From positions 17,190,040 to 17,254,039 of the forward strand of contig NC_045145.1 of NCBI RefSeq assembly GCF_008831285.2: a stretch of 64,000 nucleotides of DNA. Direction: 5' to 3'. The DNA is from Nymphaea colorata (lineage: Eukaryota > Streptophyta > Magnoliopsida > Nymphaeales > Nymphaeaceae). The notes under the pieces were generated by a model. It saw only the letters and a program-made list of their open reading frames with translations. It had not been told where the DNA came from and ran no database searches. Both the position numbers and the translations under genes were made by a program. Shown piece by piece: positions 1 to 64,000 of the stretch (the first letter of the stretch is position 1; every line of letters begins with the position of its first letter).

Positions 1-339
1 TTGATCGGGAGTTATATGGAAAAGATAAAAAAATGACGTTACGATTTCTTGTCGTGTTATTTGACCCATTACCCGTCCGCAGTGTTGGACTGCGGCGTCC
101 GGTTCCTGTCTAGGAAAGACATATGACTGCTGTGATCAGCCAAATCAGGTTGCTGAAATGCTTTCAAATCGCGTAAAGTATATTGATTGGATTAGGGCTT
201 GAGGTCAACTCGACAGTTATATGTTGAGCTCAAACTCAACTTGATTATTTGACTCGAGATCGACTCGTTAAGCAAATGATTCAGTTCAAACTTATTCATA
301 AGCTAAGCTTTAACAAGTCGAGCTCGCGTTGCCACATCA
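1..339. other. Intergenic, degraded CTCGAG-rich repeat
   Basis: No gene is seen. From about 180 to 340 the sequence has the repeated ctcgag/gactcg/ttgagct words that mark the ends of the hAT elements at 40233 and 49854, but no clear ends or target duplication remain. It is probably a decayed fragment of that family. Confidence 0.4.
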
Positions 340-870
340 TCATTAGTTTTGAGCGGTTGATCTCCAAAACGGACGCTCAGGATGTAATGTGTTTTAATTA
401 CGACATACCACCTGCTCCCTTGCTAGTTGTTAGGAAATTGAAATAGCGAATGCTTCTATATATTAAACGACGCATGTTTTCTTTGTTTTTGTTTTTTGTG
501 ATGGAACAATCGATTTTTTTGTTGCATTATTAACATCAAGAATATTCGGAAGCTGAAAAAATCTTGAGAAATCTCTGTTTGTGGCCAAGGTTTTGGCCAA
601 TTGTTCCAAAAACAGGACTCAATACTTTTGAATTTGCAAACACTTGCCGGGACACATTCTAAATAAAACCAACATCTATAATTGTTCCTCTTGACAAAAC
701 TGGCATTTTACTTCTATACATTGTATTAGAAATGTAGGAAGTTCGTGTACGTGCAATTCAAAGACATGATCACATGAGGCTCTATTTCTAGAATACGGGT
801 AAAATGTGGAGCTAAATCGAAACTTGCCCAAAAAGATTTGTCTAGCGGGTCGCTAAATAAGGCGTCTGAT
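340..870 (+). promoter_or_regulatory. Upstream region of GRP1, duplicated at about 6405-6990
   Basis: This stretch directly precedes GRP1. It is repeated in the same order and strand at about 6405-6990; shared words include catcaagaatattcgga and gaatttgcaaa. A TATA-like TAAATAA lies at 854-860, about 67 bases before the GRP1 ATG and just past the part with a clear match. The second copy has no GRP reading frame after it. That the shared part is promoter is inference from position. Confidence 0.45.
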
Positions 871-926
871 TAGACGAAGACCCTGTTCATCCTGCGGGGG
901 AAGAAATTCAGGAGAACAGGGAAGAA

Positions 927-1298
927 ATGGCGAGGTTGCTTGCAAGCTGTTTAGGTGGAGCTGTTATGTTTCAGGCGTCCGGCGGCGGCCTGTTACTAAT
1001 CTGCGTCGCAGTGGTGGTACTCTCGGTCGTGTCCATGGTCGTCTTTGCTTGTGCCGACGGCTGGTATCGAAGGAAACCGGGTCATTTCCCTGGTGGTGGT
1101 GGCTACCATGGAGATGGAGGCGGCCACCACCATGATGGTGGTCCTCACCACGGAGGTGGCGGCTTCCATGGAGGTGGCGGCGGCCACCACCACGATGGTG
1201 GCGGCGGCCATGGAGGTGGAGGCCACCATGGTGGCGGCGGCCATGGAGGTGGAGGCCACCATGGTGGCGGAGGTCACCATGGGGGCGGTCATTATTAG
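927..1298 (+). CDS. GRP1: small membrane-anchored Gly/His-rich protein
   Basis: Single-exon 123-aa reading frame. Residues 1-18 are a short N-terminus. Residues about 19-43 are a strongly hydrophobic stretch (LLLICVAVVVL...) that reads as one transmembrane helix or uncleaved signal anchor. A basic WYRRK follows, and residues 54-123 are almost wholly Gly and His in GGGGHHGGGGH-type repeats. The His density could bind metal ions, which is inference. The ATG at 927 follows the gaagaa context also seen before the GRP copies at 4551 and 4951. The family recurs at 4459, 4951, 30091 and 37982, sharing the F-x-A-S-x-G-G-L-x-x-I-C core. I do not recognise a named family; 'glycine-rich protein' describes composition, not function. 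The frame is intact and conserved in paralogues, so a real gene is likely. Confidence 0.7.
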   Translation: MARLLASCLGGAVMFQASGGGLLLICVAVVVLSVVSMVVFACADGWYRRKPGHFPGGGGYHGDGGGHHHDGGPHHGGGGFHGGGGGHHHDGGGGHGGGGHHGGGGHGGGGHHGGGGHHGGGHY

Positions 1299-2380
1299 AT
1301 GCCAGTGACCGCCTTTCGAAGGTGTTTCTTGGACTCTGTTCAGGATTTTAATCAATTACGGACATCTGTGATTTCAATGAATTTGCTGCTTTGTATTTCG
1401 GACCTGCTTGGAGTATGTCATAAATTATGTGATGTTCTTGTTTTCCAAGTTTTAAACATGAGTACTGTCCTGTTTTAGTGCTTAATCTGCTTCATTCATT
1501 GTCTATTAGAAGTATGATGTGTGGCAATCTGCAAACCTTTTCTAGATTTGTTCAGCTTCAATCTAATTACTCAAATTTTTGAATACAAAAGAAATAGAAG
1601 AAGGCCGCCAAGTGTAAGAGCTCCATCGACTGGGGTAGGAGTTGAAGTGCTTGAAATTTTTGGATTGATGAATTTTAGGGTTCAATGTAAGGCTAAGGAG
1701 TGGTGAGGCTTCTGTGGGGGCGGGTCCCTGTTTTTTGTAGCTTTTCTCCGGATTTAAGGTCTTCGGCCTCCGTTTTTGTGCGTGTACATATATTTGTTTT
1801 GGCAATAAAAAGGAAGGCAGACCTTCTCCACCGCTGGTGTTTCCTTCAATTGAGAGGTCAGGAGACAGTAGAAAATAGCCACAAAATTAAATAATATTCT
1901 AACTCCTTCATCTACTTCAGATCTTCAGCAAGCACTAACCATCTTCATTGTTTCTGGTGATTTCATCTCCTTTTTTCCAGCTCTATCTTATCCAAGATCC
2001 TAGGCTGATTTCTTTCTCACACACTCGCTACTGGCTGGTAGAAAAAGAAGGCTTCAAAGCCCTTCATATTTTCTTGTCTAAAAGATTGGTCCAAGCGCTT
2101 TGTATGAAAAAGGAATCGATCGTTCACGAGGAGGGAACTAGAAAATTCCCCAACATCCAAAATCCGTGCCTGAAGTCCCAGAGACAAGAAAAGAAGAATA
2201 CAGCCTGCCAGCCCAACAATTCTTTCGCCAGACTTAAAACCATGAAGAGGGCGATCCAGAGAGAAAGGGAGAGAGAGATAAAGCCAATGTTTGAGAGAGA
2301 AACCAAAAAAGTCCATGCTGTGTTTCTGCAAGACTTAAGTGTGAGGTCCCTCAAGGAAGCAACATGGAGACAGAGATCAT
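1299..2380. other. Intergenic region downstream of GRP1
   Basis: The GRP1 3' UTR should lie in the first 200-300 bases. A short segment at about 1910-2000 (a tttctggtgat word with flanking similarity) recurs near 16935-17040. No supportable gene is seen; the ORFs here lack composition or homology I recognise. Confidence 0.4.
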
Positions 2381-3925
2381 ACATTAAAACGCCCCTGTTC
2401 CTACCATATATATAAATCTTCATTTTTCCTTTCTGGTTGGGGTATAGAAAGCTCGTTGAAGTGTTTCCTTTTACATCCAAGTTGTCGATAATGATCTGTA
2501 GAATATGGGAGATGACCTTAATTTACACGCTAGCAAATGATCGATGGTTGAAATTAACACATAACTGAGAAATGAATCATTCATCTTATGACTGTAAGAT
2601 CATTTGGTGGGCCGGCTTATGTTTATGAGAAATTTCAAAAGAAATCTCAACAATGACATTTAAGGTAAACAATGTCTTTAAAAAGAAACAAGGATACCTA
2701 ATAGTGCACAACAGCACAAGTAAATAATAATGTTGACTATTACACTTAATTTCTTACAAAAGATATGGCAAGCACTAAGCCATATCAAAGGCGAAAGAAC
2801 AGCTCGATCTGTGCTCACCATGCCGCTCCGTAGGATCAAACATGTGTGTTTGCATTAACAAATTGACATACTTTGCAACAAAAAAGTTCATCTACTTACA
2901 TTGTGACTTTGTCGGTAGCTAGAGACAAGTTCTTTTGCTTGGTTGTGGTATTCAAAATGGTCATTGGTCTCATTCAAGTTACGTTTTAAGCTACATAAAA
3001 GCTACTAAATGGACATCTACAGTTAAACTTTTAGTGGACTCTAGCATGGCAGCCGGACTTGAAATCATGTTTTTTTTTTTCATTTTCTCCAAAATGTGTC
3101 TTATATTGAATGTAACAATGTTGAGGAAAGATTCACATCTAACCAAATTTTGACTTAATTAAAGAACATGTCTAACTTTTGAGAAATTGCAAATAATTTC
3201 CCAAGTTTGACAAATAATTAACAAACACAGGCCTCATGAATGAAAAATGATAGTTAGTGCATTTAAAGGTGGCCATTTTGCTCCTAATCGAAAACAAAAA
3301 AATTTCTTCACAAGATAAAGATCAAAGAAACCTAACGACGACGTATTTGTGAGACGACTTCACAAAGCACAATTTGTGAGCAAATAGGCAAATCGAACAC
3401 AGCCACACCAATAGAAATTAAGGCGGCCACACATCAGTTAGAGAAACCAAGCTACCTTCTATAATGTTTAACCAGAAGGTAGGGAAGTTAAATTTGTTGC
3501 CAATTGGTATACTGCTTACATTGTCCAATGAAGTTTAAGAAACAGAGTTAGATGTGTTTTTACTAGGGGTTCCATGATGTTTAATATGCATCTTTTGTAA
3601 AAAAGAATAATGTAATAGTAAACATTATTATTTACATGTACACCATGAGGTATCATTTTTTCTTTTTATAGACACTGTTTGCCTTATACAAGCCTTCATA
3701 CGATAACTCTGATGCCTTCTTGCATTGTGTTAATTTCAACCATCAAACATTTGCTAGCCCTATATATTAAGGTTAACTCGCATATACTATATACTACATA
3801 TAATCATCGACCACTGCAATGAAAAAGGAAACGCTTCTCCAACAAGCTTTCTGGAGCCCAACACCACCGCCCAACCGGAAAAGAAAAAGATTTATATAAT
3901 GGTAGGAACAGGGGCGTTTGAATGT
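2381..3925. mobile_element. Long-inverted-repeat (foldback or MULE-like) element
   Basis: The arm at 2381-2768 matches the reverse complement of 3588-3925 over roughly 340-390 bases with scattered mismatches and small indels. Shared words on opposite strands include acgcccctgttcctacca, ggttgaaattaacaca and aataataatgtt. The central 0.8 kb has no transposase-like frame. Each arm carries a TATA-type word (tatataaatct) pointing inward. Long terminal inverted repeats with little coding content suit a Mutator-like or foldback element. I could not identify a target-site duplication, so the exact ends are approximate. Confidence 0.55.
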
Positions 3926-4458
3926 GTGATATTTCTTCCGTAGTCAATGGAAGGTTATGTTAGGAACAACACACAATAAACTCTCCTCTCTCACTCTCAA
4001 GAGGGGGTTAGAAGCAACAAGGAAGAACGTGGTTCAGAGCAATAACCTCCTACGTTCACGGTCGCACAGATCTCTTGTATTCTCTCTTTTCTATAAACAT
4101 ACAAAACAGACACTCACAAACGGCGGTCATCCTCAAAACATAAGGATTAGGGCAAACCCGCATTTGTACAAAATGACAGTCCAGTATGGATCAACTTTCA
4201 TGCACCAACATGTTAGTATGCAACAGATTGCTTCGGCAAGCGAAAGAAAGAGAAAGAGATGCTCGCCAAGTTGCAGGCCCTCAATTCTTGCAAGCGTGTA
4301 ATTTGTAAGGTTCTATTGGTGAACAAACAACTGAGGGAGCTGCCGATTCGAGTGGATTCATTCACCAACCGGTTGTGGAATCGACTAAGAGTATTTACCA
4401 AATATATTGTAACAAAATAATATATTTCTTCTTATTTTGTTTGTCCCTAATCCCTAGT
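3926..4458. other. Intergenic
   Basis: No gene is recognised. The sequence is unremarkable between the long inverted repeat on the left and the GRP palindrome on the right. Confidence 0.35.
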
Positions 4459-4551
4459 TCAACTCACTGGAACGCAGATCAGTAACAGGCCTCCACCGGC
4501 CACTAGAAACATAACAACTCCACCCAAACTGTTTCCGAGCAACTTCGCCAT
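4459..4551 (-). pseudogene. Truncated GRP copy, left palindrome arm
   Basis: A minus-strand frame starts at the ATG complementary to 4549-4551 and gives MAKLLGNSLGGVVMFLVAGG followed by a short hydrophobic LLLICVPVS, then a stop. It matches GRP1 residues 1-28 almost position by position (MARLLASCLGGAVMFQASGG). The frame ends inside the membrane segment and the Gly/His tail is absent, so this is a 3'-truncated relic. It forms the left arm of an inverted repeat with the copy at 4951. Confidence 0.65.
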
Positions 4552-5002
4552 TTCTTCCGTTTCTTGCTGTGTAAAAGCATGACGTTTAAGGTGGCGACCA
4601 GTGAAGGAAAGAAGAAGATAGATGCTGATGTTACGGCGGTAGCCACGACGATCGTCTGAGGAAGAGGGAGGAATGACTCCTGAAACAAGAGGGATGCGGA
4701 GCTCGCAACTCACTCATCGGCACAGTGATAAGCAAGGGAAACTGAAGCTTCCCAGCAGATGGTAGCTGTATCTCATCACTGTGCCGGCCAGTTAGTTACT
4801 AGCTCCGCATCCCTCTTGTTTCAACAGCCATTCCTTCTTCTTCCACAGACGATCGTCGTAAACATCGCCGTAACATCAGCATCTATCTTCTTCTTTTTTC
4901 ACTGGTCATCTCCTTAAACATCATGCCTCTCCACGAGAAGAAAGGAAGAAATGGCGAGCGGAAGCAGCTTGGTGGAAGCCTGTTACTCATCTGCGTTCCA
5001 GT
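4468..5002. repeat. Imperfect palindrome carrying two GRP 5' ends
   Basis: The arm at 4468-4730 matches the reverse complement of 4774-5002 around a spacer of about 43 bases. Each arm holds the start of a GRP-family gene plus its 5' leader, including cacagtgat, agatgctgatgttacggc and gacgatcgtctg. The two gene starts point away from the centre. A third copy of the leader, without the GRP coding part, is at about 8100-8265. Confidence 0.75.
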
Positions 5003-5068
5003 GGTGGTAGTCTCGGTCGCGTCCATGGTCGTCTTTGTATCTTGTCTTGGAACACTAATATGCATGTT
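4951..5068 (+). pseudogene. Decayed GRP copy, right palindrome arm
   Basis: The conserved leader and start (gaagaaATGGCG) are present at 4951. The piece between the N-terminus and the membrane segment is shortened, so the ATG frame (MASGSSLVEACYSS...) is not the frame that encodes the GRP hydrophobic core. That core, SLLLICVPVVVVSVASMVVF, reads in another frame upstream to about 5040. There is no Gly/His tail. It is a deletion-frameshifted relic of a GRP1-like gene. Confidence 0.6.
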
Positions 5069-6069
5069 ATATACCCAAGGGACTTCATTTTCACCAACTC
5101 AGAACAATGCAATAAAGGAAGTTTTATATTTTTGCATCTTGTCTTGGAAGACAAATATAGCTACAATGTATGTTATCGACAATCTTTATTTTGCTTTTGA
5201 AGAGATTTGAATTAATGAAATGGATTCATTTCCATTTTCACAACAGATGTTTGCTACATTTGAGACAATGCAGAAAGGGAATTTAAAGATATGGCATCGT
5301 TAAAGATAGAGAGAGCAAGCGAGATATTGCTACGAGTCAAGCTCAAGGTTGCATTATTTTATATAATAGCAACTTTCATTTTGCCAAACAAGAGGAGATC
5401 TTTAATAGTTAATGTGCCTCTTGTAGCATAAACGACTACCTGTCTTCAGTTTGCTTCCATTTGTGGATGAATACATTGTGAAAAATGTTGAGTTCTAGAA
5501 TAGTGCAAAGAGTTCCTCGTCATTTAATAATTTACACTATGTCAGGTAAAACTTAGAAAAATTATGGAAGAGGTCTTTCCACCTATGCACATGGGCAAGA
5601 GATAGGAAATATTTTCTTTCGTGTCTTACATTGAAACAGAGATGCTACATGCCATGAGTAGTAATTATAGGCAACAAAATTTTTTCCCTTTTGATAATAT
5701 TTAAACAAAATAATTTACTGTAATTTTATTCAACAATTCGAAAGGGTACAAAATAAGTAGCACCTTTTTTTTTTAATCTTAAGAAATATGGGTTCGAGCC
5801 GCAAGCAGTAACTATAGGCAATCTTAAGTTCATTTAATGAAACAGATTTATTGCAGGGGGCTTGGCTCTCGTCAGATTTTAAAAAATTTTAAAACGTATA
5901 TGTAAATTAAGAAAATTTTAGTTTAATGTAGATAAAAGATTTGAAAATTTTGATTTTTATCCTTCTTAAAATTTTCAAACTATAATTTGGTTCCTACAAC
6001 AAAAATTATAGTATGGTTAGCTTTGAAGCTATAGAGGTATAAGAGCAAGTGTAATGAACGCATTATCAT
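5069..6069. other. Intergenic, AT-rich
   Basis: No gene is supported. Around 5860-5990 is a run of aaaatttt-rich sequence that looks like an old repeat fragment. A ggttcgagccg word at about 5791 resembles a pol III B box, but no matching A box or tail was found. Confidence 0.35.
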
Positions 6070-6401
6070 TAAGGCTGGGCATTGGGCCGGGCCGGGTAGC
6101 AAGTACCCGGCCCGACTCAGGACCGTTCGGGCAGGGTAAAAAGGGCACCGGGCTGTTCTGATTAAGACCGGGTGGGCCGGATAATATTTTTTAATATATA
6201 TTTTATTGATATATATATAATATTTTATTACAATTAATTATATTTATATATTATTTTACGTCGAAATATATATTTTTTCATTTAATCGGGTTAGGCACAG
6301 CCGAACTTGAGCTCGGGTTTTAAGTGTCGGGCTGAGTCTCAGCCCGGGTTTGAGGTGTCGAGCTGATCAGTGCCGGACTCTTTAGCCCAGACTTAGTCAT
6401 G
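6070..6401. mobile_element. Possible MITE with GGCCCGGGC-rich ends
   Basis: GC-rich ends flank an AT-rich core. The left end begins taaggctgggcattgggccg and the right end reads tttagcccagactta, whose reverse complement begins taagtctgggcta. These are similar short inverted ends. No clean target-site duplication could be assigned, so the family is left open. Confidence 0.35.
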
Positions 6402-6404
6402 ATT

Positions 6405-6990
6405 GGTTCTCAGCCGTTGAACTCCAAATGGACGGTCAGGATGGGAAAGTGTCTTAATATTGACGTGCTTTAAATGGAATATTATAGAATTCAATATGCT
6501 CTCTTGTTAGTTGCTAAGAACTTGAATGTTGAAACAGTGAATGCTTTTAATATTAAACGATATATTCACGTTTTCTTCTTTTTTTTGGGGGGGACAGAAG
6601 AATGAAGTTTGTTTTGGGTTATTACCATCAAGAATATTCGGAAACTGGAAAAATCTTGGAAAGTGATCTCCGTTTGAGGAGAAGGATTTGCCATTTATTA
6701 CAGAAATAAGATTTGTACATTTGAATTTGCAAATACGTGCCACACGCATTCTAAATGAAATCAACATCCATTATTGTCATATTGGCAAAACTGATCATTT
6801 TTTTAAATTTCTATACATTATATTTTGGATTCAATTGTTATCATTTCATCTAACTTAAGTTGAGATTGACCTTAAGGACCAGGCTTCTACTTTACAGTTT
6901 ACGATGAACTCGATAGCTGCATCAAATACAACTCAAGGATATGAGGCGCTGTTTCGAGAATATTACAGGGAAAATGTGGTTGCTAAATTG
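6405..6990 (+). repeat. Second copy of the GRP1 upstream region
   Basis: It is collinear with 340-870 upstream of GRP1: the same ordered words, about 75-85% similar by eye, same strand. The GRP coding part that follows in the first copy is missing here. About 470 bases further on comes a TATA box (7303-7312) and a small ORF (7457). It is either a promoter duplicated without its gene or one whose gene was replaced. Confidence 0.6.
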
Positions 6991-7302
6991 AAACGAAAAT
7001 CAAAAGGATTAGGATATAAAAGCAGCCCTCACATCGTTGATATACCGTCAACACCGGATTAGGATTAACTTTAGGACTATATATACCAATCGTGGATCGT
7101 GATAACCACTCAAGATCAAGATCAAGTTCACCCTGCAGATGTATATCCTTGATCTTAATCTAACTTCCTGTGTCCTTATACAATCTTGCCCATGGAAACT
7201 CCGTTTCCTAAATATCAACGGCCAACTCTCATCTGTCCAGTGTTATCTATTTATTAAGATATTTGAGACTAGAACGGAATAGGACTCTTCCTTCTCCACC
7301 TT

Positions 7303-7312
7303 CTATATAAAC
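7303..7312 (+). promoter_or_regulatory. TATA box
   Basis: ctatataaac lies about 30 bases before the first downstream ATG (7342) and about 150 before the ATG at 7457. It is in a good sequence context for a plant core promoter driving the small ORF split by the MITE. Confidence 0.45.
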
Positions 7313-7456
7313 CTGATAGAAGGCAGCGATTAGCGAAATTAATGTTTCCAACGCTTGGCCTTTCTGATGCTGTGGTTGCCTTTAATTCGCTAGCTGTTTG
7401 CTCATCGACCGCGCTTTATGGAGTCTTTTTGGAATACTTCCGATTCTCGAAAGACA

Positions 7457-8034
7457 ATGGCGACCATGGTGTCATTGCTCTCTTGCTTTGGAGCATTGTC
7501 ACAAAAAACGGGGACGGGTATTAAACGGCGAGGAAAAAAACGGGTATAATACGGCAAAGTTTTATATATCGGGAATAAAACGGGAAAAGTTCGGCAAATT
7601 TTTTTAAAAAATTAAAAATTTAATACATCTTAAAAATTATAAAAAATAATAATTAATAAAAAAACGGCAAAAAACGGGAAAATAACGGAAAATAACGGTA
7701 AAAAACGGGTATTATACGGGTATTAAACGGGTATTATACGCATTTTTTGTTTTTTGACGTTTTTTTAAAAAAAACGAGAATAGTACGAGTATTATACGGC
7801 ATAACTGTTTTTGACGTTAAATACGCGCTTTTTTTAAAAAAACGGCGTTTTTTGTGACAATGCTTTGGAGCCACCATCCTTCACAAGTCCAAGAAAGCCA
7901 CCCGCGAAAAGGGCGCCGCCCGGAAGATGGCAAGGAATGAGGAGAAGGGTACTTCGAGGCCGCCAAATAAAGGTGTTCACGGCCATGAGGGCCAGCGGAT
8001 GTGGCCAGTGAAAGGCCTACAACGCCATCCATGA
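7457..8034 (+). pseudogene. Small basic ORF split by a hAT MITE
   Basis: An ATG at 7457 opens MATMVSLLSCFG and is then interrupted at 7494 by a 369-bp MITE. If the MITE and one 8-bp target copy are left out, the same frame runs on across the junction (ATILHKSKKATREK...) to a stop at 8032-8034, giving 66 codons. In the present DNA the frame reads into the MITE and stops after about 30 codons. The product would be short and lysine/arginine-rich; I do not recognise it. A TATA box upstream supports a gene. The evidence is only frame continuity, so it could be chance. A competing minus-strand frame over 7863-8050 is also open. Confidence 0.35.
7494..7862. mobile_element. hAT-type MITE, 369 bp, 8-bp target duplication
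   Basis: Terminal inverted repeats CATTGTCACAAAAAACG are identical over 17 bp at both ends. They are flanked by the perfect 8-bp duplication ctttggag (7486-7493 and 7863-7870). The interior is AT-rich with repeated acgggtattaaacgg-type words and encodes nothing. An 8-bp target site with T at position 2 and A at position 7, and A2/G5 in the terminal repeat, are hAT hallmarks. It is closely related to the element at about 51435 and shares ends with those at 60396 and 63233. Confidence 0.85.
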
Positions 8035-8089
8035 TGGTGGAGAAGGCAGTGGTAGAAGAAAAGAAGGGAAAAAGGGTCGGCAACAGCTT

Positions 8090-8270
8090 CGACCTGCGCC
8101 TTTGGAGAACCATGACTTTTAAGGAGGTGAGCAGTGAAGAAAAGAAGAAGATGGTTGCTGATGTTACGGACGATCGTCTGTGGAAGAAGAAGCAATGGCT
8201 GTTGAAAGGAGAAGGATGCGGAGCTCGCAACTCGCTGACCGGCACAGTGATGAGATACAGTTTAGGTTCT
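8090..8270 (-). repeat. Third copy of the GRP 5' leader
   Basis: It matches the leader in both palindrome arms (4559-4730 and, on the opposite strand, 4774-4930) through the words for gatgctgatgttacgg, gacgatcgtctgtgg and cggcacagtgatgagatac. The orientation equals the left arm, so any gene would read leftwards. Similarity stops just before the GRP start codon, and the sequence beyond is unrelated. It is a promoter or leader remnant without its gene. Confidence 0.6.
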
Positions 8271-8282
8271 ACTACCGTCTGA

Positions 8283-10380
8283 GAAGACTCGATCTCCCTG
8301 CACTTTGCTTCAACGTGTAAATTTAACATATGCGTCTTGTCATTCATTTGTAATGGTTGCTGCTTGTTTAATTAAGGCTCAAAGCATCGATCCTCACACT
8401 GTTTAAGAAGCATCATCAATTCAATCAACAAGCGGCAACAAGATAAAGGAAGTTAGAGAGAAGAAGAGAACAAAACAATATATAAGAATCCATCCGACAA
8501 CTGCTTCCCAGGTCATTCAACTAGATCGGCCGACACCTTAAGCAATTTTGTGAACACAGAAGCAACCCTGGACGGAACCAATGGCCAAAATTTTGGAATT
8601 GTCATTTTTTTTTTCCCTTCTCATCGGTTTGGAACAGAATACCTGGAACTGATATTTCAAACCACACACGAGGCAAGATTGGAATATGGAATTTTAATCT
8701 CACCCAACCTTTACTTGTAATTAAGGTCCTGGAATTTTGTCCATACTGTTCTTATAATTATACATCGCATACAATGTCTGCCTATATTTGCCCTGACAAT
8801 ATTTATGTCATCTGACTTTTACAATGGTTTTCAGTGACACAAAATTAAAAAAACCATCTGAACATCTTTAGTAAACTTTTCCCAAAAAAAAAAAAGAGAA
8901 AAAAAACGCAATTGAATAGTCCTCTTTTCCAACTACAACTTTATTCATGTTAAATATGTTTTGCAACCCATGCTATCGTAATGAAGAAGCATGAAATGAT
9001 CAGTGCGCACTGGTTTGCTCTGTAAAAATTGCCTGACAAGGAAACATAATATCGTGCATCCGTGGGTTCTTGGAGGGCATTTTACCATCATCAACTTCTT
9101 TCAACGAGGCTTAAACCCTTACCTTTCGACCTTCACCAGCAATTTCCACATAATGCTGTTATGTGTACGTGTGCATCTTTCTGGACTTTTAGTTACACCC
9201 GCTAATCGAACCGAAGTTAACTTTTGAGTTCCGATACGACAGGCACAATGTTGCACGCTTTTGTAGTAGAGATTATAATCTTATAATGGGATTGTTCTGC
9301 AGCCTAATACAGAGATCAGGATCAAATTTTCTAATACAGGTACCTTCTTATTCCTTTTTAATTTAGGTTATGATACTAGTCCACACTTGATAGTTTGGCT
9401 TGTACTCGTTTTTTTGTGCCAGTGAAAACTGCTTTACGTAGCGGCCGTGGACTTAAAAGAGAACATTGTCTCTGCACCATGTAAAGAGTTCTTTCTCTTT
9501 CTCTTCTTCTGATTTATTCTCTTGGTGCTTTACGAGAGCCTCGTTCCTAACATGGCAAACTATATTCTAAAGCTAAATTAGATTATCAACTAGATATGGA
9601 TTTATTTACCAAATCGAATTAATTGAGTCTAAAAGCAGTCAACTAAATTCCATAATCAAATATATTTTACAAATTACACCCACGTAACCAGGCAGCTTCA
9701 GATAAGAGGCGTACCTTTTGCGCAAAAGAAGTTGGCCACAGTGCTTGCTTTTCGTCTCTCTGGTCTCAGTCAACAGTTATGAAATATCTGATGTGGAAGA
9801 TGCAGATACAATCAGTTGCGATGGCCGAAAATCCTGTTGACGATACCTGTTGCTAGCGGGAAGAACAAATGAAGAATCAGGGGTGGGGCCAGAAAATCCT
9901 GACTAAGGGGCAACAAATATAATAATGAGAAAAAATGTTCATGAATATCAATATAAAAGTAAAAAGTTTTTTTTTTTTGGTCCATGTGGTCAATATATGA
10001 CTCATGGATCTATATATAAGCAAAAGTTTTACCGTAAAATGAAAATTTCTAGAAAAAGATCACTTTAAAGAAATTGTCTGTGCTTCATGTAATTTCAGAT
10101 TCATGAAGAAGTTGTTTCTGATGTATGTAAGATTGGCTGCTCTTTGGCTGATCTATTTGAGCGTGATTCGATGGTTATACATAATTACCCGCAATGAAAT
10201 TTTGATACGTGCAATTGCATCACGGCTTCCAAGCTGCGTCATCCACAATGAGTCTGTGGTGGAGCTATGCTATAGCAGTTACTTCATTTATAGATAAAAA
10301 TTTTATTAATTATCAGTTTTTTATTTTTTTATTTTTTTTACGTAGGAGTATTCCTTAATTTAAACTTAAAATGGCGTTTA
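8283..10380. other. Intergenic, repeat-derived
   Basis: No gene is supported. The segment at about 9580-9890 is similar in order to parts of 16600-16700 and 11440-11660 (shared words: tatttaccaaat, gatgaggaagatgcaga, gctagcgggaagaacaaa). This places it in the same family of flanking repeats that surround the NLR genes. Confidence 0.4.
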
Positions 10381-10388
10381 ACTTGGTT

Positions 10389-11437
10389 CTGCCACTGCAA
10401 TGAGTCGAAGAGGAGGTGGAAGGTTCAAAATAATTTTCTCAATATAATAGTCGCTACTACATTAACTGTTTTCTAATTCAAATTTTGGGTTGGGAATCTA
10501 CACTTACCGATCCATAGACATGCCTGATGCTATGTGGATTTATTATGGCAAAGCATATACAACAAATTTTGCAAAATTTATTTGGTACAAACAGGAACTC
10601 GGAGAACAAAAGAAAAGACCATTCGTGTCAGGACAAGAGAGGGAAACTAGCACAGTTGTTACTCCTGAATTTCTTCATGGGATGGCAATTAATCACTGGT
10701 CGATAGCTCAACATAGGCAAGCCTTTCTCGACAGGTCATGGACAAACAGCGCACTACTGGGACGGGGACAGCCAGTACTGATCTCCCTCCCCAATAAATT
10801 CACATTAATGGTGCCTTTGTGGTTCCACCAAAACTACTATTGGTCCATGGAATCCACCTTCTTAGCTGTGTTTCTGTAAAAGGGGAGAATACAGCAATGG
10901 AGCAAGTTGTGGGAATGTGTGTGGGCACGAGCTAAACACATAGATATCTTCCTGCGCCAATTATATATCTGCCTGGTGTTGCTCCTTTGACCTGGCCAAG
11001 CTCATATTAATTGCACCTCACCTCAATTGGAGAGTATCCAAGTATCCAACTACCCTTTTTTTGGCTTTGCGTCCTCTCTCTATACATGACGAGATGTACA
11101 GTTGTCTGCCAGCTGCGTTGAATCATTCAAAGCATGCAATGTTCTTGCTCTTAGTTAGTATGATGGGTAAGGATGGCACTGCAGGAACTGGTGAATGAAC
11201 CCAACAAACTGGTTACTTTTCCTCGTTCAATCTTGTCCATTAAGAATCAGAACAGTTCATTTGTCCATACAAGAATTCCTCAGTTTTGAGTTGATCAGTT
11301 TTCAACTCAAGTATAATATATTACAAGCCAAACATGAGCAGGTTGCTTTTGATTTGTAACAATTCAGTTAGTTTCAGCAGCGAAATATGCATACATGTAC
11401 ATGTTGATTATAATATACTGTATGTTTTTTGTGCATG
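10389..11437 (+). repeat. Direct duplicated block, copy 1 (5' flank of NLR1)
   Basis: It is collinear with 35280-36772, same strand. Shared stretches include gttgggaatcta..acttaccgatccatag, acaaacagcgcactactggga and gatgggtaaggatg..actgcaggaactgg. No intact gene is seen; a 129-codon frame at 10490 is not conserved in the second copy. The block lies on the 5' side of NLR1 here and on the 5' side of NLR3 in copy 2, although those genes point in opposite directions. Confidence 0.65.
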
Positions 11438-12240
11438 CAGCTGGCTTCATGTACGAGTCGTGGTACAAGGAAAATACATGCTTGCTACTTAAAGATTACT
11501 GTTAAAAAAGTATTAGCTTTTGGTCTCTCTGATCTTAGTCAAGCTTGATCGAAAAGTTTAATATATGATGAGGAAGATGCAGAGGCAATTTATGTACAGT
11601 TCAGATTTAATGAAGCACCCCGGTGGTACCTGTCGCTAGCCGGAAGAACAAAAATGAAGAATCTGGGGCCGAGCCGAGCCACAAAGTTATAGTTAAGGGA
11701 CACTAGGTAAAATTTTTAATAAGCATCAAGTTATAAACGCGTAAACTTGCTCAAAAATATCATATAAAAATAAGAAGTTTTTTGAAATCCATGTGGGCAA
11801 CTGCCCTCATCTCTTCTTTCTCAGATCGCCATCTCCGTGAATGACCTCTTCTCATACGACCCCACTGGAGAAGCTGTCCACAAATAACTCCCAATCAAGT
11901 GTGAAGCTCGCAGCGGTTGGTTGATCAAGAATTTATCATTCCATCTCTATCTCTAGAATCAAAGTTTGAGCAGGCAGGAACGTACGCTCTCAGAAGCGAC
12001 TTGCATGAAAACGAGAAGATCAAAAACTGGATGAAGAGTAACTTTAATTTATTTTTCGCGTCAAAATTAATGTTTTCCATCCAGTTTTTAAAAATTTTCT
12101 TCAAAGCTAAGTGCATATTTATCGAACTCTTAAAAGCTTGTAATTTTTTCAATAAATAATAAATTTGACCGGACCCCGCTTCAACCAGTCCGTCCCATGC
12201 ACGCATTATATCTTCTATCACAGGCTGTCACCAGACATCA
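11438..12240. other. Intergenic, NLR1 upstream
   Basis: From about 11660 to 11820 is a gggcaactgccc-containing segment similar to the MITE-like piece at 38868-39028. At 12020-12100 aaaaactggatg and its reverse complement form a small hairpin. No gene is seen. Confidence 0.35.
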
Positions 12241-12271
12241 ACTCAATACCGCGTGAGGGGAGGGCTACTGG

Positions 12272-12277
12272 TTGACT
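12272..12277 (+). promoter_or_regulatory. W-box (WRKY site) upstream of NLR1
   Basis: TTGACT is the W-box core bound by WRKY factors. It sits 176 bases before the NLR1 ATG. A second TTGAC core is at 12387-12391. W-boxes are common in immune-receptor promoters, but a six-base word also occurs often by chance. Confidence 0.3.
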
Positions 12278-12452
12278 TGTCAGCGATATCATCCATCTCG
12301 AGTGGAGTGGAAAAAAGACTTGAGAGTGTTCGCTTGCTGAGTTTCTGATCATGATCTTACGGCAGGTGAGGCACGCCGTCAAAAGATTGACACACCGTTT
12401 TGCGTGAGAGTGAGAGGGAGAGCGCGCAGACGCAGAGGAGGAGAAGGAGGAG

Positions 12453-15089
12453 ATGGCCGAGCAAGCGATTGGAGTTGTTATAGAGAGGCTCATTTTGTTC
12501 CTGGCGGAAGAGGCGGTATCCATCTATGAACTCCGTGACCAAGTGGAGAGTATGCAAGAAAAATTGGGAAGGATTCGATGCTTCCTCAAAGATGCCGACG
12601 GACGGAGCGCAAGAAATGAAAGCATCAAGAATTGGGTGAATGAGATACGTCAGGTGGCCTATGACATTGAGGACGTCGTGGACAACTTTCTTGTAGAAGT
12701 TGAAAGTTATTATAACCGGAAGGATTGGAAGGGCAAAGCAAAGAAGTATGCCAATAAGCCTAGAGAGCTAGTAGAACGACTTAAGATAAGTTCCCAGATC
12801 GAGAAGATCAACAAGAAAATCGAAGGGATTACCCAGAGTAGGAAGGGGTTGGGTATCCGAGGCAGTGACGAGGGAGGAGACCCTCGAAGAGAGTCATTGT
12901 TGGAGATGAGGAGGAGGGATGCTTGTGAAGACCGAGAGCATGATGTTGTGGGGTTGGAGGAGAAAATCAACGAGTTAGTGAAGCAATTGGTTGAAGGGGA
13001 AGGCAGACGCCGCGTGATCTCTGTGGTCGGCCAAGCTGGGCTTGGTAAGACGGTTCTAGCCAGAAAAGTGTATAACCGTGCCAAGAGCAGCTTCATGTCT
13101 GCTGCTTGGATCCATGTGTCGAACAACAAGACGAAAGAAGTTCTGAGAGAGCTGTGTAAAGCCGTCCTTCTCCTTCCTGGAGACAGAGACAAGATAGAGC
13201 CGCAGAACGAGGGAGAGATGCGAGAGAGTATAGAAAAAAAATTGAAGGAGGAGAAGTACTTGGTTGTTCTCGACGATGTATGGACACCTGAAGCATGGGA
13301 TGGTATTAGGGGAGCTTTCCCGGATGGGAACAAGGGAAGCAGGGTTCTGATAACTACGCGAGACGGGAGGGTTGCGGAACGCTCCGACCAGAACACTCCT
13401 CCTTACAGGCCTCCCTTGCTGAACGAAGAAGACAGTCATAAGCTGTTCTTCAGGCACGCGTTCCCCAGATCCCCCTACTCATGCCCTCGTGAGTTGGAAA
13501 GTTCGGCCAAGAAGATTGTGCAAAGATGCGGCCGCCTGCCCCTGGCACTCGTTACCCTTGCAGGCATTCTGTCTGGAAAAGAACAGACGATTCAAGCATG
13601 GGAGGATTTTATTGCGGGACACAACTGGGATCTCACTCAAGGTAACCATGAGATCTCCGGCGTCCTGGCTCTGAGCTTCGACGACCTACCTTATTCTTTG
13701 AAACCCTGCCTGCTTTATTGCTGTGCTTTTCCGCGTGACTCCGCAATCCGAGTCAAGAGACTCTTAAGGCTGTGGATAGCGGAAGGTTTTGTGCAAAGAC
13801 AAGGGTCGAGGAGACCGGAGGCAGTTGCCGGGGATTACTTGGCTGAGTTGGTTGACCGCAGCCTGGTTCAACCTTGCAAGCGTAACTGCTTCGGCCAAAT
13901 CAAATCGTGTCGAGTTCATGATGTTTTAGGCCAAACGTTGCTAGCTACGGCAGAGGAGCAGAATTTCTTCAAGATTTATTCGGCGGACAGCAAGTGTGAC
14001 CTGTTGAAATGCCGCCGCCTCGCTATCCACTGTTGTCTTGAGCAAAGATCGCCTCCCTTGCATCTGGCTCGCGCCTTCATCTCCTTTACAGAAAGTGAAT
14101 CGCCAAACCGTCACGACATAATACTTCAGAATTTCAAGATGCTTAAAGTTTTAGACTTGGAAGGTGTTCGTAGTGTTAAGGAACTACCAAGTGAGATCGG
14201 GGATCTGGTCCTCCTAAGATATCTAGGCCTGAGGCACACATCAACTGCAACGCTTCCCAGATCAGTCAAGAGGCTCTACAACCTGCAGACGCTGGATCTG
14301 AGAACCTCTGCTGGTGTTCGTCTGTCACAAACAAAAGTCTCCCTAAAGTTGAAGGCCAAGCATGTAGCGAAGATGACCAATCTGAGACACTTATATTTTG
14401 GAAGTCGATCACGCGGCGAACTTTTTAATGCCATGGAAGTGCCGGAAGATTTTGGAGTGAGGCGCAGCTTAAAGGAACTGCAGATACTGTCATATGTAAA
14501 GGCAGGCGGCTGGGTGAAAAAGGGTTTGTGCACCATGACAAACCTCAGAAAATTGGGAATGCAAGTCCCGAAAGGATATGGGAGTGGGAGTGCTTTTGGG
14601 GCGATTGCCGAACTGAGCCACCTTCACAGCTTGTATCTGCAAGGGGAATTGCAAGATCTGCCAACAGATGCACTTAAGAATCTTACCAAGCTAACACTCG
14701 ATTCCTCCTGCTTAGGTGACGGCCCTTTCTCAGGATTACAAAAGTTGGAATCGCTCAAGAGCTTGAGGCTCATCAACAATGCTTACCAGGGCAAGAGGTT
14801 GTGCTGCTTAGGAGGTGGGTTCCCTTGTCTTGAAGTCTTGAACCTAGAAAACTTGGAGCATTTGGAGGACATGGTTGTGGAGTCCAGGGCCTTCGGTAAA
14901 CTCAAATACATGAGAATTGCCTCCTGCGGGCATTTGGATATGATCCCACAGGGGCTAGAGAACGTGAAGAGTCTCCAGGAACTGAAACTAATCGACATGG
15001 CGGCCCGCTTAGTTGAAAGAGTTCAACCTAACACGGGTAAAGATTGGCCCAAAATTATGCACATCGAATCGATCATTTTTACCACGTAA
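12453..15089 (+). CDS. NLR1: CC-NB-LRR immune receptor, RPM1 type
   Basis: 878 codons without interruption, the only open copy of the three NLRs here. The Rx-type coiled coil has EDVVD at 73-77. The NB-ARC domain has the P-loop GQAGLGKT at 193-200, kinase-2 LVVLDDVW at 270-277, SRVLITTRD near 295-303, GRLPLAL at 360-366, LLYCCAFP near 425 and VHD in place of MHD at 488-490. Irregular leucine-rich repeats follow from about 560. Such proteins are cytosolic or membrane-associated ATP/ADP switches that sense pathogen effectors. The ATG at 12453 matches the starts of NLR2 and NLR3. The stop at 15087-15089 overlaps a perfect splice donor (AC then GTAAGT); see the candidate exon at 15263, which would extend the protein to 891 aa. 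The GRLPLAL variant is slightly unusual. Confidence 0.93.
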   Translation: MAEQAIGVVIERLILFLAEEAVSIYELRDQVESMQEKLGRIRCFLKDADGRSARNESIKNWVNEIRQVAYDIEDVVDNFLVEVESYYNRKDWKGKAKKYANKPRELVERLKISSQIEKINKKIEGITQSRKGLGIRGSDEGGDPRRESLLEMRRRDACEDREHDVVGLEEKINELVKQLVEGEGRRRVISVVGQAGLGKTVLARKVYNRAKSSFMSAAWIHVSNNKTKEVLRELCKAVLLLPGDRDKIEPQNEGEMRESIEKKLKEEKYLVVLDDVWTPEAWDGIRGAFPDGNKGSRVLITTRDGRVAERSDQNTPPYRPPLLNEEDSHKLFFRHAFPRSPYSCPRELESSAKKIVQRCGRLPLALVTLAGILSGKEQTIQAWEDFIAGHNWDLTQGNHEISGVLALSFDDLPYSLKPCLLYCCAFPRDSAIRVKRLLRLWIAEGFVQRQGSRRPEAVAGDYLAELVDRSLVQPCKRNCFGQIKSCRVHDVLGQTLLATAEEQNFFKIYSADSKCDLLKCRRLAIHCCLEQRSPPLHLARAFISFTESESPNRHDIILQNFKMLKVLDLEGVRSVKELPSEIGDLVLLRYLGLRHTSTATLPRSVKRLYNLQTLDLRTSAGVRLSQTKVSLKLKAKHVAKMTNLRHLYFGSRSRGELFNAMEVPEDFGVRRSLKELQILSYVKAGGWVKKGLCTMTNLRKLGMQVPKGYGSGSAFGAIAELSHLHSLYLQGELQDLPTDALKNLTKLTLDSSCLGDGPFSGLQKLESLKSLRLINNAYQGKRLCCLGGGFPCLEVLNLENLEHLEDMVVESRAFGKLKYMRIASCGHLDMIPQGLENVKSLQELKLIDMAARLVERVQPNTGKDWPKIMHIESIIFTT

Positions 15090-15262
15090 GTTCCACATTT
15101 TCGTTGCTGAAATCTTCTGCTTCTGGTTATTTTCGCTAGCATTCGTTGAATTATTTCTATCGTTCTGTTCGTTTTTTCTGCTCGTCCCTTTCATGTAATA
15201 TGCAAATTCCCTTGTTCCAATTGTTAACTACCCTGCCCTTTATATTTGGAATTCTACTGTAG

Positions 15263-15305
15263 GTCCGCTGTTGAAAAAGAATTTGATGTTGGCCAACTGA
15301 AGTAG
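15263..15305 (+). CDS. Candidate hidden terminal exon of NLR1
   Basis: Splicing from the GTAAGT at 15086 to the acceptor ctactgtag ending at 15262 removes a 177-base intron. It joins AC to G and adds SAVEKEFDVGQLK before a TAG. NLR2 has the same donor word, the same acceptor word and an exon of the same 43-nt length encoding SAVEREIDVAQIN before TAG (19347-19389, minus strand). The changes are all conservative: K/R, F/I, G/A, L/I, K/N. That pattern suggests coding constraint. Without transcripts the unspliced form, ending at 15089, remains possible. Confidence 0.6.
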
Positions 15306-17630
15306 AGCCTCACCAAATGAGCAACCATTGGCAACGGAGCGGACTCTCTGCCCTGTCACTCTGAATTATGTTTTAGTCGCTGCGACTTGTTCAGTGCACT
15401 AGTCGTAGTGTTGACCGTATTATGACCTGCCTTGTTGTTATTGTTTGTGTGTATACAAGAGAGTGTGCGTGAGTTTATCGCTTTTCGGTTCTTTCCATTC
15501 TTCAGGCCTTAATTTGTATTATCTGTTTACATATGAAAGATCAATGTGTTTCAGACCACTTGCACACTCGTATGATCATTTAAAGACACGCACATCTCAC
15601 TTTTGTACCAAGTCAGGGGGCACGGCTTGGGGAATGAATTTGGGAATGCTGGTATTATGGGCATAACAATTTTACAAAATATGAATATGTGGATACGATG
15701 GTGCATATACCCTTTGGCTCTGCCCTTGAAATGTGTGAAGACCATCGATAATTCATGTTCAACTTGTGAACACAATCTGCTTACTTAGCGTACAACCACC
15801 ATGCTAGGTATATCACCAACCACTGAAGATGCCTAACAAACGAGTGACAAACAAATGGGTAGGGACGTCACATAGGCGTCCAACTTTTCCAACTAATTTA
15901 CAAGGGGCATTTTAATAACAAAAAAATAAAAATAAAATATCCCATCAAGTTGCAAATTTGTCCATTAAATTTGTTGTAAAAGAGCAGGAGGCAACACATT
16001 GTCGTAAACATTTGATCTAGCATATTTCGTCCTGCCCAGCTTCAAGTTCGTTCTTGAAAAGGCAAAGGATGAGGATAATCAACTACTTTGACCAACTCCC
16101 TTGTAACCCCGTAAAGATTTCCTATAGTCTTTAATATGAGATTCTTCTTTCCAAATTTGAGTTTCATGTTGAACCCCCATAAAGATGTTGTGTGATAATC
16201 TGATGACCCATAGGGATTTGGTTTTCTAAGTTGATTGGATTGAGGGGTTGATAAAAGTCTGGTCATCGGTTTGATTCTTGTCGGTAGTGATGGGTACACA
16301 CACTCTCATGTACCGACGATCGGCGTCGACCTATGTGGTGCCGGAGCGGTGAAGTGGGTGCTACCCTAAACCCCCACCCCTCTATAGGAAAACTATGCAT
16401 ACGGAAAGCTGCCACGAAAGGCATAATATATTAGGCGGAAGAAGGTACCGGGGAATGACATTGGGAATTAACATTTGAAATGGTTCCCATTGTTCAAGGC
16501 CTTGGGGAGTCAGTGATACTTTGACCTTATCAAAATTTTATAGCTACCCACTTCTTACTCGAGCACAGTGAAGAAACTGAACTCTAAATCTGAATTCATT
16601 TGCCAACAGGATCCATATTTATTTACCAAATTCAATTAAATGGATCTAAACCTGGTTTCCATAATCAAACGTGTTTGATAAATTACATCCTTATATGAGC
16701 ATGTACATGACCAACCAGCTCCACATATGTAAAAAGTGTATGATCTTTTGCCAAAATAACTTGGAGACAGTTACGATACAAGCAGGCCACCTCTTCAGGT
16801 CTGAACACAAACAACTTAAAAGACTAAGAGCGTGTTTGGATGACGCCCCAAAAACCAGCTTTATGAGGCGGAACCTTCAAAACCAAGCTTTTAAAGGCTT
16901 TAGTTGAATCTAATCGGCCTGACATCGATTCAGTTCTATCTACTTTAGATCTAAGGCGATTCAAGCCCTTTTCGTTTCTGGTGATCTCATCTCCTTGTTC
17001 CCCATCTACCTCACCAATTTTGATACACTTGATGAGGCCGCACTTTTAAATATGCAGTTTCTTTTCTTATAGTATACAATTATGATTGTTCTGGCAAAGC
17101 TAGTCAGTTACCTGTATTTAACCTTTCAGTACTTTAATAATCATGTTTTCACTAAGTGATAGCATTTAGTTGAGGGCTTAAAGGGCGAATCTGCCCATTT
17201 CTTGGGGCTAATTAATAAAATAGTAACGATGTGTTACTCTTGTCAAACTGCCTCTAAAAATACTTTTTTTTTTCTTTTGTATTATTTACTTTTTAATTTC
17301 TTTTGTTAGTATTGCTTTGGTTCTTATTAATGTTTTACTTGGAGAACTATATTATACCAAGTGACGGTGGCGCAGAGGACAGTCTTGGGCTGCTCACTTG
17401 GGTAGTGGGTTCTCTTCAGATCACCCGAAAGTGAGAGCGCAGCAGCAAAAAAAAGTGGAAGTTCTTTGTGTCACTTTTTTTTTTGCCCTCTCCAACATAT
17501 GACGTCTATGTTACCGTGTTACGGTTAAAAATTGGATTTCACCAAGGGGATGTTCTTTAGCGTGGTCAAGGTTGAAAACTTTAAAATCCTTGATCCTAGG
17601 TCTTTTGAATGCTGGAGAACTATGTCAACT
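15306..17630. other. Intergenic downstream of NLR1
   Basis: No gene is supported. About 16540-16800 resembles the flank at 37085-37280 (shared actctaaatctgaattca and a.attacatcctta words). About 16828-16905 is a fragment of the MITE seen whole at 37299. About 17363-17460 has a weak SINE-like look with an A-rich end. Confidence 0.4.
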
Positions 17631-17632
17631 CT

Positions 17633-17676
<44 letters not shown>
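17633..17676. repeat. (TA)n microsatellite
   Basis: An uninterrupted run of about 20 TA units, followed by AT-rich sequence. Confidence 0.9.
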
Positions 17677-17680
<4 letters not shown>

Positions 17681-18120
17681 TTAACAATTATTACAATTAA
17701 ATAAAGTTACCCAACCATTTAATCAAACTTGTTCATTTTAAAGAAACATCAATAATAGAGATAAAAAACAAGTAAAAAAAATATGTAAATTAATATTAAA
17801 AAACAAAAATGTCTAACTTTTTTTTTTCTTAACTATTATCAAGAATCATTATATCTAAATTAAAATATTAGATGATTAAGAAAAAAAAAACAGCATCTAT
17901 GCCATCCTATCTAAAATTGGACGGTCCACAACAATCATCTCTCTCTTCCATGATCCCTCTCCTCCTTCCCTCCCTCTTCCAACCGGGCCACCCGGCCGTC
18001 ACCCGTGGGCCAGCCCAACGGCATCGATGCAACAACATCCCCGCCCCCGACGACTGCAAGGGAACTGCCCTGCGGCTCCCTTTACCTCTACCCATCCTGA
18101 GTAGAGGTTCCTCCACCCAC

Positions 18121-18281
18121 GGGCGGAGGGAGGGGGGCCCGCCCGGGCCATGGCCCGGGTGAGCCCAAAAAAATTTTTTTTTTACATTGAAAAAATCAAA
18201 TTTTTTTGGTTTGGCCCGACCTTGGCTCGGCCCGCAAATCGTATTTGCTCGACCCTAAAAAAAATCCTGCCTCCGCCCCTG
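18121..18281. mobile_element. 161-bp MITE nested in a GC-rich block
   Basis: Ends GGGCGGAGGG and, on the other strand at the right end, CAGGGGCGGAGGCAGG are inverted and similar. The element is bracketed by the direct repeat cctccacccac (18110-18120 and 18282-18292), 11 bp, of which 9 may be the true target duplication. The interior is AT-rich with ggcccgaccttggctcggcccg. A 9-bp class duplication would suit a Mutator-like MITE, but this is tentative. Confidence 0.55.
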
Positions 18282-18668
18282 CCTCCACCCACAATAGGAG
18301 AGGTAAGGGGGAGCTGCCCCCTTGCCGTCACCGGCGAACCAGGCGACGCCTATCCCGCCGACAATGGCAATGGGAGACTTACATTCTACTCTACGGTCAT
18401 GGGTAGAGCAAACATCTACCGATGAGCAAAAAGGAGCTTGGTGGTTTCGCCGTAGCCGGCTGGGTGAGGCTGGTGCCCAGCGGCTTTGCCGTCGCCATCA
18501 CCAGCTGGCCGTGATGTCGCCACGGCCGGCTGGCAACGGCAAAGGAGGAGCCGCTGGGCTCTCTTGAAAAGATGAGAGAGAGTCTGAGGGGACGAGAGAA
18601 TGAGAAAAAGAAAGGAAAATATGGGCCATTCAGATTGCTGTCCCTAGATAGCTACATGACATTCAGTT

Positions 18669-18707
<39 letters not shown>

Positions 18708-18708
18708 T
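18669..18708. repeat. (AAT)n microsatellite
   Basis: About 13 perfect taa/aat units. Confidence 0.9.
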
Positions 18709-19563
18709 GGTGCACCTAACCCAAACAAGTACACTCTTAGAACATGAATTTTTATGCTCCCCATTTTATTTAGATTTCTCAAAAGTTAATCTATTGAACA
18801 GAGGGCTAAGAGGAGGTTGTTAAATGATTGATTGACTCTATTCTTAACCTTCTATTAAAAAAAAAGGTATAGTTCAGCCTTTAAAGGTGCTACTCTCTTA
18901 AAGATGCAAGTTACCAGCGACAATATTTATGTGCTTCGTCACGTGTATATCTTCAAAAGTAACGGTCAATGTAAACGTCAATCGACCACCAGACACAAAC
19001 ACAGATCCATCAACCCGTAAAAAAACAAAGCTTACAAGCTTATTACACATGCGCACATACAACAACTTAGGCGTTGGACAAGACAAACATAAATATATAG
19101 AAATCTGGTGACCAGACACAATCCGCCGGCGACTAAAATCTAAAACATTCACAATATATAGAAATCCATAACTTACAAGTCACACAGCATATGCAATAGT
19201 ACTGGAGAAGATATAGGAACACAGTTCGCCGGCAATTAAACTAAATCAAACATTGACAATAACATACTAGAAAATTCAGTCTGTTGCCAAATGGTTGCCC
19301 CTGGTGCAGAGAATCAATGTCGATTCCTCATGATTAAGTCTGGTGGCTAGTTTATTTGAGCAACATCAATTTCTCTTTCAACGGCGGACCTACAGTAGAA
19401 TTCCAACGATTAAAAAGGATTGGGAGTTAAGAAGATGGAAATTTGCAGGTAGCATGAAATGGAAGATTAAAGTGAATGAGTACATCAGTAGAAATTATTT
19501 TATGAATGCTAGTGATGATAACAAGTAACAGAGGATTTAAGCAAACGAAAACAAGGAACTTAC

Positions 19564-20008
19564 TGTTAGCAAAAGGAATGACCTGTCTGCACTTCCTCTT
19601 CTTATGCTCCTGTGAATGACACAACACAAGAACACAACACACTAATCGAGCACTTGTTTCTACAAGTGATCACAAAGGCATGACATGTGATAAGAGCACA
19701 CAACACTAAAAATTTGGAGCACACTTGAAATGCTTTTTCTCACACATTTAGCCAACCCAAAGGGCCATATATATACATGTAAGAAAAAACTGAAAAATAA
19801 ATGACATTGACTCTTGGTAACTCCACTGTGGTCATTATGGACATATTAAAAACAGAAAACTGAAAATATAATGACCATATTAAAAACAAAAAACTGAAAT
19901 TTAAAATAGGGCACATGTCTTGGAACGATGGAACTTTTGGAGAACCCAAAAGTTAAACCGTTTACCTTCTTCATAAAGGCAGCTGCATTAATTTTGCATT
20001 AACTTTCA
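19564..20008 (-). repeat. Copia 3' LTR (left)
   Basis: 445 bp, nearly identical to 24125-24557. It begins tgttagcaaa and ends aactttca on the plus strand, so it has canonical TG/CA ends. The polypurine tract adjoins its inner edge. Confidence 0.93.
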
Positions 20009-23000
20009 TCACTCCCCCTTAATGCAAAGTCTGAAACACCAAGGTGAGACCGAAACATAATAAATTTTGGGTATGAAAGTGCCTTTGTAAATCCATCCGC
20101 AACTTGCTCATTGGTTGAGCAATACTTCAACACAATTTGACCTTTACCAACAATCTCACAAATGAAATGATGACGAAGTTCAATATGTTTTGTCCGTCCG
20201 TGGTAAATCGGATTTCTTGTCATTGCCATAGTTGCCTTGTTGTCACAATGAATTGGTGTCCCTTCAGTTTGACTTTGACCAAGATCTTCCAAAACTCGAC
20301 GCATCCAAATTGCCTGACAAGTAGCTGCAGATGCAGCAATATACTCCGCTTCTGAAGATGATAATGCTGTCGTACTTTGCTTCTTTGAACACCATGATAT
20401 AGCACCTGATCCAAGTGTAAAGACATAACCGCTTGTGCTCCTTCAATCATCTACAGCTCCTGCTCAATCACTATCAGTGTAACCAAGTAAGTTAAAACAA
20501 ACATCTTATTTATATCAAATTTCATATTTAGTAGTTTCACGGATGTAACGCAAAACACGTTTTGCTGCCCCCAAATGGTGTAATGACGGATTGTGCATGA
20601 ATCTGGATACCAAGCTGACAGCAAATAAAATATCTGGTCGTGTATGAGTCAAATATAACAAGCCACCAACTAGACCTCTAAACAATGTTTCATTGGCTTT
20701 AGCAGTCCCATCAGACAAAATCAACTTTTCACCTGCATTCATAGGAGTAGAGCACGACTTGCAATCTAACATTTTATACTTCTTAAGTAGGCTTAATGCA
20801 TATTTTTCTTGAGAGATAAAAATACTATTATTTGTTTGGACAACTTGAAGACCAAAAAAGAAATGCAATAAACCCAAATCTGCCATTTCAAACTCACTTA
20901 TCATACTGTCCTTGAATTCTTGAATGAGCACATCACTTGATCCCACGTAAATAATGTCATCTACATAAACACATACCACAAGCATATCAATGCCTTCATT
21001 TTTTAAGTATAATGTGGGTTCACTCTCACAACGTCGAAACCCATTTTTGTGAAGTTATGTGTCAAGCCTCTCATACCATGCTCTTGGTGCTTGCTTGAGG
21101 CCATAAAGGGCCTTCTTCAACTTATACACTTTCTTCTCATGTCCACTTATGACAAAGCCTTGTGGTTGATGTACATATACATCTTCTTCTAAAGCACCAT
21201 TCAAAAAAGCAGATTTGACATCAAATTGAAATACCTTCCATTTTAAGTGAGCTGCAAGTGCCAATACTAGCCTAATAGTCTCAAAACGAGCAACAGGAGA
21301 AAAAGTTTCAAAATAATCAATACTATATTTTTGTACATACCCTCTGACGACTAGTCTGGCCTTGTATTTTTGCACATCTCCATCAACATTATATTTCAAT
21401 TTGTAAACTCATTTCACACTTATAGGTTCCTTTCTTTGTGGTAAATCTACTAGCTTCCATGTATCATTTCTCTTAATTGTATCGATCTCTTCTTGCATTG
21501 CTTTTTCCCATTCTTCTTTACCACATGCTTCCTCATAACATGATGGTTCAATTACCATAAAAGCAAATGAACAAGAAGCATATATATCATCTAGAGATCG
21601 TACCTTTCTTGGTGGAGAAGACTCATCTGTAATTATTTCGACATCTTCTTCATGATCTGAATTGGTCTCTTTTGAATGAGTAGCACTTGACGTTGATGCA
21701 TTTGAGTGAGAAGTTGAATCAACAAATGGAATATGTTGATCTTCTATTGTTGTCCACTCCCATGATCCATTCTCATCAAAAATGATATCACGCCGAATAA
21801 TTAAAGACTTTGTTACTGGATTGTATAGTCTATAACCTTTTGAGCTATTACTATAACCCACAAAAATACATTTCTCACTCTTTTTATCCATTTTGTCTCG
21901 ACTACTAGAATCAAGCAGAGAGTAGACAATGCATCCAAAAACTTTCAAATTACTTACATCAGGTTTTTTATTCCTCCATGCTTCATATGGAGTCATATTG
22001 CAGACTGCTTTGGTTGGTGATATGTTGAGAAGATACACAGCTGTAGCTACTGCTTCAGCCCAAAACTCATTTGGAAGATGCTTCTCATTCAACATGCTAC
22101 GAGCCATCTCTACCACTGTACGGTTTTTTCTTTCAGCTACTCCATTTTGTTGAGGAGTTTTTCTTATTGTCAACTGTCTATGTATGCCATGTAATTTGCA
22201 AAAATTGTCAAAATCATTTGACAAAAATTCTCCCCCTCTATCAGTACGAAATTTTTTTATAGGTCGCCCACATTCTTTTTCTGCAAACACTTTAAATTCC
22301 TTGAATTTTTCAAAGGCTTCGGATTTTTCAACAAGAAAAAACACCCAACTCATGCGAGAAAAATCGTCAGTGAATAGTAGAAAATATCTACTATTATTCA
22401 GAGATGGAGTTCTTGTTGGTCCACAAATGTCAGCATGCACTAATTCTAAAGGAGTTTTTGCTCTCCATGCTTTCCCAACTGGAAATGGAAGACGATGTTG
22501 TTTTCCATACACACATGCTTCACAAATATCTTCATTATTGGTAAGATAAGGTAAACCAACAACTAATTTTTTCTGTCCCAATAACTTCAGTCCATTGTAG
22601 TGCAAGTGTCCATATCTTAAGTGTCATAACTTAGACACTTTATTCATGTCTGCTAAGGCATATGCATCAAAGTGTGAAAGCTCGATTGGAAACATTTTGT
22701 TCTTTGTCATGTGCACTATTATAGGTGGCATGGTAGAACATTTCTTTTTGATTTCACATACATCATCATGAAATGAAATCAAATATCCTTTTTGTGCTAA
22801 CTGTCCAACGCTTAGTAAGTTATATGCTAATCCAGGTATATAATAAACATCATGTATCAACCTTTTAGTACCACCTTTAATTGATATCTCAATTGTGCTT
22901 TTACCATCAATTTGCACCTTTTTGTTGTCTCTAAGTCGAACTTGTTGCTTCACTGATTCATCAATGTCACAAAACAAGCCTCTCTTTCCTATCATATGAT

Positions 23001-24124
23001 TACTGCATCCACTATCTAAAAACCATACATGATCAATATTTTCATTTGACTCTGTATGAGTAAAAAATAAGTTACCATCTTCTGCTTTCTCTTCCACTAC
23101 ATTAGCTTGTTGTTTTGCTTTATCCCAACAATACGCTTCAGTTTGACCATTTCTTTTGCAAAAAACACAATACCTGGCATGTTTTTGATTGTTAGTATCA
23201 CCTCCTTCTGACTTGTTTCGGACTGCCTCAAATCTTCCTCGTCCACGTCCACGATAGTTACCTCTACCTCGCCCGCGATATGCATTCTTTCGTACAGTTG
23301 CTTCCTTTCTCTCTTTGCTAAAGTCATCCAACTTGACTTGAGCTTGGAATGCTTGTTCAACACTTTTCTCAGTTGACCTGTTCATTCTTTGTTCATGGGC
23401 TAAAAGAGAACCCCAATAATTCATTAGTAAAGTATGCAGTCAAATCCTTAGACTCTTCTATAGCCGTAACCACATGATCAAATTTAGCCGGTAAGCTCCT
23501 CAATATTTTTTCTACAATTTTCTGGTTGCTAACAACCTCTCCAAAGGTTTTCATCTCATTTATAATTATGAAAGCTCTTGAAAAAAAATCTTGGACTGAT
23601 TCATTGTTTTTTCATAAACAATGTCTCAAACTCTTTACGGAGGATTTGGAGTTTCACTGTCATTACCTTCTTATCACCATGATATTCTTGCTTGAGAATA
23701 GTCCAAGCTTCATTTGAACTAGTAGCACCAGCAATTCGAGGAAAGATAGTCTCACTTACAGCTTGTTGAAGAACAAGCAAGGCTTTTGAATCCTTCTTCC
23801 GTTGCTCTCTTGATTCAACTGTCTTTTCTCCTTGTTTTGAGCTCTCTGCACTTTCTATATAACCATTTTCAACTAAATCCCAAAGATCTTGTGACAAAAA
23901 GAAGGTCTTCATTTTTATGCTCCAAAAACCATAATTATCACCACTAAATACCGGTATGAGCGATTGAAAAACATTTGAAGTGGACATGTCATTAGCCATA
24001 ATGAACAAAAATTTCTCACAGAAATTTTGTCGAACAAGTTATGTGCAGACTTTACCTTGCAGGCCTCTCTTTTGCACTTTTACCAACAATCACGACAACA
24101 CAATCGACCTGTCTCTGATACCAA

Positions 24125-24557
24125 TGTTAGCAAAATGAATGACCTGTCTGCACTTCCTCTTCTTATGCTCCTGTGAATGACACAATACAAGAACACAACA
24201 CACTAATCGAGCACTTGTTTCTACAAGTGATCACAAAGGCATGACATGTGATAAGAACACACAACACTAAAAATTTGGAGCACACTTGAAATGCTTTTTC
24301 TCACACATTTAGCCAACCCAAAGGGCCATAAGAAAAAACTGAAAAATAAATGACATTGATTCTTGGTAACTCCACTATGGTCATTATGGACATATTAAAA
24401 ACAGAAAACTGAATATATAATGACCATATTAAAAACAAAAAACTGAAATTTAAAATAGGGCACATGTCTTGGAACGATAGAACTTTTGGAGAACCCAAAA
24501 GTTAAACCGTTTACCTTCTTCATAAAGGCAGCTGCATTAATTTTGCATTAACTTTCG
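24125..24557 (-). repeat. Copia 5' LTR (right)
   Basis: 433 bp. The primer-binding site lies one base inside it. The outer edge abuts NLR2 coding sequence; the expected 5-bp target duplication is not visible. Confidence 0.93.
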
Positions 24558-27186
24558 TGATAATAATGATTGACGGAATGTGCTTTATTTTGAGCCAGTC
24601 ACTACCCTTGTCAGGTTGAACTCTTTTTACTAAGGCGGGCACCATGTCTATCGTTTCAGCTCCTTAAGAATGCCCATTGTCCCCAACCCTTCAGGGATCT
24701 CAACCAAATTGTTGCAACTGGCAATTCTCATGTATTTGAGTTGAGGAAAGGCTCCAGATTCCACATGTATGTCCGCTAAAGAATCCAAATGTTCAATGTT
24801 CAAGACTTCAAGATTAGGGAACCCATCTTTTAGGCATCCCATTGTCTTGCCATTGTATGCATTGTTGACGAGCCTCAAACTCTTGAGCGATTGCAACGTC
24901 TGTAATCCCAATAAGGGATCATCCTGTAAGCAGGAGGAATCCAGTGTTAGCTTGCTAATGTTAGCAAACGCAACTTTGGGTAGATCCTCCAATCCCCCTT
25001 GCAGGTACAAGCTGTCAAGCTCTTTTAGTTGGCAATAGGGCTAAGAGCACTCCTACTCCTGTATCCTTTTGCGACTTGCATTCCCAACCTTACGAGGCTT
25101 GTCATGGTGGGTAAACCCTTTCCCACCCAACCACCAGCCTTCACATAAGATAGCGTCTGCAGCTCCTTTAAGGCACCCTTCGCTCCAAAATCGTCAGGAA
25201 CTTCCATGGCATTAAAATTTTCGTGGCGTCTATTCCCGAAATATAAATGCCTTAGACTGGTCATGTACTTTAGATGCTTTGCCTTGAAGTACTTCAACGG
25301 GATTTTAGATGGTGATAGACTAACATTGGCAGAAGTTCTCAGATCCAATGTTTGCAGGTTGTGGAGTTGCTTGATGGATCTGGGCAGCGTTTCAATTGAT
25401 GTGTTCCTCAGGCCCAGATATCTCAATAGGACCAAATCTCCAATCTCGTTGGGCAGTTTCTTTACACCGCGAACACCTTCAAGATCTAGAACTTTAAGCA
25501 GCTTGAAATTCTCAACTAGATCATAACAGGTTGGTGCTTCACTTTTTTGGAAGGAGATGAACGAGCGAGTCAGACGCAGCAGCGTCTGTGTTCTTTGCTG
25601 AAGGCAATTATGGTGGACGGCGAGGCGGCGGCAATTTGACAGATCATGGTGTCCGTCGGCCGCCGAGTGAGTTCGAAAGAAATTCTGCTCCTCTGCTGTA
25701 GTTACCAACATTTGAAGCAGAACATCATGAACTCGGCACGATTTGATTTGCCCAAAGGAGTTCCTTTTGCAAGGTTGAATCAGGCTCCTCTCGACCGATT
25801 CAACCAAGTAGTCCATGGCAACTTCCTCCAGTCTCCTTCTCCCTTGTTTCTGTACAAAACCTTCTGCAATCCACTGTCTTAATAGTCTCCTGACTCGGAT
25901 TTCAAAGTTCCCCGGGAATGCGCAGCAATAAAGCAAACAGGATTTCAGATCAGAAGTCAAGTAGTCAAAGCTCAGGTCCAGGATGCTCGCGATCTCACCT
26001 TTGTTAAGCTCCCAGTCGAGACCGGCAACTACATGCTTCCATGTTCGAGCCGTTGGTTCTTTTTTAGACAGAATGGCTCCCAGGTTAACGAGTGCTAGCG
26101 GTAGGCCACCGCTTTTTTGCACAATCTGGGTCGCCAAACTTTTCAACTCATGGGGGCATGAGTGGGGAGGCGTGGGGAACGCGTTTTTGCGGAACAGCTC
26201 ATGACTGTCTTTTTCGTTCAGCAAGGGCAGCATGTAAGGGTCAGTCTGCAGATCAGCGTGTTTAGCAACCCCTACATCTCGTGTAGTCATCAGAACTCTG
26301 CTTACCGTGTTCCCATCGGGCAAAGCTCCTCTAACAGCATCCCATGCCTCAGGCGTCCATACATCATCGAGAACAACCAGGTACTTCATCTCCTTCAATT
26401 CTTTTTGTATACTCGCTCGCATGTCTTCCTCGTTCTGCTGCCCTATCTTGTCTCCAGGAAGGCTAAGGACGGCTGTACACAGCTCTTTCAGAACTTCTTT
26501 CGTCTTGAGCTTCGACAGATGGATCCAAGCAGCAGAGATGAAGCTGCTCTTGACACGGTTGTACACATTTCTGGCCAGAACCGTCTTGCCAAGCCCAGCT
26601 TGGCCGACCACGGAGATCACGCAGCGTCTTGTTTCCCCTTCAATTAATCGCTTCACCAACGTGTTGATTTCCTTCTCTAGTCCCACCACATCATTCTGTT
26701 CGTTTTCTTCACAAGCGTCCCTCCTCCTCCTAGCCAACAAGCTTTCTCTCGCAGGGTCTTCTCCCTTGTCGATGTTCTGGATATCCAAGTCCTCCCTACT
26801 CCTGATGGTACCGATTCTCTCCCTGATCTTGTTAATCGAGGAGCTTATCTCCAAGCGGGCCTTCATCACCTTTGGCATGTGGACATACCTCTTCGTGTTT
26901 GCCACGAAATCGCTCCTGACACATTGGCTTTCAACTTCTGCGTGGAAGGTGTCTAGGACCGAGGACGTCGTCTATTTCGCAGGCCACCTGACGCATCTCA
27001 TTCACCCAATTCTTGATCGTTTGTTTCTTCCCGCTAGGACTCTCCACATCATTGAGGAGGCACCGTATCCTTCTTAGTTCAGCTTCCACCGCCTTCACTT
27101 GGTCACGGAGTTCACAGATGGATTTAGCCTTCTCCTCCAGGAATTTAACTAGGCTCCCCAGAAGGACCTGAATAACTGGATCAGCC

Positions 27187-27223
27187 ATCTGTTGAAGGAC
27201 CTGAATAACTGGATCAGCCGTCT
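27187..27223 (-). repeat. In-frame 33-bp tandem duplication at the NLR2 start
   Basis: The first 11 codons (MADPVIQVL plus two) are repeated in tandem just upstream of the NLR2 start. The upstream copy has ACG where the lower copy has ATG. The duplication is in frame, so the ancestral start may have been upstream. CT-rich leader follows. Confidence 0.7.
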
Positions 27224-29940
27224 GTTGCTGCTCTCTCTCTCTCTCTTTCTCTCCCCGCCGTCGAGCTTCTTAGTTCCACCCACTGGACACCCGTCTCATG
27301 CATTTACTTCTTAATTTGCAATCGTCCACAGCTCGTCGAATTCTTTTTTATGGGATTGCCATCTTAATTTCTGGCTAATTTATTTGAGCATATTGAAGAG
27401 TAAATTTTTATATAATATTGGTCACGCTCTACTTTTTTGGCTTGGACAAGTTCGTCCTCATGCAAAGATACACGAGCTTGTGTGCAGAAGAAGAAATTTT
27501 TGTTTATGGGAGCAATAAATATATAAGTAACAAATTTCCCATTGTCTTTGATCTCGTGGGGTTGATCTATATAGTTAAATCCAAATCTCATCATTAAAAA
27601 AAAGTTTTAAAATGGGCTCCGTCCTGCTTGTTTATTTGACACATACCCTCTGATTACCTGCACATGTACAATTGTGCAAATGGAATATAACGATTAAAAT
27701 ACCTTCATTTAATTTAAAGAACAAAACAAAAATAAAAGGATTAAAAGGGTTATGCAGAAGTTAAAAAGTCCACACTACTTTATAAAAATTTTAAAAATGT
27801 CCAAATACCTCATCTTTTTCCATTACCTGTGTGCATGTCTCAATCTCAAGGATGTCAATATTGGAACTGGGAAATTAAACTGAACGCATCTTCATTTATT
27901 CACTGAATGTGATGTGGTGAAAGCTCGGGAAATTGTATTTTTCCTGCATGCCGGAAAATAACAAAATTAGTTTATAGGGAATGACTTGTTTAATTTCTCA
28001 CCATTAATCTTGTCCACAAGTCTGTCGCCTGCACTATATGCATGCATATATTTTACATGCATGCAAGTTTGAACAAAATAACTAGAGAGAGAGAGAGCGA
28101 TGTGGTGGTACTCCCACTTTCCAAAAGGAGGACAAACAGCCGCACAGAGGAAGAAGGCCGTGATCAACGCTGCAGCGAATGGTTGCTCTTGATGTCTTTG
28201 TCGGTGATCGGGTGTTTAAGTAGTAATGTGCTTACTTGTCTGATGGTGGCTACGAACTAGCAAAAGTTCTGGTGCCCCTACACAAGAAAGAGAGAAAGCG
28301 AAAGAAAGAGAGGGATTCGGACAAGGAACTGGAGTCAAAATGGGAATGTTGATGAATTTCGTAGTTTCATTTTATGGGTTGTGGAAGATGCTTCATGGTA
28401 AAGTAATCCCGGCGCTGTGTGGGTTATAGAGCTAGGCTAGTCCTTTTCATGTTCTTTGGTTCATATAGGTCCCCGCCTTGTGTAGAATCATGTTTTAGTC
28501 TTGATCTTCACGCAAACCACAATTTCACCTGTTTCTAAGCAGCTGCCTTCTGCTAAAATTCATGGATTCTGTCACAGAGGTTGCCCAGAAGTAGAATCTG
28601 GAATAAGTGTTGTTTTGCGATGTGCTTAATTGTTCTAATTTGTCCAAACCTTCCCCTTCTTTGAGCTTTCTATGCAGTAGTTAGGTAAAAGACTACTCAA
28701 CATGTTGGTGGCATTGCACCATGGGGATAGATATTCGAACGTCTTCTATTTTGCAACATTGAGAGTTAGGTTTCGTTGCGATTGAGATCTGACTTGGTAA
28801 TTAATGATCAGATCTCATTTATTCAAATACTTCCTGGACAGACAGATCAGATCTGTAATTAAGCCGTCGAGAAAAAAACTTTTGTTGTTACTGGCCAGAT
28901 CAGCTTGTGAACTTAACTTTGCGTCTTTTCTTATTGCAAATTGCCAGCCATTATGAGAGACTATAGACATCAAATTTCAAAACCATTTACTCACTGAATT
29001 TCTATATCACGATATCCTATTCAAGCATCGTCCGAAAGTTGGTGATATAAATTTGAAACTTAAGGCTGATGTTTATTGAATTTGATAATGCACTCGTGTT
29101 ATATATAAAGACTTCGGTTCTCGATCACCAAACCCTCCACATGCTTCTCTGAGTTTTTTCACCTACAAAAAAAATATAAAAGATCATGTGCAGCTGCACG
29201 CGAAACAGTGCCGTCATAGTTCAATAACAGGTAAACTCACCAGTTGGTGGTAGATGGGAATCCTTACCTGTTTTTTTTCCGTGAAATGGTCTTCCTGTCC
29301 TTGATTTATTGGTTACGACCTGTTTTTCGAAACTAAAACTATGGAAAAGGCTTTTACAAAAATGATACAGTGCTGATCATTTTTATGTTCAAAAACAAGA
29401 GAGTCAACTTTAAAAACTTCGATCAAGAGGTCTTTGAGAGGGCGTGGCATAATGGTTTGAGCGGGGTTTGGTAGGCAGTCATTTCCTATTTAACAATGGT
29501 TTGAGCAAGGTTTTTGGCAGGTCAGTTTTTATTTTAAATCTCTAAGACATCAACTCTTTGCGTGAGTAAGTGGGGGCAATATCTTGAAACAAAGAAAACA
29601 TATCCTGTATACCAAGAGGACTACACTCATTTAGCGGTTGGATGAAATATTGATGCTCATCATAAACATTTGAACAAATAAATTGCACTCAAAAAGAAAA
29701 AAGATTGAAACGTAAATTGTTGGACATTGAAAACCAATGGTTAAATTAGTAAAAATTTACCATTTTATATAATATAAAGATTATTAGTTTTGTTAAATAC
29801 AATGTATTTGAAGAATTTTCAGCACAAATAAAACACATCACATAATTATTTTAAATTTAATAAAAAATTAAATTAGACATAGCTAACCTTTGCATTTGGA
29901 TTCACGAAGTTTCTCATATTACCGACTAAAAAATATGGCT
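27224..29940. other. Intergenic, NLR2 upstream
   Basis: A CT-rich leader of NLR2 lies at about 27230-27260. At 29280-29400 the words ccttgatttattggtta and ctgatcatttttatgtt recur at 35490-35600. A TATA-like tatataaag is at about 29102, but no supportable gene follows it. Confidence 0.4.
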
Positions 29941-30090
29941 TGAAATCTACGCTCCTCCCCCTTTCAGAAACCGCTGTTTTCCAAAGTCGCAGGCAAGTAG
30001 TACATATATCGGCGCCATGGGGAGAAGGCCAGCAGGGAACAGGGAAGGCAGGTAGCTGGGCAGAGGAAGAAGGTGGTCGAGGCAGCAGGC

Positions 30091-30306
30091 ATGGCTACGT
30101 TAATACTTCGTGAAGCATATTCCCCGTTTGAAGCCTCTGCTGGTGGTCTCTTGCTCATTTGTTTTGCGGCGATGGTGGCACTTTTCGTGATATCCATGAT
30201 CATCTTCGCGTGCTCTGATCGTGGCAGCTCTCGAGGAAAAAGCGATGGTGGCGGTGGATGTGGTGGTGGATGTGGCGGTGGTGGATGTGGCGGTGGATGT
30301 GGCTAA
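30091..30306 (+). CDS. GRP2: small membrane-anchored Gly/Cys-rich protein
   Basis: 71 aa from the ATG at 30091. The N-terminus MATLILREAYSPFEASAGG leads into a hydrophobic segment of about 25 residues (LLLICFAAMVALFVISMIIF), a short charged link (SDRGSSRGKSD) and a tail of GGGCGGGC repeats ending at a TAA. It is the same architecture as GRP1, but with Cys instead of His in the tail. The 3' UTR (AATAAA at 30364-30369) matches that of GRP3. Compared with GRP3, an insertion of about 50 bases lies just before the start codon. Function is unknown; Cys in a Gly lattice could bind metal or crosslink, which is inference. The conserved N-terminal core across paralogues supports a real gene. Confidence 0.68.
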   Translation: MATLILREAYSPFEASAGGLLLICFAAMVALFVISMIIFACSDRGSSRGKSDGGGGCGGGCGGGGCGGGCG

Positions 30307-30363
30307 CATATATGTCCGGGTGTATGGAAAAAGTTTGATCTTGTTGCTGTCTGTTAAACTTTC

Positions 30364-30369
30364 AATAAA
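30364..30369 (+). terminator. Poly(A) signal of GRP2
   Basis: AATAAA 57 bases after the GRP2 stop. The equivalent in GRP3 is at 38539-38544 within a similar 3' UTR. Confidence 0.6.
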
Positions 30370-30479
30370 TGTTGTTTTTGCTGACATGTTTCTCTGCTTT
30401 GTTCGGGAATCGACTTTTGAAGTTTCTCGAATACATGTTTGCGTATTATGGAAATGGATGGGATGATCGCCTCGCCAAC

Positions 30480-30970
30480 CCGTAGAACGTCTCTTAGGAC
30501 CAAGTCGTCTCTAACCATCACCACTGGTCTGTGCCATGGGAATGATGAGTAACACGTACTTGTGATGATTATATGTATCATCGACTGTTGGAGTCTTTGG
30601 TTTTCTATCCATTGTTTCACTTACGAATGGTAATGTATTAATTAATATCAATACGTAATCATGTTCATTTTGGTACCTTTTAGCAAATTTATTCTTTTTC
30701 TCAACAAAATATTCAAAAAGTTATAAAAATCGAAAAAAAGGGAAAACCATTTCCTACTAATTTTCTTAACATCGCTCGAAATTATCTGTGCCCAACTTCC
30801 CCTGATCTCGTGCCACTTAACCATATAGAGGAATCGCAAAGAACCTAACTAATTAGACTTAAATTATATTGTTTCGTTGTCTTCTATGTCCGTGGTCGCC
30901 TTGCAGTGAACAACCATGAAGGTCAAGGCAAAATGCCCTACTTGCTACTTCTGATAAGAAAGATATCTAA
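30480..30970. other. Intergenic
   Basis: No gene is recognised between the GRP2 3' UTR and the next stretch of the duplicated unit. Confidence 0.35.
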
Positions 30971-32525
30971 CTACCATAGAGCCGATCGGTAACAAAATCG
31001 TTGCATTATCCAAACAAAAGATCCCATGCCGCCCTCTTTAGAATTCAATTCAAGCATTTGAGGTTGCAGGACCTAAGATCTTGGGATATTATGTCGCATC
31101 TTATTTGAAAGTTGCGGTAGCCGAATGCCCCCATAAAAAAAATTGATGTGATAATAACGCCGTCGACCTTTTTGATGCGACCTGACTGACAATTTCGGGA
31201 GGGTTGAACAAGGTTCTGGCGGGCGTGTTTGTAGGACAACTGAAAAAAAAGGTTCTCGAACGGGGAAGTTATTACCCAGCAACAACCTGCAGGTATCATA
31301 TTCTGACGAAAATTCTCATGCTGGATCATTATTTGACCACCAAGTAACAATAATAATAATTAAACCAAAAGTTCAACGTAATCATTAATTAAACCATAAA
31401 AATAATTGCAATGATATGCATTGTCATATATAAAAATCTTCAAGGCCTTCAGAAATACTTGTGCCTATGGTTGGACCGCCATCTTCATAGGCAACAAAAG
31501 CAAAATTAAAAGATTATGTTTCTTAGTTCATATACCCGACATATAATGTAGGAGTACGGTAAGGATGAAGATAAGAAAACTTAGTGCCAAAGCATATGAG
31601 TGTTCAGGCTTTTCCAAATATTATTTTTCCTAAACTTCACTCAATCAATTGAGAATAAAAAGGTAGACAGGAATCAAACAGGTAACTCAAACTGAAAAGA
31701 GCGGAAAACTCGTGTTGTGAAATCAAATTGAAATCTTTTGACAAAGCATTTTGCTGCTTAACATAAACTAAAAGAGAAACGAACAGAAGACTTTTTATAT
31801 TGAAATCATGCAAAGCAAGCATCACATTCAACAAAGCTGAAAGAAAGCCGCATTGGGACCCAAGTAAAGAAAGGAAAAACTAGAAAACTGAATAAAAATT
31901 AACCCCATTATGGACACGAATAAAGAAGGAAAAAGGAAAGGCTTTCACGGTACTTTTTCCAACGCTACGCCTAGCTGAGTTAAGCATTTTCAGCTTTATG
32001 TTTTCCAAGGCAAATATATGATTCATCAAGAATGTTGAATTAACCGTCCACCATTTTCAGCTTGTAAAAATTCTGCTTACGTATGAAAAAATTTACTGTA
32101 ATTGATCCACTTATGGGATTATCTGTATTTGGGGGAATTGGAAACATCTCTTTGGAATTTCCATTTATCGTGTATTCCAGGGTTTAAAATGATTATGCAT
32201 ACTAAATCTGCTGCTAAGTGTCCTTATGGTACTAACTATTAAAAAATAAATGGATGAATTTGAAAAATTAATCCATAGTTCTTCATTCTCTCTTGATCCA
32301 TAGTGCCATTGAATTGAACAAAGTAATCCACCCTACAGTACGATAACGACTTATGCAGTAGTAGACAACACAGAGGCAGTAGAATTCGAAGAGATAAAAA
32401 TAACGGGGTAGTTAAGAAGATGGAGATTTTCTGGTAACATGAAATGGAAGATCAAAGTGATATTCAACGAACACAAATGTGAATAATTTAATGAATGCAA
32501 GTGAGATAACTAGAAACAGAAGATT

Positions 32526-35173
32526 TCAGCAACGAAACTGCGGAACTTGCTTGGTAAAAATGGTTAACTGGGTGGCCTTAGTTATGTGCCAATCTTTACC
32601 CATGTTCGGTTGAACGCCGTCAACTAAGAAGGCGGCCATGTCGACTAGCCTCAGTTCCTGCAGACTGCTTATGCTCACTAGCCCCCTTGGGATCATATGC
32701 AAATTGCCGCAGGAGGCAATTCTCATGAATTTAAGCTGACGAAAGGCTCCAGACTCCATAACAACATCCCGTAAATCCTACAAGTTTTCAAGGTTCAAGA
32801 CTTCAAGACAAGGGAACCCACCTCCTGAGCAGCACAGCGTCTTGCCGTGGTATGCATTGATGAGCCTCAAGCTCTTGAGCAACTGCAATGTCTGTAATCC
32901 AGAGAAAGGATCGTCACGTAAGCAGGAGGAATCAAGTGTTAGTTTGGTAAGCTTCACAAATGCAGTGTCCGGTAGATTCTCCAACTCCCCTTGCAGATAC
33001 AAGCTGTGAAGGTGGCTCAGACTTTGGGCAATAGATCCAAAAGCACTCCTAGATGACCCATATGCTTTTGGGACTTGCATTCCCAATTTTCTGAGGTTTG
33101 TCATGGTGCACAAACCCTTTTCCACCCATCCGCCTGCCTTCACATATGACAGTGTCTGCAGTTCCTTTAAGCTGCGCCTTACTCCAAAATCTTCCGGCAC
33201 TTCCATGGCATTAAAAAGCTCGCCGCGTGATCGACTTCCAAAATATAAATGTCTCAGATTGGTCAACTTCGCTACATGCTTGGCCTTGAAATATTTCAAC
33301 GGGACCTTAGAGTGTGATAAACGAACGTTTGCAGAGGTTCTAAGATCCAACGTTTGCAGGTTGGAAAGCTTCTTGACGGATCTGGGAAGCGTTTCAATTG
33401 ATGTGTGCCTCAGGCCCAGATATATAAGGAGGACCAAATCTCCAATCTCCACTGGCAGTTTCTCAACACTACCAACACCTTCAAGGTCTAAAACTCTAAG
33501 TAGCTTGAAATTTTTAATTTGGTCAGACCAAATTGGTGGTTTACTTTCTGGAAAGGAGATAATGGAGCGAGCATTCTGCAGGGAGCATGTTTTTTCCTCA
33601 AGACGACGGTGGGTGGCGAGGCGGCGGCAATTCAACAGGTCACAGTTGTTAGGTGTAATTGGGTCAATTTGAAAGAAATTCTGCTTCTTTGCTATAACTG
33701 CCAACGTTACACGCAGAACATCATGAACTCGGCAAGACTTGATTTCCCCAGATGAGTTTCGTTTGCAAGGTTGAATGAGGTTCCTGGCAACCAACTCATT
33801 CAAGTAACGCATCGCGACTGCATCCGGTCTCCTATCCTCTTCTTTTTTCACAAAACCTTCTGCGATCCACAGTCTTAAGAGTCTCTTGACTCGGATCTCA
33901 GAGTCCCCCGGGAAAGCACAGCAATAAAGCAAACACGGTTTCAGATCATAGTGTAAATAGTCAAAGCCCATGGTCAAGATTCTCGAAATCTCAGCCTTAC
34001 CTTGAGTGATGTCCCAGTTGAATCCATCCACAAAATCCTTCCACGCAACAACTGTTGGTTCTCTTCCAGACAGAATGCGTCCGACGGCAACAAGTGCCAA
34101 GGGCAGGCCACCACATTTTGCCACAATATCGTTTGCCAAGCTCTGCAACTCTTGAGGGCAGGACTGGGGAGACCCGGGGATGGCGTGTTTGCAGAGCAGC
34201 TTATAGATGTCTCTTTGGTTCAGCAAGGGGATCCTGTAAGGGGGAGTGTGCATGTCGGCGTGTTTGGCCACCCCCTCATTTTGTGTTGTTATTAGAACTC
34301 TGCTCCGACTGTTCCCATCTGGGAAAGCTCCTCTAATGGCATCCCAAGTCTCATTTTTCCATACATCATCAAGAACAACCAAGTACTTCTTCCCCATTAG
34401 TTTGCGGGCTATTCTCTCCCGCATCTCATGAGCTTCAACCAGCTTCTCTGTCTCGTGTCGAGGGAGGTGTAGGACAGCTTTACACAGCTCCCGTAAAACT
34501 TCATTTGGATGCGTCGACACATGGATCCAAGCAGCGGAGCCGAAGCTGTTCTTGGCCCGGTTGTACACTTTTCTGGCTAAACCGTCTTTCCTACCCAAAC
34601 TTGGCCGACCACAGAGATCACGCAGCGCCTGCCTTCCCCTTCAACCAATCGCTTCACTAACTCGTCCTCTAACCCCACAACATCATGCTCTCGGTCTTCA
34701 CAAGAATCCCTCCTCCTCGCCTACAACAACGACACTCTCCGAGGGTCTCCTCCCTCGTCAGTGCCTCGGATACCCAACACCTCCCTACTCCGGGTAATCT
34801 CTTCGATTTTCTTGTCGATCTTCTCGATCTAGGAGTTTATTTCCCTACGCTCAATGATCTCTTTAAGCTTGTGGGCGAACCTCTTTGCTTTGCCCTTCAA
34901 ATTCTTGCGGTCATAATAACTTTCAACTTCCAAAAGAAAGAGGTCTATGACGTCCTCGATTTCATAGGCCACTTGACGCATCTCATTCACCCAATGCTCA
35001 ATCTTGCTATCACTCGCGGTCCGACCGTCGGCGTCCTTGAGGAAGCACTGAATCCCTCTGAGTTTACGTTCCACCGCCTTCACTTGCTCACGGAATCCAA
35101 ATATGGATACGGCCGCCTCCTCCAGGAACAAAGCCAGCCTTCCTAGAGCAAACCCAATGGCCGCCTCCGGCAT
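32526..35173 (-). pseudogene. NLR3: CNL pseudogene
   Basis: It starts at the complement of 35171-35173 (MPEAAIGFALGRLALF) with an Rx-type CC domain and EDVID. Against NLR1 there are three single-codon stops: CAG to TAG near 34830, GAG to TAG near 34717, and GAG to TAG near 32777. One base is lost just after the P-loop (near 34575), where the motif itself reads GQVWVGKT. The rest is well preserved: LVVLDDVW, SRVLITTQ, GGLPLAL, LLYCCAFP, VHDVL, and LRRs close to NLR1. At the 3' end the splice-donor word is GCAAGT instead of GTAAGT, and the SAVE terminal exon is not found. A (CT)n tract lies directly upstream. It is not likely to encode a working receptor. Confidence 0.9.
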
Positions 35174-35188
35174 CTGCAGCAGCTGCTG

Positions 35189-35190
<2 letters not shown>

Positions 35191-35234
<44 letters not shown>
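35191..35234. repeat. (CT)n microsatellite in the NLR3 leader
   Basis: About 22 CT units ending 20-60 bases upstream of the NLR3 start codon on the minus strand (GA on the sense strand). NLR1 and NLR2 also have CT/GA-rich leaders at this place. Confidence 0.85.
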
Positions 35235-35237
<3 letters not shown>

Positions 35238-35279
35238 TCTCCGACGTAAGATGCAATTAAATGACCGCTTGCAAGTTGC

Positions 35280-36772
35280 TGGATCCACAATGAGTCGATC
35301 GATCAGGAGCAGGAAGTTGGAACATTCAAAATAATTCTGGTCATTCCATTCGCCACCACATTAACTGTTTTTAAAATTCTCTCCTTTTTCCAATTTTTTC
35401 ATATTCCACCTTTCTGTCTTGGAAAAGTTCGTCCATAAAGGTTTTGACTCTTTCAATTTGTTAACAAAAACTGTCAAATTTGGCTAAATGGTCTTTCTGT
35501 CCTTGATTTATTGGTTACTTTGAACTTTTTTTTTTAAACTATACTATGAAAAGGCTTTTAGCAAAATGCTACAGTACTGATCATTTTTATGTTAAAAAAA
35601 AAGAATTATTATATCAGTCCCAAACTTTTTCCGGACGTTAAATACAAACTCGAAAGTGATTTTCTTATATCAACCCTTACTCTTTTTTGTATCTAGATTG
35701 ACTCCATATGGATAGTTTTGGTAGAAGAAAAATGTTTCGCAATTGTAAAGAATCTATTGTTTAACTATTAAAACACAATCAATGGTAAGCGCATTTTAGT
35801 TTCAGATTTACGCACCTCAATTAAACTGTATATGCACTATTTAGTCTAAGTCGAATTAGAATCCAATATCATTTTTCTTTACTAGATACCAGACTAAGCT
35901 GATGTGATTTTGAGTTGGGAATCTAGACTTACCGATCCATAGATGGTATGTGGATTTTTTATGGCATAGAATATACAAAAATTTGCAAAATTCATTTGTC
36001 AAACAGGAACTCCGAGAAAGAAAAACACTATTCTTGTGAGGGCAAGAGGGATTGCAATTAATCACTGCTGGACAAACAGTGCACTACTGGGACCGGACAG
36101 CCATTACTCTCCCTCCCCCAATAAATTCAGATTAATGATGTCTTAATATGTGGTTCCATAAAAACTACTACTGGTTCTTAGCTGCGCTTGTACGTGGGGG
36201 CAGAGTGCCTGCGACGCAGCAAGTTGTTGAAATATGTGGGCACGAGCTGCCCACATCGACCCACTTATTTTCATTATTGATGAGCCGCAACAATCATATA
36301 GTTGCTTGCTTCTTTGACCTGGCCCGAAGCTCATATTAATTGCACCTCACTTCAATTGGAGAGTACCCAACTACTCTCTTTTTGGCTTTACATCCTCTCT
36401 CCATGCTTGCTGAAGTGCAAAACAAGGCAAGAGATGTACAGTTGTCTGGCAGCTGCGTTGAATCCTTCAAAGCATGCAATGTTCTTGCTCTTAATTAGTA
36501 TGATGGGTAAGGATGACACTGCAGGAACTGGTGAATGAACCCAACAAGCTGGTTAGTTTTCCCCGTTCAATCTTGTTCATTAAGAATCAAAACAGTTCAT
36601 GTGTCCACATAAAAATTCTTCACTTTTGAGTTGATCGGTTTCAACTCAAGTATCAGGAGCCGAACATGAGCAGGTTGCATTTAATTTGAAACAAGTTCGT
36701 TTCAGCTGCGAAACATGCGTACATATCTGTACGTGCATGTTGATTACAAGATACTGTATGTTTTATGTGCAG
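35280..36772 (+). repeat. Direct duplicated block, copy 2 (5' flank of NLR3)
   Basis: It is collinear with 10389-11437. Copy 2 has lost or gained several segments. A partial third relative is at 43490-44030. No intact gene is present. Confidence 0.65.
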
Positions 36773-37298
36773 TACAAAGGTAATTATAATATACTGTGCA
36801 TTGACGAAATGCAGGTTGAGCAGCCCCCATATATGTAAGGATTGTGAAATCGGATTTTGGGATCGGACGCAAATATGAATTTTCTTCATTCATATATGAA
36901 TCTGAATTCGGGCACGAGTATATGAAGAAAATACACAGGAATGCAGTCACTTACAGTCATTTTATGCAATCAATTTGGATTTGGTGTAGATTTAGCTTGC
37001 ATTACTGTTCTAATTTTTAAAATTAAATCTGTGTTTGTCTAGCGGAAGGTCTGAGATTTTAATATAAGAGTGTTGAATCTTTACCAGTTCCCAGTTGAAT
37101 ATTAAACATTTGACTCAAGCACAGTTAGGAAACTAAACTCTAAATCTGAATTCAATTACTGACTGGATGCAGATTAGTTTGCCTAATCCAATTAAGTCAT
37201 GGATGTAAAAGCGGCTTCCATAATCAAACTTGTAGGATAAGTTACATCCTTACATGAAGATATACATGACCAGCCAGCTCCACGCATATAAGAAGTAT

Positions 37299-37590
37299 GG
37301 GGGGTGTTTGAATGTGACACCCTATTAACCTGGTTTTTGAGGCAAAACCTTCAAACCCAAGTTTTTAGAGTGTTTATCCAAGTTGTGTATGAGGAAAATT
37401 CAGTTTTGACAAAACTGGTTTTGTTAAAAGAAGTCAAAAACATGGCTCCCTCCTATTAAGTTATTTGAAAACTAGGTTTTGGTGTGTCACCCAAACAAAA
37501 ATAAATAAACAAATAAAACTTACTAAAAATTTTGATTTTCATAAAATCAAGTTCCCTTAGGCTAGAAGAAGGTGTCATCCAAATCCCCCT
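37299..37590. mobile_element. MITE with GGGGTGTTTG ends
   Basis: The left end GGGGGGTGTTTGAATGTGAC and the reverse complement of the right end, AGGGGGATTTGGATGACACC, are similar inverted repeats. The inside is AT-rich and non-coding. The GGG-TGTTTGG type of end is typical of Tourist/Harbinger-like MITEs, but the 3-bp target site could not be assigned. A fragment of the same family is at 16828-16905. Confidence 0.6.
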
Positions 37591-37981
37591 AGATGCCTCA
37601 ATCAAAAAAACAAGAGATACATATCCTTAAAAAGGTTGCCATAATATGAAAAACTTACTTTCCAAGAAAAGTAGTGGGCTGATCGATCGGAGAAGCTGAC
37701 AGGAACTAGAATGGAATCTGCACATATCATGTTGAAAAATATTTGAAACGGTTGCTTCGTTCAAGGGTTTCAGAAGTCAAGATCGCCGTCCTTTTTCATG
37801 ATCCAGAAGTTTCACGATACAGCTGAGATCGACGCGGCACTGCCTTTTTCTCCCTCAAACTAAAGAGATGGTCAAAGGAAGGATGAAGAGGGAGGAGACA
37901 ATTTTTTTTTTCCTCGCAAGAAACTGCGAGGAAGCATCGATACTTACGAGCTTGCTGGATATAAACGGGCGTCATGGGGGA

Positions 37982-38470
37982 ATGCCCGCAGGGAATACGT
38001 TAATCCTTGGTGAAGCATATTATCCGTTTCAAGCCTCTGCCGGTGGTCTCTCGGTCATTTGTTTTGCGGCGATCATGTCACATGGTGTGGTATCCACGGT
38101 CATCGATGGGTTGGGGTTCACTGTTCATCGCCTCAAGCGAAAGCTTGGTCGCCGCAAGCGAAAGCCTGGCGGTAAGCGTGGGAAATTAGGTGATGACGGG
38201 GGCGATGGGGGCGATGGTGGAAATGATGGCAGTGATGGGGGCGATGGTGGATATGATGGCGGCGGGTGTGATGGTGGTGGTGGGTTTCACGTCGGCGGTC
38301 ACCACCACGTCGGCGATGTTGGTGGTGGGTTTCACGGCGGCGGTCACCACCACGTCGGTGGGTTTCACGGCGGGGGTCACCACCACGTCGGCGATGGTGG
38401 CGGTGGCGGTGGCGATGGTGGCGGTGGCGGTGGCGGTGGCGATGGTGGCGGTGGCGGTGGCGGTTGTTAA
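37982..38470 (+). CDS. GRP3: membrane-anchored Gly/Asp/His-rich protein
   Basis: From the ATG at 37982 the product is 162 aa. MPAGNTLILGEAYYPFQASA leads to a hydrophobic core (GGLSVICFAAI), then a strongly basic stretch (HRLKRKLGRRKRKPGGKRGK), then a long tail of GGDGG and GGHHHVG repeats ending GGGGC. An in-frame upstream ATG at 37868 would add 38 residues, but the GRP2 alignment favours 37982. The membrane segment is weaker than in GRP1 and GRP2 (SHGVVSTVIDGLGF), so anchoring is less sure. The tail repeats are nearly perfect at DNA level and likely expand and contract. The AATAAA at 38539-38544 and 3' UTR match GRP2. Function is unknown. Confidence 0.62.
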   Translation: MPAGNTLILGEAYYPFQASAGGLSVICFAAIMSHGVVSTVIDGLGFTVHRLKRKLGRRKRKPGGKRGKLGDDGGDGGDGGNDGSDGGDGGYDGGGCDGGGGFHVGGHHHVGDVGGGFHGGGHHHVGGFHGGGHHHVGDGGGGGGDGGGGGGGGDGGGGGGGC

Positions 38471-38867
38471 TATATATGTCTGGATGCATGGAAAAAAGTT
38501 TGGCCTGTTGCTGTGGATGCTGTTTCTGTTCAATTTTCAATAAATACATACTGTTTTTTTTTTTTTTTGCTGACACGTACGCTTCATTGTTTTGTTCAAA
38601 AATTGACTGTTGTAAATGTAAACTTCTAATGAATTTGTAATTTTTGGTGCATGAACGCGGAGCCAAAAATGGCGAACTATCCCATAAAAAAGAGAGCAGC
38701 ATTCTTCAAACTTAAAAAGGGATAGGCAAACCACTGAACTGCAGTGACCTTTAACGCGATAGCTTCTCACAATGAGTAGATATACAACATGAACAAGCAT
38801 TTCTCAATAATGCTATTATTGTTTTCGCAACTTTGGCCTGAATAAAAAGGGCTATTCTACTCCTAGT

Positions 38868-39028
38868 GGTGCAGCCAGAAATTTTTGGGCGATGAGCACT
38901 GATTTTAAACGTGAAAGGGCATGGGTTCATAAATAAATAAAAATGACTAAAAAAGTTTTAATGTATAAATAAAGTAATTTCTGTTGACTGGTGTGGGCAA
39001 TCGCCCACACTTGTCTCCACCACTCGTT
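38868..39028. mobile_element. Small MITE-like repeat (GTGGTGCAGCCAG ends)
   Basis: agtggtgcagccagaaattt at the left and ggtgtgggcaatcgcccacacttgtctccaccact at the right form imperfect inverted ends; the right end also has its own short hairpin. Similar gggcaactgccc pieces are at about 11790. The family is not assigned. Confidence 0.4.
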
Positions 39029-39029
39029 A

Positions 39030-40232
39030 TTTGGCAATCCAAAAAGTAATAAAATGTTTCAAGAATCTGCAAATTCATGAAATGAATAGTTTGTTGCCGT
39101 CTCATCATCAAATGGCTGCCAGGAGTACTGTACTGGGGGAGGAAATCAATGTGGTCTGCTTACCACTAGCTTTGCATCATATTAGTTGGGTACAAAATCA
39201 AGCTCCACAACAAGGTGCGCATGCTTTAATTTTATGAACTTGTTATGCAAATGGTTTGTTACTACTTATTTATTAGAAAACGTCTGCTTATGCAGGACTT
39301 CCTTCCCACCGTTGACAGGAAATAATTGAATTAATGGGAGTTCGGTCTTAGAAAAATCGGGATCGCTGGTAAAACTTTATCCTAAAAATGAAAATTACCA
39401 AAGGCAAGCATTTTAGCGAAATTGTTTATTTGAAATTGACCGTGCTTCACTTGATAGACAGGAAGCTTGGCTAAGAAAGCAAACAATCTCTTGAGTGCAG
39501 CTTATAGACATGGAATTATTTTGGGTATTGTTTAGATTATGGCGAATTTAATACCCCTTAATCCATGCATCTCGAGCTCAACTGAAAGAAGAGAAGTCCA
39601 CATGCCAGCAGGTTTTCAAATCGATCGGTAACAAAATCGTTGCATTATCCAAACAAAAGATCCGATCCCATGTCGCCCTCTTTAGAATTCAATTCAAGGA
39701 TTCGAGATTGGAGATATCGCATCATATTTGAAAGTTGTGGTAGCCGAGTACCCCCATAAAAAAAATTGACGTGATAAATAAGAATGTCGTCGACCTTTTT
39801 GATGCGACCTGACTGACGCGGACAATTTCAGGAGGGTTGAACAAGGTACTGGCGTGTTTGCAGGAACACCTAAAAAAAGAGAAGGTTAGACTTGCCAAGA
39901 GAAGAGTGGGCAGATCGACCGTGGAAGTTATCAACAACCTGCAGTTATCATATTCGACTTATATTAGTTTTCCAAACTAACTCAATCAATCGAGATTAAA
40001 AAGATAAACAGGAACAGGTATTTCCACGATTAAATGATATTTCATCTGGTCGTTGCTACTAATTCTTTTGTGCTCTCCATTACCAGTACAAAAGAGAAAT
40101 CGACATGGAATATGTAAAATTTAAAAAAAAAAAAAGCCCCAAGCCCTTTTTCAGAATTAAAAAAGTTGTCAAAAAGTTTAAAAAATTCAAAAAAGAAACG
40201 TTTTTTAATTCGTCAAATACCTCACCTCCAGT
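39030..40232. other. Intergenic in duplication unit B
   Basis: 39620-39960 is the copy of 30975-31350. No gene is seen; frames here are not conserved between the two copies. Confidence 0.4.
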
Positions 40233-40436
40233 TAGAGCTGCACACAAGCTGAGTCGAGCTCGAGCTCCCTGACACAAGCTCGAGGTGGACTCAATTATAC
40301 AGAGTCGAGCTCAACTCAACTCCCTTAACTCAATCAACTCGTTTATGTCTTGTTTTTTTTTTAACTTGTTTATGTCAACTCGTTTAACTCGTTTACAACA
40401 CCAAGGCAAATTCTATGGTACAACTAAAAGGGCAAA

Positions 40437-40606
40437 ATGCAGACAAACAAAATCCACTATGAAAACCAATCACGTACCCAAGCACCAATTCAAACGCAAC
40501 ATGTTTCTCAAACAAAATGAAATGCAGACAAACAAAATCCACTATGAAAACCAATTACGTACAGAAGCACCAATTCAAACGCAACATGTTTCTCAAACAA
40601 AATGAA
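40437..40606. repeat. 85-bp tandem duplication inside the hAT element
   Basis: Two adjacent copies (40437-40521 and 40522-40606), differing at only a few positions. Each begins atgcagacaaacaaaatcca. Confidence 0.85.
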
Positions 40607-40625
40607 ATTTAAGAAAGAGATTGAT

Positions 40626-40728
40626 TACTGCTTTGCGCAGTTTCTTTATCAATGGCATCTGCTAGACTGCTTCCTCTTCAAACCTCTTTGGTTGGAACCT
40701 ACACATTCGTCAAAAAAGTGAAAAATCA

Positions 40729-40767
<39 letters not shown>

Positions 40768-40944
40768 GAGGAGGATGGAAAACAGAGTGCAAGAGATACT
40801 CACCGTCTTCGAGCCCGAGCATGGAAGAGTGTGACAAGCTCCCTCAGTGGGCATGTCATGGAGGGCATCCAGATCAACTACCCTGAAACTGAACTTCTTG
40901 AACGTCCTCCTCTTCATCTGTGCCGGCGACCTCTGTTTCGACAT
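40626..40944 (-). pseudogene. Captured RPS15 (uS19) gene fragment with intron
   Basis: From the ATG at 40942-40944 (minus) it reads MSKQRSPAQMKRRTFKKFSF and VDLDALHDM, the conserved start of cytosolic ribosomal protein S15. One base then shifts the frame; the shifted frame reads ELVTLFHARARR up to a donor at 40804. After an intron containing a (GA)n tract, an exon ending at 40698 reads QRGLKRK and, past a small insertion, PLIKKLRKA. Only the first third of S15 is present. The retained intron shows capture at DNA level rather than through a cDNA. It is wholly within the hAT element 40233-41439 and is not expected to make S15. Confidence 0.78.
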
Positions 40945-41880
40945 CCACCTGTGAAAAAACCCTAATTGTGTATCGGCGGAGCTTCAAAAGATCGCTAGGG
41001 TTTCAAGGAAAGGCGAGAATAGAGCCTAACCAGTATAGTGGTTTGACTCTACCGGATGGATGGTGGTGGTCATGGCATGTGCGGCAGTGAATCGGTGTGG
41101 CCGTGGGCACTAGAAATGAAAGAGAGACAAAGGGAGAAGTCAAAACCAAAATGTTAAAAATGAAAATATAATAAACAAAAAAGTTTAACCTAAATCGGTG
41201 AATCGGTTTTGGTGGCTCGGTGAACCAGTTCATATAATTAAGCGAAACGATTTTCAGTAATCGAACCAAGCCGAGCCGAGCATAAATGAGTCGAGTTCTT
41301 ACAACTCGAACTCAACTCATTTAATGTTTCAAGTATAAGTTTAAACTCGAGCAAGGCTCGTTTATAAACGAGTCGAACTCGAGTCGAGTTTTTCTGGGCG
41401 AGTTCGACTCGAGTTGGCTCGACTCGTTGTACAACCCTAACCTCCACCTTTGCTTTTTCCAATGTATATTACTGCATGCACCAACCCTAGTGCACACAAC
41501 TCACCCTCGAAAAAAAAATATGCAAAACAAGCATCGCATTCAACAAAACTGAAAGAAAAGCAGATTGGCTGCAGAAGGAAAAACTAGAAAGCTGAATAAA
41601 TACCCCATTATGCACACGAATAAAGAAGACAAAATCAGACTGAATGAGAATGAATGTATGAAGCAGTTGTCGACGAGCGATGGTCCTGGTTGAAGAATGG
41701 AAAAAGAAAAGGGATTCCACATGACTGTCTAAGAGAACATAGTACCTTTTACAGCTAGCTGAGTTATCCATTTTCAGCTTCATGTTTTCCAAGGCAAATA
41801 TATGATTCATGAAAAATTTCAAATTAACTGTCCACCATTTTCAGCTTGTAAAAATTCTGATTACACATGAAAGATTTTAC

Positions 41881-42089
41881 TTTAATGGACCCAGCTATGG
41901 GCTTATCTGCATGAAAGTGATAATCGGTAAAACTTATTATTTATTATGAGGAATAGGTTGAGAACTTTGTCATATCTGGGGGATAAAACTTTGTCATATT
42001 TCGATCGTCTTCTACTAGTTTTATCCCCCAACCGGCCCTGGACCAACTTAATCATTTTAAATTTTTATATGTTTTACAATGTCAGGTAT
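41881..42089. other. Intergenic
   Basis: Nothing recognised between the end of duplication unit B and the Copia fragment. Confidence 0.3.
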
Positions 42090-42600
42090 GGGCCTGGCCA
42101 TTAATATCATCAAGATTAATGGCACCAGTGCGAGTTCACAGGGCTGTTCTTAGGGACCCATATTCAGATATTGGCAACCCATTAATAATATGGTCAACAA
42201 AACCATCATCTTCAACAGGTGTAGAAGCCAAAGCGAGTTTATGAGCAATGCCTCTAGCCTTAGCAAAATATTCAGAAACTGTTTTTGATCCTTTTTTAAG
42301 ATTTTGAAGTTACTATACCTATGAATTCCATTGGACCCAGAAATGATACATTGGAAGAACCTTTTTGAGACCTCAACTGTTGTGTGCTCTACAACGAACA
42401 GCGTATAGCTTTTCGAGAGTAGTCCACACCTTGAATGACATCGACAACCTACTATCTGTCTATGCACTTTGTCAACGAGGGACGTCAAGATCCAACTCAA
42501 TACAAGTTGATCCATCTTGTCCCACTCAATCATATGCTAGGTTTCAAACTGTCTCATCCCTGTTGGACCCTAAGTAAAGCTCAGTTGGGCATGGTTTTGT
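42090..42600 (-). mobile_element. Degraded Copia gag fragment
   Basis: The minus strand has pieces resembling the UBN2-type Copia gag domain: a VWTTLEK-like block and an EDDGFVDHIINGLP-like block. No LTR pair, integrase or polymerase part is present. It is an old fragment with several breaks, unrelated in detail to the element in NLR2. Confidence 0.5.
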
Positions 42601-43194
42601 ACCATCTACTTAACCCATGAAACCATTACTTTTCAACAAATGTGTAAATTGAGATTCCAGAAACAAGAAATTATCAACATCCAATAAATTGGACAGGAAA
42701 TGTTAGAGACTGGTGGGTGCTGGAAGAACAGAAAAGGCACATGATTTGTTGTTGTTGATCGGCTGATTGAGAAAGTTACTAGTTGAAGCCGTGGTGTGTG
42801 ACTAGATCAATAGAATCAAAAACCACAAACACATGAAAGTAGTCAGAGGAACATCTCCCATACCATGTGTGAGTGGAACCAAGAGAAGATAAACATAAGA
42901 AGCACAAAAATATTACGTGCATCCACAAGCACAAGAATTCTCTCTATATCTCTCTATGCGTGTAGAGGATGAGAGGTTCCTTTTAAGTATGGTAGAATTA
43001 CACTTGTGACTGTTTATCAGATCCACTAGATTTAAGGAGAAATATCTCATTTTCATGATGCATGCATATAGTTTCCTTATCTTTAGAGATTTGGAAATCT
43101 ACACTGTCATCTTTCTCATCTGTAGGAGTTGCCAATTCTGAGTCGATCAGTTCAGCAGATTCGGTTGCCTTAACATGTCTTAATAGAAAGGCTG

Positions 43195-43470
43195 CACAAC
43201 AAGTCAAGCCAGCTCGACATTGAGTTGAACTCGCTCATTAGAACTCGTTCTGAACTTAACTCATTTACAAACTAATCGAGCTAGAGTTCAAATGTATGCT
43301 CGAAATGTTAAACGAGTCTACTTCAAATTGTAAGAACTCAACTCATTTAAACTTGACTCGACCCATTACACAATAAACATTGAATTATAACGAGAAAATC
43401 ATTACACGAGTTAATCAAGTTAAATGAGTTAAAAGAAACAAGACATGCTTTACATAAACCAGTCAAACGA
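43195..43470. repeat. Fragment of the CTCGAG-type hAT family
   Basis: It begins ggctgcacaacaagtcaagc, like the ends of the 40233 and 49854 elements, and runs through aactcg/gagtt words, but has no second end. A further short fragment is at about 44250-44400. Confidence 0.55.
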
Positions 43471-43759
43471 GTCGTTTGAGCTGCGAAAGGTGCATACATG
43501 TACGTGTCGATTATAATATACTGTATGTTATATGTGCAGTAAAAAGGTAATTATAATAATTGTATGTTGACGAAGTTATGCAGGTTGAGCACCCCTTATA
43601 TTCGTTTACTGTCTGTGCTGTGAAACATCTTAACAAACGACAATTTTCTTTGAATTTGTCAACCAAAAAGTACCAGATTTGTCAGCTAAACTGCTAAAGG
43701 ATAGTGTCCCGTGCTTGCATCATTTTCATTACATTACACATTAAACTGATGAACTTGCC

Positions 43760-44035
43760 AAATAACCCGTTGACATCCCCAAGTGGTATGTGGATTTGTC
43801 AGATTTCGGAAACGAGAACTTTGGCAAACTAAGAAAACTAGTCGTTGAGTAATTGTATTCTACCGTGAAGGCGGGCGAGATCAGAGGAAGCTAGCTCTGC
43901 GCCCCTTCTTATGTGGCAGCTTCTTTCTGGGCTGACAAGTTTACATTTGGCCACGGCCAGCTCAACCCGGCGCAAGTCCTTGGCAACAGGTCATGGATGA
44001 TAAGCAGCGACGGGCGCGTCCTGCGCAGTAAATGA
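43760..44035 (+). other. Possible degraded lectin-domain gene fragment
   Basis: A GC-richer island in AT-rich DNA. One frame reads FTFGHGQLNPAQVLGNRSWM followed by ISSDGRVL, which faintly recalls the start of bulb-lectin (G-type) domains. Parts are related at DNA level to the blocks at 10389 and 35280. No full domain is present, so this identification is weak. Confidence 0.2.
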
Positions 44036-44599
44036 GGAAGAGTATTTTTAATTTTGGTAGTTGATTAATAAGAAAAGTTTTTCATAATTTTTTGATTTTT
44101 TCCTATTTTCAATTTTGTCTTTACAAAAAAAAAATTATGTGAACCAAGGATATTTTAGTTATTAACCATATTGTGCACTAAAAAAGCAATATAGATCATG
44201 CACCCACCCAAATAAATTCAAGTTGATATGATATTGTGGGTTCCATAAAAACTGACTTGAGTTCGACTCGACTATACAGCCTCAAACTCGAGTTCAACTC
44301 GTTTAACTTATTTAATACATTCATGTTTACATTTCTCCTTTTCTTTTAACGTGTTTAACTCATCAAACTTGTTTAACCCGGTTAACTAATTCAACGATGA
44401 TGAACTGGCGATGGACGATGTTTCTTGTTAATTTGAACAATGTACAGATATATAGCTCTTGACTTTCTAAGTAATTATATATGAATGGTTGCCCCTTAAA
44501 ATTTTCAAGTGACGACAAGTGCATACCTAAGTGTTGAATAATTAGGAGATGCAAGATAAAAAATTTTTTTAGTGGCACAGCTCTCTCACCATTCATCTT

Positions 44600-45747
44600 T
44601 TTTCTTCACATATGGCGTTTCCTTTAGTTGAAATAATCAAGCTTTCTTTTCCTTCTTAGTTTCCCTAGCTTTTTCTTTGCCTTAATCTATGTGTGTATGT
44701 GTGTCAGAGATCAGAGAGAGAGAGAGAGGGCGAATTCATGCACGAGAGATAAAGAGAGAGTTGCGGCCAGCGAAGTTAATGGAGTTGCGGCATCTCAAGA
44801 AGAAGATTCTCCCTTTCACTTTAAGCGAGGTGGATGTAACAATTCAAGATGGTGATCCTTTCTAAAACTGTGTTTGATGTCTCACCAAACACGCTAATTT
44901 GTTTATCAAGAACGGAGGGTGAGGATTCTGAGACTTAATTTCATGAAAGCAAAGAGGAAGATTCAATGGTAGAATTAATGCTGAAATTTTCAGAAGCTTA
45001 GATTGGACAAAAATGCGTTCGCATTCAAAAGGTGCATAAATTGACGGTGGAGAAACTTGAGTTGCATGGTTCAACGTTTGAAACCCAAAATTGGAAGGAC
45101 GAATCTCCTTCTCCTCTTCCATCTGCAGCGGAAGCGGGTTCCAACACTGCTGCATGGGTTCTTCCTAACTCCATTTAGAGAGAGAAAAGGAGAGCGATTC
45201 TCAAAGAGCGTGTTGTGAGGAGTGAGATAAGCAACAAGAGTACGTGCGGCAGCAAGGTCATTTTGGTGTGATCTCAAGACAAAGCCAAGCCCCCATGATC
45301 ATACCAGGAGAGGTGAGTCAAACGAGAGATTGATAGAGAGAGAGAGAGAGAGAGAATTTGACCGGGCGTAGTGAGGGTGAGCTACCTGCCCCATGCTTCA
45401 CACTCTCGACGGCGTTGAATTCTTTATTCTAATCACACCATTTCTATGGCACCCGCTTCTCCTTCCATGTTACTTGCAGCCCCACGTGAGCGTCCCCTCT
45501 TTCTTTATTTACAACGTCCTTTTTACCACCTTCATGCTTCATTCCTTCCCTCCTTAATTTCTTCCATTAGCTTCTCTTTGGAGTCGTGATCTCGAGTTGA
45601 CAATATTAATGTTGCGTGCGCCTGACTCCAGATCAATCCTTTCTTTTTCACCTCCTCTTTTTAATTAGTGGTCTCAATATATTTGTTCCACACAAATTAA
45701 CGTGGAGAAAACTACGGAGGGAGAAAAAGATACATAGCGAGGACGAA
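44600..45747. other. MYB80 upstream region
   Basis: It contains GA microsatellites at about 44710-44730 and 45332-45354. I found no convincing TATA box. Short frames on the minus strand between 44862 and 45277 are not recognised. Confidence 0.35.
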
Positions 45748-45884
45748 ATGGGGAGGATCCCATGCTGCGAGAAGGACAACGTGAAAAGGGGACAATGGAC
45801 GCCCGAGGAAGACGCCAAACTTGTCTCTTACATCGCCCAACACGGCACCCGCAATTGGCGTCTCATACCCAAGAATGCCGGTAA

Positions 45885-45921
<37 letters not shown>

Positions 45922-48510
45922 TGAAGTGCTAGTTCACGCTTTTATTCAGAACTTGTTTTGAGTTGCAGGACAAATACACAGTTGATGTTTTTTCCTTTCT
46001 TGGTGACTTTGTGATTGCGTTTTTTCGATGAATTAGTTAATAAACGTACTACTTTTTCTCAATGAAAAATTGCCATGAAGCTTTTATAAAGATCAAGCTA
46101 TTAATTTTTCGTCTGCAAAATGCCAAAAAAATAACAGATTTTGCTGTAATTTACTGCATACCTTTTGCAAATGGATTATGATAAAGACATTTATTAACTT
46201 AAATTGAATATACAAGTAGAGCTGTAGGCACTTTTTCTAAAGAAACTGCCTTCATGGCGCTGAAAAAAAATATATAGCAGTCCCATATTTTGTTATATAT
46301 AATTCTCCGTGTCGCCATTTTGACCCGGACAACTCTCGTAAGCTTCGAATATTTTTAGTTCAAAACTTTGTCGATATCTGTTTATTCAAAACTTCCACTG
46401 CCCCATCGTAGTTCACACTAAGGATGCAAAGGAATTGGATTTGGATCTGTTGACCTGCATGTCAATTTTGGTTCAGGAGTTTGGTAGTCGAACCAGATAC
46501 CAACAATAAAAATTCCAAACCGAAACCCAAAATTTGCAACTCTTAACTATAACTGGATCTGAAGGGCGTCATCTCATCCATCTCCTGCCCTTACATCCTA
46601 TAAATGCAGCCAAACCCGCCTTACACATTGAATCTATTCAAATTAATTGGTCGGGAGGGACGAATTCATTAAAGTCACACGAGAATGTTTTTAAATAGTT
46701 GGGAATTTGGGAATCGATCTTGACGGTGACTGCGGCTACAGAATTGCAGCTGGATGGCCCTTCGATTTAATTTGGGCTACTGACAGAGATGCACATGAGT
46801 AGCATATATGTGACTTCAGGTTCCATTAGTCTGCTCTGATAAAAAAAATCCAGATTTGATACTAGACTAGAATCTGGTGTGCAGATTCATAACTAGATAT
46901 GGGCGGGAATGAGACCTGGTAATGATCCAAGGTTACCATCATTGTTGGATTACCTGAAGTCGACAACAAGAACTAGGGTGTATACAGAAGGACTCTGAAC
47001 CGGCAGTGACATGCATTCAAATTCTATAATTTGGGTTTACATGAATGGGCTTGATCGCGTATGACCGAGGGATACATACTAGAGATACTTGTGAATGCTG
47101 ATTAGCTTTTTGTTTTTTCTTTTCCTTTTCCCAACAGGCCTACAGAGGTGCGGGAAGAGTTGCCGACTCCGCTGGACCAACTACCTGCGCCCAGACCTGA
47201 AACATGGAGAGTTCAGTGAAGCAGAAGAGCAAGCCATTGTGAAGCTCCACTCCGTAGTCGGGAACAGGCAATTCAACGCTCTTAGATCTTCTTCCTGTTC
47301 GTTGAATTTACAGCATTGAGGCGTCACCTTTTCCCTATAGTTCTTCCTCGGGCAGGTTAAAGAGCCACTAATCCAAGGTCACTTTGGAAAACGTGGTAGC
47401 CAATACTACGTCCCTCCAGACCGTGACAACTTAGTTTAACCCCTTCGCTGGACACTTCCAAGCAAGGGAAAAATAAAAGGACTGAGGAGGGTGAAACGGC
47501 CAGCTCAAAGCTAATACTACATATTAACAGGCAACATCTGGTGCCTGACGTATAAACAGATGGATTACTACGAGAACATCGACCTTGATGCCCACCGCAT
47601 CAACCTACATTAACTAGTTTGACAGATGATACCACGTAACGGGATGCAAAGGGTTTTCTATCATTTTGAACTGCTTAATATTTGACAGAGGCCCTGTGTA
47701 ACAACTAACCTGTGTTGGCCTTTCAGATGGTCCTTGATAGCAGCCCAGTTGCCAGGACGTACAGACAATGATGTCAAGAACCACTGGAACACCAAGCTCA
47801 AGAAGAAGCTGTCTGGCATGGGCATCGATCCAGTCACCCACAAGCCCTTCTCCCACCTAATGGCTGAGATCGCCACGACCTTGGCACCTCCACAGGTGGC
47901 TCATCTTGCTGAAGCAGCGCTAGGTTGCTTCAAAGACGAAATGCTCCACCTCCTCACCAAGAAGCGGATTGATTGGCAAGTACAACACTCCGGTGCTGGC
48001 TATGATAATAACCAGCCGTTTGCTGGCAATCCCCCAAACTCCTCCTCATGGGAACTAGCAGTAAAACAGGATGACAAATACGACACCGTGCAGAAAATCA
48101 AACTTGGTATATCAAGGGCCATTCAGGGCCAGGTCAGCTTTGACGCCGCACAGGCTGAAGATCTGCAACCAACAAAACCCTGGGGAATTGCAGGCGAAGG
48201 TGCGGAAGGATTGATTGCTGCAGCCAGCAGCTTCCCCCCAGCATCTGCAGCCGGATTCCAGTATGCAGCATCACCTTACGGGAATGACGGGGGAGCCTCG
48301 CCATGGAGCCAAAGCATGTGCACTGGAAGCACATGCACAGGTGGTGATCAGCAAGGAGGACTTCTTCCATTGAAGGGAGAGGAAGAGGATGGTGAAGATG
48401 CACAATGCAGCACTGGAGGGGCCGCTGATGCAGGGAAAAGCGGTGGAGTATTCAATTCAGACTGCGTCTTGTGGGACCTTACTGATGATCTCATGAATCC
48501 CATCGTATAG
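45748..48510 (+). CDS. MYB80: R2R3-MYB transcription factor MYB80
   Basis: Three exons, 45748-45880, 47138-47267 and 47727-48510, give 348 aa. R2 and R3 repeats span about residues 9-115: [49 protein letters not shown], and [21 protein letters not shown]. Next is the MYB80 signature [19 protein letters not shown]...[21 protein letters not shown], and the conserved C-terminal end [16 protein letters not shown]. In Arabidopsis, MYB80 (once MYB103) acts in tapetum and microspores, timing tapetal cell death and pollen wall formation; loss gives male sterility. Intron 1 (1257 bases) follows a GT donor. Intron 2 begins GC after exon base 47267 and ends AG, a GC-AG intron. PA200 lies tail to tail, 168 bases from stop to stop. 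Confidence 0.93.
45889..45918. repeat. (CT)n in MYB80 intron 1
   Basis: About 14 CT units starting 9 bases after the intron 1 donor. Confidence 0.85.
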
Positions 48511-48535
48511 GAAGATCTTAAGAACAAAGCTTTAC

Positions 48536-48541
48536 AATAAA
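48536..48541 (+). terminator. Poly(A) signal of MYB80
   Basis: AATAAA 26 bases after the MYB80 stop. Cleavage would fall roughly 10-30 bases further, close to the predicted PA200 3' end from the other strand. Confidence 0.55.
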
Positions 48542-48590
48542 AACTCTCCAAGATAAGAAGCACGAACAAAAGCTTCCCCTGTAAATAGAT

Positions 48591-48600
48591 TTTATTTATT
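48591..48600 (-). terminator. Poly(A) signals of PA200
   Basis: Overlapping AATAAATAAA on the minus strand, 79-88 bases beyond the PA200 stop codon. Confidence 0.5.
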
Positions 48601-48678
48601 ATAAAAATGGTTCAATTTCCTACCCTAGCATGCATTATACCATGTCTCTTTTCTTTTATTTGAATGGACTATACAAAA

Positions 48679-51600
48679 TCAAGCGAAATATGAAGAGGAG
48701 GAGGACGTATCAACCAGGATCTGCACGAAGACAGACATCAATTAGATAAGAAACACCAGTCGAGTTCAGAAAATAAGACAAAAAATTCTCCTCTCTTTCG
48801 AGATCAAAAAAAAAAAGTAAACAAGCCGAGGGAGGAATAGACTGACACTAGATCTATAAATTTCAAATCAAACAAGACAACTGTGTAGTGGCAATAACGT
48901 GCTCATTTATCTGCAGTTTTAGTTGGTTCAGAGCATACAAAAGAAACCTAAGGATGGTTCAGGAACAGCCAGTGGGTGCAATTTCAATGTTTACAAAAAA
49001 GTGGTGGTGCACTTCCAAAGAGCATCTCAGACACTCAAGAAACTGCTTACCTCAAGTTGCTCTTCCGTGAAAGAATCCTTCTGTATTATCCATGTGTCCG
49101 CATGGGTCCTTCGGAACTCTGCAACTGCCTTGGTCACTGTTGATTTTATGGGTGATGGTTCTCCAATAAATCGAGCCAACAAGGTGACGGTATCAGGAAG
49201 CCAGCTGCAGCGATGCATTTCGCAGCAATAAGATAAAATACAATTACTCTTTGGAAATTTAATGCCATATTAATCAAAATTTGTAACTACTAATTACGCC
49301 TGGATTATGCAGGATTAATTAATAACCAACAAAACCAAACCTTTTCCACTTAGTCTATTTTAATGAAATGAAAATTGAAACCCCAAACTCTGAGCATAAA
49401 TGTAGGTAAAACATTTAGAAGAAGTCAGCAAACTTATATAGTTCTTTGAAGCAAACCAAGAACACCCTGCCCCCAAAAAAAGGACACAAAAATATATTAA
49501 TGATAGAAATAGCAATAACTTTTGTCACACCATTTGTTAATTAAGAAGCCTGGCCTCCATAAAATCCACATTTCTGCACTTGGAAAGCAAATAGTCCAAA
49601 TGAATCACCATCTCAGCAAATCAACCAAAAAGGACCAAAACCATCAAAACCAACCACATAAACACGTGAGAGGTGTGAGAGGTGCTTGATGACATCACAT
49701 AACCTTTTCACGAAGTAAAACTGAAAATTTGGGAACCTTAGATCAGAATTTAGGTCTGACTTGAGATCTTGAATTTTTGTGTCAACCTCCAGTTATATCA
49801 GCATAATCAAGCCATGCTTACTCAAATTTAAGATCTAAGGCTCCAAATGCAACTAGGGCTGCACAACGAGTCGAGCCAACTCGGGCTCGACTCGAACTCG
49901 CTCGATTAAACTCGGCTCGAGCTCGACTCGTTTATAAACGAGTGGAGTTCAAGCTTATAATGATACTCGAATAAGTAAACGAGTCGAGTTCGAGTTTTAA
50001 GAACTCGACTCGTTTATACTCGACTCGACTCGTTTTTATAAAACGAGTTAAATCTTAAAAACTGATACACTAACTTACGAAAACCGGTTTAGGGTAAAAA
50101 TTGATTGGTTATATACTTTTTTTTTTCTTTTCCCCTTTCGAGTCTCTCTCTTCCGTCGACTCGACTCTCCTCAGACCTCAGTCCTCTCCTCTCCGCCATT
50201 CCGCCGGTCCGCCGCACACCATCTCCACCGTCCGACATTCGGCATCTAACCACCAGCTGGTCCAGCTCCACCGTCCGGCCTGCCGAGTTCCACCTGCGTT
50301 GCACCAGGTATGTTCCCCTCTTTTTCATGTGTCCTTTCTTTGCCTCTCTCTCTCTTAAACTCTCGTGACCTCATCCTCACATGCTCACCTCTGCACGGCC
50401 TGCACAAGCACGGGAACGAGAGCCCCACCTTCTGCATTTCCTCCTCCTTTTCCTTCTCTGCCACCACCACCGTTTGACCCAGTTTATGACTGGTATATGC
50501 CATACCCTCGCTTGTGCTCTTCACTGCCGGTGAAGTTCCGTCGATCATTATCGTCAGCGTTCATTCCAGATATAGTGTATTACGCCTCTCTCTTTGACCC
50601 CTCAGTGTGTTTTCGGTTTTCATAGTTTCTCCTCTCGTGGTCTCTCTCAATTGTCCATGTTCTTCTACCGCAACTGTATTGGTTGCCGTCGACCACCACC
50701 ATTCGTCCAGCTCGACAACCGCCACCTTGCAGGTGATGAAATGCCTGTCTCTAACTGATTTTTTTAGGGATTTCATTTTCCCCAACATGAAACGTTGTCT
50801 CTGACTGTGATTTTTTTAGGGCTTTCATTTTCCCTAACATGCAAGATCCATCTGAAGGCGTCTTCTCTTCTATCGCAGCAACATTGGAACCGTCCGACCA
50901 CCACCGCATTCCTCCAGTGTCCTCTGACTACCACCCCTCGTCCACCTGCACGATCTACGCCTTCCAGGTGCTCTGCGCCTCTCTCTCTCTCTCTCTCTCT
51001 CTCTGCCTGAATCTTAACTGAGCAAGAACTTTTGTGTACTTGAGTTAATCGAGTTAACCAAGTCGAGCTCGAGTTCGACTTTGTTAATCGAGTCGAGCTC
51101 GAGCTTGTGTTAGGCAGCTCAACTCGAGTTCGAGTCGAGCTCGAGTTCGAGCTCGTTGAGCGAAGCTCGAGCTCGACTCGGCTCGTGTGCAGCCCTAAAT
51201 GCAACCCTCTAATTTGAAATTGCCATAAGAGCAAATAGTGAGACTTCGGAAAGCACAAGCTTGAAAGTTACTGAACAGTACGCTATAAAGGCTCTACAGC
51301 TAACACACACACAGGAAGCCCTAGTAAAGCAAAATCCAATTGGCAAGTCAGGTCCACTTGTTTAACAAAGGTGAGACTTCATGCTTCAGACGAATTATGA
51401 TTTGGCCCAAGTCTATAACCTCCAAAGTTTCGGACATTGTCACATATATCGGTGCGGGGATTATAAGGCGAGGAATTTCTTGGGTATAATACGGCATAGT
51501 TGTATATCTCAAGAATATCTCAAAAAAATCTTGGCAAGTTTTTAAAAAATCTAAAACATTTAATAAATCCTGAAAATTATAAAAATATAAAAATTAATAA

Positions 51601-54600
51601 AAAACAAAAAAATGTAAAAAAAAACACATATAATATGCATTTTTTCACGTTTTTTATTTTCTGGCATTTTAAAAAAAAAACGTGTCTAATTGCCGTTTTA
51701 TACGGCTGACTTATTTCTCAAGTATTATATGTTTTTTTTTTCGAATAATACCCGTTTTATTCGGAACATTAAGAAATACACTGCCAAATTTATATATGAT
51801 GTCAGAAATAACACCTTGGCATATCATAAGGGACTGATAACACTGATGCCACCAAAGCCAAAACAGAACCATGCATGAAAGCTGCAGGAACGTCCAAACC
51901 CGAATTCCTGCAAGCACAGAATTTCAATAATCATCCGAAACAAAATGAAATTACAAGTAGCAAAGTATGTCGATCTTAAGCTTGAGAATCCACAAACTAA
52001 AGTAGTGCACCTGAGTCTCCGTTTCTTGTAGAGAGAAAGCGCCTCTCTGAATGCTCTATCACGAAACTCATTTGCAAGGTCTTCATCACCACCCTTCATT
52101 AAGCCTGCAAGAACAGTTGCCGCACGCTCCCTTACCTGCATAATCCACAAAATCTTCAATTAAACTTTGCTCCACTATTTCTTCCTTGAATAAATAAACT
52201 ACATTAACTATACATTTCTTTTATAAGTCCAGCAATTAAGTCTGAGAAACCAACAACCAAAGAATGAAAAATGAGCTAATCTAAAGAAAATGAAATTAAA
52301 ATGTCTGGTGTAGTCCAAATCTCTTCATATAAAAAAACCAAGAAAAACTTTGATAATTTATGGGACAAACAAGTGTTAAATGAATTTCCTTTTCTCAACT
52401 GCTTCTATAAACAGATGACTGCAATGCATTCAAAAGTCCCTACCTCCACTTGACTATCTTTCAACAGTTTCTCAATTTGTGTCCAGATTTGCCGTTTATC
52501 CACAGCCGACAGAAGGAAGGTGTGCCTATCAAAACCAAAATCACAACAAAAGTTGAACGAAAGTAGGCGCATAAAGAAACCAAAAATGTCTTGCACATGG
52601 AAGATCTTAAATCTTATATAGCACCCTCAACACCTAATCATCCCCTTTAAGTGTCACTCTTCTTGTATGCCAAGCAGTGGAATTTGCAGTCGTAATGTCA
52701 GAACCTATGAGAATGTTTTTGGTGGGTTAAGGTGAACTAGAGTGGCAACAGAAATTAGAGATTGGTTACTAGAGAACCATTTAGTTTACAGTTCCATGAT
52801 TTTGAGCATTTTTTTCTCAGATATAAGAATAATATCATTGTTTCTAATCTTTCTTCCTATTCTCTTGTTCAAAGGTAAGACGAGTCTAAAATGAAAAAAT
52901 GACAGATACAGGTCCAACAAGAAATAAGAAAGCTCAGAGGCCTCTCTATTTTATCCACTCATCAGCCACTAGCACAACTTGGTTCAGGTAAAGGATTGGC
53001 AACCCTTGACAGCATGACAATGACCATGGGATTTCAATGGCCTCAGAATTAAAAGTGCAAAAAACATACATTATATATGCTGTCACACAAGAATTTTGTG
53101 TAATTTTGCAATGAAAATACTGGCCTATCAATAGTGGAGCAAACTATTAAAAGCATGAAAATTTACATTACACATGCTGTCACATGAGAATTTTGTGTAA
53201 TTTTGCAATGAAAGCACTGACCTATTAATAGTGGAGCAAACTAACTATATGACAAAAGAAATACAATGAATTATCATAAACAGAAGAAACAAAGAGAGAA
53301 CTAAGAACATGTGCATAAATTTAACATTTGTTTACCTGTACATGAAACTATGCAAATAAGTCAGAGTTGCAAATCTAGTTCTCCAATTAGAATCATTAGA
53401 AGATGAAATAAGTAAGGAAACTGCTTTGCCAAGATCAGGCTGTGGAATTATATGCCATTTCAACAACTCAAACGCAGCTTTGGCCAAAATTGATAGATCC
53501 TTACTTGATGTTTCCTGAAAAGCCAAGCAGAAAATTTAGGACACGACTCATCAAAGAAAACATGCTAGCCATCTTAGGTAATGGATGAGAAACGCACCCT
53601 CAGGCAAAGAACAGCAACTGCAGTCCTAGAAGGCTATATTTGTGGTGTTCGAAGCCCATACCTACTGTAACTCATGGGGTATGTGGAGATGCCCATACCT
53701 CTTACTTAGAGAGGGCCAAGGCCATAGACAAGGCTTAAGCTTCTAAAAATTAAGCTTCTCATTAAGTTGTCCTCAGTAAGCAATATAGCTAGTTTCACAG
53801 TTTCTTTTTGGCTTAAAAATGGCTTCCAAAGTACAAAAAACAGTACAGAAAAAACTTTAAGAGGGTAAACACTAATTTTTCATAGAAGACTTGTATGACA
53901 TAAAAACGGTTCCAACCCTATTCTAGAAAAAAAAATCTTGTAACCAGTACATCCCATTTTATTAGTTGGAATTATTACTCTCCTTAAGAAAAAAAAATGA
54001 CACTCAATTAATAATAATAAGAATAATAATAATAATAAAGCAACATTCGGTAGTAGGTACTACAGACACAGTGAAAAAGTGGAGCAAAAAGAATATTTCC
54101 AGCAATTATCTTTCATTATTAAGTGTCATTCAATAGCAAAGCATATAACCTCATGAATTTTCTACCATGATATATGAAACTGTGTAGCTATGTTTACGTT
54201 TACAACCATACATAGTAAAACATTAGATAAACCAACAAAGAGAACATGAAGAATAATTGACAAAAGAGCACAGTTAACAATAATTAATCTCCAGGCACTT
54301 TTATCATCGATCTAAATTATCATAAATTTAACTTTATAGATTATACCATTTAGTAAAATGACCTACTAATAGACAAGTTTCCAAACATGAATAACAGTGT
54401 TCACTACTATCTATTTCAAGAACAGAGTTCACTAATATCTGTCTCATTAAGATTTTATATACTATGAAAGACAAGTTATTTTATATTAGTAAAATCACCT
54501 AATAATAGACAATGAAAGACAAGTCATGTTCTCCTGTTTTCTTCAAAAATGTTTCGTTATACCTAGATACAATACCAATAATTAATAAAAAAAAACATAA

Positions 54601-57600
54601 AATCCTTCTCACCTGTAAAGAAATGATAGGATACATCACGCCAACAATTATATCAGCCAAAAATGGAGATCTTCCAGATTTCATGGATGATATTATGAAA
54701 TGAAACAACTGCACATGTAAAGCTTATAACCAGTTAACAAGGATAGCAAAGCATGTGAAATTGAAATAACATATGCTTGAAGCTTATATAACCAGTGAAA
54801 AAAAATTCTGAAGCATAGAAAACAAATAGCCATTGACAGAGATCTCTGGGTGCTTACTGTTTCCATCCACTTAATATCATCTTTTACAACATCATTTTCA
54901 TGACCATTCTCTAGAGTTAACTCTGTCTGTGGATCCAAACTAAGGGACTGATTGGTATTTTGAATGTTAGCTGCAAGCTCAGATGCACGTTTTATCAGAT
55001 GATGGTCCCAACTTGTATCTCCAATGGAGTAAGTTGCAATTTGCTCTGATGATTCTTGTGAGTGCATATGCCTAAATGCAGTAAGAAGCCTGATATTTGA
55101 ACACAACACAGAAAGAGTGACACCAATTGCTTCTCTGACCTGTGCCATTCAAAATGGTAAAAGTTAACATTGAATGGAAATATAAAAAAGAACCGACATT
55201 TAAAGCTTCTAGTGTGTTCCAACTTCTAACCATGACATACCATTCAAAATTATTGACTATCTTCTAACCCGAATGTGGCCTTTGCTTTATACAAGTAAAG
55301 TAGCAAAGAGATGAAAGGAGACCGCACAAGAGAAAGAGAGAGACATCACAAAAATGTACAGAGAAAGCAATGTAAAATGTTCATTTAGGATATACAAATC
55401 TAAAGATTTTAAGATCTGTAGTAGCTACAGGCTCACCAACAACTTCCATCCAAAAAACTACAAGTAAACATACCCTTTTCTTCTTTACTTTACAGATATC
55501 AGATATCTATTTCAGCTCAAATGAATTACATAGATATACATGAATATTCAATACAATCATTTGTATAAGAAATTCCGTCTGTATTATTTTTATTTTCTTT
55601 CTTTTCCTAAATCCAACCTACAAGAGTGATCTATCAGAGTGGGCTTTAGGGATCAGATTTTGATTTGATGAAATCCAACATGTATCAAAGCTTTTCGGGG
55701 GATAAAAAATCAAGACTGAAAAGGCATCTAATTTTCTGCTTCAAAAAAAATATATAAAAAAAATAGTAAAATACACAAAAGTTTATTCATAAGCTTTTAT
55801 TTTGTAGAAGACATGTACAACATTGAATCAACTCAAGACAATCTGGACTACGAATTACAACCTTGATGATCATACAAAAAATTATATCAAATATTATATA
55901 TAGTACACAAGCAAACGCACAAAGGGCAGGGTGCAATATCTGATTCTATGGCCAACTTCTCAACACTTTTGTCTTTCACTAATCAAATCTTATAGATTTG
56001 TTCCTTCAATTTAATTTTGCAAATAATTTGGATGAAGGTGTTTCAGCATCTACATGCATTTTCCCAAAACATAAAAAAATCATATATTTCAAAAATTAAA
56101 CCATTATAGGATGATGATTTTGGTTTTAAGAACTACCACCATTTTATGCTCTAAAGTTTAAACCATATTTTTCTTTACTAAATTATAAATTTTTAATACC
56201 TACAAATGGACTAAAAAAATATACATTTTTAGGACATAAGTCATTGCTTGTATATAACAAGACCTATATATATAAATGTCCAGAACTAAATGTTCCAAAA
56301 GAAATCATGCACATTTATCAGTTGCATTTCATAACAGTTCTGTGATTGTCTTAGCTTCTCTGGCTCATAAAAATCTGATCTGAAATATTAGATTTTCAAG
56401 TTTTTTTTTGTCCCTTCATCTTCAAACATTCTGCATCCATCTATATGGTTACATTTCTGAAAACATGTCTGAAAGGGATATCTAGATGGCAAATATTAGG
56501 CTGCAGAATATGATCACCTCTATGTACAGTCATTATTGACTTCTACAATTCAAACAATTCGGACCCCAGCATCTATCTCTCCTCATGGAATATTCCACGT
56601 TTAACATTTAATGAGAAAGAGACAGTGGTCAAGGTCTCTATCTCTCTCTCTCTCTCTCTCTGTGTAGATATTTATATACACACACATTAACCATATCAGC
56701 TCATCCATTTGAAAGTTCATTTCATCGTTGAAATAACATATAACAACTTTTAAGTAGAAAAACTGGATGTACCTGTGCAGATGAGAAGTTCATGCAATCA
56801 ATTAATTCACTGAGAAGGGTACCATGAAACTTGACTTCCACATCTTTCATTCTAGGTGGAGATATTTCAATAAGTGCAGCTGCCAAAAATGAAAACCTTT
56901 TTGCAACTATATTGGTTGATACAATATGTGGTAAAGGTTTCACCAGGCAATCTAGAATCCTGTCCCTCAGGATAGGCATCTTTATTCCATATTTCCCCTT
57001 TCCTGTAACTGCATAACGTATGGAAGCTGCCCAGTCAGGGGTTGATTCTACTGTAGGATTAACGATAATCTTTTGCACTAGGCTCATTATCCAGCTATCC
57101 CAGGATTCTGAAAGTCCACCAACATCAGAATGCAGTACTCCAGCCAAGACCTCAGCAGCAACACACTGCTTTGCCCTCTCTTTAGCAACCGATGACTCCT
57201 CCAATGAACTCTGAAGAGCTAAAATTACTGGTGATCCACATTCCTGAACCAAACGTTTAAAAATGCGTGCAAAGCTTGCATAAAAATTGTCCCCTCCAAT
57301 CATAGAGATCCAAGTAGGTGTGCGTGGCCATGATGCAGCAAAGTCAAAATAGAACCGTGTAATTGATTTATCTATAGCATTTGAGATGGTTCCACGATTC
57401 CGTCTAGATGATGCACCTTCACTGTCAGGAATGATATGATCATGAGAGAGATAGTTCAGCGTCTCTTCAAAAAATCCAGTTTCAGAGAAGACTTGAATTA
57501 ACGCATCTTCAAGCGGTGACTTCAAATTTCCCCCTGTCAGTTTTTTCTCTTGAGACAGTCGGTGTGGTGATTCTTGTAGCAGAACATTCAATGCTGAAAT

Positions 57601-60600
57601 TGCAAGCATCCTTGTTGGAGGAACCTGACTCCTTAAGCTTTTCAAGAAGTGTCCTGGACCAGAACAACCGAATTAGGATTTTTGGTCCCCCTATTTTCAG
57701 CATAACATGCAAAGGCAGCAATATGGTAATGAAAGCAGAAAATATAATACAAAGCACATACCAAGCAAATTAGATCAGTGACAAATTAGGGTGCATGTGG
57801 AGCCACAGATAGAGTGAATTAATAAAAAGTTTATTGTAGTTACACTATTGAATAATTGACAAATGAATTTTTTGTTTCGGTTTTGTATCTTTATGTTTTA
57901 CATGAAACTTTTACAGATTTAAGTAGAAAACCTCAATTTACAAATAAGGAGAGCCTTTTCTTTTCTAATTATATTTACTTGTTTTTATTTCATCACCCTC
58001 ACTGCCAAACATCAGGTTTGCTACTACCACCAGAACCAGTATACAGCTACAGCCATGGCAAAGTAATCTCACTTTTTCTTTATTTACTTTATATGAAAAG
58101 TCAATTATCACATTCACCTCAACTAATAAGAAATGATTCTTTATGGATTGATGCTTCGCTTAAATGTATAAACAACCCTAAACATAGTCTAGAAGAAGAT
58201 ATGAAAAGGCTTGGCCTCACCTACATCCAAACAGAATTACAAGCAGCTGCCTAGGAAGAAGATCCCTCAAATGGACTACTTGAGGCCCAAAAGGAAATAA
58301 TCAGTAACAATAAGGTACTACTGAGCCAAGAAATAAATAAGTGGCAGAGAGAGGAGACAAGGAAGGGGAAGACAATGGGGTGGGGGAAGGGAAACAAAAA
58401 CTGGGGGTCGTCCACAGGCTCTGTGTCTAGCCTACTTCTCATTAAACAAGTATAACTAGCACGAGGCTCAAAGTATCAAAAAATTAAGGAGCAGGTGGCA
58501 TTAGACAGCACAAAAAAGTCATTCAATAATTTAATAATGGATCCAACAACTGGACAAAAAGGTTTCCCTAAATTGAAGGGACAGGACATAATGTTCATGA
58601 AGATTCCAGAAACATATATTACTCTTGTAGATCAATAGGTCTTAAATTTAGCCAGGTCTCAAATTTAGCCAGGATCTCAACATTTTCTGAAATTACAAAA
58701 TAAATGAGTGAACTATGTCACATGGGTACAACTTTTGAAATGTGCCATTTTTCAAAAACAATGGTCGCAAGTGCATTAGGGCCTATACTTGGGCATGTTT
58801 AAAAGATACGTATATGTATATGTATGAAAGGAAATCGTTTAGTTGATTTAGTATATAAAACCATATGCACCCCACACCCGTGATGCAGGTCGGGCAGTCC
58901 AATTGCAACATTCATGGGACAAGCAACAGCTACCAAATCAAATAATTTTTCCAACCAACACTAAGAACAGAGGAAAAATCCAGTCAGACAAACACATGGA
59001 AGAATACAGGAAATACTGACATATGTAATATGTTATTGGCCAAAGTTAAAAAATTGATGCAGATATTCATGCAGAATGCCTCGTAAATTTTAGTAAACTA
59101 ATAAATGAAACACAGACTAACCTGCAGTTTCAGACCACACTTTTGGAGACAGATTCACACTTTTTGAAGCCGTCACTAACAGTAGAAGAACCCGATTAGC
59201 CATCAGACTATACCTGAAATTGAACACGTACACGCCATGTCAATGCATAAAGGATGTGCAAATCCGGAGGTCTTCTATATACTTAATGCACACACAAAAA
59301 AAGCACTCATGCACGTTATATGCCGAGAGACATGGAAAAGCACAATGTCCACCAGATATAAGATGTCTAAAGTGGCACAAACAGAATATTTACCTCCAAT
59401 GGATGCCATTAAGATCAAAACTCATGGAACTGATCTTAGAAATCAAATCCTCAAAGCTGAGTCCATCCGAAGTATCTTCCAAGGTACTGTATATGGTTTT
59501 AGATAGACCAGAAAATTGGATGTTGTATTTGACAAATAACTGCCAATGAAAACATCACGGTTTATTAAGCAATTCATGTTGTTGATTTGAGAAAATAACA
59601 ATGCCAGGTAATTGCAGAGTACCTCATTAATAGCTTTCTGTGCCTTCAACGATTCATGATGAGAGCTTCAAAAAGAACACAAGGAAAATCTCAAATCATA
59701 AATGAAGACCTTTCTCACTTCGGAAAATAATTTGAATAGATAAAGTAATAAAGAAAATTAATAAATAGCACCAGTATGCTACCCCTAGCTAGTTTACCTT
59801 CCAAGGATTCCGAGAAGGAAAGATGAAAAAGCATTTGAATCCTGGAACACTAATCAATTAGTCATGACAAAAATTAAGCACATAAAAATATCTCAAGATT
59901 TATCATGTAATGATCGAACAAGCTACCAATGTCAATTGTCTGAGAACAGTTCTCGTCGAAAGGATCGCACAAGCACCTAATACTGCATGTTCTGGTGTAC
60001 TGGAATCACGCAAGCATTTGGTGAGTGTGGGGACACACTTCACAACCAGAAATGGAGAGCGCTTGAATATCCTTGAAAGAGATTTACCTGCAAGGCTGTC
60101 ACAACAAGCAATTCAGCCCCAGGGAAATGTCTGACATGGGGAAATGTCTGACATGAAATGGCTTACTGATAGAATACCGCATAAGAGACAATTTATTGAA
60201 ATAGATAAGAAAGTTGATCAGAATAACAAAATTACTAACAAGAAGTTCATTACTAAGGAAGCACCAGATCAGGTAGGTGAAGTAACCACTACAAGGGAAC
60301 AGAAACATATCTGTCTGTTTCACCCATTCGTAATGATTACTTTATCCCGATATCTATTAGTTAGTTTCCAATGACCTAATTTTACAGGTTAGCACCATAG
60401 CCACAAATATCATTATCGGGTTTTTAGCAGCGAGGTTTTTCTCAGGTATTTATCAGTAAAGTTGTTCTTTTTGGGAAAATGTAGAAGTTTAAGAAAAAAA
60501 AATCAAAATGTCAGGTAAATATACAAGAAATGAAAAACTAATAAGTATTGTATTGCATTTTAAGAGGTCAAGTTAAATACCTAAAACAAGAGGAAATAAA

Positions 60601-63600
60601 ACAATGAAACACAAGTTGACAAAAATAGAAACAGAAAAAAAAATAAAAATAAATGAAAAAATGGGGAAAATTTTGTGATAAAATCGCGTTAAAATCGTGA
60701 TAAATTCATTTTTAACTTTTGTTCAACATATCACCATATTTTCCCGTTTTTATCATTTTCTTTGTTTTTCTCGTTAATATCACGATATTTTCGAAAATGT
60801 CGTGTTTGTGGCTATGGTTAGCACTATGGCACGCATTATGGTTAAAGACATAGTCAACATAATGAAACATGACAAGTCCAACATACATGCTAATTCTTAC
60901 GAAGAATATACATAATCAAGGAAAGCGACAAAGGAATCATGAGGGCAAACACCAAATATTTGTCTAAGATTTTGCTTCAGCATATCTACTTTTCTGAATT
61001 GCTCCAATGAGATAAAGATCTAACAAGCTGTTCCCAGAAAACATTATACTTGACCTTCGATTCTTTCCATTTTGCAGTTTGTACCTTTTAGCAACTAATT
61101 TTCTCACGATATCAAGTGATGTTTCACATATATCCAACGTCATCAATTAAGGACTAATATAATAGCAATTTCTCTACTTTTGCATGTTTTTGTGCAAAAC
61201 AAATTCACATGCTTTTATGAAAAATAATCCCATCCTTCCTCATATTCATACTAGGTCAGTCAAGTTATATATCCTTATTAATATGGTTTCTCCCATTTTT
61301 CTGCCCACTTTTATTGACCAAAGTCAAACATTTCAATGTTCTGCATTTCCACCATTCTTCCAAATCTACATCTTTGTCCAATTCTACAAAATTCATCCTG
61401 CAGCTAAAAGACGGATGACAATGACAACGATGAATTCCCATTGATATGACACATCTCTCAGGTGCTTTTCAATGCTCGGAGATAATATGATGTACTCTCA
61501 CTAAAGGCCAAAAAATCAAATAAAATATCAGGTGAATAATTATCCTTATTGTGCTGATAAATGAATTACTATTTGAGGCAAACCCCACAGTAATCTTCGG
61601 AATGAGATACAAGCTCAGCTCATCCACCATTGTAAACCAGAGGCACCGACATGGACTTATTAGATACTTGAAATGCCCTATATGTCAAGGCTGGTGAGGT
61701 ACCAACTTTAGGCACTTCTACAAAGTACAGACAGTTATATATAGATATAATAAAAGATTTATGTGCTTATGTTTCTTAATATTTTCTCTGTCATTAGCGG
61801 GCCTCTTTATATAGGGGCATATGGCCAAATATAAACTTGCTGCTGTGTATAATTTCATAATGAGTATATTCTACTTCTCCACAATTTTATTTATCTTTGA
61901 AAGATCTACTTATTCGCATTTGTATATATACTTCTGTGAGTGAGCAAAAGTTGAATTCCAATTATATCTGAGAACTCCTTTCCAAAAGCAGTGGAGCCTG
62001 CAGTTTTCCAGCATCTACACTTGTGTGATATAGGAACAATTCAGGCAGGAAAAAAAAAACAGATGAATGCAACCATTGAGCATGTACAAGCCAAAATAAG
62101 TAAAAAGCAACTCAAAACTTACATACGGACGGTTTCATAATTATGCAACGAGAGACTCAAAAGGTCACCCATCAGGGAGCATAGATGTTCTGATGGAGAC
62201 AAGCTGCTATTGATTCGAAACAGATGATAAGATGATTGGGATGATCTCCATGTATTATGCATGTATGCCTTGTCAATCAGTGCCCACCTTGGCCTGAAAC
62301 AAAAGGAAAGTCTTAGGCCATAATGAATGACTTTTGAAGGAAAATATCCCTATGAAGTATGTCCATTATGATTGAAAGGTCTACCAAAATCCCAGAAGCA
62401 AAAAACCCACCTTTTCTTGCCCTTAGCGAAGGATGAGACAAGAAAGTTCACTGGAGGTTCAATTATGGCAGCTGAATCCAGTTTCCAAGCATGCCTATGG
62501 TTTGACCACTCATCATATTCTATGCTTCCTGCATAATATCACAATTCACAATGCATCAGCGAATACTGAACAAAAAAAACCACAATTTAAACAGGCAAAC
62601 ATACCAAAGTTCCCTAAGGCATCCATTATACGAATCAAAAGAATCAACAATATGCTGTCATCTGATCTTGCTTCTAATAGGTATCTGTTCAACAAAGCAT
62701 ATAAGATTCAGCAGCTTTTAAAAACACAAGAAATTAATGCACATTAAAACAGTAGCATGAACATTACTTGCAGGCAATATGAACTATTTCTGCTGCTTTT
62801 TCCCTTAGTTCTGGGCTGCCAACACTTGCTCCACTTTCTCCCACAACAAAAGGAAAACTTAGATCTTGGTCTTTTGACCCACTCCTTATGGAAGGGTGAA
62901 AATCTGGCAAACAGGACTGAACACCTTGCAGTGAAGAGTCAATTCGGAGAAGAGTAACTTTTAGACGCTCCTTTTCCAGTCCTGAGATGCAATTGCACTC
63001 TTCAATCAAACTACTTAGTAATGCATGACTGCAGTAAGCATTTTCACTAATTATTCAACTTCAAAAATGAAAACATTTAATGAACAAATATGCCTATCAC
63101 CAAAACTTTAAACCAAGAGCAGAACTTCAATCAGTCATCAAAGAGCATGACAATAATTCAAACATAAAATCTCAAGAAAGAAACAAAGGAACATCAAAGT
63201 CCAGAATTTCCACAAACAAGATCTCTTAACACCTACGTCACACGGATACGGCAGATTGGGTTGAGTACCGGTGTCGACACGCCGACACGGGAATCCCGAC
63301 ACGGCGATACGGCCGGATACGTTTTGGATCGGGTCTGGGTCAGACCCGACCCAGACCCGATCCGAACCACTTTTATAATCCGTTTTATAGCTTTCATTTG
63401 AACAAATTTCAAAATGGCCCTAAATTTTGTGTTATTTAAACAAAAACGGTTATAATTTTAAATTGTTTGCAAACTCACCGTAACCTCATTTTCTATCAAC
63501 ATTATTTTATATATATATTTAAAATTTAAATTGTTTTAATATTTTAAAATAAAAGTGGGTTTTTCTTTGGCTGTGTCTATGAGGACAGACAAAGTATGGA

Positions 63601-64000
63601 CAAAGAAAGAGGGACGTTAGTCTTTTTATTATAAATTTCATGTTTTTTTATTTCATTATCATTTTTAATTTTTTTAAAATATAATATTCGCCGTGTCCGC
63701 GTATCCTAAAATTTTGAAATTACCGTGTCCGCGTACCCGTACCCGTATCCGTAGGATACCCGTACCCGTATCCGTGTGACATAGCTTAACACAATATTAA
63801 AACCATGGGAATTGGCATATATGATATAGCACAATAGGAAAAATCGAAGCAAAAAGAAATATGTAGAACATGAAAATACATTCCCGGGGAAAATTTTACC
63901 ACAGATGAGTCTAGTTGCCAATTTTAACAGCAAAAGTTCAAAAGGTTAAGGTAGAGAACTTAGTACAGGACAGACTGATTCTCTGGAACCAATTTATCAT
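48679..64000 (-). CDS. PA200: Proteasome activator PA200 (PSME4/Blm10), C-terminal part
   Basis: The right edge of the window cuts the gene. Exons from 3' to 5': 48679-48720, 49051-49204, 51815-51907, 52011-52135, 52444-52525, 53336-53514, 54613-54708, 54858-55139, 56773-57653, 59122-59213, 59394-59539, 59623-59665, 59798-59841, 59927-60095, 62123-62293, 62411-62528, 62605-62684, 62768-63028, and probably 63967-64000. All phases agree, giving about 1029 residues of a family that is about 1800 aa. Landmarks are LKVTLLRIDSSLQG, NRVLLLLVTASKS, KSITRFYFDFAASWPRTP, SSAQVREAIGVTLSVLCSN, AATVLAGLMKGGDEDL and AVAEFRRTHADTW. PA200 is a nuclear HEAT-repeat cap of the 20S proteasome. The last residues SSSYFA carry the HbYX-like tail that docks into the proteasome alpha ring. 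The junction between the last two upstream exons may miss a short exon (about 12 residues expected). Introns are loaded with hAT elements. Confidence 0.93.
49854..51197. mobile_element. Non-autonomous hAT element in a PA200 intron
   Basis: 1344 bp, bounded by the perfect 8-bp duplication aatgcaac (49846-49853 and 51198-51205). The ends are TAGGGCTGCACAACGAGTCG and, reversed, TAGGGCTGCACACGAGCCGA, with long subterminal ctcgag arrays. The middle (about 50140-51000) is not AT-rich. It looks like host genic sequence on the plus strand, with C/T-rich leader, short proline/serine-rich frames and gt/ag boundaries such as caccag-gtatgt near 50308. The source gene is not recognised. It has no transposase. 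Confidence 0.85.
51435..51770. mobile_element. Diverged copy of the 7494-type hAT MITE
   Basis: The left end CATTGTCACATATATCGG matches the 7494 element, and the next 200 bases align with it (ggcgaggaa, gggtataatacggca, aattataaaaa). The right terminal repeat is not recognisable and no target duplication is seen. It lies 45 bases from the PA200 exon at 51815. Confidence 0.65.
60396..60816. mobile_element. hAT-type MITE, 421 bp
   Basis: Ends CATAGCCACAAATA and, reversed, CATAGCCACAAACA. Flanked by the perfect 8-bp duplication gttagcac (60388-60395 and 60817-60824), which fits the nTnnnnAn hAT pattern. AT-rich, non-coding, in a PA200 intron. Confidence 0.85.
63233..63784. mobile_element. hAT-type MITE, 552 bp
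   Basis: Ends CTACGTCACACGGATACGG and, reversed, CTATGTCACACGGATACGG. Flanked by the perfect 8-bp duplication cttaacac (63225-63232 and 63785-63792), again nTnnnnAn. Subterminal acccgtatccgt repeats surround an AT-rich core. Non-coding, in a PA200 intron. Confidence 0.87.

What the first reader, a model, noticed from the sequence alone, without database searches (positions are those of the whole stretch)
15086..15305. A hidden 43-nt terminal exon in the NLR genes, conserved between NLR1 and NLR2
The apparent NLR1 stop (ACG TAA) overlaps a perfect donor, AC-GTAAGT. An acceptor ctactgtag 177 bases on opens SAVEKEFDVGQLK-stop. NLR2 has the same donor, the same acceptor, the same exon length (43 nt) and SAVEREIDVAQIN-stop. 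All five changes are conservative while the intron sequence is diverged. A simple single-exon call would miss the true C-terminus.
Basis: partly seen in the sequence, partly recalled or inferred. Interest (0 to 1): 0.72.

Follow-up and report, generated by a model that had tools for sequence, protein, structure and literature searches.

The report
Ordinary last intron in plant NLR
A plant disease-resistance gene very probably ends in a short extra exon behind an ordinary intron, so a simple gene call would miss its last 13 amino acids; this is a useful annotation correction rather than a surprise.

Summary
The NLR1 anatomy is as described: exon 1 12453-15085, a 177-nt GT-AG intron 15086-15262, and a 43-nt exon 15263-15305 adding SAVEKEFDVGQLK-stop (878 aa becomes 891). 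The intron looks real: GTAAGT donor, TGTAG acceptor, TTAAC 35 nt upstream, 45% T. The TAA "inside the donor" is not special: any phase-2 intron starting GTAA shows it. The conservation argument is much weaker than claimed. NLR2 is a frameshifted pseudogene split by a Copia element at the donor; its "same donor" directly follows the 3' LTR. A third copy, NLR3, has GCAAGT at the donor and lacks the exon. Across the 13 codons dN/dS is 0.57, with 5 residue changes against about 5.2 expected at random. Exon and intron identity do not differ (81% and 74%, p=0.43), and the intron is better conserved than nearby synonymous sites in two of three pairs. Three genome searches found no further copy. Of ten distant relatives inspected, five have an uninterrupted C-terminal tail of similar length and five end earlier; a profile test of the tail was not significant. 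Verdict: a probable, ordinary terminal coding intron in a CC-NLR; splicing itself is unproven here.

The parts
12453..15085 (+). NLR1 exon 1: Rx_N coiled-coil, NB-ARC, winged helix, LRR; 877 codons plus two bases
   Evidence: ORF; Pfam PF18052, PF00931, PF23559, PF23598
15086..15262 (+). Terminal intron of NLR1, 177 nt, phase 2, GT-AG, 45% T (splicing inferred)
   Evidence: Sequence; 91 of 6384 windows of this size, both strands, step 20, reach its T count
15084..15091 (+). 5' splice site AC|GTAAGT; contains the TAA (15087-15089) that ends the single-exon ORF
15224..15228 (+). Branch-point-like TTAAC, its A 35 nt upstream of the acceptor; TTAAC also stands there in NLR2 and NLR3
   Evidence: alignment; motif form recalled
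15263..15305 (+). Terminal exon of NLR1, 43 nt, SAVEKEFDVGQLK-stop (TAG 15303-15305)
24558..27188 (-). NLR2 body, pseudogene (tblastn pieces in changing frames)
   Evidence: Four pieces in frames -3, -1, -3, -2, reaching 24595; DNA match to 24550
24125..24557 (-). 5' LTR of the Copia-type element at the NLR2 donor; its first base (24557) could instead belong to NLR2
   Evidence: Direct repeats; LTR alignment; gag, integrase and RVT_2 pieces between the LTRs
19564..20008 (-). 3' LTR of the same element; 8 mismatches in 433 aligned bases to the 5' LTR
19390..19563 (-). Remainder of the NLR2 terminal intron, 174 nt, cut off from the NLR2 body by the element
   Evidence: 127 of 171 aligned bases identical to the NLR1 intron
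19347..19389 (-). NLR2 terminal exon, 43 nt, SAVEREIDVAQIN-stop, now an orphan
32553..35173 (-).
32377..32550 (-). NLR3 intron relic starting GCAAGT; similarity to NLR1 and NLR2 ends just before the acceptor, terminal exon not found

Best explanation
NLR1 is an intact CC-type NLR gene with an intron near its 3' end. The spliceosome removes 15086-15262, which deletes the apparent TAA and joins codon AC|G to a 43-nt last exon, giving an 891-residue protein with 13 extra C-terminal residues. The intron was present in the ancestor of the three-copy cluster. Afterwards NLR2 and NLR3 decayed: NLR2 took frameshifts and a Copia insertion at its donor, NLR3 took stops and lost the exon. Shown: sequence anatomy, splice-site matches, presence or absence in the three copies, the Copia split. 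Inferred: that splicing takes place, that it is the main form, and that the tail is made and matters.
For: GTAAGT donor, TGTAG acceptor, TTAAC with its A at 35 nt, T-rich 177-nt body (45% T against 23% in exon 1, 28% in exon 2 and 36% in the 200 nt after the stop). The NLR2 acceptor and 43-nt exon length are identical, with no indel in the exon against 9 gap columns in the intron. The blastn match between NLR1 and NLR2 ends exactly at the exon's stop codon, 15305. From a common LRR column to the C-terminus the spliced form has 50 residues; five relatives with an uninterrupted frame have 50, 49, 45, 42 and 54.
Against: No transcript was available. The 13 codons show no detectable purifying selection: dN/dS 0.57 (2.5 synonymous, 5.5 nonsynonymous), 5 residue changes against 5.2-5.3 expected, joint simulation 0.13-0.17. 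Five other relatives end earlier: two at 28 residues from the same column, three earlier still, so a tail is not obligatory. A profile of relatives' tails does not favour the exon-2 peptide: 48.6 bits against 48.1 for exon 1 alone; 323 of 2000 random genomic peptides and 728 of 2000 shuffles score as well or better. Of 15 AGs examined after the donor, two others have more upstream pyrimidines (13 of 20 against 12) and three have as many. The -1 base of the donor is C, not the usual G (consensus recalled).
Confidence: 0.85

Rival explanations
1. The intron is spliced only part of the time: the retained form stops at the TAA (878 aa), the spliced form carries the 13-residue tail. The two proteins are identical up to residue 878, so splicing acts as a switch for the tail.
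For: Residue 878 is threonine (ACG) either way and both forms end in frame. Reviews describe a CNL gene whose isoforms differ only at the C-terminus, RGA5 with its third intron in rice (passages of PMC6032283, and PMC4100160).
Against: The strong donor predicts efficient splicing; any phase-2 GTAA intron has this property, so nothing here points to regulation. A passage of PMC4100160 says the alternative splicing characterised so far in CC-NBS-LRR genes appears not to be required for resistance.
Confidence: 0.1
2. Not an intron: translation ends at the TAA and the downstream 43-nt frame is a chance open stretch in the 3' UTR.
For: Thirteen codons stay open often by chance (8 random changes leave them open in 76-79% of simulations); no selection detectable in them; the tail profile test is negative; five of ten relatives end before such a tail.
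Against: Donor, acceptor and T-rich body together; identical acceptor and exon length in NLR2; the intron is closer between copies than synonymous sites in 3 of 3 pairs, significantly in 2 of 3, while the 200 nt after the TAG align poorly (111/173 identical with 54 gap columns).
Confidence: 0.05

Closest known systems
CC-type NLR (CNL) resistance proteins; nearest solved chains NRC3, NRC2, Sr35, and further down RPP13-like protein 4 (recalled as ZAR1)
   Same: Rx_N, NB-ARC, WH_DRP and LRR_14 in order; NRC3 matches residues 10-848 at E=1.6e-101
   Different: The best stretches of these chains end at residue 849 or before, so they neither support nor refute exon 2
Rice RGA5, a CNL whose isoforms differ by splicing of its third intron
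   Same: A late intron whose alternative splicing changes only the C-terminus (passages)
   Different: RGA5's last part carries a RATX1 domain; here it is 13 residues with no known domain
Ordinary phase-2 GT-AG plant introns
   Same: Donor, acceptor, T-richness, length; any phase-2 intron beginning GTAA shows an in-frame TAA at its first codon (follows from the code)
   Different: No difference seen

Membership tests
CC-NBS-LRR (CNL) gene | Rx_N, NB-ARC and LRR domains in order | tested here: met
   PF18052 at 5-85, PF00931 at 169-388, PF23559 at 426-492, PF23598 at 545-823
CC-NBS-LRR (CNL) gene | Intact reading frame | tested here: met
   878 aa open for NLR1; NLR2 and NLR3 fail this
Spliceosomal GT-AG intron | GT donor and AG acceptor near consensus | tested here: met
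   the consensus is recalled, no splice-site model was run
Spliceosomal GT-AG intron | T-rich body and branch-point-like site | tested here: met
   45% T; TTAAC with its A 35 nt upstream
Spliceosomal GT-AG intron | Removed from mature RNA | not testable with these tools
   No transcript data held
Protein-coding terminal exon | Purifying selection on codons | tested here: inconclusive
   13 codons, one gene against one pseudogene, dN/dS 0.57
Protein-coding terminal exon | Peptide homologous to the tail of relatives | tested here: inconclusive
   Length fits 5 of 7 aligned relatives, 3 more end earlier; profile score not above chance

The most novel reading that the evidence does not exclude
A splice-controlled stop codon: retention or removal of one intron decides whether this immune receptor carries a 13-residue C-terminal tail, with the two proteins identical up to residue 878. 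A Copia insertion at the same splice donor in NLR2 would have removed that choice in one paralogue.
Probability: 0.07. Interest if true: 0.4.

Novelty: new member of a known kind. Interest (0 to 1): 0.15.

Why it matters
It corrects the predicted C-terminus of one NLR and shows that the apparent conservation rests on one intact gene and one pseudogene. Wrong C-termini matter for cloning and structure work on NLRs, but a gene predictor with splice models would probably find this exon (inference).

Tried and rejected
Codon selection test on 13 codons: no power. Exon against intron identity: no difference. Search for further paralogues holding the intron or exon: three DNA searches return only the three clustered copies. 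The pattern search gives 13 matches, 2 of them the known exons at 0 mismatches and 11 at 3 mismatches, against 16 for the reversed control pattern; I did not inspect those 11 individually.

Tail test. One search lists 13 distant places. Seven of the genes were aligned (L017, L018, L021, L022, L024, L025, L074). L016, L019 and L020 were seen to end earlier and left out of the alignment. L072 was left out untested, and two places (C5:8557931, C8:18457975) had no locus. L026, L029 and L041, printed by the motif scan, were not used. The profile used five of the seven (not L018, L021, which end before the tail) and was not significant; an aromatic residue that seemed to line up with exon 2 was therefore dropped as evidence. 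In L075, a broken relative of L017, a similar LLLLRYDDREGYQSL stretch is seen; it was not used.

Reading the donor-overlapping stop as special was rejected: it follows from intron phase. A missing target-site duplication at the Copia insertion was considered as a sign of recombination; a GTAAG duplication followed by a 6-nt loss on one side explains it more simply, but this is inference.

Literature: searches (414 papers, 20 listed; none; one, human NLRP3; 29, 12 listed) looked for NLR genes with short or misannotated last exons; no listed title or abstract start describes this case, and I opened only PMC4100160 (passages). (7 papers on Gpa2/Rx1 terms) led to passages of PMC6032283. I recall that some CNL genes (Rx, Gpa2, Pm3) have introns near the 3' end, but confirmed this in no call. 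So I make no claim that this is unreported.

Full report
The window lies in a 408-Mb genome of 783 contigs. This size is close to the published 409-Mb, 804-scaffold Nymphaea colorata genome (passages of PMC7015852), but the species is my inference. NLR1 (12453-15089) is an intact CC-NLR.

Anatomy of NLR1. The single-exon frame ends ACC ACG TAA GTT. The last bases form AC|GTAAGT, and 177 nt later ATTCTACTGTAG|GTCCGCT opens 13 codons and TAG. Exon 1 has 2633 nt and exon 2 has 43, together 892 codons with the stop, 891 residues. Because the intron is phase 2 and starts GTAA, a TAA in frame at its first codon is automatic. The T content is 45% in the intron, 23% in exon 1, 28% in exon 2 and 36% in the 200 nt after the stop; 91 of 6384 windows of the same size, both strands, are as T-rich. 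A TTAAC lies with its A 35 nt before the acceptor and is present in all three copies.

NLR2. Body: 27188 to about 24558 on the minus strand, four tblastn pieces in frames -3, -1, -3, -2. Intron and exon: 19563 to 19347. Between them lies an LTR element with Pfam pieces of copia-type gag (PF14223), Pol_BBD, integrase core (below its curated cut-off), SH3_retrovirus and RVT_2. Its LTRs of 433 and 445 bases differ at 8 of 433 aligned positions, K=0.019, about 0.7 to 1.3 million years at assumed rates of 1.3e-8 and 7e-9 (the rates are recalled). The junctions are ATCAC-GAAAGTT and GCTAACA-GTAAGTT: the element sits at the donor, to within the one ambiguous base at 24557. No 5-bp duplication is visible; a GTAAG duplication followed by loss of 6 nt would account for this (inference).

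NLR3. 35173 to 32553 on the minus strand, with stops and a frame change. The donor position reads AAGCAAGT. Similarity to NLR1 ends at 32377, before the acceptor AG, and no terminal exon was found by peptide pattern or blastn in the window. Part of the sequence after that point matches one other place in the genome search, 249-406 of the 427-base query at 87%, which lies in this window at 41755-41912.

Conservation. NLR1 and NLR2 exons are 35/43 identical, introns 127/171 (p=0.43). In 13 codons there are 8 base differences and 5 residue changes; simulations with 8 random changes give a mean of 5.2-5.3 residue changes and stay open in 76-79%. Aligned exon-1 codons of the same pair have dN/dS 0.40. 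The intron (without its last 3 nt) is closer between copies than synonymous sites of codons 601-877; differences 44/168 against 77/174 (NLR1-NLR2, p=0.0007), 34/165 against 55/188 (NLR1-NLR3, p=0.066), 35/169 against 76/174 (NLR2-NLR3, p=6e-6). This may reflect different mutation rates, sequence exchange, or constraint on the intron; I cannot separate these. The 200 nt after the stop align poorly (111/173 with 54 gap columns; score -20 against a shuffled mean of -40.5, sd 11.9, best of 200 shuffles -4), with one short local match (score 26, best of 500 shuffles 29). So similarity falls off at the end of exon 2, though some remote likeness may go on.

Relatives. The three-copy family is isolated: the next long matches in the genome share roughly 30-36% identity. 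Three searches with DNA of the region find no further copy. Of ten distant relatives inspected, seven were aligned: five have a tail bringing the count from a common LRR column to 50, 49, 45, 42 and 54 residues, two stop at 28; the other three end earlier still. NLR1 has 37 without exon 2 and 50 with it (37 = 50 minus 13). A profile of the five tails does not score the exon-2 peptide above chance. I did not test whether these relatives have last introns of their own.

Conclusion. Splicing of 15086-15262 and a coding 43-nt last exon are likely (0.85) on signal and composition, not on the conservation argument offered. It is an ordinary gene-structure correction. Whether retention is regulated is open.

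Noticed in passing
19564-24557 (-): A Copia-type LTR element sits at the NLR2 splice donor without a visible target-site duplication; LTRs differ at 8 of 433 aligned positions.
   Followed up: partly
15086-15259, 19393-19563, 32377-32550: The terminal intron is closer among the three copies than synonymous sites of the adjacent exon (significant in 2 of 3 pairs).
   Followed up: partly
31000-32128 (-) and 39639-41912 (-): The sequence downstream of the NLR3 pseudogene is repeated in five pieces at 39639-41912 (77-87% identical); nature unknown.
   Followed up: no
35192-35235 (-): An AG/GA microsatellite lies just upstream of the NLR3 start.
   Followed up: no
927-1298 (+) and 37868-38470 (+): Two glycine- and histidine-rich open frames share, by eye, an FQAS-GGL hydrophobic stretch near the N-terminus; not tested.
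   Followed up: no
L016, L019, L020: Three related NLR frames end shortly after the last LRRs without a tail; they may also have unrecognised last exons.
   Followed up: no
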